Of a stretch of 64,000 nt of DNA, positions 1 to 64,000 are shown in pieces. A program made the position numbers and the translations under genes. The notes below the pieces were generated by a model. The model made no database searches, was not told the DNA's origin, and saw only the letters and a program-made list of their open reading frames with translations. Within the stretch, counting starts at the first letter, position 1. Every line of letters begins with the position of its first letter. This DNA comes from Buchnera aphidicola (Diuraphis noxia) (lineage in GTDB: Bacteria; Pseudomonadota; Gammaproteobacteria; Enterobacterales; Enterobacteriaceae): contig NZ_CP013259.1 in NCBI RefSeq assembly GCF_001700895.1, forward strand, positions 372,001 through 436,000. The letters run 5' to 3'.

Positions 1-411
1 GCGAAACCAAATGTTGAAAGTGGTTTAGAAAAACCGGATCAAGATGGATATCCAATAGGTTTTTTAAAAGTATTTAATATCCTTTCTAATGGTGAAATTA
101 TTGGTACTTATTCGAACGAAAAAACACAATCAATAGGTCAAATATTATTATCAAATTTCAAAAATCCTGAAAAATTACAACGTGAAAGTGGTAGCACATG
201 GTCTGTAACTTCAGAATCTGGTTCCGAAAAAATAGGTGTAGCAGGTAATATAGGATTTGGCATGATAAATAAAAAAATATTAGAAGGATCTAATGTGGAT
301 TTAAATAAAGAATTGCTTAATATGATTATTGCACAACGTAATTATCAATCAAATGCGCAATCTTTTAAAGCAGAAGATAGATTAGTTAGTACATTAATAA
401 ATTTAAAATAA
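1..411 (+). CDS. flgE: Flagellar hook protein FlgE (3' part only)
   Basis: The reading frame is open from base 1 and ends at TAA 409-411, giving 136 C-terminal residues; the start lies before the window. FlgE polymerises into the extracellular hook that joins rod and filament. The end of the protein has the C-terminal helical D0 segment shared by axial flagellar proteins ([20 protein letters not shown]), in which a heptad pattern packs in the tube core. The stretch before it ([15 protein letters not shown]) is also typical of FlgE. It is directly followed by flgF, as in the E. coli flg operon. Identification is secure from the C-terminal motif and position. Confidence 0.95.
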
Positions 412-436
412 TTTATAAATAGGGTTACAAGTTATT

Positions 437-1195
437 ATGGAAAATTCAATATATAACTCTATGATTGCAGCCAATCAACTATTGAATAAACAAACTGTTA
501 TTTCTAATAATTTAGCTAATATTTCAACAACAGGTTTTAAAGAAACATTTAATTATATTCTACAAAATAATGATATAAAAAACTTATATAATAAGTATGA
601 TAAAATCATAAAAGAATATTATAATCTATCTCCAGGAATCTTAAATTACACAGAAAGAAACTTAGATTTATTTGTAAAAGATAATGGCTGGTTTTCAGTT
701 CGAGATATAAATGGTCAAGAAGCATATACAAAAAATGGTCACTTAACAATTAATCCTGATAGAAAGTTAACTATACAAAATAACGAAATAATTGGACATA
801 ATTGTAGTATAAAAATACCAAATAGTGTGAATGTAAAAGTTTTATCTAATGGAATAATAACTTCTATCGAGAAAAAGAATAATAAAATTTTTGAAAAAAT
901 AATAGGTCAATTAAAATTAGTAACACTTCCTAATAAAGATCTTATACGACAACAAAATGGATTGTTTTATTTGAAACCAAACAATGAAGTTTTAAATAAA
1001 TATAATTATACAATTTCTCATGATAATAATGTACGTATAAAATCAGGAGTATTAGAATCAAGTAATGTCAATGCTACTAAAAATATGATAGAAATGATAT
1101 CAAATGCTAGACAATTTGAAACGCAAATGAAAATGATATCAATGTGTGATAAAAATTATGAGTATGCAAATCAATTGATTAATATCAATAATTAA
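437..1195 (+). CDS. flgF: Flagellar proximal rod protein FlgF
   Basis: FlgF is one of the rod proteins crossing the periplasm in the flagellar basal body. The 252 residues match the usual length of about 251. The N-terminal rod signature is present ([19 protein letters not shown], about residues 18-36), and the C-terminal helix ([20 protein letters not shown]) is the matching D0 strand. The middle is Asn/Lys/Ile-rich and diverged. It starts at ATG 437, 25 nt after flgE, and is followed by flgG with a short gap, so it is probably co-transcribed. The neighbour flgG is longer and better conserved, which separates the two paralogues. Confidence 0.95.
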
Positions 1196-1223
1196 AAAAA
1201 ATTAAATAATAGGATAAAGAAAT

Positions 1224-2006
1224 ATGATTTCTTCTTTATGGATTGCCAAAACGGGTCTTGATGCTCAACAAATTAATATGAATGTTATTTCTAATAATTT
1301 AGCTAATGTCAGTACTAATGGATTTAAACGTTATAGAGCAGTATTTGAAGATTTAATGTATCAAACAATACGACAAGCAGGAACTAATTCATCAATTGAT
1401 ACGAATTTACCATCAGGATTACAATTAGGTACTGGAGTAAGACCAGTAGCAACTGAAAGAATTCATAGTCAGGGGAATTTATCAAAAACAGATTCATTAA
1501 AAGATGTAGCAATTAATGGTCCTGGTTTTTTTCAAGTACAATTGTCAAATGGTAATATAGCATATACAAGAGATGGTTCATTTCAATTAAACCAAAATGG
1601 TCAATTAGTGACCAATAGTGGGTTTCCTATAATACCTGAAATTAACATACCTGCTAATGCATTAAATATTAACATAGCAAGAGATGGAGTCATTAGTGTT
1701 TCAATTCAAGGACAAATACAACCTGTTGTTCTTGGGCAATTGAATTTAACTAATTTTGTTAATAATTCTGGATTAGAAAGTTTAGGTGAGAATTTATATC
1801 AAGAAACACAAGCTTCTGGAATACCAGTCGATACTGTTCCTGGATTAAACGGAACTGGTTTATTATATCAAGGATATGTTGAAACTTCCAATGTTAATGT
1901 TGCTGAAGAATTAGTGAATATGATTCAAACACAAAGAGCTTATGAAATAAATAGCAAATCTATTAATACATCAGATCAAATGTTACAAAAATTATCTCAG
2001 CTATAA
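1224..2006 (+). CDS. flgG: Flagellar distal rod protein FlgG
   Basis: FlgG builds the distal rod of the flagellar basal body, the part surrounded by the L and P rings. The 260-residue length equals that of the E. coli protein. Residues about 1-45 carry the rod/hook N-terminal motif ([14 protein letters not shown]). The centre keeps FlgG-specific sequence ([30 protein letters not shown]). The C-terminus has [20 protein letters not shown], the canonical axial-protein helix. It is clearly better conserved than flgF or flgK, suggesting stronger selection on the rod. A start at ATG 1224 follows an AGG-containing stretch with normal spacing. It sits within the co-oriented flgE-flgK run. Confidence 0.98.
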
Positions 2007-2105
2007 TGATGTATTTTGTATCATATTTATATTCATACTATTTTTATAGTAGGTTTTGATAAAACTTTATATATTAAACGTCTATTATTAAAAGGTGACT
2101 TTTTC

Positions 2106-2822
2106 GTGATAAAGTTGTTTTTTTATAAAAATAAATATTATTTGACTGCTGTCTTTTTATTATTAATGCAAAGTTGTGCTGCTGTTCAACAAAGACCTTT
2201 AGTTTCAGGGATTACAACTGCTGTAGCACCTAATATTTGGCCTAGAGTGGTAAATGGTTCTTTATTTCAAGAAAAAACACCTATAAGTTATGGATATCAA
2301 TCATTATTTGAAGATCATCATGCGCATAACGTTGGAGATACTGTAACTGTTGTGCTTCAAGAAAATATAAGTGCTAGTAATAGCTCTGTTTCAAATATGA
2401 GTCGAGATGGCACTACAAATGTAGGCATGGGCGTTTCACCAGGTCAACTATCTCCAATGTTAGGTATGAATTTAAAAAATTCACAATATGGTTTAAACAG
2501 CATAGGAAAAAATGATTTTTCTGGAAAGGGTAGTAATTCGGCAAAAAATACATTTAGTGGACTTATTACTGTAACTGTTAAAAAAGTTCTTCCAAATGGA
2601 AACTTAAAAGTTATAGGAGAAAAACAAGTCGCTATTAATAACGGTATAGAATATATTCGTTTTTCAGGAGTAATTAATCCTAGTAATATTAATAAAAATA
2701 ACTTAATTGTATCAACTCAAATCGCTGATACCCGTATTGAATATTTAACTCATGGAACTGTTAACGAAATGAACAGCATGGGATGGCTACAAAAACTTTT
2801 ATTAAAAATTTCTCCAATATAA
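2106..2822 (+). CDS. flgH: Flagellar L-ring lipoprotein FlgH
   Basis: FlgH forms the L ring that seats the flagellar rod in the outer membrane. I choose GTG 2106 because AAAGGTG at 2091-2097 is a good ribosome binding site for it, and because translation from there gives a compact lipoprotein signal peptide with lipobox LMQSC and lipidated Cys at residue 24. An in-frame TTG further upstream (2016) would add an implausible hydrophilic extension. The resulting 238 residues fit the family length of about 232. Conserved FlgH features include [20 protein letters not shown] and the C-terminal [17 protein letters not shown] strand. Together with flgI it shows that the outer rings of the basal body are retained. 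Confidence 0.95.
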
Positions 2823-2880
2823 ATATATATAAAATTAAATAACTAGAAAAGATTGAAAATTCTATTTTTTTCTAATTTAC

Positions 2881-2915
2881 ATCTCATAAAGAATAATATG
2901 TTTTCTTTATGAGAT
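2881..2915. repeat. 13-bp perfect inverted repeat between flgH and flgI
   Basis: The arms 2881-2893 and 2903-2915 are exact reverse complements separated by 9 nt. They lie 58 nt after the flgH stop, in the largest gap of the flg cluster (2823-3045). There is no T run after either arm, so it is a weak candidate for a classical terminator. It may instead stabilise or process the flg mRNA, or separate the flgH and flgI transcripts. Confidence 0.55.
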
Positions 2916-3045
2916 ACATATTAATTATCAAAAAAAACAAAATAATAAAATGTAAGAATTTTATATGATTACAAAATTCATTCAAAATAAGATATTTATA
3001 TATAATTTAATATTTTTAAAACAGTGAATTCCTAAAAGGTTTTTT

Positions 3046-4161
3046 ATGTCTAAAACAATATCATTATTAAAATTTATTATTTTTATTGTAGTTAGTTTGT
3101 CTTTTTCTTCTCATGCTGAAAAAATACGAGATTTAACTAGTGTACAAGGAATTCGAGATAACCAACTTATTGGTTATGGTTTAATAGTAGGTTTAGATGG
3201 CACTGGTGATCAATCAATGCAAGCACCTTTTACTAATCAATCATTGAGTAATATGTTATCACAATTAAATGTTGCTATTCCTCCAGATATTAATATGCAG
3301 TTAAAAAATGTAGCTGCAGTAATTGTCACAGCTAATTTACCACCATTTAGTCATATGGGTGAAAAAATAGACGTAAAAGTTTCTTCTATAGGGAATTCTA
3401 AAAGCCTTAAAGGGGGGACATTATTAATGACACCTTTAAAAGGAACAGATAATCAAATTTATGCTATTGCTCAGGGTGATGTATTAGTATCTGAAAAAGA
3501 TCGTTTTGGTAAAAAAATAAATTATATAAATTTAAACCAAGTTAATTCTGGAATCATTAATCGTGGTGCAACTATAGAACGTGAAGTCAAAACTAATTTT
3601 GGTAAAAATAGCACAATTAATTTACAATTAAATCAAGAGGATTTTAGTATAGCACAACGTATTAGTGATTTAATTAATATAAAATATCCAGATACTGCAA
3701 TTCCTATTAATTCTAAAACAGTTCAATTAAATACTTCAGCAAATAATGATGTACAGGTACATATGTTATCTAACATTCAGAATTTAGACATTTCTTTGCC
3801 GTCTCAAGAAGCTAAAGTAGTAGTAAATCCTCGTACTGGTTCAATTGTTATTAATCAAGCAGTGAAATTAAGTTCATGTATAATTTCAAATGGCAATATT
3901 TCTATTGCAATAAATGAAACAACTAACAAAAACAAAGATTTTGATTTCTTAAAGTTAGTTAAAAACTATAACAAAAAAGAAGACTTATCAGAAGATATAC
4001 TAAATAAAAATTATATGAATCACATTTTTTCAAATCAAGAAAATTTGAATAAAATAGTTAAATCTCTGAATATATTAGGTGCTGAACCTGATGAATTGAT
4101 ATCTATTTTACAATTAATGAAAAGTGCTGGTTGTTTAAATGCCAAATTGGAAATAATCTAA
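3046..4161 (+). CDS. flgI: Flagellar P-ring protein FlgI
   Basis: FlgI assembles the periplasmic P ring around the flagellar rod in the peptidoglycan layer. The 371 residues match the family (about 365). Residues 1-24 form a Sec signal peptide ending SSHA before EKIRDL. The mature N-terminus (RDLTSVQGIRDNQLIGYGLI) is the diagnostic FlgI motif, followed by GLDGTGDQ and MLSQLNV. The C-terminal segment LIKSLNILGAEPDELISILQ-like sequence is also family-typical. AGG precedes ATG 3046 at suitable distance. Its stop codon TAA 4159-4161 overlaps the flgJ start by one base (TAATG), indicating translational coupling. Confidence 0.97.
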   Translation: MSKTISLLKFIIFIVVSLSFSSHAEKIRDLTSVQGIRDNQLIGYGLIVGLDGTGDQSMQAPFTNQSLSNMLSQLNVAIPPDINMQLKNVAAVIVTANLPPFSHMGEKIDVKVSSIGNSKSLKGGTLLMTPLKGTDNQIYAIAQGDVLVSEKDRFGKKINYINLNQVNSGIINRGATIEREVKTNFGKNSTINLQLNQEDFSIAQRISDLINIKYPDTAIPINSKTVQLNTSANNDVQVHMLSNIQNLDISLPSQEAKVVVNPRTGSIVINQAVKLSSCIISNGNISIAINETTNKNKDFDFLKLVKNYNKKEDLSEDILNKNYMNHIFSNQENLNKIVKSLNILGAEPDELISILQLMKSAGCLNAKLEII

Positions 4162-4469
4162 TGAAAAATAATTTAAATATTTTAAATCATAGTACACAAT
4201 TTGTTAACGAACTCAAATATCAAATTCGTAACGATCCGAAAAAATATTTACGACAAACAGCTATGGAAGTAGAAAGTTTGTTTATTCAGATTTTACTTAA
4301 AAGCATGAGAGATTCTTTACCAAAAGAGAGTTCATTAGATAATAATCAAAGTCGTTTGTATGAAGAAATATATGATCAAAAAATTTCCCAAGAAATGAGT
4401 AAAAAGGGGATAGGATTAACAGAAGTTATATTAAATCAAATTGATCCAGAAAAAATTAATAAAAAATAA
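4161..4469 (+). CDS. flgJ: Truncated FlgJ: rod-assembly domain only
   Basis: FlgJ normally has an N-terminal rod-capping domain and a C-terminal peptidoglycan hydrolase of about 150 residues (313 residues in E. coli). Here only 102 residues remain: the N-terminal scaffold domain, with the FlgJ signature AMEVESLFIQILLKSMRDSL and the GIGLTEVILNQI end. The muramidase domain is absent and no remnant of it fits in the 54-nt gap before flgK. ATG 4161 is chosen over an upstream in-frame codon because it abuts the flgI stop and gives the expected MKNNLN start. Loss of the hydrolase is plausible in an organism with a thin or modified wall, but that is inference. Confidence 0.93.
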   Translation: MKNNLNILNHSTQFVNELKYQIRNDPKKYLRQTAMEVESLFIQILLKSMRDSLPKESSLDNNQSRLYEEIYDQKISQEMSKKGIGLTEVILNQIDPEKINKK

Positions 4470-4523
4470 AAATTTTATGAAAAATTATCAATATATTTAA
4501 AAAAATTACATGTAGGAGAAAAC

Positions 4524-6194
4524 ATGAGTTCTATCTTTAATTTAGCCATTGCAGGTATAAATGCAATGAAAATCATGATTGATAATACTACTGATAAAAT
4601 AAATCATCCTAATCAAGAAAATATAGCAAGACGTATTTTTATAGAAAATACTGTACAAAATTCTAATCTTGATCATTCTGTCAAGGTAAAAGAAATATAT
4701 GATAGGTATAACGATTTTATTACCGAAGAAAGAAGAAAAACTCAAGCCCAAGTACAAGACGATCAAACTCAAATTGAGCAATTATTGAAATTAGAAGATT
4801 TATTATGCGAAAAATCAAGTATTTTTAATAAAGTACTTAAAATGTTATATCAAACAATATATAAACATATTGGTTTTAAAAACATAATCTTAAGACAAGA
4901 TCAATTCGAAAACTACTTAAAAGAAAGCGAGATAGAACAAGAAGCAAAAAAACTAGTTTTAGAAATAAATAATTTTGATAAAAAATTAAATTTTTTAGAA
5001 GAAGATATAAAAAAAAACATCATGAATAACATAATACGGGCTAATGAATTAATTGACAAAATTCATGATGCTACTATAGATATTCGTTATTTTCCTGTTA
5101 AAGAATTACCTAATAGAATCGACAGTTTTATTGATAAACGAGATCATTTAGTAGATGAATTAAATGATTTAATTGGAATAAAAGTAGTTAAAGGAAATGA
5201 TAGTTATAAAATTTACCTTAATAATGGTATTTGTATTATAGATAATAATCATAAACAAAATTTAATACCACTTATTTCTAAATCTGATGAAAAATACATC
5301 AGTATAGGATATATTGACGAAAATGAAAATAAAGTAAAAAAAATAGAAAATATGGTTTCAAATTCAATTTTAGGTGCTTTATTTAAATTTAAAAGAGAAG
5401 ATTTAACTAATACAAGAAATAAAATTAGTCAATTAACAGTTAAATTTTCTCATATTATTGATAGTCATTTTTTATTAGGATATGATATATTTTCACACTT
5501 CGGCAAAAAGTTATTCAATATTAGTCAACCAGAAGTCATACCTAGTTCAACAAATCGTTCGTCTCCTATGACATCAGTAAAATGGATTGATAAGGGCAGT
5601 GCTAAAGACACAGATTATATTATATATTTTAAAAATAATAACTGGATCATCACAAAGTTATCTGATCGTACTATAGTATCTCCTTTTATACATCATTTAG
5701 ACAATGGATCAGTATTCATTACATTTGATGGAATAGAATTTGCAGTCACAGCAGAAAATACTGATGGTAATATTTATATGATAAAACCATATTCTAACAC
5801 ATTAAAAGAATTTCAAGTTTTAGTAGATTCTACTTATGTTAATCTACTTCACAACAACAATATAGATAATATTCAAAAAAATCCTGATTTTTTTATGAAA
5901 AATATTACAACATATTTCACTGAAGAGTCTTCAAGTGATGATACAGAAACTCTTGATCAATCTTATCAAAAATTTTCTAAATCTATAACTCATAAATGTA
6001 AATCATTAGAAGAAAAAATTCCATTTAAAAAAAATATGATTAGGATACTTCATGATAAAAAAGCATCTATGTTTAATAATATGGAACAAAATTATGAAAA
6101 TTTAAATTTTCAACAAGAAGCTTATCTCGCAAATGTCAGAGTATTACAAGTAGCAGAAAAAATCTTTAATGAGATAATTGAATGTTACAGTTAA
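4524..6194 (+). CDS. flgK: Flagellar hook-filament junction protein FlgK (strongly diverged)
   Basis: FlgK is the first hook-associated protein, sitting between hook and filament. The 556 residues are close to the usual 547. Only the ends are readily recognised: N-terminal MSSIFNLAIAGINAMKIMID in place of the usual axial motif, and C-terminal NLNFQQEAYLANVRVLQVAEKIFNEII, the FlgK/FlgL-type D0 helix. The middle is Asn/Lys/Ile-rich with little clear similarity. Position after flgJ and before the convergent rne supports the call. GGAG at 4515-4518 precedes ATG 4524. In E. coli flgL follows; here it is missing, and no filament gene is in the window, so the role of FlgK without a filament is open. 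Confidence 0.85.
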   Translation: MSSIFNLAIAGINAMKIMIDNTTDKINHPNQENIARRIFIENTVQNSNLDHSVKVKEIYDRYNDFITEERRKTQAQVQDDQTQIEQLLKLEDLLCEKSSIFNKVLKMLYQTIYKHIGFKNIILRQDQFENYLKESEIEQEAKKLVLEINNFDKKLNFLEEDIKKNIMNNIIRANELIDKIHDATIDIRYFPVKELPNRIDSFIDKRDHLVDELNDLIGIKVVKGNDSYKIYLNNGICIIDNNHKQNLIPLISKSDEKYISIGYIDENENKVKKIENMVSNSILGALFKFKREDLTNTRNKISQLTVKFSHIIDSHFLLGYDIFSHFGKKLFNISQPEVIPSSTNRSSPMTSVKWIDKGSAKDTDYIIYFKNNNWIITKLSDRTIVSPFIHHLDNGSVFITFDGIEFAVTAENTDGNIYMIKPYSNTLKEFQVLVDSTYVNLLHNNNIDNIQKNPDFFMKNITTYFTEESSSDDTETLDQSYQKFSKSITHKCKSLEEKIPFKKNMIRILHDKKASMFNNMEQNYENLNFQQEAYLANVRVLQVAEKIFNEIIECYS

Positions 6195-6203
6195 AAAAAT
6201 ATC

Positions 6204-6292
6204 TTTTCTAAACAATTAGTACTTATAAAAAATAAAAACTTACTTTATTTCAGTAAGTTTTTATTTTTTATAAGTACTAATTGTTTGGAAAA
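6204..6292. terminator. Bidirectional terminator with 35-bp perfect stem, flgK/rne
   Basis: The arms 6210-6244 and 6252-6286 are perfect 35-bp reverse complements around the 7-nt loop TTATTTC. The pairing extends outward to about 6204/6292 through one T-G position. It lies between the convergent ends of flgK (6194) and rne (6359), where a two-way terminator is expected. The stem is far longer than typical intrinsic terminators and is mostly A-T; A- and T-rich flanks give U tracts on both transcripts. Confidence 0.85.
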
Positions 6293-6358
6293 AATATTCT
6301 TTATAAGAATTTTTCAAAAATGTAGTTTTTAAAAACAATTAATTATAATAAAAATCTT

Positions 6359-9061
6359 TTATTTAGGTTTTGAAACTGGTGAATTAGAAAAATTTGTTGC
6401 AGAATGCGCTCCTGCAGAATTTTTTCGCATAATATTCGATTCGATGATTAAAAAATTGGAATTTACAATCGATTTTTTTTCTTGTAAACAGGAATTTTCC
6501 GAAATTTTTGTTATGGGTGCACTAGATTGATTTATTGTTTTTGTAACTAACACAATGTTAGATTGTATGGTCTTTTTAATTTTATTATTATTTCTAAAAT
6601 TTTTTTTAAAATAATTTATTTTATTTTTTGTTTTTAAAAAAGATTTTTTTTTAAATTTTTGATTGTATTCTGTTGGTTTTAACAATTTTTGATTTTTAAT
6701 TTTTTTTTCCATACTAATAATAGAAGCAATATTTAAATTTTTATTAGTAATAATATTTGTTTGTTTTTTAACTTTTTTTTCATTTAATATTCGGTTTTTC
6801 ATCAAACCTTTTCTTAATGTCAATGCTAATGAATGAACTGAAGATATGATACTAGGATTATTAAAAAGAACATTATTCATATTGTATTTTTCTAATATAT
6901 CTGTTTTAAAATATTTTTCTCCTATATAACAATCATGTGTTTGACTCTTTTTATTTATATAGTTATTTAACTGATTTTTGTTATTATCAAAACAATTTTT
7001 GTCTTTAACATCATTTAACTTTTCATGATTAAAAAATTCTTTTTTATCTTTTTTATCTTTTTTAAAAAAATTATTATCTTTGATTAATTTTATATTTATA
7101 TTTTCTGAAAATGTATTATTTAAATCTTTAGTTTCCATATCTAATTGTATATTCGAATTATTTTCTTTATTTTTACCTAAGGATAATTTCTTTTTATTAA
7201 GCAATTTAGAAAAAAATTCAATTTTTTCTTTATTTAAGAAATGATGTTTTTTTTTAAAATAAATATTATTTTTACTTTGAAAAATATTTTTTTTAAAAAT
7301 ATCACTCGTAAGAAAGATACGTTTCATTAAAAATGAACTTTTTAACCAAGTGATAATCTTAATCATCAGATTATTGAATGATATGTTCGAAATATTTTTA
7401 TGATAGTTATCTTTTTTATATATAGTTTCTTTTTTTGTTTTGGTACAGTTATGTTTAAAAATATTAGAATTATTTAAATATAATTTTTCTTTTTTCTTTT
7501 TTTCAAAAAAACTATGTTTTAAAATATGTGTAGTTTTATTTTTTTTAAGTGTAGAAAGACCATAGCTAGTAGAATTTATACTTTCACCTTTTTTAATTCT
7601 AGAAACAGAATAATGTGGAGTTTTCATTGTTTTACTAGGAACAATAATAGTTTTTCCTCCAGCTTGACGTTTTTCTATAGCATGTACTGCGTCTCGTTTT
7701 TCATTTAATAAATAACAAGCGATTTCTATAGGAACTATAGCATGTACTTCATATGTATTTTCTTTTAAAGCTTCTTCTTCAATTAAACGTAAAATAGACA
7801 ACGACAAAGATTCATTATCTCTAATAGTACCTGTCCCTGTACATCTTGGACAAACATGATGAGTAGATTCACCTAAAGATGAACTTAATCTTTGTCTTGA
7901 CATTTCTAATAATCCAAATTTAGAAATTTGACCAATTTGAATTCGAGCTCTATCTTCACGAACGATTTCACGTAATCTATTTTCAATAGCACGTTGATGA
8001 TTAACAGGCGTCATATCTATAAAGTCAATGACTATTAAACCTCCTAAATCTCGTAGACGTAATTGACGAGAAATTTCATCAACTGCTTCAAGATTTGTAT
8101 TAAATGCAGTAGATTCTATATCTATTCCGTTTTTAGAACGAGAGGAATTAATATCTATAGCAGTTAAAGCTTCTGTACTATCTACCATAATTGATCCTCC
8201 CGAAGGGAGTCTCACTTTTCTCTGAAATGCAGAATCTATCTGTGTTTCAATTTGAAAATAGCTAAATAATGGAACTTCTCCAGTATATAATTTTATTTTG
8301 TTAATAAAATCAGGTCGACCTAAAAAGGTAATATGTTCACGGGCTAAATTCAAAAATTTAGGATTATCAATTAAAATTTCTCCAATATCTTGTCGTAAAT
8401 AATCACGAAAAGCACGTACAATGACATTACTTTCTTGATGAATTAAAAATGGTGCAGATCTTTTTTTTGCTATTTTTTGAATTGTATCCCAGTGTTTTAA
8501 TCTTAAGGATAAATCCCATCTTAATGATTCTATAGATTTTCCTGCTCCAGCAGTACGAATAATTAAACTCATATGTTCAGGTAATTTTAATGATACTAGT
8601 AATTCTTTTAATATCATTCTATCATTCCCTTCAATTCTTCTTGATATACCAGAAGATTTAGGATTGTTTGGCATAAGCACTAAATAACTTCCTACTAAAC
8701 TCACGAAAGTAGTTAACGCTGCTCCTTTTGTTCCTCTTTCTTCTTTGTCTATTTGAACAATAATTTCTTGTCCTTCTTGTAAAACATCTTTAATATTATA
8801 ACGTAAATTATAAGTGATACATTTTGGCAAGTAATTTTTAGAAATTTCTTTCAACGGTAAAAAACCGTGTTTTTCTTCACCATAATCTACAAAAGCTGCT
8901 TCTAAACTAGGTTCAATATGAACAATTTTCCCTTTATATATATTTGATTTTTTTTGTTCTGATCCTAAAGTTTCTATATCTAGATCATATAAACGTTGAC
9001 CATCGACAAGGGCTACACGCAACTCTTCCTGCTGAGTTGCATTAATTAACATTCTCTTCAT
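6359..9061 (-). CDS. rne: Ribonuclease E
   Basis: RNase E is the endonuclease that starts mRNA decay and processes rRNA and tRNA, and scaffolds the degradosome. The start is ATG 9061 ([20 protein letters not shown], as in E. coli); an in-frame ATG 45 nt upstream would add a non-homologous leader. Residues 1 to about 500 are highly conserved: S1 domain, catalytic Asp residues in LTAIDINSS and VIDFIDMTP, and the zinc-link CPRCTGTG. Residues about 510-900 are a Lys/Asn/Phe-rich degenerate scaffold. The last residues ([19 protein letters not shown]) resemble the PNPase-binding tip of E. coli RNase E. Total 900 residues against 1061 in E. coli. Confidence 0.98.
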
Positions 9062-9261
9062 TGTAACGTTTTCTCTCTTATTTTTATAAATAAGTAAATA
9101 CATCAACAGGAAATATAAAGCCGCAAAAAATTAATTTATTATTATAATAATATGATTTTTATTTGAAATACCTATAAAAATAAGTTTTTTATAAAAAATT
9201 CAAAATAAAAAAGTTGAAATATAAATGTATAAAAAAATTACTTAAAATAGAGATTTTTTTG

Positions 9262-10206
9262 ATGAAATATAAAATACTACCTGTATCTATTATATATATT
9301 AATGAAAATATGATAAACCAACGAGTAGATAATTTTATGCATAGTAGATTTAAAAATCTACCTAAAAGCATGATTTATCGTATTATAAGAACAGGAAAAA
9401 TTCGAATTAATAAAAAAAAAATCAAACCATATTATAAATTAAAATTAGGTGATATACTTAAAATTCCTCCAATAAAAATCTTCAAAGATATAAAACATGT
9501 TTGTTTTTCCACAAGTCACGATCAAAATTTATTAAAAAATATTATATATGAAGACGATGATTTATTAATTATTAATAAACCTTCCGGAATTGCAGTACAT
9601 GGAGGTAGCGGATTAAATTTCGGAATTATTGAATATTTTCGAAAACTACGTCCACTAGAAAAATTTCTTGAACTTGTACATCGTTTAGATCGTGAAACAT
9701 CAGGTATATTAATATTAGCAAAAAAACGTTTATCTCTAATTTCTTTACATAAACAATTAAGAGAAAAAAAAGTTAAAAAAAAATATATAGGATTAGTACA
9801 TGGTTTGTGGCCATTAAATATAACAAAAATTTCAAAACCGTTATTAAAACTTAAATGGAATAAAATACAAAAAAAAGTATTAATTGATTCATCTGGCAAA
9901 CCTTCAGAAACGTATTTTGATATAAAAAAAAGATTTTCTTCATCAACATTACTATCAATTATTCCTAAAACTGGTAGAACACATCAAATTCGAGTACATA
10001 CTTCATATATTGGACATCCAATAGTGTTCGATAAAAGATATGGAAAAAATAATTTAGATACCAATATAAAAAATAAAATAAATATTAATAGACTTTTATT
10101 ACATTCTAGTGAAATTAATTTTATTCATCCAAGAAATAATAATAAAATGTGCATATATGCTCCATTAGATGAAAAATTTAAGGATTTTCTGAATAAAATT
10201 GTTTAA
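9262..10206 (+). CDS. rluC: 23S rRNA pseudouridine synthase RluC
   Basis: RluC makes pseudouridines at positions 955, 2504 and 2580 of 23S rRNA. The 314-residue protein (E. coli 319) has an N-terminal S4-like RNA-binding domain ([20 protein letters not shown]) and the RluA-family catalytic motif [16 protein letters not shown], whose Asp is the nucleophile. It also has [17 protein letters not shown] near the C-terminus. ATG 9262 is preferred over an earlier in-frame codon at 9214 because it gives the E. coli-like start length and has AGAG upstream. It is divergent from rne, exactly as in E. coli. An in-frame A10 tract lies at 9412-9421. Confidence 0.97.
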
Positions 10207-10289
10207 TTTTTTTAAAAATATTTCAATATAAAAAAATATTTTTTTGTATTAAAATAATCTTTAAAATATATAATAAAGAGATATATAAC

Positions 10290-10454
10290 ATGGCTGTTCA
10301 AAAAAGCAAACCTACTCGTTCTAAAAGAGGAATGAGACGTTCTCATGATTTTTTGACAACACAAGCTTTATCTATAGATAAATTTTGTGGAGAAACACAT
10401 ATTCGACATCATATTACTCTGAACGGATATTATAAAGGCAAAAAAATGATCTAA
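10290..10454 (+). CDS. rpmF: 50S ribosomal protein L32
   Basis: This 54-residue gene encodes L32, a small structural protein of the large ribosomal subunit. The start [20 protein letters not shown] is unmistakable L32, and the C-terminal [14 protein letters not shown] fits. Length is 57 in E. coli. AAAGAG at 10275-10280 is the likely ribosome binding site for ATG 10290. In E. coli it lies in yceD-rpmF-plsX-fabH-fabD; here yceD, plsX and fabH are all absent and a hairpin follows the stop codon, so L32 is probably transcribed apart from the fab genes. Confidence 0.97.
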
Positions 10455-10462
10455 TATATAAA

Positions 10463-10490
10463 AAATGGTGCTTTTAAAACAGCACCGTTT
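10463..10490 (+). terminator. Hairpin after rpmF
   Basis: GGTGCT (10467-10472) pairs with AGCACC (10481-10486), and the pairing extends through flanking A/T bases to 10463 and 10490. It starts 9 nt after the rpmF stop. The T tract after the stem is short (GTTTATA), so termination may be partial. It is one of the few G+C-rich segments of this intergenic region, which argues for selection. Confidence 0.6.
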
Positions 10491-10717
10491 ATACGATAAA
10501 TATTAAATTTTAATTGACATTTTGAAAAATATATTTTTTAGAAAGATTCTATCTTATTAAGATAATATAAAAATCTTAAATATAAATACTATTTAAAATT
10601 TTTTTATATAAAATATTTAAAATTAATGACATATATTTCAATGAAATAATATAAAACATGTTTTTTTATATTTATGAAATTTTTAAACAATAATTTTAAA
10701 TATACTAGGTAATAAAA

Positions 10718-11662
10718 ATGAATTCCTTCGCTATGTTGTTTCCAGGTCAAAATTCACAATATGTAGGTATGTTGTCTTCATTTCTTCATAAAAAAAACAT
10801 TATTATAGAAACTTTTAATGAAGCATCAGATTATATTAATTACAATTTATTAAAACTTATAAAAAAAGGACCAGATTTAAAAATAAATCAAAACAAATAT
10901 ACACAAGTAGTAATACTAACTGCATCAGTTGCAATTTATCGACTTTGGAAAACTCAAAATGGAAGACTTCCATCATTAATGTCAGGACATAGTCTAGGTG
11001 AATACTCTGCTTTAGTATGTGCGAGCTCAATAAAATTTTCTGATGCTTTAAAAATTGTTTTTTTACGTGGTAAATTAATGGAGAAGATCAGTATTATTCG
11101 ACCTACTTTAATGAATGTAATTGTTGGATTAGACAAAAAAATAGTAAAAATGGCATGTTCAATATCTTCAAAAAATTCAATTGTAAATTTAGCAAGTATA
11201 AATTCTCATAATCAAATTGTAATATCGGGAGATAAGAAGGCTGTATATAAAGCTAGTTTAAAATGCAAAAAATTTGGTGCTAAAAATATATTTAAATTAA
11301 ACATTAATATAGCTGCGCATTGTGATTTAATGAAACCAATATCGGAAAAATTAAAAGAAATATTAAATATGATTGTCATTCGATCGCCAAAAATACCAGT
11401 TATAAACAATGTTGATGTGAAATGTGAAACAAACAATAAAAAAATTAAAAATGCGTTAATTAGACAAATTTATAGTACTGTAAGATGGAATGAAATTATT
11501 AATCTAATTATATTTAAGAAAATTTTTATCATGTTAGAAATAGGACCAAAAAAAATTTTAACTAATTTAATTAAAAAAAATAAAGATGTTACTTCATTTA
11601 ATACACATAATTTAAAAAATTTTCTAATTGCATTTAATGAAATCAATAAAGAAAAATTATGA
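10718..11662 (+). CDS. fabD: Malonyl-CoA:ACP transacylase FabD
   Basis: FabD loads malonyl groups from CoA onto acyl carrier protein for fatty-acid synthesis in the cytosol. The 314 residues (E. coli 309) begin with MLFPGQNSQYVGM. The nucleophile elbow is GHSLGEYSA, with Ser at residue 92 as in E. coli, and the catalytic His lies in AAHCDLM. The stop overlaps the fabG ATG by 4 nt (ATGA, 11659-11662). Adjacent acpP supplies the substrate carrier. plsX and fabH, which precede fabD in E. coli, are missing from the 263-nt gap after rpmF, so initiation of synthesis must depend on another condensing enzyme or on host-derived precursors. Confidence 0.97.
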   Translation: MNSFAMLFPGQNSQYVGMLSSFLHKKNIIIETFNEASDYINYNLLKLIKKGPDLKINQNKYTQVVILTASVAIYRLWKTQNGRLPSLMSGHSLGEYSALVCASSIKFSDALKIVFLRGKLMEKISIIRPTLMNVIVGLDKKIVKMACSISSKNSIVNLASINSHNQIVISGDKKAVYKASLKCKKFGAKNIFKLNINIAAHCDLMKPISEKLKEILNMIVIRSPKIPVINNVDVKCETNNKKIKNALIRQIYSTVRWNEIINLIIFKKIFIMLEIGPKKILTNLIKKNKDVTSFNTHNLKNFLIAFNEINKEKL

Positions 11663-12390
11663 ATAGTCAAAAAAAAACAGCATTAGTTACAGGAGCTAAT
11701 CAAGGAATAGGAAAAGCTATTGCCAAAAAACTAGCAGAAAACGGAATTCAAATAATTGGAACATCAACCAGTCAAAAGGGAGTTGAAAAAATCAATCAAT
11801 ATTTAAAAAATGACGGATATGGATTGATTTTGAATTTAAAAAATTCTAAATCTATTATACAAGGTATAAGAAAAATTTCTCAAAATAAATCTATTGATAT
11901 ATTAATTAATAACGCTGGTATTAAAGAAGATAATTTATTAATTAAAATGACTGAAAGGGAATGGAATAATGTGATTAAAATTAATTTAACATCAATATTT
12001 TATCTTGTAAAACAAGTTCTTCAATCTATGATAAAAAAAAGATATGGTCGTATTATTACTATTGGTTCTGTAATTGGTCAAATAGGAAATAAAGGACAAG
12101 TAAATTACAGTTCTTCAAAGTCAGGACTCATAGGTTTTCATAAATCATTGGCATTAGAAGTTGCATCTAAAGGTATTACTGTAAATATTGTTTCGCCTGG
12201 CTTAATAAAAACAGATTTTATAAAAAATTTAAATGTCATTCAAAAAAAAAAATATTTATCTCAAATACCTATGAAAAGATTAGGAAATCCTATAGAAATA
12301 GCTGAATCTGTCATGTTTTTAGTCTCTGAAAAATCATCATATATAACAGGTCATACATTACATGTAAACGGGGGTATGTTTATGGTATAA
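11659..12390 (+). CDS. fabG: 3-oxoacyl-ACP reductase FabG
   Basis: FabG performs the NADPH-dependent first reduction of the fatty-acid elongation cycle. It is a 243-residue short-chain dehydrogenase (E. coli 244). It has the Rossmann motif TGANQGIG (residues 11-18), NNAG (84-87), catalytic Ser137, and the Tyr150-x3-Lys154 pair in NYSSSKSG. It is translationally coupled to fabD by a 4-nt overlap and followed by acpP after 54 nt. An in-frame run of eleven A residues at 12242-12252 (CAA AAA AAA AAA) is a slippage-prone site in a gene expected to be essential. Confidence 0.97.
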   Translation: MNSQKKTALVTGANQGIGKAIAKKLAENGIQIIGTSTSQKGVEKINQYLKNDGYGLILNLKNSKSIIQGIRKISQNKSIDILINNAGIKEDNLLIKMTEREWNNVIKINLTSIFYLVKQVLQSMIKKRYGRIITIGSVIGQIGNKGQVNYSSSKSGLIGFHKSLALEVASKGITVNIVSPGLIKTDFIKNLNVIQKKKYLSQIPMKRLGNPIEIAESVMFLVSEKSSYITGHTLHVNGGMFMV

Positions 12391-12444
12391 TAAATAAAAA
12401 TTTATGACAATTATATAAAAAATATACAATAAGAGACCGTATAA

Positions 12445-12684
12445 ATGAAAAATATTGAACAACGCATAAAAAAAATAATAACTGATAAATTAGATATAAA
12501 AGAAAAAAACCTGATTAATAATTTTTCTTTTACGAAAGATCTTGGTGCTGATTCACTTGACATAGTAGAATTAATAATGGCTTTGGAAGAAGAATTTAAT
12601 ATTGAAATTTCAGATGAAGAAGCTGAAAAAATTAATACAATACAAGAATCTATTGATTATATTCAATCTCGTTTCGAAAAATAA
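12445..12684 (+). CDS. acpP: Acyl carrier protein
   Basis: AcpP carries growing acyl chains on a phosphopantetheine arm. The 79-residue protein has the attachment motif [18 protein letters not shown]; the modified Ser is residue 37 counting Met. The acidic helix II and III typical of ACP are intact. AGAG upstream of ATG 12445 is a reasonable ribosome binding site. In E. coli fabF, pabC and mltG follow; here the tmk start codon comes 3 nt after the acpP stop, so a deletion has fused the fab and tmk blocks. Confidence 0.97.
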
Positions 12685-12687
12685 ATC

Positions 12688-13326
12688 ATGCGAAAAAATA
12701 AATTCATTATTATTGAAGGATTAGAAGGTGCAGGTAAAACAAATGCATCTATATGTATAAAAAAAATATTAAACAAACATCACATTGTAAATGTAGTATT
12801 AGTGCGACAACCAGGTAGTACACCAATCGCAGAAGAAATTAGAAAATTAATAAAAAAAAAATTTGATAAGGATGACCTTACTAAAGAAGCTGAATTACTA
12901 TTAATGTATGCAGCAAGAGTACAATTAGTTGAAAAGAAAATTAAACCTGCATTAAAAACTGGAAAATGGGTAATTTCTGATCGTCATGATTTATCCTCTT
13001 TAGCTTATCAAGGTGGAGGGTTAGGGATTAACACAATAATAATAAATAAATTAAAAAGTTTGTTTTTAAAAAAATGTATTCCTGATTTAACTATTTATTT
13101 AGATGTGTCTCCTAAAATAGGACTAGAAAGAGTATTTAAAAGAAGTCCTTTAGATCGAATCGAAAGTAGATCTTTAAAATTTTTTGAAAACGTTAGAAAA
13201 ATTTATTTAAAAAATATAAAAAACAATCAAAAATTTATAAAAATCAATGCTAATTCAGATATAAAAAGCGTTACTAAAAATATTACAAAAAAAATATCAA
13301 ACTGGCTTAATACACAAGTTATATGA
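12688..13326 (+). CDS. tmk: Thymidylate kinase
   Basis: Tmk phosphorylates dTMP to dTDP for DNA synthesis. The 212 residues (E. coli 213) have the P-loop GLEGAGKT (residues 11-18), the substrate motif RQPGSTPIAEEIR, and SDRHDLSSLAYQGGG containing the DR(Y/H) element. In E. coli the P-loop is GLEGAGKT too. Its stop codon overlaps the holB start by 4 nt (13323-13326). An in-frame A10 tract is present at 12852-12861. It probably shares a transcript with acpP upstream and with holB and tatD downstream. Confidence 0.97.
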   Translation: MRKNKFIIIEGLEGAGKTNASICIKKILNKHHIVNVVLVRQPGSTPIAEEIRKLIKKKFDKDDLTKEAELLLMYAARVQLVEKKIKPALKTGKWVISDRHDLSSLAYQGGGLGINTIIINKLKSLFLKKCIPDLTIYLDVSPKIGLERVFKRSPLDRIESRSLKFFENVRKIYLKNIKNNQKFIKINANSDIKSVTKNITKKISNWLNTQVI

Positions 13327-14297
13327 AATTATATCCTTGGTTAATACAACCATATAAAAATATTATTTATCAATATCAAGCAAACAAAGCTCATCATGCT
13401 ATTCTTATAAAATCCCAAAAAGGGATAGGAGTCTCTCGTTTAATTTGGTTTATTAGCAGATGGTTATTATGTCTTGAACCTATAGGAATATATTTTTGTA
13501 ATAAATGTCATGGATGCACACTCATGAAAACTCAAAACCATCCAGACTGGCATACCTTAAAAGGTAATATATTTCATGTATATGATATAAGAATACTGAA
13601 TGAAAAAATATTTAAACGTTCACAACAAGACGGAAACAAAATCATTTATTTATCAAATATTCAAAAATTGACACAATCTGCAGTAAATGCATTTTTAAAA
13701 ACATTAGAAGAACCACCAAAAAAAACTTGGTTTTTCTTTGTAAATTATGATTCTTTAAATTTATATGTAACATTACATAGTCGTTGTCTTTTGTATAAAC
13801 TATTTTCTCCAAACGAACAAGATAGTTTAAGATGGCTAAAAGAAAAAAAATCTAAAAAAAATATATCATATTTAACTGCTTTAAGAATCAGTCAAGGTTC
13901 ACCTATATTGGCAAAAAATTTGATTGATGGAAATATATGGATAGAAAGAGAGAATCTTTATAAACACTTATTTGATGGTTTTAAAAATAAAAATTTTTTA
14001 AAAATATTAAATATACTCAATACCAGAGATCGATTAATTAAAATAGACTGGATATGTATTTTATTATTTGATTCCATTAAACTTAATTTTAGTAAACAAA
14101 AAGAATTAACTAACTTAGATCAAATAGACTTAATTAAATTTATCTCTTACAACTATAAAAACTCTATTTTAGATATTAGTATTCGCACTTGGATGCGATG
14201 TAAACATAGATTGTTGAATATACCAGGAGTTAATTGTGAGTTATTATTAATAGAACAATTACTTAGATGGGAAAAAATCTTACATTTTATATTTTAA
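13323..14297 (+). CDS. holB: DNA polymerase III delta-prime subunit
   Basis: HolB is the delta-prime subunit of the clamp loader that places the sliding clamp on DNA. The 324 residues (E. coli 334) keep the four zinc-binding Cys at residues 50, 59, 62 and 65 (CNKCHGCTLMKT), the same numbering as I recall for E. coli, and the AAA+ sensor region TQSAVNAFLKTLEEPP. As in other delta-prime proteins the P-loop is degenerate (SQKGIGVSRL), so it does not hydrolyse ATP. It overlaps tmk by 4 nt and is followed by tatD, the E. coli order. Confidence 0.95.
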   Translation: MKLYPWLIQPYKNIIYQYQANKAHHAILIKSQKGIGVSRLIWFISRWLLCLEPIGIYFCNKCHGCTLMKTQNHPDWHTLKGNIFHVYDIRILNEKIFKRSQQDGNKIIYLSNIQKLTQSAVNAFLKTLEEPPKKTWFFFVNYDSLNLYVTLHSRCLLYKLFSPNEQDSLRWLKEKKSKKNISYLTALRISQGSPILAKNLIDGNIWIERENLYKHLFDGFKNKNFLKILNILNTRDRLIKIDWICILLFDSIKLNFSKQKELTNLDQIDLIKFISYNYKNSILDISIRTWMRCKHRLLNIPGVNCELLLIEQLLRWEKILHFIF

Positions 14298-14335
14298 CTT
14301 AATTGAAAAATTACTTTGATAACAGAGATAGAAAA

Positions 14336-15145
14336 ATGTTCTTAATTGATTCACATTGTCATATTGATAGATTAAATTATGATATTTCACATAAAAATAT
14401 ACAAGATGTATTAAGAAAAGCTTATAAAAATCATGTCAAAAATTTTTTAGCAGTATCAACGTCTATAAATAATTTTGACAAAATCCAAAAATTATCAAAA
14501 GATAATACATCTATTTTTTATTCCTGTGGAATTCATCCATTAAATTGCAAACGCGAATTAAAAAATTTTTCTAACTTAGAAAATTTATCTAAAAAAATAG
14601 AAGAACAATCTTATGTAAAAAATGTTATTGCATTAGGTGAAACTGGTTTAGATTATTTCCATTCAACAGATACTAAAAATATTCAAAAAAAACTATTTCG
14701 CGAACATATTAGAATAGCAAAAAACGTCAAAAAACCAATTATCGTGCATTCTCGAAATGCTATTAATGATATTCTTAAAATATTAAGAGAAGAAAATGCA
14801 GAAAAATGTAAAGGAATATTACACTCTTTTACTGAAGACTATAATTCAGCATCTAAATTATTAGATATGGGTTTTTATATTTCTATCTCTGGAATTATTA
14901 CTTTTAAAAATTCTACACAGCTACAAAATACAATTACAAAAATACCATTAGAACGTTTATTGATAGAAACAGATTCACCATATTTATCACCAGAGCCATA
15001 TAGAGGATTGGAAAATCAGCCTGCATATTTATTTGATATAGCAAAATATATTTCTTTATTGCTTAAAATAGATATTAAAACACTTGCGAAAATTATAAAA
15101 AAAAATTTTTTTACGTTATTTAATATAAAGAACATAAATAATTAA
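14336..15145 (+). CDS. TatD-family metal-dependent hydrolase (YcfH)
   Basis: This is the YcfH member of the TatD family, metal-dependent hydrolases with reported DNase activity; the cellular role is not settled. Start ATG 14336 gives [13 protein letters not shown], matching E. coli YcfH, whereas an upstream in-frame TTG would add 11 unrelated residues. The 269 residues contain the metal ligands His7 and His9 (DSHCHI), Glu102 (ALGETGLDY), His138 (PIIVHSRN), His163 (ILHSFTED) and the Asp of IETDSPYL. It follows holB as in E. coli (ycfH). An A9 tract lies close to the 3' end. Confidence 0.93.
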
Positions 15146-15208
15146 TATATTTTTTCATAAATAAAATGTACATTTATATTTTTTATATTTTTTTAGGAGT
15201 CGTTTAAC

Positions 15209-16642
15209 GTGTTTAAAAACTTATTTTCAAACCTTCAAAAAGTTGGTAAGTCGCTTATGTTGCCTGTGTCAGTATTGCCTATCGCAGGAATACTATTAGG
15301 GATAGGATCTGCACATTTCAGTTTTTTACCCAATGTTGTTTCTCAGGTTATGGCTCAAACAGGAGGATCTGTTTTTAGTAATATGCCTTTAATTTTTGCA
15401 ATTGGAGTGGCACTTGGTTTTACTAAAAATGATGGTGTTGCTGCATTAGCAGCTGTTGTTTCTTATGGTATTTTAATTGAAACAATGTCAGTAGTGGAAC
15501 CTATTTTTTTACATACAACAATTAATATTGTAAAAGAAAAACACCTTTCTGACACTGGTATATTAGGAGGTATTATAGCGGGAGCCATTTCTTCATATAT
15601 GTTTAATAAATTCTATCGTATTCAATTACCTGAATACTTAGGTTTTTTTTCCGGAAAAAGGTTTATCCCTATCATATCTGGTTTATCTACAATTGTTATA
15701 GGTGTAACTTTATCTATCATTTGGCCTCCTATTGGACATTCAATTCAAATTTTTTCTCAGTGGGCTGCTTATCAAAACCCTATGCTTGCTTTTGCTCTTT
15801 ATGGGTTATTAGAAAGAGCCTTAGTACCATTTGGATTACATCATATATGGAATGTTCCTTTTCAAATGCAAATTGGAGAATATACTAATTCATTAGGACA
15901 AGTGTTTCATGGTGACATTGCTAGATATATGGCTGGGGATGCTACAGCAGGAAATTTATCAGGAGGATTTATTTTTAAAATGTATGGTCTTCCTGGAGCA
16001 GCTTTAGCTATTTGGCATTCAGCTAAAAAAGAAAACAAAACTAAAATAGGCAGCATCATGATTTCAGCCGCTTTAACATCGTTTTTGACAGGAATCACTG
16101 AACCGATTGAATTTTCATTTATTATTGTTGCACCTATTTTATATGTTGTACATGCTATTTTAGCAGGATTGTCTTTTCCTCTTTGTATTTTCTTGAAAAT
16201 GCGGGCGGGGACGAGTTTTTCACATGGTTTTATAGATTTTATAGTATTAAGTGGGAATAGCAATCATATACTCTTATTTCCTATAATTGGAATGCTTTAT
16301 GGATTTTTATACTATAGCATCTTCTATTTATTAATTACAAATTTGAAATTAAAAACTCCTGGAAGAGAAGAAAATCAAAATAATACATCGTTAAAAAATA
16401 ATATTGAAATTGCACCATATATCGTTGAAGCACTAGGTGGTAAAAACAACATCAAAAATTTAGATGCATGTATTACTAGACTAAGAATAACAGTTTTAGA
16501 AATATCTAAAGTTAATGACAAAAATTTAAAAAATCTTGGTGCAGCAGGAATTATTATTTCAGGATCAGGTGTACAAGCTGTGTTTGGTACAAGATCTGAA
16601 AATATTAAAACAGCTATAGATGAATATATAAAAAATATATAA
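15209..16642 (+). CDS. ptsG: Glucose-specific PTS permease EIICB-Glc
   Basis: PtsG imports glucose while phosphorylating it, using phosphate from enzyme IIA-Glc. The start is GTG 15209, with AGGAG at 15195-15199. The 477 residues equal the E. coli length. The IIC membrane domain covers about 1-380, with multiple hydrophobic spans and the conserved GITEPIEF and [11 protein letters not shown] motifs. A linker (about 381-400) leads to the IIB domain, where Cys421 in LDACITRLR is the phosphorylated residue, at the same number as in E. coli. The gene is markedly well conserved, consistent with dependence on host glucose. fhuE, next in E. coli, is missing. Confidence 0.98.
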
Positions 16643-16719
16643 AAAAAATTACATATCTATATAGCAAAAAAATATCACATTTAAAAAAAATAAATGTTAA
16701 GATTTAAAGGATTTATAAA

Positions 16720-17061
16720 ATGTTAAATAATTCAATCTTCAAAAAAATTATTGATAAAAAAACAAAAGCAAATATTATATATGAAGATAAATTAGTAACT
16801 GCATTTGAAGATATTAAACCTAAAGCTCCAGTACATATATTAATTATACCTAATACTTTTATTGCATCATTAAATGATATTAAAGAAAGCAATAAAGATA
16901 TTATTGCACATATGCTCTATGTTTCTGTCAATATTGCAAAACAACAAAAAATAAGTCAAGAAGGTTATAGAATTATTATAAATTGTAATAAAAATGCGGG
17001 ACAAGAAATAAATTATCTACATATACATCTATTAGGAGGTAAAAAATTAAATAAAATTTAA
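16720..17061 (+). CDS. hinT: HIT-family purine nucleoside phosphoramidase HinT
   Basis: HinT hydrolyses adenosine phosphoramidates and acyl-adenylates. The 113 residues (E. coli 119) show the HIT fold from [19 protein letters not shown] to the C-terminal active site. The usual motif His-x-His-x-His-x-x reads Tyr99-Leu-His101-Ile-His103-Leu-Leu: the central nucleophilic His and third His are present but the first is Tyr. AAAGGA before ATG 16720 is a good ribosome binding site. In E. coli ycfL and lpoB follow; here only an eroded remnant follows. Confidence 0.93.
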
Positions 17062-17100
17062 TATCAATAATTATGTTTTTTAAAATATAAGGAAAAAATT

Positions 17101-17560
17101 TTGATTAAATATTTATTTTTTATATGTTTGCTCTCTTCCTTTTAGGTAGTTGCTCTACTTTCACAAAAACAGTTAATAAAACGAAATAATTCAAAATCTT
17201 TTTTTTAAGTTTTAATTTAGTAGTAAAAAATAATATTTTAGAAATATTAAATTCTACTAAAAATGTATTTATTAATAAAAAAACATGATTTTTTATGAAT
17301 TTATTAAAAAATTACACTAATATTTTATAAAAAAATAAAACATTAATAAAAATTTTAAAAAATAAAATTTCTTAAAAAAATAATTATGTTTATCATGTTA
17401 CATGTAAAAAAATTGATCAAAATATAAAAAAAAAATGTTATTGTCTTGAAATAATCATAAAACATATTATTTCAAAAGTAATATTTATAGTAAAAATAAA
17501 AATTTTTTTAACAATACAGTTAATATGAGTCAACACAGGAGAGATAATGTTTTTAAAAAC
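17101..17560 (+). pseudogene. lpoB: Eroded lipoprotein gene, probably lpoB (ycfM)
   Basis: Starting at TTG 17101 one frame reads a signal-peptide-like MIKYLFFICLLSSF and stops. A second frame continues with the lipobox LLGSC at 17139-17153 and stops at 17189. Together they look like one lipoprotein N-terminus broken by a frameshift. Further traces include NILEILNSTKNVFINKKT around 17232-17285 and KNNYVYHV around 17376-17399, which resemble parts of the C-terminal domain of LpoB, the activator of penicillin-binding protein 1B. Position after hinT agrees with E. coli hinT-ycfL-lpoB. Multiple stops show it is not functional. It could instead be a remnant of ycfL; the lpoB choice is moderate. Confidence 0.5.
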
Positions 17561-17629
17561 AGAACAATTGTATTTATAAAAAATATTTTATTTAAAAAAA
17601 TATCTATACTTTTAAAAACTCTATTTTAT

Positions 17630-17736
17630 AAGAGTAGCGCTTTCTACTGAAACTTATATTAAAAATTAGTATATATGATACTTATTTATAAAAACAGTTT
17701 TGTTATTATATAAGTCAGTAGAAAGTTCTAACTCTT
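17630..17736. repeat. Long imperfect inverted repeat between the lipoprotein remnant and ompF
   Basis: The arm 17630-17659 is nearly reverse-complementary to 17708-17736: matching blocks are AAGAG/CTCTT, CTTTCTACTGA/TCAGTAGAAAG and CTTATAT/ATATAAG, with small bulges, around a 48-nt loop. The region holds no gene. It lies 58 nt beyond the end of ompF, so it could be an ompF terminator or mRNA-stabilising structure, and it also faces the plus-strand transcript from hinT. The arms are more G+C-rich than their surroundings. Confidence 0.7.
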
Positions 17737-17793
17737 AATTATTTTTAATTCTGGTATCAAATAAATGATAAAAAATATATATTTTAAAAATAA

Positions 17794-18930
17794 CTAAAAT
17801 TGATAAACTAATCCAGCACCAATAACATTATCTGTAGGAATATTATTTTTTTCAATAAATTCATTAGTATTCTTCAATAAATTAATTTTGTAATTCATAT
17901 ATGTAGAAATATTTTTATTAAATTCATAACGAGTAGATATATTAATTTGTTTTGCTAATTCCCAAGTATTTTGATTAGAAGAATTTTTTGCATTAGAATT
18001 TTGTACCTTGGAATCTACATAACTTAAAGAAGGATAAAAACCAGAATGAAAATTATACTCTGCAATTGCTTCAATATTTTCTGTTTTATTCATATCTATA
18101 TTTGGTTCATGATTCGCATTAATATTAGATAATTTTAAATTACTTCCCGCACCATAAAACGCAGCAATATATACATCATTAGCATCATACTTAAATCCTA
18201 ATCCATAGGCATTTATTGGAGAGATTTTTTCAATCTTATGTTGTTCGTTGTACTTGTATCCTTCAGTAGAAAAACAAGAACCGATAGCAGTTAATCCTAC
18301 ATCAGTTTCATATTTTACAGATGCACCCCAACTAGAGTTATATTCTTGTTTAGATAATTGATTTTTAGCTTGATTTTGATATTGCAATGCAAAACTGATT
18401 CCATCAAATAAACCAAAAAAATTTTTATTTCTATAGGTAAGAAGACTATTGTTTCTACCTATCATATAAGAATCATTATTAGAAAAGATACTATTTTTAT
18501 TAAAAATATAAGGTATATGATTTGTTAAAGATTCTACATCATGAAAAACACCATAATTACGACCATAATCTATTGAACCTAAGTTTCCATACTTAAACCC
18601 AGCATAACCTAAACGCACAGTATTAGATTGTTTTTTATCGATTGTATCTTCTGGTGAGAAAAAATCAGTTCTATATTCGATAGTACCATAACTAATTAAT
18701 TCGTCTGTAATATTTATTTCTCCTGATAAACCTAAAATAGCATTCGTATTATCATTATGCGATTCAATTTGTTTTGATAAAAATTTATGAGAGAACTCAT
18801 GGTTCGGATTAATACTTCCATATATTTCTAATTTATTGCCATTTTTATTAAAAATATCTACAGCATGAACACTATGACTAGCAGATAATAACAATGGTAT
18901 TGCAATTACTAAGGATTTACGATTTATCAT
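17794..18930 (-). CDS. ompF: Outer-membrane general porin (OmpF type)
   Basis: This is a trimeric 16-strand beta-barrel porin for passive diffusion of small solutes. The 378 residues start with a signal peptide ending SVHA at residue 23, then VDIFNKNGNKLEIYG, matching the OmpF/OmpC mature start. The sequence ends in GAGLVYQF with the C-terminal Phe needed for outer-membrane insertion. LLTYRNKNFFGLFDGISFALQYQ and KYDANDVYIAAFYGAG are recognisable porin strands. Gene order ompF-asnS-pncB equals E. coli, which identifies it as the ompF orthologue rather than ompC. Loop 3 (about residues 128-160) lacks the usual PEFGGD constriction motif. Confidence 0.93.
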   Translation of the reverse strand: MINRKSLVIAIPLLLSASHSVHAVDIFNKNGNKLEIYGSINPNHEFSHKFLSKQIESHNDNTNAILGLSGEINITDELISYGTIEYRTDFFSPEDTIDKKQSNTVRLGYAGFKYGNLGSIDYGRNYGVFHDVESLTNHIPYIFNKNSIFSNNDSYMIGRNNSLLTYRNKNFFGLFDGISFALQYQNQAKNQLSKQEYNSSWGASVKYETDVGLTAIGSCFSTEGYKYNEQHKIEKISPINAYGLGFKYDANDVYIAAFYGAGSNLKLSNINANHEPNIDMNKTENIEAIAEYNFHSGFYPSLSYVDSKVQNSNAKNSSNQNTWELAKQINISTRYEFNKNISTYMNYKINLLKNTNEFIEKNNIPTDNVIGAGLVYQF

Positions 18931-18958
18931 AATTTTTTATATCACCTTTTTAATGAAT

Positions 18959-18983
18959 ATATACATTATATATTAATGTATAT
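18959..18983. promoter_or_regulatory. 10-bp palindrome upstream of ompF
   Basis: The arms 18959-18968 and 18974-18983 are perfect reverse complements with a 5-nt spacer. They lie 28-53 nt upstream of the ompF start codon, between asnS and ompF. It could be an operator, a 5' UTR stem, or the terminator of asnS (it has no clear U tract). In sequence this A+T-rich a 10-bp palindrome can arise by chance. Confidence 0.3.
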
Positions 18984-19076
18984 TGTAATAAAAAAATAAA
19001 AGTGTTTTTTGCTTTTTTATATCAAAATTAATATAATAAAATAGTTGATTGTTGATGCATACTTAAAACATTCTTA

Positions 19077-20477
19077 TCAAAAGTTAGAGTTTTTAACAGT
19101 ACGTGGAAATGGAATCACATCTCGTATATTTGATACACCTGTAATATAGGAAATTAATCTTTCAAAACCCATCCCAAATCCTGAATGCGGAACCGTTCCA
19201 TATTGACGAAGATCTCTATACCACCAATATTTTTCCTTGTTTAATCCCATTGCTAATAAACGTTCATCTAATATTTCAATACGTTCTTCACGTTGAGATC
19301 CTCCTATTAATTCTCCAATATTTGGGACTAATACATCCATTGCTGCCACAGTTTTCTTGTCATCATTTAGTCTCATATAAAATGCTTTTAACTCTTTAGG
19401 ATAGTTCTTTATGATTATAGGAGTTTTAAAGTGTTTCTCCACAAGAAAACGCTCATGTTCAGATGATAAATCAACACCAAAAAAAACACGTTTTTTAAAT
19501 TGCATTTTAGAATCAAGTAATATTTCTATAGCTTCTATATAATCTATTTGTATAAAATCTACTAATAAAAATTGGTTTAAACGATTGATTATATCAGTAT
19601 CAATATAATTCTTTAAAAAATTAATATCTTCAATACAATTTTCAACAACAGCGTTACAAATATATTTTAACATACGTTCAGAAAAATCTGATAGATCATT
19701 TAAATTTACAAAAGATGATTCTACTTCTAACATCCAAAATTCTGCTAAATGACGAGTAGTATTAGAATTTTCAGCACGAAATGTAGGACCAAATGTATAT
19801 ACTTTAGATAAAGAACAAGCATATGCTTCTAAATTTAGCTGTCCCGAAACAGTTAAAAAAGATTCTTTTCCAAAAAAATCTTTTTTAAAATCAACGGAAC
19901 CATCTTTTTTTTTAGGAATATTTTTCATATCTAAAGTTGAAATGCGAAACATTTCTCCAGCACCTTCAGCGTCTAATGAAGTAATAATAGGAGTAGGGAT
20001 CCAATAATAATTATTTTTATGTAAAAAATTATGCAGTGATTGTAATACTTGATTTCTTATGCGAACTATTACGCCTATGAAATTTGTTCTAGGTCTTAAA
20101 TGAGAAACCTCTCTTAAATATTCCATACTGTGTTTTTTAGCAGATATAGGATAAGTATTTGGATTTTTAATCCAACCTAAAACTTTAATTGTTTTTGCTT
20201 GAATTTCATATTTTTGTTTATTTCCGATAGATAATATTAATTTTCCGGTAAGAACTACAGAACATCCAATCGTTAAATGTGAAATTTCTTTATCATAATT
20301 AGATAACGTATTATTCGCAATAACTTGTATAGAGTAACCACATGAACCATCATAAAGCGTAATAAAAGAAAAGCCTGATTTTGAATCTCTGCGACTTTTA
20401 ACCCATCCAGATACAGTAATTAAACTATTAATTATAATATCATTTTTATATATATTTGATATTGATACTGTACTCAT
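19077..20477 (-). CDS. asnS: Asparaginyl-tRNA synthetase
   Basis: AsnS charges tRNA-Asn. At 466 residues it has the E. coli length. An N-terminal OB-fold anticodon-binding domain (about residues 1-110, with [19 protein letters not shown]) precedes the class II catalytic domain. Motif 2 is [19 protein letters not shown] and motif 3 is GFGMGFERL with its ATP-binding Arg. The sequence [13 protein letters not shown] region ([15 protein letters not shown]) is also typical of AsnRS. It lies between pncB and ompF, transcribed in the same direction, as in E. coli. Confidence 0.98.
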
Positions 20478-20686
20478 ACATACTTTCCTTTTAAGTTATT
20501 TTATAAAAGATCAAGTGATTAATTGAAAAAATAAATAATAAATTATTCATATCACTAATAAATTATGTATTTCCAATTACTTTTTAACACATATAAAAAA
20601 TATAGGAAATATTTTTAAATTATCAATTCGTTCAAAAATTTCTATAAAATATTATCAATGTTGTATATTTATAATATATTCATCTG

Positions 20687-21886
20687 TTATTTTTTATTTA
20701 GAGTGATATTAAATACTTTACATAAATGTTGTAAAAAATTTTTATCTAAACAAAAAGTTTTTTCTGGACTATCAGACAATTTAGCAACAGGTTTACCGTT
20801 ACATTTCACTAATTTTAATACCATATTAAGTGGTTTTACATGAGGAATATCACAAGTTAATTTTGTTCCTATTCCAAAAATCATATTAATTTTATGACTG
20901 AACATTTTATAAAGAGATATTATTCTTTTGAAGTTTAAATTATCTGAAAATATCAATGTTTTTGTACAAGGATTGATACCCAATTTTTCATAGTGTGCGA
21001 GAGCTTTTTCCGCCCATTTTACTGGATCTCCTGAATCATGTCTTATACCTTGATATGAAGATGTAAAATATAAATTAAAATCATGCAAAAAAGTATCCAT
21101 ATTAATAGAATCTGTAAGAGCTATATTTAAGTAATTGTTATATTGATATAACCATGTTTTCAATGCTAAAGTTTGACTTTCTTTTAAGTTTGAACTAATT
21201 TGTTGATGTGCTTGAAACCATTCATGAGCTTGTGTGCCTATTGGTTGTAATTTTAATATACGAGATATATGAAAATTACTTGAACCAATGAAAAAGGGAA
21301 ATTTTTCTTTTAATCTTTTAACAATAGAATATTGTACATCATAAGAAAATCTTCTTCTTGTGCCAAAATCAACAATTTTTAGACGTGATAAATCAACATA
21401 TTTAGTAGAATTAAAGAAATCTATTAGTTTATAATCTAAATGTTGTATGGCGTTTCGAGAAGTAATTTTAGGAGAAAAATTACTGTGAAAAACTTCACTA
21501 ATTAATGCTAAAATCGGAACTTCCCATAATATCACTTCTTTCCATAATCCACTTATACGAATATTTAATTGACCTTTATAATTATTAATTTCTACTTGAG
21601 AAGTATTATAACGGAAATTTCTTAACCAAAGTAAATATTCTTTTTTAAAAAATGGAAAAGAATTCATATAAATATACTCTTCGTTACTTAAAGATAAACA
21701 CCTCATCATCTTGATTTGTTCTTGTAAAATATCAGAATAACCACCTAAAATATTCTCTCCTCTAAAAATAAATTCAGCTACTACATCTACATTTTTATAA
21801 TGATAAAAAACAGCTTGTTGCATATAAAATTTATATACATCAGTATCAAGAAAAGTTTTTAATATTGGATAATTATATTGTTTCAT
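20687..21886 (-). CDS. pncB: Nicotinate phosphoribosyltransferase
   Basis: PncB converts nicotinate and PRPP to nicotinate mononucleotide, the salvage route to NAD. The 399 residues equal the E. coli length of 400. Conserved stretches include [19 protein letters not shown] at the N-terminus, [13 protein letters not shown], and [20 protein letters not shown] in the phosphoribosyl-binding region. It lies upstream of asnS in the same orientation. Retention suggests the symbiont uses nicotinate supplied by the host. Two copies of a 14-bp direct repeat lie upstream at 21950-21980. Confidence 0.96.
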
Positions 21887-21949
21887 AGTATATTCTAATT
21901 ATTTATATTTTTTGTTTTTTATCTCATCTAGTCAGTATAAAATTTACTA

Positions 21950-21980
21950 TGTAATTTATATTATATTGTAATTTATATTA
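21950..21980. repeat. 14-bp direct repeat, two copies, in the pncB/pyrD divergent region
   Basis: TGTAATTTATATTA occurs at 21950-21963 and exactly again at 21967-21980, a period of 17 nt. It lies 64-94 nt upstream of the pncB start, in the divergent intergenic region shared with pyrD (21887-22172). It could be a pair of regulator sites or a chance tandem duplication in A+T-rich DNA; the sequence alone cannot decide. Confidence 0.4.
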
Positions 21981-22172
21981 CGATGTATAAACTTTTTTTA
22001 AAAAATATAACATAAATAAAAAAGATATTAATTTTCTAGTAAAATAATATTTTTTAATCGTATAAATTATATGCAATACTGAAAATATTCTAACTAATAT
22101 CATTTTTATAGTTTTTTAAATTTTTATTATAAGTATTAATTTTAATCGACTCTGAATTAAATAGGAATTATA

Positions 22173-23185
22173 ATGTTTTATTATTTCATTCGTAAACTAT
22201 TATTTTTAATTGATCCCGAAAAATCACATACTTTGACACTAAAATATCTTAATTGTAACAAACTTCAATTTTTAAGAGATTTTTTTTTAAACACAATATT
22301 CCATCAAAAACAATTCAATGTATGGGATTAACGTTTACAAATAAATTAGGAACAGCAGCTGGAATAGATAAAAATGGAGAATATATAAATATTTTATCAC
22401 AAATGGGTTTCGGTTTTATTGAAGTAGGAACCGTCACTCCTTTACCTCAATACGGTAATATTAAACCTAGAATGTTTAGAATTATTTCTAAAGAAGCGAT
22501 TATTAATAGAATGGGATTTAATAATTTAGGTATTGATAATTTAATAAAAAACATAAAAAAATCTAAGTTTGAAGGAATTATAGGTGTAAATATTGGAAAA
22601 AATAAAGACACCACTATCCAGAATGCCATTAATGATTATTTAATATGCATAGAAAAAATTTATATTTATGCAAGTTACATTGCTATAAATATTTCGTCTC
22701 CTAATACTGTTTCTTTAAGAGAATTACAACATGGAATTATTTTTGAGAACTTATTGTATAAAATAAAAACAAAACAAAATGAATTATATAATAAATATTT
22801 AAAATATGTACCAATAGTAATTAAAATTTCACCAGATCTTTCAAAAAAAGAGTTATTTCAGATTTCGCAAAAATTAATTCAATATGAAATCGATGGAATC
22901 ATTGCTACAAATACAACATTAGATCATTCATCAATACTTAATTTAAAATATAGTTTTGAAGAAGGTGGATTAAGCGGTTTACCTTTACAAAAAAAAAGTA
23001 CTGATATAATTTTAATATTATCTGAGTATTTAAAAAAAAAGATCCCTATTATTGGAGTAGGAGGGATTAATTCAGTGAATGCAGCAAAAGAAAAAATTAA
23101 ATCAGGAGCAACTTTAATACAAATGTATTCTGGATTAATATATCATGGTCCTAAACTTATTAGAAACATCATTAAATCTGTATAA
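22173..23185 (+). CDS. pyrD: Dihydroorotate dehydrogenase (class 2) with a T9 frameshift
   Basis: PyrD oxidises dihydroorotate to orotate at the membrane using quinone, in pyrimidine synthesis. From ATG 22173 (AGG at 22163-22165) the frame reads [20 protein letters not shown], the expected class 2 N-terminal membrane segment, up to a run of nine T at 22280-22288. After the run the family sequence continues in another frame ([20 protein letters not shown]). Adding one T to the run restores a 337-residue protein, against 336 in E. coli. The rest is intact: [16 protein letters not shown] with the catalytic Ser, GVGGINS. Either RNA polymerase slippage restores it, or it starts at ATG 22322 without the membrane segment, or the T count is a sequence error. 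Confidence 0.93.
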
Positions 23186-23316
23186 AATTTTTTATTTTTA
23201 ATTTAAAAAATATTATTCTAAGTCATAATTTATATTTGATAACATAATAAAAATGTATATCAATATATAAAAAGTATGTAATATATCTTTTATAATACCG
23301 ATCATAAAAAATAAAA

Positions 23317-25419
23317 ATGAATTATTTATTTGCAAGTACAAATTTTGGCACTGAAAAATTGTTAGAAAAAGAACTATTAGATTTAGGAGTGAGAAATTTA
23401 AATGTAAAATATGGTGGTATTTATTATGAAGCAAATGATGCTTTATTATATGAAAGCTTAATTTGGAGCCGAATTGCTTCCAGGATTTTTTTATGTATAA
23501 AAACTTTTAGAATAAAAAATGTCAAAGATCTGTATCAAAATATATATAACATATATTGGCATAAAATTTTTCATTTAAACAATACTTTTATTATAAACTT
23601 CAAAGGAACGAATCATATTATTCGCAGTAGTTTATTTGGAGCTTTAATAGTAAAAGATGCTATTGTAGATCAATTTAAAGAAAAATATTCTTTTCGTCCG
23701 AATGTGAATCTGATTAATCCAGATATTAGGATAAAAGTATTAATGACAAATGTCAATATGATCAATGTTATGCTAGATTTAAGTGGTGAAGCTTTACATA
23801 AAAGAGGTTATCGTAAATTTTGTAATTTGACTCCTATTAAAGAAAACTTAGGTGCTGCAATAATATTAAATTCAGAATGGAATAAAAATACACCAATGAT
23901 AGATCCTATGTGTGGATCAGGAACATTGTTAATTGAAGCAGCTATGATTTTTTATGATAAAGCACCTGGATTAACTAGAAAAAAATGGGGATTTAAATTT
24001 TGGAAAAAATATAATAAAACATTATGGGAAAATATTGTTAATGTTGCAGAAAAAAGATTTGAAAAAGGATTAAAAAAAGATTCTGCAAATTATTTTATAG
24101 GATATGATAATAATGCTAATATTATAAATAAAGCAAAAGAAAACGCATTTAACGCTGGTTTTGCAGGAATAATAAAATTTTTTAAAAAAAATATAAGTGA
24201 TTTGCGAAATATTCATGATAAAAAAAATACAGGTATATTATTAAGTAATCTACCATACGGCCAGAGAGAAAAAACAGAAAGTCAATTAGTTGCTTTATAT
24301 TTACAGTTAGGTGTAACGTCAAAAAAATATTTTAAAAATTGGCAACTTTCTGTTTTGAGTTCATCATGTTTTTTGTTGAATTTTTTACAAATGCAAACAC
24401 AGAAAGAATATTTTTTAAAAAACGGTACATTAAATTGTATTCAAAAAAACTATCAAATTTTTTTAGAACATGTTGTCATAGAAAATCATGAATATCAAAA
24501 TAGACTAGCTAAAAATTTTCAAAAATTAAAAAAATGGGCTCAAAAAGAAAATATAGAATGTTTTCGTGTATATAATGCTGATTTACCCAATTACAAAATA
24601 ATAGTAGATGTTTATCAAAAATGGATAATTATTCAAGAATATAAAGCTCCTAAAATAATAAATTGTAAAAAATCACATAAAAGATTATGTGATGCTATTT
24701 ATTATACTAAAGAAATATTATCTATTGATATTAATAATATAATATTAAAAACTAGACAAAAAAATAAAAATAAAACACAATACCAAAAATTATTCGATAA
24801 AAAAAATTTTATTGAAATCAAAGAATTCCATGCAAAATTTTTAGTAAACTTAACAGATTATTTAGATACTGGATTATTTTTAGAAAAAAGATTAATACGA
24901 AAATTAATCGGTATAATGTCTAAAGACAAAGATTTTTTAAATTTATTTTCATATACTGGAACTGCAACTGTTTATGCAGGACTAGGACAAGCCAAAAGCA
25001 CTACTAGTGTAGATATATCGAATACTTATATAAAATGGGCTATAAAAAATATGTCTATTAATAATTTAACGCATTTTAAGCACAATTTTATCGTAACAGA
25101 CTGTTTAAAATGGATCAAAAAAACAGAAAAAACATTTGATCTCATATTTATCAATCCACCCACATTTTCAAATTCTAAAAAAATGAATAAATCTTTTGAA
25201 TTAAAGAAAGACTATTTTGATGTTATCAACAATGTAAGAAAAATTTTACGTAAAAATGGTAGTATTATTTTTTCAAGCTCTACACATAATTTTAAAATTA
25301 ATTTAGACGAATTAAATAAAATTAAATTATATGCAAAAAATATTACAAAAAAAGTCACATGTAAAGATTATATAAATAATTCAAAAGTTTATCATTCTTG
25401 GATCATTAAACATATTTAA
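23317..25419 (+). CDS. rlmL: Bifunctional 23S rRNA methyltransferase RlmKL
   Basis: RlmKL methylates 23S rRNA at m2G2445 (RlmL half) and m7G2069 (RlmK half). The 700 residues match the E. coli fusion of 702. Order of domains: THUMP-containing N-terminus (about 1-160), RlmL methyltransferase with DPMCGSGTLLIEAAMI and LLSNLPYGQR (about 160-380), then the RlmK half with LNLFSYTGTATVYAGL and INPPTFSNSKKM (about 480-700). Both AdoMet-binding and both catalytic Asn-Pro/Leu-Pro motifs are present, so both activities are likely retained. It sits between pyrD and uup as in E. coli, with zapC and ycbX lost. Confidence 0.97.
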   Translation: MNYLFASTNFGTEKLLEKELLDLGVRNLNVKYGGIYYEANDALLYESLIWSRIASRIFLCIKTFRIKNVKDLYQNIYNIYWHKIFHLNNTFIINFKGTNHIIRSSLFGALIVKDAIVDQFKEKYSFRPNVNLINPDIRIKVLMTNVNMINVMLDLSGEALHKRGYRKFCNLTPIKENLGAAIILNSEWNKNTPMIDPMCGSGTLLIEAAMIFYDKAPGLTRKKWGFKFWKKYNKTLWENIVNVAEKRFEKGLKKDSANYFIGYDNNANIINKAKENAFNAGFAGIIKFFKKNISDLRNIHDKKNTGILLSNLPYGQREKTESQLVALYLQLGVTSKKYFKNWQLSVLSSSCFLLNFLQMQTQKEYFLKNGTLNCIQKNYQIFLEHVVIENHEYQNRLAKNFQKLKKWAQKENIECFRVYNADLPNYKIIVDVYQKWIIIQEYKAPKIINCKKSHKRLCDAIYYTKEILSIDINNIILKTRQKNKNKTQYQKLFDKKNFIEIKEFHAKFLVNLTDYLDTGLFLEKRLIRKLIGIMSKDKDFLNLFSYTGTATVYAGLGQAKSTTSVDISNTYIKWAIKNMSINNLTHFKHNFIVTDCLKWIKKTEKTFDLIFINPPTFSNSKKMNKSFELKKDYFDVINNVRKILRKNGSIIFSSSTHNFKINLDELNKIKLYAKNITKKVTCKDYINNSKVYHSWIIKHI

Positions 25420-25441
25420 AAACTCAAAGATAAAAAAATTT

Positions 25442-27220
25442 ATGCCTATAATTGCACTGCAAAACGCTTATTTATCATTTAGTAGTTTAGAAATTTTAAA
25501 AAATGCCACATTATATATTAATAAGCGTGAAAAAATATGTTTAATCGGTAAAAATGGTGTTGGAAAATCTACTATTTTAAAAATTATAAACAAAACACAA
25601 GATTTAGATAACGGTAAAATTTTTTATAAAAAAGACATAAAAATATCTTATCTAAAACAAGAAAACCCTAATACATTAGATATTTCAATATATGATTTTA
25701 TCAGTTTAGGGTTAAATCAGAAATACACAAAAAATAATAGTATTATATCAGATAAAAAAATATATATCCACAATCATATAAAAGTTGAAAAAATAATTAA
25801 CATCATTCAATTAAAAAAACATACTTTGTTATCTCAGTTATCTGGTGGATTATTAAGAAAAGTTGCATTAGCTCATGTATTAATAGGTCAACCTGATGTC
25901 TTATTATTAGATGAACCTACAAATCACTTAGATATAAAAACAATAAAATGGTTAGAAAAAACATTAAATCAATTTCTAGGAAGTATATTGTTTGTATCGC
26001 ATGATAGAAATTTTATTCAAAATTTATCTACACGCATCATAGATCTTGATCGTGGAAAATTAACATCTTGGCCAGGAGATTATTATAATTTTGTAAAATT
26101 AAAACAAGAAAGCTATCGTATTGAAGAAATGAATAAAAAAATATTTGATAAAAATTTTAAAATTGAAGAGAAATGGATCAAAACTAGTGTTAAAGCTCGT
26201 TCTACTCGCAATGAAGGAAGAGTTAAAAATTTTCAAAATTTACGCAAAAAACACAATGAGTATAAAAAAACAGAAAAATTAGGTAAAATTCAAATTAATC
26301 AATCTAAAGATTATTTAGGAAATATTCTTTTTAAATTAGAAAATATACATTTTTCTATAAATAATAAAGTTATTATTAAAAATTTTTCGTCAAGCATTCA
26401 AAATGGTGATAAATTAGGATTAATTGGTGATAATGGATGTGGAAAAAGTACAATTATTAAAATTCTAATAGGAGAAACACAACCTGAAAAAGGAACAATA
26501 TATAAAAAAAAGGGATTAAAAATATCATATTTTGATCAAAATCGATCTTTATTAAATCCAAACAAATCTATTATAGAAAATATGGATTATGGAGAAGAAA
26601 AATATTTAATAAAATATTTAAATAATTTTCTTTTTAAAAAAAACGAGTTACAATCATTGGTAAAAACATTATCAGGTGGACAATGTAATAGATTATTATT
26701 AGCAAAATTATTTTTGAAACCAAGTAATGTTTTAATTCTTGATGAACCTACAAATGACTTAGATTTAGATAGTTTACAATTATTAGAAAAAGTGATTATT
26801 AATTATCAAGGAACTGTTTTAATCGTTAGTCATGATGAAAGATTCATCAAAAATACAATAAATAAATCTTGGTGTTTTGAAGAAAAAGGGATCATTAAAA
26901 GTTATATTGGCCATTATCAGTTGTTTCAAAAAGAAAAAAAAGAGAGAAAAAAAAATAAAAATACAATAAATAATACTTTAGAAACAATGAGACAAAAAAA
27001 ATTAAAACAAGATTTAAACAAAACTTTACTTGAAATAGAAAAAATTGAGTTAGAAATTAAAAAATTGCAAAAACAAATAAATCAAACCGACTTTTTTAAA
27101 AATCAAGTAGAAGATACATTGCCAGTACTAAAAAACTTAAACAAAAAAGAACAAAAATTAGAAAAAAAAATAATATATTGGGAAAATTTAGAAAAATATA
27201 TTATAAAAAATAAGAAATAA
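25442..27220 (+). CDS. uup: ABC-F ATPase Uup
   Basis: Uup is a soluble ABC-F protein acting on the ribosome or on branched DNA intermediates. The 592 residues contain two nucleotide-binding domains: Walker A GKNGVGKST with LSGG and LLLDEPTNHLD in the first, and Walker A GDNGCGKST, LSGGQ and LILDEPTNDLD in the second. The inter-domain linker (KTSVKARSTRNEGRVKNF) is typical of Uup. The C-terminus, about residues 500-592, is a Lys-rich coiled coil that binds DNA in E. coli Uup. It starts 22 nt after rlmL, so they probably form one transcript. Confidence 0.96.
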   Translation: MPIIALQNAYLSFSSLEILKNATLYINKREKICLIGKNGVGKSTILKIINKTQDLDNGKIFYKKDIKISYLKQENPNTLDISIYDFISLGLNQKYTKNNSIISDKKIYIHNHIKVEKIINIIQLKKHTLLSQLSGGLLRKVALAHVLIGQPDVLLLDEPTNHLDIKTIKWLEKTLNQFLGSILFVSHDRNFIQNLSTRIIDLDRGKLTSWPGDYYNFVKLKQESYRIEEMNKKIFDKNFKIEEKWIKTSVKARSTRNEGRVKNFQNLRKKHNEYKKTEKLGKIQINQSKDYLGNILFKLENIHFSINNKVIIKNFSSSIQNGDKLGLIGDNGCGKSTIIKILIGETQPEKGTIYKKKGLKISYFDQNRSLLNPNKSIIENMDYGEEKYLIKYLNNFLFKKNELQSLVKTLSGGQCNRLLLAKLFLKPSNVLILDEPTNDLDLDSLQLLEKVIINYQGTVLIVSHDERFIKNTINKSWCFEEKGIIKSYIGHYQLFQKEKKERKKNKNTINNTLETMRQKKLKQDLNKTLLEIEKIELEIKKLQKQINQTDFFKNQVEDTLPVLKNLNKKEQKLEKKIIYWENLEKYIIKNKK

Positions 27221-27237
27221 AAATTAAATTATACAAA

Positions 27238-28164
27238 TTATTTCATACATTTAAAAGAACAACAACCATCAAAAATATTAGCACAGTTTTTACATTGAAT
27301 AAAAAGTAAATGACATATATTATTTTTACAATTAACATAATTATCTGATAAATTTTTGCACTGATAACAAGAAGATATTATGTCATCTGAGATTTTTTCA
27401 GACATACGATAATCAAAAACAAAATTCTTTCCTTTAAAAAGGATAGGTAAATTATTTTTTTTAGCATCATGTACATATCCAATAATACCTCCTTCTATAT
27501 GATAAACATATTTAAAACCATTAAAAAGCATCCAAGAAGTGGCTTTTTCACAACGGATTCCTCCAGTACAATACATAACAATTTTTTTTTCTTTTGCATA
27601 TTTCATTATTTTTATTACATTTTTTAATTGCTCTCGAAAAGTTGAGCTTTTAATTTCTACTGCATTTTTAAAATGTCCAATTGCGTATTCATAAGAATTT
27701 CTCATATCAACGAATATTGTTTCTTTATCATTTAGCATGATATTAGTTTCTTTAGATTTAATGTAAACACCAGTGTTTTTAGGATTAAAAAAAGATTCAT
27801 TGATTCCATCTGATACAATTTTTTTTCTAACTTTAACAGATAAAACCCAAAAAGATTTCTTAGAGCTTAAAGATTTATTAATACGTATACAATTTAACTC
27901 TGAATCAAATGCATATAAAAATTTTTTTAAAAAAAAATAATTTTTTATTGGAACACTGATTTGTGCATTAATACCCTCTTTAGCAATGTAAACTCTACCT
28001 AATACATCATATTTATAAAAATTTTCATAAATTTTATCTCGATATATCTGAGGTTCTAAAATATTAAAATATTTATAAAAAGATAACGTTAAACGTTGTA
28101 CTTGTTCTGATAACATACGTTTTTTTAATTCTTTTTTAGCTACAGTATTATATAAAACAGACAT
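27238..28164 (-). CDS. trhO: tRNA uridine-34 hydroxylase TrhO (YceA)
   Basis: TrhO is a rhodanese-family enzyme that hydroxylates U34 in tRNAs on the way to cmo5U/mo5U. Start ATG 28164 (MSVLYNTVAKKEL) has AAGG upstream and aligns with E. coli YceA; an earlier in-frame ATG gives an unrelated extension. The 308 residues have the N-terminal acylphosphatase-like domain (FGRVYIAKEGINAQ-type GRVYIAKEGINAQISVP), then the rhodanese domain with catalytic Cys in YCTGGIRCEKA, and a Cys-rich C-terminus ending SFKCMK. E. coli YceA has about 40 further residues. It is convergent with uup with a 17-nt gap. Confidence 0.95.
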   Translation of the reverse strand: MSVLYNTVAKKELKKRMLSEQVQRLTLSFYKYFNILEPQIYRDKIYENFYKYDVLGRVYIAKEGINAQISVPIKNYFFLKKFLYAFDSELNCIRINKSLSSKKSFWVLSVKVRKKIVSDGINESFFNPKNTGVYIKSKETNIMLNDKETIFVDMRNSYEYAIGHFKNAVEIKSSTFREQLKNVIKIMKYAKEKKIVMYCTGGIRCEKATSWMLFNGFKYVYHIEGGIIGYVHDAKKNNLPILFKGKNFVFDYRMSEKISDDIISSCYQCKNLSDNYVNCKNNICHLLFIQCKNCANIFDGCCSFKCMK

Positions 28165-28241
28165 TAGAATACCTTGTATTGTAGTTTTGAAAATAGAAAA
28201 CATTCTAAAAAATAAATTTTACATTCATTAAAAAAATATTA

Positions 28242-31103
28242 TTAATGACATAAAACTATAAATTTTTTTATTTGTTTTGATAGCTCTTTATATGTTTTAT
28301 TTAATTGTAACAATTTAGTTTTTTCTTTTTTTATTATGTTTTCTGGAGCAAATAATAAAAATCTTTCATTCAAAAGTTTTTCTTTTATGATTGAAATAGT
28401 TGTAAAAATTTTTTCTTTTTCTTTTTTTAATCGTGTTAATTCTATTTTTACATCTACTAATTTTAATATAGGGATGATTACAGATACTCCATTAATGATC
28501 TCTTTTATGAATAAATTTTCATTATACTCTTCAGATAATATTGTAATACTTTCTAAAGCAGCGATTTTTTTTAAAAAAAGTAAATTTTCTTTAATAATGA
28601 TTTGTTGTTCAGATTTTAAATTATATAAAAACAATGGTAATAGTTTAGTGGGATTAACATGCATTTTAATTCTAATATGTCTTAAAAAGATGATAATTTG
28701 TTGTAGAAAATGCATATTATTTAACACTGTTCCATCAATTAATTTGTTGTTATATTTTGGAAAAGGTTGTAACATAATTGTTTTTTCTTCTATATTAGTA
28801 ATTAATTTGATACGTTGCCAAATTGATTCTGTTATAAATGGAATAATTGGATGAGCTAATCTTAAAATCGACTCTAAGGTATAAACTAAAATATTTTTAG
28901 TAATATGAATTTCATTATTAGAAAAATTTTTAATAATTATTTTTACAAATTCTAAATACCAATCGCAAAAAATATTCCAAATAAAATCATATAGAATATT
29001 AGCAGAAACGTCAAAACGATAATTATCTAATGAATCACGATATAATTTAATAGTATTATTCAGTTTTATTAAAATCCATTTATTGATTAATAACATATCT
29101 TGCGTAAAATTTATTTTTGAAAAAGAATGATTTTTAGTATTTATTAAAACAAATCGACTAGCATTCCAAAGTTTATTACAAAAATTTCGATATCCTGTTA
29201 ATCGTTTAACATCCCAGTTAATATCACGTGTATTAGAAGCTAATGCAGAAATAGTAAAACGCAATGCATCTGTTCCAGTAGCCTCAATACCATTAGGAAA
29301 TTGATTGGTCGTACGTTGAATGATTTTATTAGATACATGTGATTGTAATAAGTTACTAGTTCTTTTTTGAAGCAATTTTTTTAAAGAAATTCCATCTATC
29401 ATATCTAGAGGATCAATTACATTTCCTTTTGATTTCGACATTTTAATACCTTGATCATCTCGAATTAATCCTGTTATATACACTTTTTTAAATGGAACTT
29501 CAGGGTTTTTTTCTTTATCTTTCATAAGATACATTGTCAACATAATCATACGAGCGATCCAAAAAAAAATAATATCGAAACCACTAACCAAAACATCAGT
29601 AGGATGAAAAAGTTTCAAAAATGTTGTCTTTTTAGGCCAACCTAAAGTTGAAAATGTCCATAATCCAGAAGAAAACCATGTATCTAATACATCTTCATCC
29701 TGTTGTAAAAATATTTTGTTTGATAAAAAATATTCTTTGCGTATTATCTCTTCATTATGTCCAACATATATATTTTTTTTATTATCGTACCATATAGGAA
29801 TTCGATGACCCCACCATAATTGACGAGAAATACACCAATCTTCAATATTCTTCATCCAAGAAAAATACATACTTTCATATTGCTCAGGAATAAATTTTAT
29901 TTTTTTTTCTTTTACTGCATCAAGTGCTACTTGAGCTAATTTTGATGTTTTTAAATACCATTGATTTGTAAGAATAGGTTGAATAACGATACCACTGCGA
30001 TCACTATAAGGGACATTTATTTGACACTCTTCAACTTTTTTCAATAATCCTAAATTGTTAATTGCTTCAATAATTTTATTTCTGGCAGAAAAAATATCTA
30101 ATTTTTGAAATGATATAGGAATAACATTACTATGTATATTAGATATTTTCCCATTATAATCATAAACATCAGAAAAAGATTTAATTCGTCCATCAAAAGA
30201 AAAAACATTAATCATAGGTAGTTTATGACGATAACCTACCTCATAATCATTAAAATCATGAGCTGGAGTAATTTTAACACATCCTGTTCCTTTTTTCATA
30301 TCCGCATATTTATCTCCGATAATAGGAATTATTCTATCAATTAGAGGACATTTAACAAATTGACCAATTAATTGATTATACTTAATGTCTTGCGGATTGA
30401 CTGCTATAGCTGTGTCTCCTAATAAAGTTTCAGGTCGAGTTGTAGAAACAACTAAGTATTTAATTTTAGAATTTGCACAAAAATTATTTTTAATAATAGG
30501 ATATTTGATTAGCCATTTTTGACCTTTTTCTAAACGATGTTCAACTTCTAAATCTGAAATTACAGTTTCTAGTTTTGAATCCCAATGAACTAATCTTTTT
30601 TTTTGATAAATAAAATTATTTTTATACAATATAATAAATGCTTCTCTTACAGAAAAAGAAATATCTGGATCTAAAGTAAATTTTTCACGATCCCAATCAA
30701 CAGATACTCCTAAACGTCGCATTTGTTTAGTCACAATGTTTTTATATTTTTTTTGCCAAATCCAAACTTTTTTAAGAAAATCATTTCTATTATAATCTTT
30801 TTTAGTTTTTCTTTCTTCTAAAAATATTTGACGTTCGACTAATATTTGTGTTGCTATTCCAGCATGATCTGTACCAACTTGCCAAAAAGTATTTTTTCCT
30901 TGCATTCTATGATAACGAACTAATATATCCATAATTGTTTGTTGAAATGCATGACCCATATGAAGATTCCCAGTAATATTGGGAGGTGGCATCATAATAC
31001 AAAAAGTTGGTTTTCGTAAATTGTTTGGTTTAAAATACCCATTTTTTTCCCAAAAATTATATAAAGATTCTTCAATATTTTTAGGGTTATAAATTTTTTC
31101 CAT
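28242..31103 (-). CDS. valS: Valyl-tRNA synthetase
   Basis: ValS charges tRNA-Val and edits misactivated threonine. The 953 residues match E. coli (951). Class I motifs are clear: PPNITGNLHMGHAF (HIGH) near residue 40 and KMSKSKGN near residue 554. The editing domain carries TTRPETLLGDTAIAVNP. The C-terminal part (about 880-953) is a Lys/Glu-rich coiled coil as in other ValRS. Upstream is pepA; in E. coli holC lies between pepA and valS and is missing here, so the DNA polymerase chi subunit gene has been lost from this spot. Confidence 0.98.
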   Translation of the reverse strand: MEKIYNPKNIEESLYNFWEKNGYFKPNNLRKPTFCIMMPPPNITGNLHMGHAFQQTIMDILVRYHRMQGKNTFWQVGTDHAGIATQILVERQIFLEERKTKKDYNRNDFLKKVWIWQKKYKNIVTKQMRRLGVSVDWDREKFTLDPDISFSVREAFIILYKNNFIYQKKRLVHWDSKLETVISDLEVEHRLEKGQKWLIKYPIIKNNFCANSKIKYLVVSTTRPETLLGDTAIAVNPQDIKYNQLIGQFVKCPLIDRIIPIIGDKYADMKKGTGCVKITPAHDFNDYEVGYRHKLPMINVFSFDGRIKSFSDVYDYNGKISNIHSNVIPISFQKLDIFSARNKIIEAINNLGLLKKVEECQINVPYSDRSGIVIQPILTNQWYLKTSKLAQVALDAVKEKKIKFIPEQYESMYFSWMKNIEDWCISRQLWWGHRIPIWYDNKKNIYVGHNEEIIRKEYFLSNKIFLQQDEDVLDTWFSSGLWTFSTLGWPKKTTFLKLFHPTDVLVSGFDIIFFWIARMIMLTMYLMKDKEKNPEVPFKKVYITGLIRDDQGIKMSKSKGNVIDPLDMIDGISLKKLLQKRTSNLLQSHVSNKIIQRTTNQFPNGIEATGTDALRFTISALASNTRDINWDVKRLTGYRNFCNKLWNASRFVLINTKNHSFSKINFTQDMLLINKWILIKLNNTIKLYRDSLDNYRFDVSANILYDFIWNIFCDWYLEFVKIIIKNFSNNEIHITKNILVYTLESILRLAHPIIPFITESIWQRIKLITNIEEKTIMLQPFPKYNNKLIDGTVLNNMHFLQQIIIFLRHIRIKMHVNPTKLLPLFLYNLKSEQQIIIKENLLFLKKIAALESITILSEEYNENLFIKEIINGVSVIIPILKLVDVKIELTRLKKEKEKIFTTISIIKEKLLNERFLLFAPENIIKKEKTKLLQLNKTYKELSKQIKKFIVLCH

Positions 31104-31189
31104 TTTTATCTAACTATTTTGAATAAAAGAAAGGTATAATAATATTATCAAAAATATAAAGTATTTACGTAATATTTTTAAGAATAAAG

Positions 31190-32680
31190 TTAATTTAATT
31201 GATTCAATAAAAATTGACATACAAGTTCAACAGGTCGTCCTGTGGATCCTGTTTGTGATTTCCAAGCAGTACCTGCAATATCTAAATGTACCCAATTATA
31301 TTTTTTTGCAAAGTTATAAAGAAAACAAGCTGCAGTTATAGCTCCAGCTTTACTATTCCCACTGTTAGAAAAATCTGCTATAGAAGAAGTTAGTTGTTTC
31401 TGATATTCTGTAAATAATGGTAAACGCCATATTTTATCATTCGTTTCTTTCGAAGCTTTTTCAAATTCATCAGATAGATATTCACTATTTGTAAAAAAAC
31501 CACTTACAGAGTCTCCTAATGCTGTTACGCATGCGCCAGTTAATGTAGCAATATCAATAACTATATTTGGAGAAAAACGTTCTAAATAAGTTAATGTATC
31601 ACATAATACTAAACGTCCCTCAGCATCAGTATTTAAAACTTCTACAGTTTTTCCTGACATAGTAGTTAAAACATCTCCTGGTCTAAAGGAAGAGGATCCT
31701 GGCATGTTTTCACATCCAGATAAAATACCTATAATTGTTAAAGGTAATTCTAATTCAGACGCTGCAATTAAAACACCATAAACTGCTGCAGCACCAGACA
31801 TATCATATTTCATTTCGTGCATATTTAATGCAGGTTTAATAGATATTCCACCAGAATCAAATGTTAATCCTTTACCTACTAAAGCAACTATTTTATTATT
31901 AATAACATTTTTTCCAGTGTATTTTATTACAGACATAAATGGTTTATTTTTAGATCCTTGCCCAACAGCTACATAAGCATTCATTCCTAATTTTTTCATT
32001 TTTTCAAGATCAATGATTTTAACAAAAATATTTTTTGGATATTTTTTGGCAAGTTTTTTCGCCTGTATAGATAAATATTCAGGATTGCAAATATTAGGTG
32101 GTAAATTATTAATATCTTTTGCAGAAGTTATCCCAAGATTAATAGCTAGTGCATGTTTTAAAGCTTTTTTTGCACTCAATAATTCATTATCTTTTAACAC
32201 GTTTAAAATAATTACATTAAAATAAATATTTTTTTTTAAAACATCATTCATTTTTCTGATTTTATATAAAGCTTTATATAAAAAAAGAGTAATTGATCTA
32301 ATTAACCAATATATATTATTTTTAATATTAATACTTAATTCAGAAAAAGAACACACAAAATTTTTTATAGATGTCTGTTTGAGTTTTTCAATAATATTTT
32401 TACAAATTTTTTTTAAAATAAATTGATTTATTTCTTTTTCTTTGCCAAAACCTACTATAAATATTCTTTTTGCAGAAATTTTAGGGATGTTATACAACAT
32501 CAACGTTTCACCTATTTTCCCTTGAATATCCCCAAATTTTAATAAAGAAGTAATATAACCATTGCTACATTGATCTAAATAATTAGCAGAAATGGAAAAT
32601 TTACATGAATCAAAAATACTTACTATTATACAATCTGTATTTATTTTGTCTAAATTACAACTTTTTATAATAAATTTCAT
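31190..32680 (-). CDS. pepA: Leucyl aminopeptidase PepA
   Basis: PepA is a hexameric two-metal aminopeptidase of family M17, releasing N-terminal residues from peptides. The 496 residues (E. coli 503) have the signature NTDAEGRL, with VGKGLTFDSGGISIKP and KYDMSGAAAV carrying the catalytic Lys and metal ligands. The N-terminal domain (about 1-165) is much more diverged. E. coli PepA also binds DNA in Xer recombination and in carAB control; that role cannot be judged from this sequence. Transcribed with valS and divergent from argF. Confidence 0.97.
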   Translation of the reverse strand: MKFIIKSCNLDKINTDCIIVSIFDSCKFSISANYLDQCSNGYITSLLKFGDIQGKIGETLMLYNIPKISAKRIFIVGFGKEKEINQFILKKICKNIIEKLKQTSIKNFVCSFSELSINIKNNIYWLIRSITLFLYKALYKIRKMNDVLKKNIYFNVIILNVLKDNELLSAKKALKHALAINLGITSAKDINNLPPNICNPEYLSIQAKKLAKKYPKNIFVKIIDLEKMKKLGMNAYVAVGQGSKNKPFMSVIKYTGKNVINNKIVALVGKGLTFDSGGISIKPALNMHEMKYDMSGAAAVYGVLIAASELELPLTIIGILSGCENMPGSSSFRPGDVLTTMSGKTVEVLNTDAEGRLVLCDTLTYLERFSPNIVIDIATLTGACVTALGDSVSGFFTNSEYLSDEFEKASKETNDKIWRLPLFTEYQKQLTSSIADFSNSGNSKAGAITAACFLYNFAKKYNWVHLDIAGTAWKSQTGSTGRPVELVCQFLLNQLN

Positions 32681-32782
32681 TTTTTATTTATTTCAAATTA
32701 CAATATAATTTATTTATAATACTGTGTTTTAATATATTAACAATATCTATTATTAAAATTATCGAAAAATAAAAAAATACTA

Positions 32783-32788
32783 TATAAT
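32783..32788 (+). promoter_or_regulatory. Candidate -10 box for argF
   Basis: TATAAT lies 52 nt upstream of the argF start in the pepA/argF divergent gap (32681-32839). The -35 position at 17-nt spacing has only a weak match. No clear arginine operator pair is visible. In sequence this A+T-rich a lone TATAAT is weak evidence. Confidence 0.3.
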
Positions 32789-32839
32789 ACAAACATCTTT
32801 TTACTTCTAATAAAAATTTTATCTACTGGGATGTTAAAT

Positions 32840-33856
32840 ATGAATAATTTGTATAATCGTAATTTTTTAAGATTATTAGATTTTTCTTCTTCGGAATTGA
32901 AACTAATTCTTGATTTATCTCAAAAATTAAAAAAAAATAAAAAAGATAAAAAAGAAATTCAGTTACTTAAAAAAAAAAATATAGCTTTAATTTTTGAAAA
33001 AGAATCTACTCGTACACGGTGTTCTTTTGAGATTGCAGCTTTTGATCAAGGAGCTCATGTTACTTATCTTGGACCTGGCAGTACACATTTTGGCACCAAA
33101 GAATCAATTGAAGATACAGCAAAAGTACTTAGTCGATTATATGACGGCATTCAATACAGAGGTCATGACCATAAAACAATAGAAATCTTAGCAAAAAATT
33201 CAAAAGTTCCAGTATGGAATGGTTTAACTGAAAAATTTCATCCTACACAATTACTTGCTGATTTATTAACTATTAAAGAAACACATCCTAAAAAAAAATT
33301 TCATGAAATAAAATGTGCATATGTCGGAGATGCGCATAATAATATAGGAAATAGCTTTTTAGAAGCTGCATCACTAGTTGGACTAGATTTACGTTTAATA
33401 TCTCCAAAAGAATGTTGGCCAGAAAATAACTTTTTTTCAATGTGCAAAAAAAAATCACAAAAACATAAAGGAAACATAATATGCACGGAAGATATTAAAG
33501 AAGGACTAAAATATGTAGATTTTATTTATACTGATGTTTGGGTTTCTATGGGAGAACCTTTGAACACATGGAAAGAAAGAATTAAACTATTAAAATCTTA
33601 TCAAGTTAACAATACTATGTTAAATGCAACTTATAATCCTCAAGTAAAAATACTTCACTGCCTTCCTGCATTACATAATCAAAAAACAGAACTAGGAAAA
33701 TCTATATTACAAAAATATGGATTTAACAATGGTATGGAGATAACAAATGATATTTTTCAAAAAAACGAAAAAATTATCTTCGAACAAGCTGAAAATAGAT
33801 TACATACTATAAAAGCTATTCTAGTCTCTAGTCTTGCAAAGACAATTAACTTGTAA
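32840..33856 (+). CDS. argF: Ornithine carbamoyltransferase
   Basis: This enzyme makes citrulline from ornithine and carbamoyl phosphate in arginine synthesis, an essential amino acid supplied to the host. I choose ATG 32840 ([15 protein letters not shown]) because GGG at 32828-32830 lies 9 nt before it; the in-frame ATG 32831 abuts that site. The 338 residues have the carbamoyl-phosphate motif STRTR (56-60), GRHD-like region, and HCLPALHNQ. The position next to pyrBI corresponds to E. coli argI. An A11 tract at 32969-32979 lies in frame (TTAAAAAAAAAAT). Confidence 0.97.
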
Positions 33857-34002
33857 AGACTAATAAATAGAATTAAGATTAAATCGATGGTACAAAAAAA
33901 TTATTTGTAAATATATAAATTATTTGTTAAATATTTTGTAGGGTTTTATATACTCGAAGTATTCAGTACTGTAGTCTCTGAATTAATCAAGGAAAATAAA
34001 AG

Positions 34003-34938
34003 TTGAGAAATCCTTTGTTTAAAAAAAACATTATTTCAATTAATGAATTAAAACGAAATGAACTAGAACTAGTTTTAAAAAAAACTCAGGTTCTTAAAAA
34101 GAAACCGCAAGTAGATTTATTAAAAAATAAAATTATAGCTAGTTGTTTTTTTGAAGCTTCTACTCGCACTCGTTTGTCGTTCGAAACAGCTGTCTATCGA
34201 TTAGGAGCTTCAATCATAGGGTTTTCTGATGAAAGTAATATTTCTTTAAAAAAAAAAGGAGAAACATTAGCAGATACTATTACAGTAATTAGTTCTTATG
34301 TTGATGCTATTATTATTCGACATCCTCAAGAAGGCTCTGCACGTTTAGCAGCTGAATTTTCTAATGGAATACCAATATTTAATGCTGGAGATGGAGCGAA
34401 TCAACATCCTACTCAAACACTTTTAGATCTATTTACTATTCAAGAAACTCAAAATAGACTGACTCACTTAAATATTGCAATGGTGGGAGATTTGAAATAT
34501 GGAAGAACCGTACACTCATTAACACAAGCATTAGCTAAATTTGAAGATAATAAATTTTTTTTTATTTCACCTGATGCATTAATTATGCCTGAATATATTA
34601 ACGATATGCTTGATAAAAAAGAAATTTTTTGGAAAAGATGTAAAAATATTGAAGAAATAATTTCTAAGATAGATATTCTGTATATGACAAGAGTACAAAA
34701 AGAACGACTTGATTCAACTGAATATGCAAACTCAAAATCAAAATTTGTATTACATGCTAAAACGTTACAAAATGCACGTAAAAATTTAAAAATATTACAT
34801 CCTCTTCCTCGTATAGATGAAATAGATTATGACGTCGATCATACACCTTATGCATGGTATTTCAAACAAGCAGCAAATGGGATTTATGTACGTCAAGCTA
34901 TTTTAGCACTGGCGTTAATAGAAAAACATTTAAGATAA
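34003..34938 (+). CDS. pyrB: Aspartate carbamoyltransferase catalytic chain
   Basis: PyrB condenses aspartate with carbamoyl phosphate, the first committed step of pyrimidine synthesis. The start is TTG 34003 with AAGG about 10 nt upstream; the N-terminus ([16 protein letters not shown]) aligns with E. coli. The 311 residues equal E. coli. STRTR (53-57), [16 protein letters not shown] and HPLPRIDEI are the substrate-binding motifs. The 146-nt gap before it shows no E. coli-like pyrL leader peptide with a T-rich attenuator. An in-frame A10 tract occurs at 34248-34257. pyrI follows after 3 nt. Confidence 0.98.
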
Positions 34939-34941
34939 AAT

Positions 34942-35403
34942 ATGGAAATCAATAAACTTCAAGTAGAAGCGATTAAATCCGGTAGTGTTATTGACCATAT
35001 ACCAGCTCATATTGGATTCAAATTGCTATCTTTATTTAGATTTACCGAAACAGAAAAACGTATCACTATAGGTTTAAATTTACCATCTCAAAAATTAGGA
35101 AAAAAAGATATCATTAAAATTGAAAATATTTTTTTAAGTGACGATCAAATTAATCAATTAGCTATTTATGCTCCACATGCAACTGTAAATTATATTAACG
35201 AATATAATCTAGTAGGAAAAACTTTTCCAAGTTTGCCTAAAAAAATAGATAGAATTCTAATTTGTCCAAATAGTAATTGTGTCAGTCATCATGACTTTAT
35301 TACTTCTAGTTTTTTTTTGAAACAAGATAAACTTTATAATATGTATTTAAAATGTAAATATTGCGAAAAAGAATTTTCTAAAAATATAGTGTTGTCACAT
35401 TAA
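34942..35403 (+). CDS. pyrI: Aspartate carbamoyltransferase regulatory chain
   Basis: PyrI binds the effectors CTP and ATP and ties PyrB trimers into the regulated dodecamer. The 153 residues equal E. coli. The zinc ligands Cys108, Cys113, Cys138 and Cys141 (CPNSNC and CKYC) are all present, so the PyrB-PyrI interface should assemble. The N-terminal nucleotide-binding domain ([18 protein letters not shown]) retains effector-site residues. Retention of feedback control of pyrimidine synthesis contrasts with the altered regulatory motifs of PheA in the same window. Confidence 0.98.
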
Positions 35404-35444
35404 TAATCATATTTATAACATTAAATATAAAAAAACGGTACTGT

Positions 35445-35834
35445 ATGAATTGTATAATTAAAACTAAAAATGCACCTAAACCTATTGGTCCTTATTCCCA
35501 AGCTATTAAAACAGATAATTTTGTTATTTTATCTGGACAAATACCTATTGATATCAAATCTAATCGTATTCCAGAAAATATTTCTGAGCAAACATATATT
35601 GTATTGATGAATATAAAATCAATTTTAATTGAATCAGGTTTGCAAGTAAAAGATATTATAAAAACTACAATTTTTACTACTCAGTTAAAAAAAATTGATA
35701 TTATTAATGAAATTTACATGAAATTTTTTTTAGATAATCACGCTAATTTTCCTGCTAGGTCTTGTATAGAAGTTCAAGCATTACCTAAAAATGTAAAAAT
35801 AGAAATTGAAGCAATTGCATTTAAAAAAAATTAA
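35445..35834 (+). CDS. ridA: 2-iminobutanoate/2-iminopropanoate deaminase RidA
   Basis: RidA hydrolyses reactive enamine/imine intermediates released by PLP enzymes such as threonine dehydratase. The 129 residues (E. coli 128) include NAPKPIGPYSQAIKTDNFV at the N-terminus and the C-terminal signature FPARSCIEVQALPKNVKIEIEAIA with the catalytic Arg. It follows pyrBI as in E. coli (yjgF). Keeping RidA fits an organism that still runs branched-chain amino-acid synthesis. Confidence 0.97.
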   Translation: MNCIIKTKNAPKPIGPYSQAIKTDNFVILSGQIPIDIKSNRIPENISEQTYIVLMNIKSILIESGLQVKDIIKTTIFTTQLKKIDIINEIYMKFFLDNHANFPARSCIEVQALPKNVKIEIEAIAFKKN

Positions 35835-35893
35835 CAATTTTAATTCGATGTAACAAGTGATTTTCAAATAAATTATATTTAAACTGTTTTAAT

Positions 35894-35910
35894 ATGCCGC
35901 AAAGCGGCAT
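35894..35910. terminator. GC-rich hairpin between ridA and deaD
   Basis: ATGCCGC (35894-35900) pairs with GCGGCAT (35904-35910) around AAA. It sits between the convergent ends of ridA (35834) and deaD (35924). It is followed by A6 on the plus strand, which gives a U tract preceding rather than following the stem for deaD, so it is not a textbook intrinsic terminator for either. Such a G+C-rich stem in this genome is likely selected, most simply as a two-way transcript end. Confidence 0.65.
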
Positions 35911-35923
35911 AAAAAATTCATAG

Positions 35924-37720
35924 TTAAATACTTTTACGACGAAAAAAAGATGATTTTAATTCGTTTTTGCATGGTTTTGATTTACTTACACGATTATTAG
36001 AAAAACGACGATGACTTGTTTTATCTTTATGAAATAAAGACCTATTAGACATTTTTTTTTCATATTTTTTAGTATCTCGTAATAATTTTATGTTAATTAA
36101 TTTATTTAATATTTTAGTATGAGTAAAATGTTGTAATAAATCTTTAGGTAATTCTTTAGATAATTCAACAGTAGAGTAAGTAGGAAAAATTTTAATATTA
36201 CCAATATTCCGACTATTAATATTTCCTTCATTAGCAATTGCTCCAACTATATGTCTTACTTCTACTCCGTCATTACGTCCTATTTCAATACGATATAAAT
36301 CTATATCTTTACTGTCACGACGTGATCGATTACTATATGTTTTATTATCACGTCTGCGATCATCTTTTTTAAATGAGATATTTTTAGATGCATTATGTGA
36401 TAAATCTGATTTTATAATTAATGGTCGTTCACCTTGAGCCATTTTCAATAAAGCCGCAGCTAAATTTTTTATATCTAAATCATCTACAGAATATAGTTTA
36501 TCTAATAATGAAACGTATTGATCTAAATCTTTGCTTTCTAACTGCTTTTGTACTTGTTTTGCAAATTGTTCAAGACGTCTTTGAGATAATAATTCAATTC
36601 TTGGCAGTTGTACTTCTGGAATACTTTGTTTAATAGTACGTTCTATGTTACGTAATAAACGACGTTCACGATTTTCAACAAATAATAAAGCACGTCCAGT
36701 ACGTCCAGCACGTCCAGTACGTCCTATTCGGTGTACATATGATTCTGCATCCATTGGAATGTCATAATTAATAACAAAGCTAATACGATCAACATCTAAA
36801 CCACGAGCTGCAACGTCTGTTGCTATTAAAATATCTAATCGACCGTTTTTTAATCGTTCTAGCGTTTGTTCTCTTAAAGCTTGATTCATATCTCCGTTTA
36901 AAGCTGCACTATTATATCCATTTCGTTCTAGAGCTTCAGATACTTCTAAAGTTGCATTTTTCGTCCTAACAAATATAATTGTAGCAGAAAAATCTTCTGC
37001 TTCTAAAAACCTAATTAACGCATCAGTTTTTCTACCACATACCATCCAATAACTTTGTTTTATATCTGGACGTGTAGTTATATTCGATTGTATTTTAATT
37101 TCTTTTGGGTTTTTCATAAATCTTTTAGAAATACGACGTATTACTTCGGGCATTGTAGCTGAAAATAATGCAGTTTGATGATCTTTTGGGATTTTTTTCA
37201 TAATTTCTTCTACATCTTCTATAAAACCCATTCGTAACATTTCATCTGCTTCATCTAAGACTAATCCACGTAAATTTGAAAGATTAAGAGTTCCTCTTTT
37301 TAAATGATCTAATAGACGTCCTGGAGTTCCTACAACAATTTGAGGGCCTTGTCGTAATGCACGTAGCTGCAACTCATACCTTTGACCACCATATAAAGGT
37401 AATACATTAATTCCAACCATATATTTAGAAAAACTAGAAAACGACTCGGCTACTTGTACCGCTAGTTCTCTTGTAGGTGCTAATACTAATATTTGAGGAG
37501 CTTTTAAACTAATATTAAGATTATGTAATAAAGGTAATGAAAAAGCAGCTGTTTTTCCACTGCCAGTTTGTGCCATGCCTAATACATCATTTCCTTTTAA
37601 AAGTAAAGGAATACAAGTGGCTTGAATAGGAGAAGGTTTAACATATCCCATTTCGTTTAGTGATTGAATTAAAAAAGGATTTAAACCAAGAAAAGAAAAT
37701 GTGCTTTCAATATGAGTCAT
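35924..37720 (-). CDS. deaD: ATP-dependent DEAD-box RNA helicase DeaD (CsdA)
   Basis: DeaD unwinds RNA during ribosome assembly and mRNA decay. The 598 residues (E. coli 629) have Walker [10 protein letters not shown] (50-58), DEAD at 156-159, SAT, and [15 protein letters not shown] with [11 protein letters not shown]. The C-terminal RNA-recognition-like domain (about 460-560, [18 protein letters not shown]) and a basic tail remain. AAAAGG lies about 13 nt upstream of ATG 37720. A well-preserved leader with two tiny ORFs precedes the gene. nlpI, which separates pnp and deaD in E. coli, is absent. Confidence 0.98.
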
Positions 37721-37830
37721 GCAGTAGATATGCCTTTTAAGTTACAGTGGCCAGTCTACATAGCTCATGATGAAAATATTTTATTTATTCTCATTGAAAA
37801 GTGTGAACCGGCTCAAATAAAGTGATTTAA
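37721..37830 (-). promoter_or_regulatory. Preserved leader of deaD with two overlapping tiny ORFs
   Basis: The 110 nt before deaD are noticeably less A+T-rich than other spacers in the window, with GAGCCGGTTCACACTTTTC on the minus strand (about 37784-37815). It contains a 9-codon ORF (MRINKIFSS, 37765-37794) whose TGA overlaps the ATG of an 8-codon ORF (MSYVDWPL, 37742-37768). E. coli deaD has a long regulated leader and an annotated small ORF (yrbN) in this interval; whether they are the same cannot be judged here. Preservation in a decaying genome points to a cis-acting or coding role. Confidence 0.5.
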
Positions 37831-37881
37831 TAAACAAAACTTTAATACTTCAAAAGAAGTAAAAATTTTACTTATGAGTTG

Positions 37882-37940
37882 TTGCTAATGATTTTTAAAA
37901 TATATAAATAAATTATTTTTTATAAAATCATACTTAGCAA
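37882..37940. repeat. Inverted repeat between pnp and deaD
   Basis: TTGCTAA (37882-37888) and TTAGCAA (37934-37940) with adjoining TGATTTT/AAAATCA form an imperfect stem with a 3-nt bulge. The surrounding stretch from 37831 to 38111 has no gene and no recognisable remnant of nlpI. The stem may mark the end of the pnp transcript or the upstream part of the deaD leader. Confidence 0.4.
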
Positions 37941-38111
37941 TATATTAAAATTTATTTTTAAAAATTTTTTATCTATTTTAAATTTTAATTTTCATTTAAA
38001 TAAATTAATTGAATAATATATTTATTTATAATGGTACTATTTGACAAGACATAAATCTATGTTTTATTAAAAAATGTTTCTAAAATTTCAAAAAAACATT
38101 AAATAATTATA

Positions 38112-40235
38112 TCAGATAATATTATGATTTATCGATTGATTAGAAACAAGACAATTTTCTGTTTCTTTAATGCTCAATCTAAGACGTCCTTGACGATCTA
38201 TTTCTAATACCTTTACAGATATTATTTGATCTATTTTTAAATGATCAGAAACTTTTCCTACTCTTTTTTCGGAGATTTGAGAAATATGGACTAAACCTTC
38301 TTTTCCAAAACCAATTGAAACAAAAGCACCAAAATCAACAATACGTGTAACTTTTCCAGAATAAACTCGTCCTACTTCAATTTCAGCTGTAATTTCTTGA
38401 ATTCGCCGAATAGCATTTTTTGCTTTTTCTCTAATAGTTGCCGATATTTTGACTGTCCCATCATCTTCAATTTCAATGATAGTGCCTGTTTCTTCAGTGA
38501 GCATACGAATAACAGAACCACCTTTTCCTATTACATCTTTGATTTTATCAGGATTAATTTTTATTGTATGGATACGGGGTGCAAATTCAGAAATCTCACT
38601 TCTTGATACACTTAATGCTCGATTCATAACATTTAAAATATGTAATCGAGCTGATCTTGCGGAATTTAACGCTATACGTATAATGTCATTAGTAATACCT
38701 TCTATTTTCATATCCATTTGCAATGCTGTAATACCTTCATCTGTTCCAGAAACTTTAAAATCCATATCTCCTAAATGATCTTCATCTCCTAGAATATCTG
38801 AAAGCAATATATATTGCGATCCTTCTTTTACTAAACCCATAGATATTCCAGCAACAGCAGATTTTATAGGCACTCCAGCATCCATTAACGCTAAAGAAGC
38901 ACTACAAACAGAAGCCATGGAAGAAGAACCATTAGATTCTGTGATTTCAGATACAATTCTAATTGTATAAGGAAAATCTTCTAGTTTAGGCATAACAGCT
39001 AAAAGACTTCTTTTCGCTAAACGTCCATGACCAATTTCCCTTCTTTTAGGGGATCCTACTATTCCTATTTCTCCAACTGAATAAGGAGGAAAATTATAAT
39101 GAAATAAAAAATTATCGGTTCTATCTCCTAATAGTTCATCTAAATTTTGTGCGTCTCGAGATGTTCCCAAAGTCACTGCGGCTAAAGATTGAGTTTCACC
39201 TCTAGTAAATAAAGCAGAACCATGTGTTCTAGGCAAAACACCTGTACGAACATCTAGTGCACGAATCATATCTTTTTCACGTCCGTCAATACGTGTTTCA
39301 TTGTTTAATATTCGTTTTCGCACAATTTTTTTTTCTATTTTTTGTAAGATATCTTCTATTTCTGATTGATCAATATTTTGTTTTTCGTTCAAAACAAATT
39401 TTATTGTGTCTTCTTTAATAAGATTTAATCTTTCAGATCGGTCTTGTTTATTGCTTATTAAATAAGCAGAATATATATCTTTTTCTGCTAATTTTATTAC
39501 TTGTGATTCTAGTTGTTTATTAATTTCTGGATAAGATATAATCCAAGGTAGTTTACTAGCTTCATTTGATAAAGAACGAATATTATTAATCACAACTTGT
39601 TGTTGTTGATGTCCAAAAACAATAGCTTCAAGAATTTTTTCTTCACTTAATATTTTTGCTTCTGCTTCTACCATAAGGACAGCGTTTTGAGTTCCTGAAA
39701 TGACTAAATCTAAAGAACTATTTTTCATATCGTCACTAGTAGGATTTAGCATATATTGATTATTAATATAACCAACTCGAGCAGCACCTACTGGGCCATA
39801 AAATGGAATTCCTGATAAACTTAACGCTGCTGATGCTCCTATGATAGAAATAATATCGGGATTAATTTGTGGATTAACTGATACTACCGTTGCAATTATT
39901 TGAATTTCATTGAAAAAATTTTTAGGGAATAAAGGACGAATAGGTCTATCTATTAATCGAGCTATTAAAATTTCATTTTCACTAGGACGTCCTTCTCTTC
40001 TGAAAAAACCACCAGGTATACGTCCTGCAGCATATGTACGTTCTTGATAATTCACAGTAAGTGGAAAAAATTTTTGACCTAAATTTGTTTTTTTATATCC
40101 AACAACAGTGACAAAGACTGCAGTATCATCCATACTCGCCATAACAGCAGCTGTAGCTTGTCTAGCCATGATACCAGTTTCCAAGGTAATAGTGTATTGA
40201 CCATATTGAAATTTACGTACAATTGGGTTTAGCAA
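38112..40235 (-). CDS. pnp: Polynucleotide phosphorylase
   Basis: PNPase is the 3'-to-5' phosphorolytic exonuclease of mRNA decay. The start is TTG 40235 ([13 protein letters not shown]) with AAGGA upstream; E. coli pnp also starts with TTG. The 707 residues (E. coli 711) contain two RNase PH domains (the second with [20 protein letters not shown]), a KH domain with [16 protein letters not shown], and a C-terminal S1 domain ([20 protein letters not shown]). It is downstream of rpsO behind a terminator, as in E. coli. The RNase E gene in this window keeps a PNPase-binding-like tip. Confidence 0.98.
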
Positions 40236-40353
40236 AATAATATCCTTAACATAAAACTAATTTTTTAAATTATTTAAAAATATATTTTAAACATTTTAAT
40301 ATAACAAATATATGTATATAATTAATGATAAAATTTAAATGAAAATTGTAAAA

Positions 40354-40374
40354 AAAGGGCCAATACAGCCCTTT
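40354..40374 (-). terminator. rpsO-pnp intergenic terminator
   Basis: On the minus strand AAAGGGC pairs with GCCCTTT around TGTATTG, and the stem runs directly into TTTTAC. It lies 62-82 nt after the rpsO stop and before pnp, where E. coli has the partially effective rpsO terminator. This is one of the clearest intrinsic terminators in the window. Confidence 0.85.
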
Positions 40375-40435
40375 GTAGAAATCTTTATTTGTTTAAAAAT
40401 AAAATTTTTCATTTCATAACTTTTTATAAAATTTA

Positions 40436-40705
40436 TTAGCGTCTTAATTTTAAATTTTCAATTAAAACAGTATAATTAGATATATCGTTTTTTTTTAAAT
40501 AATTTAATAATTTTCGACGTTTAGATACCATGTTTAAAAGACCTCTACGACTACAGTGATCTTTTTTATGTTGAGAAAAATGGGTTTGAAGATGATTAAT
40601 TTGATTTGTTAACAATGCAATTTGAACTTCTGTTTTTCCACTGTTTCTTTCTGATTTTCCATATTTTAAAATTGTTTTTTGTGTATTCATTTTAGATAAA
40701 GCCAT
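40436..40705 (-). CDS. rpsO: 30S ribosomal protein S15
   Basis: S15 binds 16S rRNA early in assembly of the small subunit platform. ATG 40705 is the true start: GGAG lies 8 nt before it and the 89-residue product has the E. coli length. The upstream in-frame ATG 40717 would add MEYY and lacks a site. [29 protein letters not shown] is the conserved rRNA-binding helix pair. It lies between truB and pnp as in E. coli. Confidence 0.98.
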
Positions 40706-40807
40706 ATAATACTCCATATATTTAGAGCTATATTAAATTAAGTATTCCATTCAATTAATTTTTTTGAAGATAATAACATGCAGATCTTCGATTTAAAAGT
40801 GAATAAC

Positions 40808-41743
40808 TTAATAAGAAAAAGTAGAAATTAATCTATATGGAATTAATAATTCTTCTATGTTAATTTTTCCTAATCCAATAAATTTTTGATCTTCCTCAAA
40901 AACTCGTACTAAACTGTTTTTAATGTGAGAACGTAAATTAATGATTTTTCCTAACTTAAAATTATATGATTTCTTAACAGAAAGATATATTTTTGGTAAA
41001 AAAGAAACAGGACTATCTATAGGCATTAATAAATTATCTATTTCTTTAAAAAATGTATTATGTCTAATATTTTCTGGTTTTAATAGTTTATGTAAATCAG
41101 ATATTTTGACTAATTTTTCAGTAATATACGATCCGACTTGTAAACGACGTAAAAAAGTCACATGAGCTCCGCAACCTAATTTTTCTCCTAAATCTTCAAC
41201 AAGTGTACGAACATATGTACCTTTTGAACAAAATATTTTAAATTCAAGTAAATTATTTTTTTGATAAATAGAATCAATACTATATATTAAAATTGTTCTT
41301 GAAGATCGTTTAATTTCTAATCCCTGACGTGCATATTTATATAAAGATATACCATGATATTTAATAGCTGAATACATTGAAGGAACTTGAGAAGTTAAAC
41401 CAAGAAATTCTTTTATAGACGAATAGAGTTGAGAATCAGTAAAAAGAATTGGACGTTTTTTAATAATAACACCATCAGAATCAGATGTAGATGTTTTTTC
41501 ACCTAACTTAGCAATAACATGATATCGTTTATTAGAATCTGTTAAATAATGAGAAAATTTTGTACACTCGCCAAAACAAATTGGTAACATTCCTGTAGCT
41601 AAGGGATCAAGTGTACCAATATATCCTGCTTTTTTTGCATTAAATAAACATTTAACTTTTTGTAAAGCATGATTAGAAGATATTCCTTTAGTTTTATCTA
41701 ACAAAAGAAATCCATTAACATTTCTTTTTTTATGAAAAAACAT
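40808..41743 (-). CDS. truB: tRNA pseudouridine-55 synthase TruB
   Basis: TruB makes pseudouridine 55 in the T loop of tRNAs and acts as a tRNA chaperone. The 311 residues (E. coli 314) have NGFLLLDKTKGISSN and the catalytic Asp46 in GTLDPLATGMLP. SMYSAIKYHGISLYKYARQG and CSKGTYVRTLVEDLG are further family motifs, and a PUA-like C-terminus follows. Its ATG directly abuts the rbfA stop codon, so the two are translationally coupled. Confidence 0.97.
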   Translation of the reverse strand: MFFHKKRNVNGFLLLDKTKGISSNHALQKVKCLFNAKKAGYIGTLDPLATGMLPICFGECTKFSHYLTDSNKRYHVIAKLGEKTSTSDSDGVIIKKRPILFTDSQLYSSIKEFLGLTSQVPSMYSAIKYHGISLYKYARQGLEIKRSSRTILIYSIDSIYQKNNLLEFKIFCSKGTYVRTLVEDLGEKLGCGAHVTFLRRLQVGSYITEKLVKISDLHKLLKPENIRHNTFFKEIDNLLMPIDSPVSFLPKIYLSVKKSYNFKLGKIINLRSHIKNSLVRVFEEDQKFIGLGKINIEELLIPYRLISTFSY

Positions 41744-42142
41744 TTACCTACCTTTTATATTTCCATAACATAATGAATTTTTATTTTTTTTAGATACATT
41801 ATCTAATAATTTAGAAATATGATTACCTATTAAAAAAGATTTATCGTGATAAAAAACAATATTTGGTACAATTCTCAATTTCATTGTTTTACATAATAAT
41901 TTACGAATATAACTAGAAGCATTATTTAAAATAATTAATAATGTTTTTATATTTAATTCATCTTCATTTTTTAAAAAACTGACAAATATTTGAGCATGAG
42001 ATAAATCCTTAGATACTTTAACTTCAGAAACTGTTATGAATGTTTTTATTCGTGGATCTTTTAATGAATATTGTATAATAACAGCTATTTTTTTTTGTAA
42101 TTCTTGAGCAATACGAACAGATCGATGAAACAATTTTTCCAT
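41744..42142 (-). CDS. rbfA: 30S ribosome-binding factor RbfA
   Basis: RbfA binds the immature 30S subunit and helps process the 5' end of 16S rRNA, with a role in cold adaptation. The 132 residues equal E. coli (133). RSVRIAQELQKKIAVIIQ and ASSYIRKLLCKTMKLRIVPNIVF match the KH-type fold. The C-terminal acidic tail of E. coli is replaced by a short basic one. The gene is between infB and truB, the conserved nusA-infB-rbfA-truB-rpsO-pnp order. Confidence 0.95.
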   Translation of the reverse strand: MEKLFHRSVRIAQELQKKIAVIIQYSLKDPRIKTFITVSEVKVSKDLSHAQIFVSFLKNEDELNIKTLLIILNNASSYIRKLLCKTMKLRIVPNIVFYHDKSFLIGNHISKLLDNVSKKNKNSLCYGNIKGR

Positions 42143-42191
42143 AATTATATGACCGAATTAAATTTTCTACAATAACATAATATATGAATAT

Positions 42192-44822
42192 TTATAATAT
42201 TCTTTTAATTTCTTTTAATTCAAAAACTTCTATAATATCTCCAATCAGCATATCATTATAATTTTTTATTCCAATACCACATTCTAATCCATTTCGTACT
42301 TCGTTCATATCTTCCTTAAAACGGCGTAATGATTCTATTTCACCTTCATAAATGACTATATTATTTCTTAATACATGAATCGGGTTATTTCGTTTAATAA
42401 TTCCTTCCACAACCATACAACCAGCAATTAAACCAAATTTAGGGGATTTAAAAGTATTTCTCACTTCAGCTAAACCAATGATGTTTTGTTTATATTTCGG
42501 TGATAACAAACCTGCCATAGCTAGTTTTACTTCGTCAAGTAAATTATAAATAACTGAATAATAACGAAGATCTAAATTTTCTGAATTAATAATTTTTTTA
42601 GCAGAAGAGTCTGCTCTAACATTAAAACCTAAAATAATAGCATTAGAAGCTAAAGCTAATGAGGCATCTGTTTCTGTAATGCCACCAATACCTAATCCTA
42701 TTATTTTTATTTTTACTTCTTTATTTGATAATTTTAATAAAGCACCAGATATAGCTTCTAAAGAACCTTGTACATCAGATTTAAGGATAATTTTTAATTC
42801 AGAAAAATTATTTTTATTTATATCATCGAACATATTTTCTAAATTAATTTTATTTTGACCTAAAAATTTTGTTTCACGAGATTTTTCTTTTCGATAATCA
42901 GCAACATGACGTGCTTTTTTTTCATCACGTACAACAGTAATTACATCTCCTGAAAAAGGTACTTTAGATAAACCTAAAATTTCTACAGGGATAGATGGAC
43001 CAGCATTCAAAATTTCTTTTCCAATTTCATTTCGTAATGCTCTAACACGTCCATATTCAAAACCACATAAAATTATATCTCCTTTTTTCAAATTACCTTT
43101 TTTTACTAATACAGTAGCTACAGGTCCTCGATTTTTATCTAAGGAAGATTCTATAACAACACCTTCAGCCATACCAGTAGAAAGTGTTTTTAATTCTAAA
43201 ATTTCTGATTGTAATAAAATAGCTTGCAATAAATCATTTACACCTTTTCCTGTTTTAGCAGACAGAGGTACAAATATATTTTCACCACCCCATTCTTCTG
43301 AAACAATATTATATTTCATCAAATCATTTTTGATTTTACCTATATCTGTTTCTAGTTTATCTATTTTATTAATAGCAATAATTACAGGAACATTAGCTTC
43401 TTTAGCATGTTCGATTGCTTCAATAGTTTGAGGCATTACCCCATCATCTGCAGCTACAACTAACACAACAATATCAGTGATTTGAACTCCACGAGATCTC
43501 ATTGCAGTAAAAGCTGCATGTCCAGGAGTATCTAAAAAAGTAATAGAACCTAGATCTGTATTAACATGATAAGCTCCAATATTTTGTGTAATACCACCTA
43601 CTTCATCATATGCTATTTTTGTAGAACGAATATAATCTAATAAAGATGTTTTCCCATGATCCACGTGACCCATTATAGTTACTACTGGTGCTCTAACAAT
43701 AAATGTTTCGTTTCCTTGATCACGATCTTTCATGATCATTTCTTCTAATGCGTTTTCTCGACGTAAAATAACTTTATGACCCATATCTTCAGCAATTAAC
43801 TGTGCTGTATCTTGATCAAGAATATAATTTATATTTCCTATGATACCCATATTCATCATAGCTTTAATAAGATCAATACTTTTTATAGCCATTTTGTTTG
43901 CTAAATCAGAAACAGAAATAGGACCATTAATTGTAACATCTCTATTAATAATAAATTCAGGTTTTTGAAAAACTTGATGTAACAAAATAGGTTTATTTTT
44001 TTGTTTAATATTTTTTTTATTACGAATACTTATTCGCACTTCTTCTCTTAGATATTTCTCATTATGAAAATTTTTTTTATTCTTTTTTTGACGATAATTT
44101 TTTACAAATCTATTCTGATTCTTTTTATCTTTTTCTAATTTTTGAGTATTATTTTTCTCTTTTTGATTTATATCTAAAAATGTTGTGATATGATGATCTT
44201 TTTTTGGTGTTTTATAAGGTATCCAAATATTTTTTTTATCTTTATTTTTTTTTCTGTTTTCTATATTAGAATTTTTATTTTCTACATGTCTTATTATTTT
44301 TTTATTTTTTTCATTTAGATTAGAATTATTTAAGTTTTTAGATCTATTAGTTTTTTTAAAATGTAAAGATTGCGTATGAATTGTATTTGAATTTAATGTA
44401 TTAGTATCTTTTTTATCTTGTACTTTTATTGAATTTTTTGAATTATTTTTTTCTTCATTTTTTAATGAGTTATTCTGATTAATATAAGATTTATTTTTTT
44501 TTATTGAATTTAATGAAATATCATGTCCAAATTTATTGTTTTTTAAATAAGTTCTTTTTTTTCTTACTTCTATTTGTATAGATTTATTTTTTCCTCCTAT
44601 AGTAGAAACATTTAATGTACTACGTTTTTTCCTTTGTAAAATTAAAGTACTTAAAGAATTTTTCTTTTTATTTTTTAAATATTTTAAAAAAATATTTTTT
44701 TCATGAACATTAAGATAATCATTTTCACTTTTTATTATATTAATGTCAGATAATTCTTGTATTAATTCTTGAATAGAAATCTTTATTTCACTAGATAAAA
44801 TTTTTAAACTGATATCTGTCAT
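42192..44822 (-). CDS. infB: Translation initiation factor IF-2
   Basis: IF-2 is the GTPase that brings initiator tRNA to the ribosome. Start ATG 44822 gives [13 protein letters not shown], aligning with E. coli, with AGGAAAA upstream. It has 876 residues (E. coli 890). The N-terminal 280 or so residues are a Lys/Asn-rich low-complexity version of the E. coli Ala/Glu/Arg region. The G domain has [30 protein letters not shown] and NKIDKLE; the C-terminal domains ([16 protein letters not shown]) are well conserved. In-frame ATG codons that could give shortened forms are present but not evaluated. Confidence 0.98.
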
Positions 44823-44838
44823 ACGATTTTTCCTATTA

Positions 44839-46326
44839 TTAAACTTTACTACCAAACCAACAAATATTACGAGCAGTCATAATTAATAAACCAGCTTTTT
44901 CAGAATTTAAATTCTTAATATCAGTCAAATCATCTATCCCTTGATTAGCTAATTCCTCTAAAGTAAATATGTTTTTTTCTGCTAATTGGGATGCTAATTC
45001 TAAACTCATACCGTCAATTCTTAGTAAATCTTCTGATGTTTTTTTTTCTTCAATTAAATTTTTTTTCTTTAATTCTATTGCAACTAATGCATTTTTAGCA
45101 GATTCTCGTACTAATCTTACTTCTTTTTTAGTTAAACCTTCAATTTCTAATAATTCATCAAATGGTATATAAGCTAATTCTTCCAGAGAAGAAAATCCTT
45201 CTTTTACTAAAATTTTAATGATATTATCATCAATTTTTAAATATTTTTGAAAAATATTAAAAGCAGCATGAGCCTCTTCTTGATGTTTACAATGAAGATT
45301 TTCTGTAGTCATTACATTTAGTTCCCAGCCACTAATTTGAGACGCTAAACGAACATTTTGTCCATTTCGACCAATAGCTTGGGCTAAATTACTAGTATCT
45401 ACAGCTATATCCATGGTATGATGATCTTCGTCTACTATAATAGAAGCAACATCAGCTGGCGCCATTGCATTAATAACAAATTGAGCGGGATTATCATCCC
45501 ATAAAATAATATCAATACGTTCTCCACATAATTCACTTGATACCGCTTGTACTCGAGCTCCTCTCATTCCTACACAAGCTCCGACCGGATCAATGCGTTT
45601 ATCATTAGTTTTAACGGCTATTTTTGCTCGAGAACCTGGATCACGTGCTGCAGCTTTTATTTCAATAACTTCTTCTCCAATTTCTGGAACTTCTATTCTA
45701 AATAATTCGGTCAGCATTTCTATTTTTGAACGACTGATAAATAATTGTGGACCACGAGACTCTGGATATACACCATATAAAATACCACGAATACGATCAC
45801 CTATACGAAAATTTTCTTTTGGTAACATACCTTCACGTAAAATTAATGCTTCAGCATTGTTACCTAAATCTAAAATTAAATTATCTCGATTAATTTTTTT
45901 TACTATACCAGTAATTATTTGACCAATGTATTTTCGGAATTGATCTACTAACATTGCTCTTTCCGCTTCGCGAACTTTTTGTACAATTACTTGCTTTGCA
46001 GTTTGAGTTGTTATTCTATCAAAATTAACCGATTCAATTTCATCTTCTACAAAATCGTTTAATTTTACTTTTTCACCTTCAAAACATGCTGCTTCCAAAG
46101 TAATTTCTCTAGTAGGTTGTGTCACAATCTCTACTACCATCCAACGCCGAAAAGTAGTAAAGTTTCCAGTTTTTCTATTAATACTAACTCGCACATCTAT
46201 TTCTTGTTCATGTTTTTTCTTTGTTGCTGTTGCTAACGCAATTTCTAATGCTTCAAAAATTTTTTCACGGGGAAGAGATTTTTCATTAGAAACAGCTTCT
46301 ACAACAGCTAATATTTCTTTATTCAT
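44839..46326 (-). CDS. nusA: Transcription termination/antitermination factor NusA
   Basis: NusA binds RNA polymerase and controls pausing, termination and antitermination. ATG 46326 gives [16 protein letters not shown] and 495 residues, both as in E. coli; GAGG lies upstream. Domains: polymerase-binding N-terminus (1 to about 130), S1, KH1 and KH2 ([34 protein letters not shown]), then two acidic repeats ending AARNICWFG. rimP, which precedes nusA in E. coli, is missing; the gap to leuU contains only a terminator. Confidence 0.98.
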
Positions 46327-46518
46327 TTCAAACAACCTCAAAATAAAAATTTCTTAAATGAGAGGCAATCACTCATTTAAAATGTATTAATTATAAAAAA
46401 GTTCATCATAAAATTAGATAATTAATACACTAATTTTTACTAATCAATAATTATATAATTAATTATAAATTAATATCAGAATACAATTAAAATAATTTAC
46501 AATAAAATATTCTAATAA

Positions 46519-46542
46519 AAAACCCCGAAAAATCGGGGTTAA
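46519..46542 (-). terminator. Intrinsic terminator after leuU
   Basis: AACCCCGA...TCGGGGTT (46521-46540) is a near-perfect G+C-rich stem. On the minus strand it runs into TTTTTTATTAG, a proper U tract. It lies about 50 nt beyond the 3' end of the leucine tRNA, ending the secG-leuU transcript and insulating nusA. This is the textbook terminator of the window. Confidence 0.92.
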
Positions 46543-46587
46543 GATAATTTTACCCTATATATAAATTTTTATTCAAATATTTAATAA

Positions 46588-46670
46588 TACCGAGGATGGG
46601 ATTTGAACCCATATGCCTATCCGGCACTATCCCCTCAAGATAGCGTGTCTACCAATTTCACCACCTCGGT
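46588..46670 (-). tRNA. leuU: tRNA-Leu (anticodon GAG)
   Basis: The minus strand folds into a class II tRNA: acceptor stem ACCGAGG/CCTCGGT, anticodon arm CTATC-TTGAGGG-GATAG with anticodon GAG, long variable arm TGCC-GGATA-GGCA, and T arm ATGGG-TTCAAAT-CCCAT, with discriminator A. CCA is not encoded. It reads CUU and CUC codons. In E. coli leuU (also GAG) lies directly after secG, and the same holds here. Confidence 0.97.
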
Positions 46671-46751
46671 CAAAATAATATTATTTATAATTAATATATA
46701 TCATAGATATGATAAATATCTAAAAAATTAACGAGGAATATCAAAATTTGA

Positions 46752-47051
46752 TCATTTGTTTTTTAATATAGATTCATTCGTTTCAATATTTTTTACATTT
46801 TTCTCTATAAAAAAATCTATATCCATTTTTCTAGTGTTAATATTACATAATATAATACTAATAATAAAAAATATGCATGTTAATACTGAAATAATGTTTG
46901 TTATAAAATTGTTTGTTCCAATATTATTAAAATATTTTACATTATTAGTTATATTTAAAGTATTATGCAGTCCTTTTCCTGATTGTGATAAAATTAAAAA
47001 AATTAAAAAAAAAGAAATCAAAATAAAAAAAACTAAAAAAAATAAATACAT
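46752..47051 (-). CDS. secG: Protein-export membrane protein SecG
   Basis: SecG is the small accessory subunit of the SecYEG translocon. I take ATG 47051 because AAGGAA lies about 9 nt before it; an in-frame TTG at 47075 has no such site. The 99 residues have two hydrophobic spans (YLFFLVFFILISFFLIFLIL and FITNIISVLTCIFFIISIIL) joined by a loop starting SQSGKGLHNT, matching the LQQGKG loop of SecG. E. coli length is 110. The gene is between glmM and leuU as in E. coli. Confidence 0.93.
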   Translation of the reverse strand: MYLFFLVFFILISFFLIFLILSQSGKGLHNTLNITNNVKYFNNIGTNNFITNIISVLTCIFFIISIILCNINTRKMDIDFFIEKNVKNIETNESILKNK

Positions 47052-47295
47052 AAAAATAATTTCCTTGTTTGACAAAATTTTTATTAATTTGTTAATAAAA
47101 AATTTTTGAATATATATTAACCAAAAATTATTTTTTCATAAAGAATTTATATATAAAATTTGTACATATAAATTATCTATTTTTACATTAATTTTATTAT
47201 TTATATAATGATTCACAATTTAATATTAATTTATTTAATAAAAAAAGATAAATTTTTTGAACAAAAATATTTTTTATGTTTTACATATTAAAAAA

Positions 47296-48630
47296 TTACA
47301 TTTTTTTGATTATCTCTGCAATATGATGAGCTAGTTTGTATACTTTTAAATAATTTTCTCCTTCTACCATAATACGCATACAATATTCTGTTCCAGATCT
47401 ACGAATTAATACTCTACTATGTTTTCCTAAAATATTTTTGTATTGACTAAGAATAGTTTTTAATTCTAAATTTTTTGCTAAATCAATATCTTTTTTTAAA
47501 AAAACATTTAATAATACTTGAGGAAATAATTTTATTTCGCTTAATAAATGATATAAACTTTTTCTATTATCAATCATAATTAATAAAACTTGTAAACTAG
47601 CTATGATTCCATCACCAGTCAGGTGTTTATCAGCTAAAATAATATGACCTGATTGTTCAGCTCCCAAGACCCATTTTTTTTCTCGTATTTTTTTATATAC
47701 GTTACGATCACCTATGTGTGCACTATAAAAGGGAATTCCTAATTTTTTTAATGCTCTGATTATCCCTGTATTAGTCATTAAGGTTCCTATAACACCTCCA
47801 TGCAACTGATGTTTTTGTAAATATTCTTTTGCAATAATATAAATTATTTGATCACCATTGATTTCATTTCCTAAATGATCGATCATGATAACACGATCGC
47901 CATCGCCATCAAATGCTAAACCAATATCTGCTTTTTCTGACAACACTATATTTTTTAAACTTAAAATATTAGTAGATCCAGAATTTTTATTGATGTTTAT
48001 CCCATTAGGGTTAACAGAAAGTGTGATTACTTTTGCGCCTAAATCGCGAAAAATTTGCGGTGCAACCTGAAATGTTGAACCATTAGCGCAATCTAAAACA
48101 ATAGTAAATTTAGACAAATTTAAATTTTTAGGATAAATATTTTTACAAAAGTTAATATATTCATCTTCAGGATTTTTAATTCTATGAGAACGACCAAAAG
48201 TTATAAAATTAGGATAAATAAAAGTATTTTTTATTTGTTTTTCAATACAATATTCTATTTTTTCAGACAATTTTATGCCATTTTTATAAAAAATTTTTAT
48301 TCCATTATCATCAATAAGATTATGTGACCCGGAAATCATAATACCTGCTGCAGCATTAAAATATCTTGTAAAATATGAAATTGCTGAAGTTGGTATACAA
48401 TCAGCTAATAGAGTAGAAACTCCTGTTGATAAAATGCCAAATTCTAAAGCCGACTGTAATAAAGATCCAGTAATACGCGTATCTCTTCCTATGATAATTT
48501 TTTTTTCTTTTTTTTTACCTAAAACGATTCCAATAGCTCTTCCTAATTTTAATAAAAATTCTGGTTTCATAGGATTTTTTCCTACTTTTCCGCGTATACC
48601 ATCAGTTCTAAAATATTGCAAACGAGTCAT
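47296..48630 (-). CDS. glmM: Phosphoglucosamine mutase GlmM
   Basis: GlmM interconverts glucosamine-6-phosphate and glucosamine-1-phosphate for peptidoglycan precursor synthesis. The 444 residues equal E. coli (445). The phosphorylated Ser102 is present, but the motif reads SGSHNLIDDNGIKIF rather than SASHNPF. The metal loop is DGDGDR. The phosphate-binding loop reads RRSGTEYCMRIMVEG in place of RKSGTEPLIRVMVEG. These changes look like tolerated drift. folP, which lies between ftsH and glmM in E. coli, is absent. Confidence 0.97.
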   Translation of the reverse strand: MTRLQYFRTDGIRGKVGKNPMKPEFLLKLGRAIGIVLGKKKEKKIIIGRDTRITGSLLQSALEFGILSTGVSTLLADCIPTSAISYFTRYFNAAAGIMISGSHNLIDDNGIKIFYKNGIKLSEKIEYCIEKQIKNTFIYPNFITFGRSHRIKNPEDEYINFCKNIYPKNLNLSKFTIVLDCANGSTFQVAPQIFRDLGAKVITLSVNPNGININKNSGSTNILSLKNIVLSEKADIGLAFDGDGDRVIMIDHLGNEINGDQIIYIIAKEYLQKHQLHGGVIGTLMTNTGIIRALKKLGIPFYSAHIGDRNVYKKIREKKWVLGAEQSGHIILADKHLTGDGIIASLQVLLIMIDNRKSLYHLLSEIKLFPQVLLNVFLKKDIDLAKNLELKTILSQYKNILGKHSRVLIRRSGTEYCMRIMVEGENYLKVYKLAHHIAEIIKKM

Positions 48631-48707
48631 AATAATTGTATTCCTATACTCAATGCTAAAAATAATGATATTTGCAATAAATTATAATATTACTATATAA
48701 TTTAAAA

Positions 48708-48752
48708 AAAATAAGATGAAGTTATAGAAATTTTATCACTTCATCTTATTTT
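48708..48752 (-). terminator. ftsH terminator
   Basis: The arms 48708-48722 and 48738-48752 are perfect 15-bp reverse complements with a 15-nt loop. On the minus strand the stem ends in TTTTTTTT, an intrinsic terminator arrangement after the ftsH stop (48860). It separates ftsH from glmM, in the 229-nt gap where folP has been lost. Confidence 0.85.
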
Positions 48753-48859
48753 AATACATATAAATTGAAACAACTTAAAATAAATGAAACAATATTATTA
48801 ATAAAAATTTCTTCTCTAAACATATTACGAAATATATTTATATATATAAATTAAAAAAT

Positions 48860-50704
48860 TTATTTGTTAACACTAGTTTCTATCCATCCCATTGGTTTAC
48901 GTACTTCTCGTCTTTCCATTAAATCATCAATTTGACATGCATCAATAGTTTCGTATTTGATTAAAGCATCTTTCATAGCGTGTAATATATCAATATTTTC
49001 ATTTAAAATATTTCGAGCTCGGCTATAATTATTTTCAATTAATAATTTAATTTCTTCATCAATAATTCTAGCTGTTTCATCAGACATATGTTTAGCTTTA
49101 GCTACTGAACGACCTAGAAAAACTTCTTCTTCATCTTCGGCATATAATAAAGGTCCTAATTTTTCGGAAAACCCCCATTGAGTGACCATATTTCGTGCTA
49201 AATTCGTAGCTATTTTAATATCATTACAAGCTCCAGTAGAAACATTTTTCGGACCATAAATAATTTCTTCTGCTAAACGACCACCATATAACGTAGATAT
49301 TTGACTTTCTAACTTTTGTCGACTTATACTCAAAGTATCTGATTCTGGTAAAAAAAATGTTACTCCTAATGCTCGTCCTCTAGGAATAATGGTTACTTTA
49401 TGAGCAGGATCATGATCGGGAACCAATCTTCCAATGATTACGTGACCAGCTTCATGATAAGCAGTAGACTCTTTTTGAAAATCACTCATAACCATAGATT
49501 TTCTTTCAGAACCCATCATCATTTTATCTTTGGCTCTTTCAAATTCTAACATAGATACTACACGATTATCGAGTCTAGCAGCAAAAAGAGCTGCTTCATT
49601 AACTAAGTTAGCTAAATCAGCACCGGAAAAACCTGGTGTACCACGTGCAATAATCATAGCATCCACATCTTTAGATAATGGTACTTTTCTCATATGGACT
49701 TTCAAAATTTGTTCTCTACCTCGAATATCTGGAAGTGCTACAATTACCTGTCGGTCAAACCGACCAGGACGTAATAAAGCGGGATCTAAAACATCAGGTC
49801 TATTAGTAGCAGCGATTAAAATCACACCTTCATTTCCATCAAAACCATCCATTTCCACGAGCATTTGATTTAACGTCTGTTCTCGTTCATCATGACCTCC
49901 ACCTAATCCTGCACCTCTTTGTCGTCCTACTGCATCAATTTCATCAATAAATATTATACATGGAGCAGATTTTCTTGAATGTTCAAACATATCTCTTACT
50001 CTAGAAGCACCTACTCCAACAAACATTTCTACAAAATCAGATCCAGAAATAGTAAAAAATGGAACTTTTGCTTCTCCAGCTATTGCTTTTGCAAGTAAAG
50101 TCTTTCCAGTTCCAGGTGGACCCACCATTAATATCCCTTTTGGAATTTTTCCTCCTAACTTTTGAAAACGACTAGGTTCTTTAAGATATTCAACTAATTC
50201 ACTAACTTCTTCTTTTGCTTCATCACAACCTGCTACGTCTGCGAAAGTAGTTTGAATTTGATCTTCTGATAACATACGTGCTTTACTTTTTCCAAAAGAC
50301 ATTGCACCTTTTCCACCACCTATTTGCATTTGCCTCATAAAAAAAATCCATATACCAATTAACAATAACATTGGAAACCAAGAAATAAAAATGGAAATTA
50401 GCAGACTTGGTTCTTCAGGAATAGATCCATTCACTTTGACATTTTTTGTTAAAAGATTATCTAGCAATTTAGGATCATTAATAGGTATATAAGTAGTATA
50501 TTTGCTACTATCTTTCTTAGTTACACTAATCACACGTCCATTAATATATGCTTCACGAACCTGATCCTCATTGACTTCTGATAAAAAAGTGGAATAATCA
50601 ACTCTACGATTATTTACATCATTAGCATTGAAGTTTTGAAAAATAGACATTAGTATAACTGTTATAACTAACCAAAAGATCAGATTTTTAACCATGTCAT
50701 TCAA
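48860..50704 (-). CDS. ftsH: ATP-dependent zinc metalloprotease FtsH
   Basis: FtsH is the membrane-anchored AAA+ protease that degrades misassembled membrane proteins and specific regulators. The 614 residues begin with a first membrane span (about 7-23), a periplasmic domain, and a second span (about 101-122). Walker A is GPPGTGKT (195-202); the SRH region and zinc site [12 protein letters not shown] follow. The E. coli C-terminal tail of about 30 residues is missing; the protein ends GWIETSVNK. Start ATG 50704 has GAGAGG 12 nt upstream. rlmE precedes it, as in E. coli. Confidence 0.98.
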
Positions 50705-50762
50705 AGGAACAACCTCTCATTAAATCTATATTAAAAAAAACACAGACTAAGAACTGTAATAT

Positions 50763-51383
50763 TTATCTGATTGCTAAAATGAATATTTCTCGAGATCTTG
50801 TTCGAGAACTTTTAGGCTTGCAAATTTTAACTTTTTTAAATAATTTTGTAATTTTTTTATATAATTCACTAAATCCTTCTCCTTGAAATGATTTTAATAA
50901 AAAAATACCATTTTTAGATAAAAAAATATCTGATATTTTTAAAGCTAATTTTGATAAATTGATAACACGTGGCATATCAATAGAAACTTTTCCTGTAATA
51001 TTAGGAGCCATATCTGACATTACTAAATGATATTGGATATTATTTAAAGAATTTATTATTAAATTAAATATTTTTTTTTCACTAATATCTCCTTGAAAAA
51101 AATTAACACCATTGATTGGTTTAATAGGTAATATATCACAAGCCGTGATACACCCTGTTTTTCCTATTTTAGTACTAGCATATTGTGACCAACTTCCAGG
51201 AGCAGCTCCTAAATCAATAACATTCATACCAATTTTAAATAATTGATGATTATTATCTAGTTCTTCTAACTTAAACCAAGCTCTTGAACGGACTTTATTT
51301 TTTTTTGCTTCTTTGACATATTTATCATTAAAATGTTCTAATAACCAACGATTAGAACTTTTTTTTCGTTTTTTAAAAATCAT
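50763..51383 (-). CDS. rlmE: 23S rRNA 2'-O-methyltransferase RlmE
   Basis: RlmE (FtsJ/RrmJ) methylates the ribose of U2552 in 23S rRNA. The 206 residues (E. coli 209) keep the complete catalytic tetrad Lys38, Asp124, Lys164 and Glu199, all at the E. coli positions. The AdoMet motif is DLGAAPGSW. It lies upstream of ftsH in the same direction, so a shared transcript is likely; in E. coli the pair is a heat-shock operon, but I cannot confidently place a promoter here. Confidence 0.98.
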   Translation of the reverse strand: MIFKKRKKSSNRWLLEHFNDKYVKEAKKNKVRSRAWFKLEELDNNHQLFKIGMNVIDLGAAPGSWSQYASTKIGKTGCITACDILPIKPINGVNFFQGDISEKKIFNLIINSLNNIQYHLVMSDMAPNITGKVSIDMPRVINLSKLALKISDIFLSKNGIFLLKSFQGEGFSELYKKITKLFKKVKICKPKSSRTRSREIFILAIR

Positions 51384-51444
51384 ATTTTTATAATTTTATT
51401 AATGAATGCAAAAAGAAAATTAATAAAATTTTCACCATAATTAA

Positions 51445-51924
51445 TTATATATAAGCTATTTTTAAAATTTTATACTCAATATAACCACTTGGCGTACATA
51501 TTTCTGTGGTTGTATTAATTTTTTTTCCAATTAGCCCTCGAGACATAGGAGAATTAATAGATATTAAATTTTTTTTAAAATCAGATTCATCATCACCTAC
51601 AATTTGATAAGTAAACTTTTCATTTGTTTTTACATTTAAAACAGTTACAGTAGAACCAAAGACGACTCGATTATGATTAGATAATTTTGTTACATCTATA
51701 ATTTGAGCATTAGATAGTTTTATTTCAATTTCTTTAATACGTCCTTCACAAAAACTCTGTTCTTCACGAGCCGAATGATATTCAGCGTTTTCTTTTAAAT
51801 CACCATGCCCTCTTGCTTCTGCAATTGCAGTAATAATACGAGGACGTTTTATATTTTTTAATTTTTCCAGTTCTTGACGAAGCTGCTCTGCACCTTTTAC
51901 AGTCATTGGAATTAAATTTACCAT
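51445..51924 (-). CDS. greA: Transcript cleavage factor GreA
   Basis: GreA rescues backtracked RNA polymerase by stimulating cleavage of the RNA 3' end. ATG 51924 has GGAG 9 nt upstream and gives 159 residues (E. coli 158); an in-frame ATG at 51939 overlaps the site. The coiled-coil tip bears the catalytic acidic pair region [19 protein letters not shown]. The C-terminal domain ([17 protein letters not shown]) is intact. A 569-nt gene-free stretch separates it from the divergent ibaG. Confidence 0.97.
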
Positions 51925-51939
51925 ACTTATATACTCCAT

Positions 51940-52508
51940 TATCTTTGTAATTTAATAATATAAAAAATATTTTTTGTACAAATCAAAAAACATTTTATTT
52001 TAAATATATACAAATATTTTTTAAATTTTAAAAAAATGGTAATATTTTTAAATATTTTTAATAAAAGTATATATTTTATAACATAATATGTTTATATATA
52101 ATTTTTCAAAATAAAAATTTTTATTTCTTCAAGTTTATATAAAATTTATAGTGAAAAATTTTTTACTAAAATTGATTGATTTTTATAAAAAAATTGAAAT
52201 AACTTTAAAAGAGTAATTTAAAATTCATAAAAAATACTTGGAGATTAAAGAAAGCAAATTGTTCAAATTATATGTATTTATTATTATCATGCTAAATCTA
52301 GTTTTTTATTTTAAAGTAAAAAATATAATTTATCAAAATTTTAAAAATTTAGTGTTGTCATTATATTAATAATATAATATCGAATTTAAAGTATTTAACA
52401 TATTATTCAAGTATTTCACACTGACATAAACATTAATATATTTAAGATGTTAAAAATTTTGATAATATAAAATTAATTTAAAACATTTCATTAAAAGTAT
52501 ATTGAAAA
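51940..52508. other. 569-nt gene-free spacer between greA and ibaG
   Basis: Both flanking genes read outward. Apart from the short mlaD-like remnant described separately (52238-52424), the stretch is low-complexity A+T sequence with no RNA gene or strong hairpin. It presumably contains the greA and ibaG promoters, which I cannot separate from background TATAAT-like words. Confidence 0.6.
52238..52424 (+). pseudogene. mlaD: Remnant of mlaD (phospholipid-transport MCE protein)
   Basis: From TTG 52238 a frame of 43 codons encodes a membrane segment followed by FKVKNIIYQNFKNLVLSLY, then stops; shifting one base continues NNIISNLKYLTYYSSIS to a TGA at 52424. This resembles the N-terminus of MlaD: a single span, then LKAANV...TLYATFDNIGGLK...SVSIGG. 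In E. coli the order is mlaF-E-D-C-B-ibaG-murA, so the remnant is exactly where mlaD-B would be. The rest of the mla operon has gone. It is a decayed piece, not a gene. Confidence 0.5.
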
Positions 52509-52775
52509 ATGAATAATCAAAAAATTAAATCATTGCTTAAAACAGAATTAAATTTAACAGAAACTTATGTTACAGGTGATAATAATCATATTAAAATAAT
52601 CGTTATAGGAGATATATTTATAGGAATGAGTGAAGTACAAAGGCAAAAAATAGTTTATACACCATTAATGAAAATGATTACAAAACAACATATTCATGCA
52701 ATTTCTATTTTTTCTTATACATGTAAAGAATGGAAAAAACATAATAAACATAATAATAATTCTGACAATATATAA
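52509..52775 (+). CDS. ibaG: BolA-family protein IbaG (YrbA)
   Basis: IbaG is a small BolA-type protein linked to acid stress and iron-sulfur trafficking with monothiol glutaredoxin. The 88 residues show the BolA pattern: VTGDNNHIKIIVIGDIFIGM, then RQKIVYTPL and the C-terminal IHAISIFSYTCKEW. The conserved His in the C-terminal IHAIS motif is a possible cluster ligand. murA follows after a short gap, as in E. coli. Confidence 0.95.
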   Translation: MNNQKIKSLLKTELNLTETYVTGDNNHIKIIVIGDIFIGMSEVQRQKIVYTPLMKMITKQHIHAISIFSYTCKEWKKHNKHNNNSDNI

Positions 52776-52820
52776 TAAAAAAAGTTTTATATATTGAAAA
52801 AAACAGAGATTTATCAATCA

Positions 52821-54071
52821 ATGGATAAATTTTTTATAAAAGGTAATAAAAACTTAAATGGTCACGTTACTATTTCTGGCTCAAAAAATGCTGCATTACC
52901 AATTTTATTTATGAGTATATTAACTAAAAAAATAATAAAAATTAATAATATTCCAAATGTAATAGATGTTGATATAGTCATTAAAATACTTAAAAATTTA
53001 GGGGCAAAAATAAAACAGAAAAAAATATTATATATTGATCCAAGTTCAATTAATAATTTTTCACCTCCATATAATTTAATTAAAAAAATTAGAGCATCTA
53101 TATGGGTATTAGCTCCTCTTTTAACACGTTTTGGGAAAGCTAAAATATTTTTACCAGGAGGATGTAATATAGGTACGAGACCAATAGATTTACACATACA
53201 TAGTTTAATTAAACTAGGTGCTAAAATTCATTTAGAAGATAATTGCATTTATGCTTCAATTACAGGACGTTTCAAGGGAAAGTATATATTTATGGAAAAA
53301 ATTAGCGTTGGTGCCACCATTACAATTATGAGTGCTGCTACCTTAGCTCAAGGTTTAACTATTATCGATAATGCAGCTCAAGAACCTGAAATAGTTGATA
53401 TTGCAAATTTTTTAAATACTCTAGGTGCCAATATTACTGGGGCAGGAAGCAAAAAAATATTAATCAAGGGTGTTTTAAAATTAAAAGGCGGTACACACAG
53501 AATTATTCCAGATAGAATTGAAACTGGAACTTTTTTAGTAGCAGCAGCTATTTCTAAAGGTAACATTGTTTGTCACCAAACTGAACCTAAACATTTAAAA
53601 AGTGTATTAAAAAAATTAAGTAGATCTGGAGCAAATATCTATATAGGAAAAGACTGGATTAAATTAGATATGAGAGGGAAACAGCCTCGTTCTTTAAATA
53701 TTTGTACTGGACCTTATCCAGGATTTCCAACAGATATGCAAACTCAATTTGCTTTATTAAATACAATTTCTAAAGGGGTAGGAAGTATCACTGATACGAT
53801 ATTTAAAAATCGTTTTAAATATGTTGCAGAATTAATTAAGATGGGAGCTAAAATAAAAATAAACGAAAATACTATTACCTGCTATGAAACACCTATATTA
53901 TCATCCTCTAACGTTTTTTGCACTGATTTAAGAACTGCAGCAACATTAGTTTTAGCAGCTTGTATTGCTCAAGGGATAACCATAGTTAATCACACTCATC
54001 ATCTCATTAGAGGGTATGAATCGTTTCATAAAAAATTAAATAAATTAGGAGCTGATATTAAAATTGTATAA
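52821..54071 (+). CDS. murA: UDP-N-acetylglucosamine 1-carboxyvinyltransferase MurA
   Basis: MurA catalyses the first committed step of peptidoglycan synthesis, adding enolpyruvate to UDP-GlcNAc. ATG 52821 (MDKFFIKGNKNLNG) aligns with E. coli; an in-frame TTG at 52794 would add nine unrelated residues. The 416 residues (E. coli 419) keep the catalytic and fosfomycin-reactive Cys115 in PGGCNIGTRP, and SGSKNAALPIL with the conserved Lys. Retention, together with glmM, shows the wall precursor pathway is still used. Confidence 0.98.
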   Translation: MDKFFIKGNKNLNGHVTISGSKNAALPILFMSILTKKIIKINNIPNVIDVDIVIKILKNLGAKIKQKKILYIDPSSINNFSPPYNLIKKIRASIWVLAPLLTRFGKAKIFLPGGCNIGTRPIDLHIHSLIKLGAKIHLEDNCIYASITGRFKGKYIFMEKISVGATITIMSAATLAQGLTIIDNAAQEPEIVDIANFLNTLGANITGAGSKKILIKGVLKLKGGTHRIIPDRIETGTFLVAAAISKGNIVCHQTEPKHLKSVLKKLSRSGANIYIGKDWIKLDMRGKQPRSLNICTGPYPGFPTDMQTQFALLNTISKGVGSITDTIFKNRFKYVAELIKMGAKIKINENTITCYETPILSSSNVFCTDLRTAATLVLAACIAQGITIVNHTHHLIRGYESFHKKLNKLGADIKIV

Positions 54072-54110
54072 AATATAAAAAAATTAGTAAAAAATAAAAT
54101 GGAGTCTTTT

Positions 54111-54425
54111 ATGTATGCAGTTTTTTTAAGTGGCGGAAAACAATATAAAGTAAAAAAAAATCAGATCGTTAGATTAGAAAAATTAAATAATACACTTGAT
54201 TCTACTATAGAATTTAATAAAATTTTAATGATTTCTAGTAAAGATTCTGTGAAAATTGGAACTCCTTTTTTAAAGGAAATAAAAATAAAAGCTCTTGTTC
54301 AAAGTCATGGTCGTCTCAAAAAAATCAAAGTTATTAAATTTAATCGTCGTAAACATTATAAAAAACAACAAGGTCATCGTCAATATTATACTGAGGTAAA
54401 AATTGTAGATATTAATAATTTTTAA
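54111..54425 (+). CDS. rplU: 50S ribosomal protein L21
   Basis: L21 is a large-subunit protein that binds 23S rRNA. ATG 54111 (MYAVFLSGGKQYKVKKNQ) has GGAG upstream and gives 104 residues (E. coli 103); an in-frame ATG at 54099 overlaps that site. VIKFNRRKHYKKQQGHRQYYTEV is the signature C-terminal region. rplU, rpmA and obgE form the conserved operon; ispB, divergent upstream in E. coli, is not here. Confidence 0.98.
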   Translation: MYAVFLSGGKQYKVKKNQIVRLEKLNNTLDSTIEFNKILMISSKDSVKIGTPFLKEIKIKALVQSHGRLKKIKVIKFNRRKHYKKQQGHRQYYTEVKIVDINNF

Positions 54426-54442
54426 TGAAGGGAGTTATATAA

Positions 54443-54697
54443 ATGGCACATAAAAAAGCTGGAGGATCTACTAGAAATGGAAGAGATTCTAACGCTCAAA
54501 GATTAGGTGTAAAATGTTTTGGTGGTGAATGCATTTCATCAGGGAGTATCATTGTTAAACAGAGGGGAACAAAATTTCATCCTGGTAAAAACGTAGGTTG
54601 TGGAAAAGATCATACAATTTTTGCTACTTCGAAAGGCAAAGTGCAATTTCAAAAAAAGGGATTAAGAAAAAGAACATATATAAATATAATAAACTAA
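54443..54697 (+). CDS. rpmA: 50S ribosomal protein L27
   Basis: L27 reaches the peptidyl-transferase centre with its N-terminal tail. The 84 residues (E. coli 85) start [20 protein letters not shown], the characteristic tail, and continue with [28 protein letters not shown] precedes ATG 54443, one of the strongest ribosome binding sites in the window. A terminator-like hairpin follows. Confidence 0.98.
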
Positions 54698-54708
54698 AAA
54701 TTATACAA

Positions 54709-54733
54709 AAACCCCTTTTAAAAAGGGGTTTAA
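54709..54733 (+). terminator. Hairpin between rpmA and obgE
   Basis: AACCCCTTTT (54710-54719) is reverse-complementary to AAAAGGGGTT (54721-54730). In practice four G-C pairs close a loop of Ts and As. The following sequence is TAATATATTC, without a long U tract, so it may only attenuate read-through into obgE. Confidence 0.65.
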
Positions 54734-54782
54734 TATATTCATTTTAAAATATGATATTTCAAGATAAAAAATCTTGATATAG

Positions 54783-55846
<1,064 letters not shown>

Positions 55847-55877
55847 CTAGAACATCACTCATATAGATATTTTATCT

Positions 55878-56270
55878 TTAACGCTTGGAAAATTGTGGAC
55901 GTTTTCTTGCTTTACGAAAACCAACTTTTTTACGTTCAACTTGACGAGAATCACGTGTTACAAATCCAGATTTGCGCAATTCAAAACGCAAAGATTGATT
56001 ATATTTCATTAATGCACGAGTTATACCTTGACGAATTGCACCTGCTTGACCAGAAATGCCACCACCCTTTACAGTAATGTAAATATTGAATTTATTCATC
56101 ATATCAACTAGTTCTAGAGGTTGACAAACAATCATACATGCAGTTTCACGGCCAAAATATTCTTTTAAAGAACGTTTATTTATAATAATTTCTCCCTGTC
56201 CAGCTCTAAGAAATACTCTAGCAGAAGAACTTTTACGACGACCAGTTCCATAATTTTGATTCTGAATCAT
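55878..56270 (-). CDS. rpsI: 30S ribosomal protein S9
   Basis: S9 lies in the head of the small subunit; its C-terminal tail touches P-site tRNA. The 130 residues equal E. coli. The N-terminus has [20 protein letters not shown], the centre [14 protein letters not shown], and the tail [11 protein letters not shown] that contacts tRNA is intact. Downstream of rplM with 15 nt between, the conserved rplM-rpsI operon. Confidence 0.98.
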
Positions 56271-56285
56271 TTTGTATCCCTTTAA

Positions 56286-56714
56286 CTAAATTCTTAATAA
56301 CTGTGGACATTGCGCTATATGGTCATGGTTTCCATGTGGAAAAACTTTTAACTTTTTAAACATAGCACGTCCTAAAGAACCTTTTGGTAACATGCCTTTT
56401 ACTGCAATTTCAATTACTTTTTCTGGAAATCGAGATATGATTTCTTCAAATCTAAATTTTTTTATACCACCTATATAACCAGTATGGTGATAATAAATTT
56501 TATTTGTTTTTTTTCTTCCTGTTACCAAAATTTTTGAAGCATTTAAGACGATAATATAATCTCCAGTATCAAGATGAGGAGTGTATTCAACTTTATGTTT
56601 ACCTCGAAGACGTAAAGATAATTCACTAGCTAATCTACCTAATACTTTATTAGTTGCATCAATATAATACCAATTTCTTTTTATGCCACTTGATTTTATT
56701 GAAAAAGTTTTCAT
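56286..56714 (-). CDS. rplM: 50S ribosomal protein L13
   Basis: L13 is an early-assembling large-subunit protein. The 142 residues equal E. coli. Conserved parts include [30 protein letters not shown] and the [20 protein letters not shown] block. The divergent gap to pheA (56715-56974) contains an imperfect hairpin at 56791-56824 but no pheL-like attenuator. Confidence 0.98.
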
Positions 56715-56790
56715 ACAAATATTCGCTTTAAAAATATAGTTATTTATATTATAAAATAATACTATGATTATAATTAATAAGATATAGTAA

Positions 56791-56824
56791 ATATATTGTA
56801 CTAAATATGTAGTTTACAATATAT
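56791..56824. repeat. 10-bp inverted repeat in the rplM/pheA divergent region
   Basis: ATATATTGTA (56791-56800) is the reverse complement of TACAATATAT (56815-56824), with a 14-nt spacer. All pairs but two are A-T and no U tract follows. It lies about 150 nt before pheA and 77 nt before rplM on the other strand. It could be an operator or a chance palindrome. Confidence 0.3.
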
Positions 56825-56974
56825 GTTATCACTTAATGAAAATGATTAAACATAATATTAAAATATTTATTTACTTTTAATTTTATAAAATTAATAATTT
56901 ATGATAAGTGTATTTTTTTAAAAATTTAATTTTTACATATCAAACATAATTAATATATTCATAGGTAAAAAATA

Positions 56975-58132
56975 ATGCCTACTAACAGTGCACTACGTGT
57001 TTTTCGTGATCAAATTAACAAAATTGACGAAAAAATCGTTACATTATTATCACAAAGACACATATTAGTATCTAAAATAGCTAAATCTAAAATAGAAAAT
57101 AATCAATCAATAAGAGATATAGAACGTGAAAAAAAAATATTACAACAGTTAATATTTTTAGGAAAAGAAAAACATTTACGAGCTGAATATATTACTCGAT
57201 TATTTCAATTAATTATTGAAGAATCTGTATCAATCCAAAAGAAAATATTACAAAAATTTTACAATAATCACAAATTACATTCTGCTAGTTTTTCTTTTTT
57301 AGGTCCTAAAGGATCTTATTCGCATATTGCCGCTTGCAAATATGCAGATAGAAATTTTAAAATATGTATTACCAATGAATGTGAAACATTTCAAAATGTA
57401 ATTACAGCGGTAGAAAATAATAAATCAGATTATGCTGTTTTACCACTAGAAAACACGTGTTCTGGTTATATTAATGAGGTTGTTTTCTTATTAAGAACAA
57501 CTAATTTATTTATTACCGGAGAATTAAACATATCAATTAATCACTGTTTACTGTCAACAGAAGATATTGCATTAGATAAAATTAAAACAGTATATAGTCA
57601 TTCTCAACCATTTCAGCAATGTAGTGATTTTATTAAAAAATTTCCAAAATGGAAAATTAAATATACAAAAAGTACAGCTGATGCAATGAAAAAAATTGTT
57701 CTATATAATGATCCAAGAAATGCAGCGTTAGGAAGTGAAATAGGCAGTAGAATTTATGGATTAAAAATTTTATCTAAAAATTTATCAAATAAAGAAAAAA
57801 ATATCACAAAATTTATTTTATTACAAAAAAAGCCTATTGAAGTATCTGAAAAAATACCAGCTAAAACAACATTAATATTTACTACAGGACAAAAATCAGA
57901 AGTACTTTCAAAAATATTATTAATATTGCAAGAAAAAGCAATTATTATGAACAAACTAACTTCTCATACCATTTATCAAAATCTATGGGAAGATATGTTT
58001 TATATTGAAATTTCAGCCAATTTATCTTCAACAATCATACAGGAAACAATTAAACAGATACAAAACATCACTAAATTTTGTAAAATTCTAGGATGTTACC
58101 CTAGTGAAGATATTATTCCAGTAGTATCGTAG
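56975..58132 (+). CDS. pheA: Chorismate mutase / prephenate dehydratase
   Basis: PheA converts chorismate to prephenate and then phenylpyruvate for phenylalanine synthesis. The 385 residues equal E. coli (386). Residues about 1-100 form the chorismate mutase (ALRVFRDQINKIDEKIVTLL), about 105-285 the dehydratase (FLGPKGSYSHIAA, and NITKF where E. coli has NFTRF), and about 290-385 the ACT regulatory domain. In the ACT domain the Phe-binding motifs GALV and ESRP are replaced by EVLS and TSHT, suggesting weakened feedback inhibition. No pheL leader or attenuator is visible upstream. Confidence 0.98.
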   Translation: MPTNSALRVFRDQINKIDEKIVTLLSQRHILVSKIAKSKIENNQSIRDIEREKKILQQLIFLGKEKHLRAEYITRLFQLIIEESVSIQKKILQKFYNNHKLHSASFSFLGPKGSYSHIAACKYADRNFKICITNECETFQNVITAVENNKSDYAVLPLENTCSGYINEVVFLLRTTNLFITGELNISINHCLLSTEDIALDKIKTVYSHSQPFQQCSDFIKKFPKWKIKYTKSTADAMKKIVLYNDPRNAALGSEIGSRIYGLKILSKNLSNKEKNITKFILLQKKPIEVSEKIPAKTTLIFTTGQKSEVLSKILLILQEKAIIMNKLTSHTIYQNLWEDMFYIEISANLSSTIIQETIKQIQNITKFCKILGCYPSEDIIPVVS

Positions 58133-58292
58133 AAACCTGAAATAAATAAATTATTTCAACATATATAATTTTTTTAAAAATTATCTAAAATATTACAAAT
58201 AATTCTTTAATAAGAATTAAATATTCTTGTAAATAATTATTTTTATTTCAATTAAAATATATAGTTATAAATTTTAATATGAGTAATACACA

Positions 58293-59642
58293 ATGTTTAA
58301 AAATTTAACTCAACGTCTTTCACAAAGTTTACATAAAATTACTAATAAAGGAAGACTTACAGAGGAAAATATTCAAGATACTATACGTGAAGTAAGAAAA
58401 GCATTATTAGAAGCAGACGTAACATTTTCAGTAGTAAAAAAATTTATAGATAACGTTAAAAACAAATCAATTGGTTGTACGATTAATAAAAGTTTAACAC
58501 CTGGTCAAGAATTTATAAAAATTGTCAAAAATGAATTAATACTTGCAATGGGTGATAAAAATAATTCTTTAAATTTATCTATCAAACCACCAGCTATAAT
58601 ATTAATGGTTGGTCTACAAGGAGCTGGAAAAACAACTAGCTTAGCAAAATTAGCTAAATGGATTAAAAATAAACACAATAAAAAAATATTAATTGTATCT
58701 ACTGATGTTTATCGTGCAGCAGCCATCAAACAACTTAAAATTTTATCTCAACAAATTTCAATAGATTTTTTTTCATCTAATGAAAATCAAAAACCTATAG
58801 AAATTACTAAAGCAGCAATAAAACACGCTGTATTAAAATTATATGATATTTTATTAATTGATACAGCAGGACGTTTACATATTGATAAAAAAATGATGGA
58901 TGAAATACATCAAATACATCATGTATCAAAACCTATTGAAACACTATTAGTAGTAGATTCAATGATGGGACAAGATGCAATCAATATGGCAAAAATATTT
59001 AATAATAAATTATCCATATCTGGTATAATTTTAACTAAAACAGATGGGGATTCTAGAAATGGAATCGCGTTATCTATGCGTTATATCACTGGCAAACCTA
59101 TTAAGTTTATAGGAACAGGTGAAAAAATTAATGAACTAGATGCTTTTTATCCAGAGAAAACTGCTGAAAGAATTTTAGGCATGAATGATGTCATATCTCT
59201 AATTGAAGATATAGAAGAAAAAGTAGATCAATTTCAAATTAAAAAACTAACAAATAAATTAAAAAAAGGTCATAATTTTAATTTAAATGATTTTTTAATG
59301 CAAATTAAACAAATGAAAAAAATAGGAGGATTAAATTATTTTATAGATAAATTTTCTAGAAATAATCTATTATCTAACAAAATATCATCCTTAAAAACAG
59401 ATACAAATACCTTAAATAAACTAGAAGCAATGATATCCTCAATGACACCTAAAGAAAGAATAGAACCAGTTATTATAAAAGGTTCAAGGAAACGTAGAAT
59501 AGCTTTAGGTTCAGGAACAAAAATACAAGATGTAAATAAATTATTAAAAAATTTTAATGATGTGAAAAAAATCATGAAAAAAATTCAAACTGGTGGAATA
59601 TCAAAAATGATAAGAGGAATAAAAAATATATTACCTAAATAA
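58293..59642 (+). CDS. ffh: Signal recognition particle protein Ffh
   Basis: Ffh binds 4.5S RNA and signal sequences and delivers inner-membrane proteins to FtsY. The 449 residues (E. coli 453) have the N domain (1 to about 90), the G domain with P-loop GLQGAGKTTS and DTAGRLHID, and the Met-rich M domain with SMTPKERIEP and RKRRIALGSGTKIQDVN, which binds the RNA. The M domain ends GGISKMIRGIKNILPK. The rpsP operon follows, as in E. coli. Confidence 0.98.
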   Translation: MFKNLTQRLSQSLHKITNKGRLTEENIQDTIREVRKALLEADVTFSVVKKFIDNVKNKSIGCTINKSLTPGQEFIKIVKNELILAMGDKNNSLNLSIKPPAIILMVGLQGAGKTTSLAKLAKWIKNKHNKKILIVSTDVYRAAAIKQLKILSQQISIDFFSSNENQKPIEITKAAIKHAVLKLYDILLIDTAGRLHIDKKMMDEIHQIHHVSKPIETLLVVDSMMGQDAINMAKIFNNKLSISGIILTKTDGDSRNGIALSMRYITGKPIKFIGTGEKINELDAFYPEKTAERILGMNDVISLIEDIEEKVDQFQIKKLTNKLKKGHNFNLNDFLMQIKQMKKIGGLNYFIDKFSRNNLLSNKISSLKTDTNTLNKLEAMISSMTPKERIEPVIIKGSRKRRIALGSGTKIQDVNKLLKNFNDVKKIMKKIQTGGISKMIRGIKNILPK

Positions 59643-59750
59643 TAGAATTAAAAAACTATACATGGATAATATATCTATAATATAATTTTGAATTATTATT
59701 TAAAAACTAAAATTTTGATAGTTTCATCTACTTTAAAGAAGAAAACATAT

Positions 59751-59996
59751 ATGATAAAAATTCGTTTAGCTCGATATGGAACAAAAAAACGTCCTTTTTA
59801 TAAAATGGTAATAGCTGATAGTCGTTTTTCTAGAGATGGTCGATTTATTGAACATGTTGGTTATTTTAATCCAATTACAAAAGGTAAATCTGAACAAATT
59901 AAATTAAATTTAGATCGTATTAAATATTGGAGAAATCAAGGAGCTAAAATGTCAGACAGAACAAAAAAAATCATTAAATTATTAAATGAAAAATAA
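59751..59996 (+). CDS. rpsP: 30S ribosomal protein S16
   Basis: S16 binds 16S rRNA early in 30S assembly. ATG 59751 (MIKIRLARYGTKKRPFYKM) gives 81 residues (E. coli 82); the longer frame from 59688 adds an implausible extension. VADSRFSRDGRFIEHVGYFNP is diagnostic. Its end overlaps the rimM start by 11 nt, coupling translation in the rpsP-rimM-trmD-rplS operon. The ribosome binding site is weak (AAGAAG). Confidence 0.97.
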   Translation: MIKIRLARYGTKKRPFYKMVIADSRFSRDGRFIEHVGYFNPITKGKSEQIKLNLDRIKYWRNQGAKMSDRTKKIIKLLNEK

Positions 59997-60546
59997 TTTT
60001 AAACATATTAGATCAATTAAACCAAACAATTCAATATTAGTAGGAAAAGTAGGAAAAGCCTATGGTATATTAGGATGGATTACCATTTTTTCTTTTTCAG
60101 AAAGAAAAGAAAAAATATTTCATTATCTTCCATGGTTTTTTTGTAAAGAAGACAAATGGACAAAAGTCCATGTTGATGATTGGAAAAGATACAAAAAAAA
60201 TTTTATAGTACGAATACAAGGAATTTTTAATCGTACAGAAGCTGAAAATCTAACTAATTCAAATATCATGATTAATAATCATCAATTACCTGAATTAAAA
60301 AAAAATGAATATTATTGGTTTCAAATTATTAATTTTAAAGTATTTAATTTAAATCAAGAATATTTAGGTAAAGTAATTGATTTACTCAGGACAAAAGCTA
60401 ATGATATTTTAGTAATTAAAAACGAATTTAAAATATATAAAAAAAATATTTTTATTCCTTTTATAAATGAAAAAATAATTAAAAAAATAGATATAAATAA
60501 TAAACTTATTATAGCTCAGTGGAATCAAATTATATACTATAAATGA
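59986..60546 (+). CDS. rimM: Ribosome maturation factor RimM
   Basis: RimM helps assemble the head of the 30S subunit by binding S19. The 186 residues (E. coli 182) contain the two RimM domains: VGKVGKAYGILGWITIFSF and the PRC-barrel half beginning NEYYWFQIINFKVFN, with WNQII near the C-terminus. It overlaps rpsP by 11 nt at its start and trmD by 4 nt at its end, showing tight coupling. Sequence is fairly diverged, but context makes the call firm. Confidence 0.95.
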   Translation: MKNNFKHIRSIKPNNSILVGKVGKAYGILGWITIFSFSERKEKIFHYLPWFFCKEDKWTKVHVDDWKRYKKNFIVRIQGIFNRTEAENLTNSNIMINNHQLPELKKNEYYWFQIINFKVFNLNQEYLGKVIDLLRTKANDILVIKNEFKIYKKNIFIPFINEKIIKKIDINNKLIIAQWNQIIYYK

Positions 60547-61313
60547 AAAAAACAGATGATAATACTTTAATATGGTTTAGAATTATTACAATTTTTCCAG
60601 ATATGTTTCGTGCAATCACTAATTATGGAATAATCAAAAAAGCTATTCAAAATAACATTATTAATATTGATTTTATTAATCCAAGAGATTTTTCTCAAAA
60701 TAAATATAAATCTATAGATGATCGTCCTTATGGAGGAGGACCAGGGATGTTAATGAGTGCTGAACCATTATATTTATCGATTCAACATGCAAAATCAACA
60801 CTAAAAGAACATGCAACTATCATTTATATGTCTCCTCAAGGAAAAATTTTTCAACAAAAACACATACCAATATTAATCAACAAAAAAAGAATTATTTTTA
60901 TTTGCGGTAGATATGAAGGAATTGATCAAAGAATCATTGATAACTATGTAAATGAAGAATGGTCTATTGGAGAATATATACTTACCGGAGGAGAACTAGC
61001 TTCTATGATTATGATTGATTCTATTTCTAGACTCATTCCAGGTGTTATTAAAAAAAAAGAATCCATAGAAGCAGAAACATTTTCTAATAATTTACTAGAC
61101 TATCCGAATTATACTCGACCGAGAAAAATAAAAAATATATCGGTTCCAAAAGTATTACTATCTGGGAATCATAAAAAAATTCATCTCTGGCGATTAAAAA
61201 AATCACTAGAAAAAACATGGTTAAATCGTCCTGATCTCTTAAATAAAAAATTAACAACAGAAGAAACAATATTATTAAATCAATTTAAAAAAAAATATAA
61301 TAAAAAATTATAA
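60543..61313 (+). CDS. trmD: tRNA (guanine-37-N1)-methyltransferase TrmD
   Basis: TrmD makes m1G37 next to the anticodon and prevents frameshifting. The 256 residues (E. coli 255) have the trefoil-knot motifs RPYGGGPGMLM, CGRYEGIDQR and SIGEYILTGGELASM, plus the catalytic Asp of PRDFSQNKYKSIDDRPY. It overlaps rimM by 4 nt (ATGA). The N-terminus has about seven more residues than E. coli (MKKTDDNTLIW); a later start is possible but would break the overlap. Confidence 0.98.
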   Translation: MKKTDDNTLIWFRIITIFPDMFRAITNYGIIKKAIQNNIINIDFINPRDFSQNKYKSIDDRPYGGGPGMLMSAEPLYLSIQHAKSTLKEHATIIYMSPQGKIFQQKHIPILINKKRIIFICGRYEGIDQRIIDNYVNEEWSIGEYILTGGELASMIMIDSISRLIPGVIKKKESIEAETFSNNLLDYPNYTRPRKIKNISVPKVLLSGNHKKIHLWRLKKSLEKTWLNRPDLLNKKLTTEETILLNQFKKKYNKKL

Positions 61314-61350
61314 ATGAATTTCTTTAGTTGTCTAATTTAAAGGTTAATAC

Positions 61351-61698
61351 ATGAAAAATATCATTTACGAAATAGAAAAAGAACAACTAAAAAAAAATAT
61401 TCCTATTTTTAGATCTGGAGATACTATAGAAGTCAAAGTATGGGTGATTGAAGGTGCTAAAAAACGTTTACAATCTTTTGAAGGAGTTGTAATTGGAATA
61501 AAAAATCGTCATTTAAATTCATCTTTCACAGTTCGTAAAATTTCTAACGGAGAGGGTATTGAACGTGTTTTTCAAACACATTCTTATAGTATAGATGAAA
61601 TCATTGTAAAAAGAAAAGGTTTAGTAAGAAAAGCAAAATTGTATTTTTTACGAAATAGAACTGGAAAGGCTGCGCGCATTAAAGAAAGACTAAAATAG
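61351..61698 (+). CDS. rplS: 50S ribosomal protein L19
   Basis: L19 sits at the interface between the ribosomal subunits. The 115 residues equal E. coli. [20 protein letters not shown] and [17 protein letters not shown] are family signatures, and the C-terminal [10 protein letters not shown] is intact. AAAGG before ATG 61351 is a fair ribosome binding site. It is the last gene of the operon and is followed by a hairpin. Confidence 0.98.
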
Positions 61699-61724
61699 AA
61701 CAATGAAATATCATTTGCAAGAAT

Positions 61725-61754
61725 ATGCAGTCACGATGTAATTCTTGACTGCAT
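61725..61754. terminator. Hairpin between rplS and tldD
   Basis: ATGCAGTCA (61725-61733) is the exact reverse complement of TGACTGCAT (61746-61754), with a 12-nt loop. It lies 27 nt after rplS and 39 nt after tldD in the opposite direction, so it probably ends both transcripts. The flanks are T/A mixed rather than clean U tracts. Confidence 0.7.
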
Positions 61755-61792
61755 TATTATATTAATTTTAAAAATAAATCTTACATAAACAA

Positions 61793-63244
61793 TTAAGCCG
61801 TTCCACCTATTGTTAGGCTATCTAATTTCATAGATGGCTGACCAATTCCAACTGGAATATTTTGACCATCTTTTCCGCAGAAACCCATGCCTTCATCCAT
61901 TTTTAAGTCATCACCAACCATTGAGATTTTTTGCATCACTTCTAAACCAGACCCTATTAACGTTGTATTTTTAATAGGAGTAGAAATTTTTCCTTGTTTT
62001 ATTAAGTAGGCTTCAGAAGTAGAAAACACAAATTTACCTGAAGTGATATCAACTTGTCCTCCAGAAAAATTTACAGCATATATACCATAATCAACACTTT
62101 TTATAATATCGTCTATTTTTGATTTTCCAGGCAACATATAAGTGTTCGTCATACGAGGCATAGGCAAATAAGAATAAGATTCACGACGACCATTTCCTGT
62201 AGATTTTGTACCCATTAAGTGTGCATTAAGTTTATCTTGCATATATTTTTTTAATATTCCCTTTTCAATTAATATATTATGTTGACCTGGAGTGCCTTCA
62301 TCATCAATGTTCAATGAACCACGTTGATTAGATATTGTTCCATCATCAATGATAGTACATAATTCTGATGCTACTTTTTTACCAATCATATTCGTAAAAA
62401 TAGAAGTTTTTCTTCTATTAAAATCACCTTCTAAACCATGTCCAATTGCTTCATGCAATAAAACACCTGGCCAACCAGATCCTAAAACTACTGGAAATGT
62501 ACCTGATGGAGCTTCTTTAGAAGATAAATTTAGTAAAGCAATTCGTACTGCTTCTTTAGCCCAATAATCAATTCTCACTTCATTAGAATTTTCATATTTT
62601 TTTAAAAAAAAGTCATAATTCGTACGACTACTTCCTCCACTTCTGCCCCGTTCTCTTTTCCCATGATCTTCAACTAAAACACTAATTGAAAAATATACTA
62701 GCGGTCTTATATCTGCAGCTAAACTGCCATCAGTTGAAGCAACTAACACTTGTTCGTATGAGCCTGTTAAAGTAACATTGACTTCTACAACACGATGATC
62801 AAAGCTACGAGCAATATGATTTGCCCTATAAAGCAAGTCATTTTTATCTTGAGAAGAAAATTTATGTAAAGGATTAATATTAGTGTAAAATGGTACTGTA
62901 TTTTTTGTTGATAATGTTTTTGTTTTACCTCCTCCTTTTGTAAATATAATACTATTAGCCATATTTGTACTTTTTATTAAAGATTTTAGTGATATTTGAT
63001 CTGCGTATGCAAAGCCTGTAGTCTCTCCTTGAATAGCTCTTACTCCCACGCCTTGATCTGAATGACAACTACCTTCTTTAATAATTCCATTTTCTAAATG
63101 CCAAGATTCATAAAGATGAGATTGAAAATAAAAATCCCCGTAATCTATTTTACGCTTACAAAGTTCTTCTAAACAAATAAAAATATCTTGATGATTTATT
63201 TTATTTACAGTTAATAAAGATTCAGTAACTAATTCAACTGTCAT
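61793..63244 (-). CDS. tldD: Metalloprotease subunit TldD
   Basis: TldD is the catalytic subunit of the TldD/TldE metalloprotease, which acts on unfolded peptides in antitoxin CcdA and microcin maturation in E. coli. The 483 residues (E. coli 481) contain HEAIGH with His264, Glu265 and His268 as zinc/catalytic residues, followed by [12 protein letters not shown]. The C-terminal half ([19 protein letters not shown]) supplies the third ligand region. Its partner gene tldE (pmbA) is not in the window. Function in a symbiont without those substrates is unknown. Confidence 0.97.
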
Positions 63245-63356
63245 TTGAACCCGCTTAATTTATAATGGTCTTGTAAAAACTTATTATAAAATATAAAATA
63301 AAAAATAAACAACATTTTTTATATGTTTAAAACAATTCTTAAGTAGAGATTTCTAT

Positions 63357-63806
63357 ATGAAACAAAATAAAAACATATTAATAGTAAATGGACCTAATTT
63401 AAATCTTTTAGGGACAAGGGAAATCGAAATCTATGGACATCTTAGTTTGCTTGATTTATTAGAAAAATTAGAAAAAGAAGCTAAAAAACTAAATTTTAAA
63501 TTACAACATTTACAATCTAATGCAGAACATGTTTTAATTGATACAATTCATGCTTCAAAAAATAAAATTGACTATATTATTATTAATCCTGCAGCATTTA
63601 CACATACTAGTATAGCAATTAGAGACGCTTTAATTTCTGTTGATATTCCATTTATTGAAGTTCATATTTCAAATATTTATTCAAGAGAAAACTTTCGTTC
63701 CCATTCATGGTTATCTGACATTTCTAAAGGTGTAATAAGTGGGCTGGGTGTCGACGGTTATATTTGGGCGCTAAAAACAATCTTTAACAGAATTGGGAAA
63801 ATATAA
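63357..63806 (+). CDS. aroQ: Type II 3-dehydroquinate dehydratase AroQ
   Basis: AroQ converts 3-dehydroquinate to 3-dehydroshikimate in the shikimate pathway. The 149 residues have type II motifs: [18 protein letters not shown] with the catalytic Tyr26, [27 protein letters not shown], and FRSHSW. E. coli uses the unrelated type I enzyme AroD, so this gene is not an E. coli orthologue. In many gamma-proteobacteria aroQ precedes accB-accC; here accBC is missing and fis follows on the other strand. It feeds pheA in this window. Confidence 0.97.
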
Positions 63807-63850
63807 AAACATGAAAAAATTTATGAATATATTTTTTTAAAAAAAGATCT

Positions 63851-63898
63851 TGCACTCTCTTATAAGAAATTAATTCTTAATAAAACATAGAAAGTGCA
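63851..63898 (-). terminator. Hairpin between aroQ and fis
   Basis: TGCACTCTCT (63851-63860) pairs with AGAAAGTGCA (63889-63898) with one non-Watson-Crick position, and an inner stem TAAGAA/TTCTTA (63863-63868, 63874-63879) sits in the loop. On the minus strand it is followed by AGATCTTTTTTT, so it is a good intrinsic terminator for fis; it may also stop aroQ. Confidence 0.8.
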
Positions 63899-63923
63899 GA
63901 AAAAAATAATATTTAAATCTTCA

Positions 63924-64000
63924 CTAATTCATACCATATTGTTTTAATTTTTTACGTAATGTACTTCGATTAATTCCCATTAGTAAAGCTGCACGTGTTT
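63924..64000 (-). CDS. fis: DNA-binding protein Fis (3' part only)
   Basis: Fis is a nucleoid protein that bends DNA and activates rRNA promoters. Only the last 25 codons and the stop are inside the window. They read TRAALLMGINRSTLRKKLKQ then YGMN, the recognition-helix half of the Fis helix-turn-helix, almost identical to E. coli. The gene start lies beyond base 64000. Confidence 0.95.
   Translation of the reverse strand, partial: TRAALLMGINRSTLRKKLKQYGMN

Follow-up and report, generated by a model that had tools for sequence, protein, structure and literature searches.

Opinion is divided on whether a homopolymer frameshift in a reduced genome marks a dying gene or one that is mended in expression, and the pyrD gene of Buchnera aphidicola (Diuraphis noxia) raises this question. 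The gene lies in the window, the whole stretch of 64,000 nucleotides that was analyzed (positions 372001-436000 of the 636,266-base chromosome), where its frame runs from an ATG at 22173 to nine T at 22280-22288 and the family sequence then continues one frame off to 23185.

The pyrD locus and its reading frames

Two open reading frames of the window cover pyrD. The upstream one (22173-22331, 52 amino acids) holds the PyrD start, and the downstream one, from an internal ATG at 22322 to a stop at 23183-23185, encodes 287 amino acids without an internal stop. The two ATG codons are spaced by 149 nt, which leaves pyrD one base short. By arithmetic, one added base gives 50 + 287 = 337 codons, while PDB chain 1f76_A, which we take to be the E. 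coli chain, has 336 residues. The 52-residue upstream frame matches positions 1-43 of the NCBIfam model NF003644 (E 1.2e-5), and the downstream frame matches positions 50-335 of 336 (471 bits, with a cut-off of 418), as well as positions 8-286 of 291 of the Pfam family DHO_dh (238 bits); the in-frame pyrD of a relative, G003, covers NF003644 from 1 to 336. By these family matches, the two pieces together are predicted to make up a class 2 (quinone) dihydroorotate dehydrogenase PyrD, its N-terminal extension included. The preliminary description of this DNA had stated that pyrD is split by a one-base deficit at the T9 run, that one extra T would give 337 residues and that the remainder of the gene is undamaged, and the analysis bears out each of these statements. 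The features of the locus are as follows (the eight split copies are described in the next section).

22163..22166, plus strand: Shine-Dalgarno-like AGGA ahead of ATG 22173 (sequence; AGGA in seven of the eight split copies, GAGG in G002)
22173..22279, plus strand: upstream part of pyrD, predicted N-terminal segment of class 2 dihydroorotate dehydrogenase (NF003644 positions 1-43; omega)
22280..22288, plus strand: T9 run, site of the frame change, one base short (sequence, spacing)
22280-22286, plus strand: in-phase X XXY YYZ heptamer, U UUU UUU (sequence)
22283-22289, plus strand: overlapping in-phase X XXY YYZ heptamer, U UUU UUA (sequence)
22286-22292, plus strand: overlapping in-phase X XXY YYZ heptamer, U UUA AAC (sequence)
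22298..22321, plus strand: eight codons (IPSKTIQC) from the run to the internal ATG, conserved in the downstream frame (omega of 0.164 on the split tips)
22329..22331, plus strand: TAA closing the upstream frame if unshifted, giving the 52-residue product (list of open reading frames)
22322..23185, plus strand: downstream part of pyrD, 287 open codons, predicted catalytic domain (NF003644, DHO_dh, omega)

Distribution of the deficit among Buchnera genomes

Matches to pyrD were found in 33 of 36 Buchnera genomes, and the start of the gene was readable in 32 of them (none was found in G019). A comparison with other Buchnera strains, which the preliminary description had proposed, shows that the deficit recurs: the 149-nt spacing is present in 8 of the 32 readable copies, namely in the window genome (G000), G007 and G004 with T9 and in G029, G021, G011, G012 and G002 with T10, so that seven other genomes share it at the homologous run. 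The remaining copies are in frame, with a spacing of 147 in 20 and of 150 in 4, and the opposite shift (a spacing of 148 or 151) was found in none of the 32. The downstream part consists of 287 open codons in all eight split copies, none of which has a second lesion there.

All split copies fall inside a single clade of 16 genomes, interspersed with in-frame members, in a tree of 33 genomes reconstructed from 11 neighbouring proteins (4445 columns), in which the nodes of the A. pisum group are weak (39-73%) and rerooting may have shifted the support values. Close relatives differ in the length of the run: G003 (T10, spacing 150, in frame) stands beside G007 and G000 (T9, spacing 149), and G032 (T11, spacing 150, in frame) beside G011 (T10, spacing 149), the run of the in-frame member being one T longer each time. 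By the Fitch count, the split and in-frame states of the 20 tips need a minimum of 7 changes and do not cluster (shuffled mean 5.9), and our claim of independent events is limited to this minimum. Since the state flips so often, each deficit could be young.

The spacing tracks the length of the T run in 14 of the 17 copies whose run starts at gene base 104 (T8/147, T10/149, T11/150) or 107 (T7/147, T9/149, T10/150), the exceptions being G028, G030 and G034. Because the spacing follows the T length, the value of 148, which was never observed, falls between two observed states. A functionless, drifting gene should show both 148 and 149, whereas only 149 was observed (8 times, versus 0 of 32), and both proposed repairs, an inserted RNA base and a -1 ribosomal slip, would restore the frame from 149 but not from 148. 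No probability is given for this contrast, as the split copies are related.

The gene is unmatched (G014, G017, G020) or broken (G005, G016, G019, G028) in 7 of the 36 genomes, and is hence dispensable in part of the genus. The broken copies (L111, L112, L113 and L030, respectively) have their lesion elsewhere in the gene. At the T run itself, G005, G016 and G028 are in frame, so that the loss of pyrD in these genomes began elsewhere.

Selection on the split copies

Selection was estimated with a codon model on 20 genomes (the clade of 16 plus G001, G008, G010 and G024), in which the branch-length proportions, kappa and codon frequencies were taken from the downstream part and the eight split tips had a separate omega. 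The values are rough, because the tip branches, at 0.4-5.6 neutral substitutions per codon, are long and near saturation. Omega on the split tips versus the other branches is 0.113 versus 0.159 in the upstream part (first 33 codons), 0.164 versus 0.142 in the junction (8 codons, read in the downstream frame) and 0.068 versus 0.067 in the downstream part. An omega of 1 is rejected on the split tips in all three parts (2dlnL of 86 upstream, 16 in the junction and 381 downstream), and the tip of the window genome by itself gives 0.13 upstream (2dlnL of 23 against 1) and 0.20 in the junction (2dlnL of 4.5). Purifying selection therefore acts on both sides of the run in the split copies, at a level close to that of the intact copies.

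The junction is the most telling stretch, since its codons would be non-coding if the start were at 22322, yet they are conserved. They bear on the possibility that the cell makes a truncated enzyme from the internal ATG, devoid of the N-terminal membrane and quinone-tunnel segment, for which it can be said that the downstream frame by itself is a near-complete DHO_dh domain (see above). We regard such an enzyme as extremely improbable: it would need neither the start signal nor the upstream codons nor the junction codons, all of which are conserved, and AGGA, GGAG or GAGG is absent from the 18 bases before the internal ATG in all eight split copies. Of the fallback start at 22322 named in the preliminary description, the part that stands is that this ATG opens a 287-codon frame, while the missing Shine-Dalgarno-like motif speaks against its use.

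The extent to which the split tips could have evolved neutrally differs between the parts of the gene. The downstream omega of the split tips rises to at most about 0.085 when branch lengths are refitted, so that about 2% of the split tip length was possibly neutral; the upstream parts are short and allow an omega of up to nearly 0.2 versus 0.156, hence a larger neutral share. A short, recent neutral period is invisible to this test. As a check of power, we examined two pyrD copies that had decayed at other sites of the gene, and relaxed selection was visible in only one of them (omega of 0.46 in G028 and 0.025 in G016, versus 0.078 in the rest). Signs of a pseudogene, i.e. relaxed selection or further lesions, were not seen in the split pyrD copies, by a test that picked out one of the two decayed tips. 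A long-dead gene does not explain the conserved flanks of the split pyrD, and the earlier statement that pyrD is not an old pseudogene is strengthened by the sharing of the deficit among 8 of 32 genomes and by purifying selection on both sides. Two marks of slippage-rescued genes were found: a single indel in an A/T run of about nine or more with the remainder of pyrD intact, and purifying selection on either side of the run in the frameshifted copies.

Homopolymer runs around pyrD

As a background, we scanned the neighbourhood of pyrD (about 80 kb) in 20 genomes, namely the clade of 16 plus G001, G010, G018 and G024. The scan comprised 67 gene families in 1340 copies, with 1016 A/T runs of 9 or more, 108 of them of T. 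Among T runs of at least 9, the run is split in 8 of 10 copies at the pyrD site, versus none of 98 flagged elsewhere (Fisher 1.3e-10, a test that treats related copies as independent). Nine T runs reach a length of at least 10, and seven of these are at the pyrD site. Away from the pyrD and fabD sites, 4 of 988 runs of length 9-11 are split, runs being assigned by their nearness to a frame change. Runs of at least 12 A coincide with frame changes in 5 of 8 cases. Within the 79.6 kb analyzed in the window genome, which include the whole window, pyrD is the sole flagged family of 67. The BLAST-based frameshift scan detected three of the eight known pyrD splits, the short upstream pieces of the others being below the cut-off, and an end-extension step recovered these five; short terminal frameshifts in other genes may thus stay under-counted. 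Frame changes that need one more base outnumber those that need one fewer by 20 to 4 in the same 80 kb of 20 genomes, a tendency only, as the cases are non-independent and trmD of G012 is counted twice. Left outside the counts were an rlmL-like frame change in G003 without a homopolymer at the site, a mismatch at the end of family G001_68 in genome G024, without a run, and 15 of 82 ORF families, dropped as antisense, partial or duplicate or, in the case of G002_76, by a mistaken choice.

Homopolymers are prone to sequencing error, and the deficit could in principle be an error of sequencing or assembly. We hold this to be very improbable, given that the identical deficit occurs in eight different genomes and that the 98 other T runs of the 20 genomes are unflagged.

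The same background bears on a recent inactivation, in which replication slippage would hit the pyrD run so often that half of the clade happened to be caught in an unrescued state, either transient or dying. Long A/T runs do flip, as the runs of 12 or more A illustrate; split and intact states are intermingled on the tree; pyrD is lost in some genomes; and such shifts are commonly read as recent inactivations in the literature (the available part of PMC3164680). Against it stand the lack of any flagged split at the other 98 T runs, the single direction of all eight pyrD splits, the lack of a second downstream lesion in any of them, and an omega that leaves about 2% of neutral time on the split tips. 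On balance we judge unrescued inactivation to be unlikely.

Several other genes of this neighbourhood also have homopolymer frameshifts. The fabD gene has its frame broken close to a run of A10-A12 in 8 of the 20 genomes (G002, G006, G009, G011, G012, G029, G032 and G034; about 18.2 kb into each of L151, L152, L155, L156, L158, L159, L160 and L164), six of these copies needing one more base and two one fewer, and it is in frame in the window genome. Its split tips have an omega of about 0.10 before the run and about 0.08 after it (19 genomes; in three rows of the alignment a single stop codon close to the end was treated as missing), so both halves are under purifying selection. One more base is needed at a homopolymer in a trmD-like gene of G011, G012 and G032 (L198, L200 and L195), the G012 copy having a frame change also at the gene end, and at a single site in an rluC-like gene of G003 (L153) and a murA-like gene of G002 (L204). 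Single A9 frameshifts needing one base fewer were found in a nusA-like gene of G027 (L183) and a glmM-like gene of G018 (L188). All six names (fabD, trmD, rluC, murA, nusA and glmM) are presumed, those of trmD, rluC and murA from protein starts.

The gene that we presume to be pyrB was rejected as a further candidate. The ORF lists split it in 9 of the 20 genomes, an artefact of their ATG requirement, and a frame change was found in none of the 20. The window copy (about 34.0-34.9 kb) starts with TTG, and ATG-only lists shorten it.

Possible routes of frame repair

Taken as a whole, the sequence evidence makes it somewhat probable that pyrD still works as a gene and that RNA polymerase restores its frame in expression, by inserting a U at the T run. 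The polymerase would slip on the run and add a U in a fraction of the transcripts (T9 to U10), from which full-length PyrD would be made, and unslipped transcripts would give the 52-residue peptide. In DNA the run presumably grows and shrinks easily, and its -1 state may be tolerated because a single inserted base repairs that state. The direction of the deficit, the length of the run and the type of base fit RNA polymerase slippage. The runs of only T9 in three of the eight split copies, the window included, count against it.

Published data on Buchnera transcripts point both ways. We take the source of the first range given below to be Tamas 2008. Slippage at long poly(A) in frameshifted genes of aphid and ant symbionts is described as yielding 12-50% corrected transcripts (PMC5009743, available part). 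Of 157 transcription insertions in Buchnera, 151 are in homopolymer runs, all of A or T, and they rise in frequency with run length (PMC5574713, available part). The same transcriptome-wide indel survey, as far as its available text goes, found no transcription error that restores a frame (PMC5574713), which would count against slippage or may reflect limited depth.

The frame could also be mended by the ribosome, through a -1 slip on the U run from the upstream into the downstream frame, and by direction such a slip fits equally well. A -1 slip repairs a -1 deficit, which is the deficit of all eight copies, and all eight have U UUU UUU in phase for it; U UUU UUA is present as well in the three T9 copies, and U UUA AAC in the window copy. 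The last heptamer is found in the window copy only among the eight, however, and no evident stimulator was seen: folding of the 75 nt that start at 22286 is no better than that of shuffled sequences (z of -0.93, for the window copy and without pseudoknots), and the AGAGA just 5' of the run is not conserved in G004 and the T10 copies, five in number. This route seems fairly unlikely to us, and we prefer transcriptional slippage on the ground that it is documented in Buchnera. The slippage rescue suggested in the preliminary description thus fares differently in its two parts: rescue in general is supported by the shared deficit and by selection, while the RNA polymerase route in particular is only a candidate, as all eight copies also have U UUU UUU in phase for a ribosomal slip and the available part of the survey (PMC5574713) reports no restored frame.

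One may also speculate that the T run is a kept control of expression. The one-base-short state would then be favoured and would set PyrD output through slipped transcripts or ribosomes, and single-base changes would take lineages from full expression (T10 or T11 in frame) to throttled expression (T9 or T10 split) and back, while the state that requires a deletion would be avoided. We consider such a control quite unlikely.

Relation to known frameshifts and implications

Poly(A)-tract frameshifts in Buchnera and Blochmannia are reportedly rescued by transcriptional slippage (Tamas et al. 2008), and Wernegreen, Kauppinen and Degnan (2010) are said to have described ancient homopolymer frameshifts kept by selection. 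As far as the available accounts of these systems go, pyrD resembles the former in being a gene of an AT-rich insect symbiont with a single indel in a long A/T run and an otherwise intact sequence. It differs from them in having poly(T) on the coding strand, in being a pyrimidine gene, in its deficit in eight genomes and in being known here from sequence. With the ancient frameshifts, on the same partial accounts, it shares a frameshift without detectable gene decay; those are fixed, whereas the state of pyrD flips between close relatives. Recoding of dnaX involves transcriptional slippage on a run of nine and, in E. coli, a -1 ribosomal shift. The shift site is likewise a run of nine identical bases in pyrD (for the run of nine, PMC5009743, available part); dnaX gives two useful products, whereas only the shifted product of pyrD looks useful.

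Within the same aphid group, murF of Aphidinae Buchnera is comparable to pyrD in its recurrent homopolymer frameshifts: according to the available part of Degnan et al. 2011 (PMC3164680), 11 homopolymeric frameshifts are present in A. pisum Tokyo and 10 in A. kondoi, and murF is recurrently hit. That part of the paper names pyrD only as deleted in Uroleucon, and the frameshift may already be in its Table S3. A paper about a pyrD frameshift was not found among the matches listed in the open-licence literature (titles and starts of abstracts). The kind of frameshift is therefore already known, and pyrD appears from its sequence to be a strong member of it, well supported by the comparison of genomes and new or at least unhighlighted in the literature searched.

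The present finding bears on a conflict in what is reported for Buchnera, as Tamas 2008 is cited for corrected transcripts and the survey of PMC5574713, in its available part, detected none that restores a frame. pyrD offers a clean test, with a deficit shared by eight genomes, a conserved stretch that encodes protein only when the frame is repaired, and a direction predicted by both routes. In-frame natural controls are at hand in G003 beside G007 and G000, and in G032 beside G011. For metabolic reconstructions of Buchnera the finding is a caution: genes split in this manner should not readily be taken for pseudogenes.
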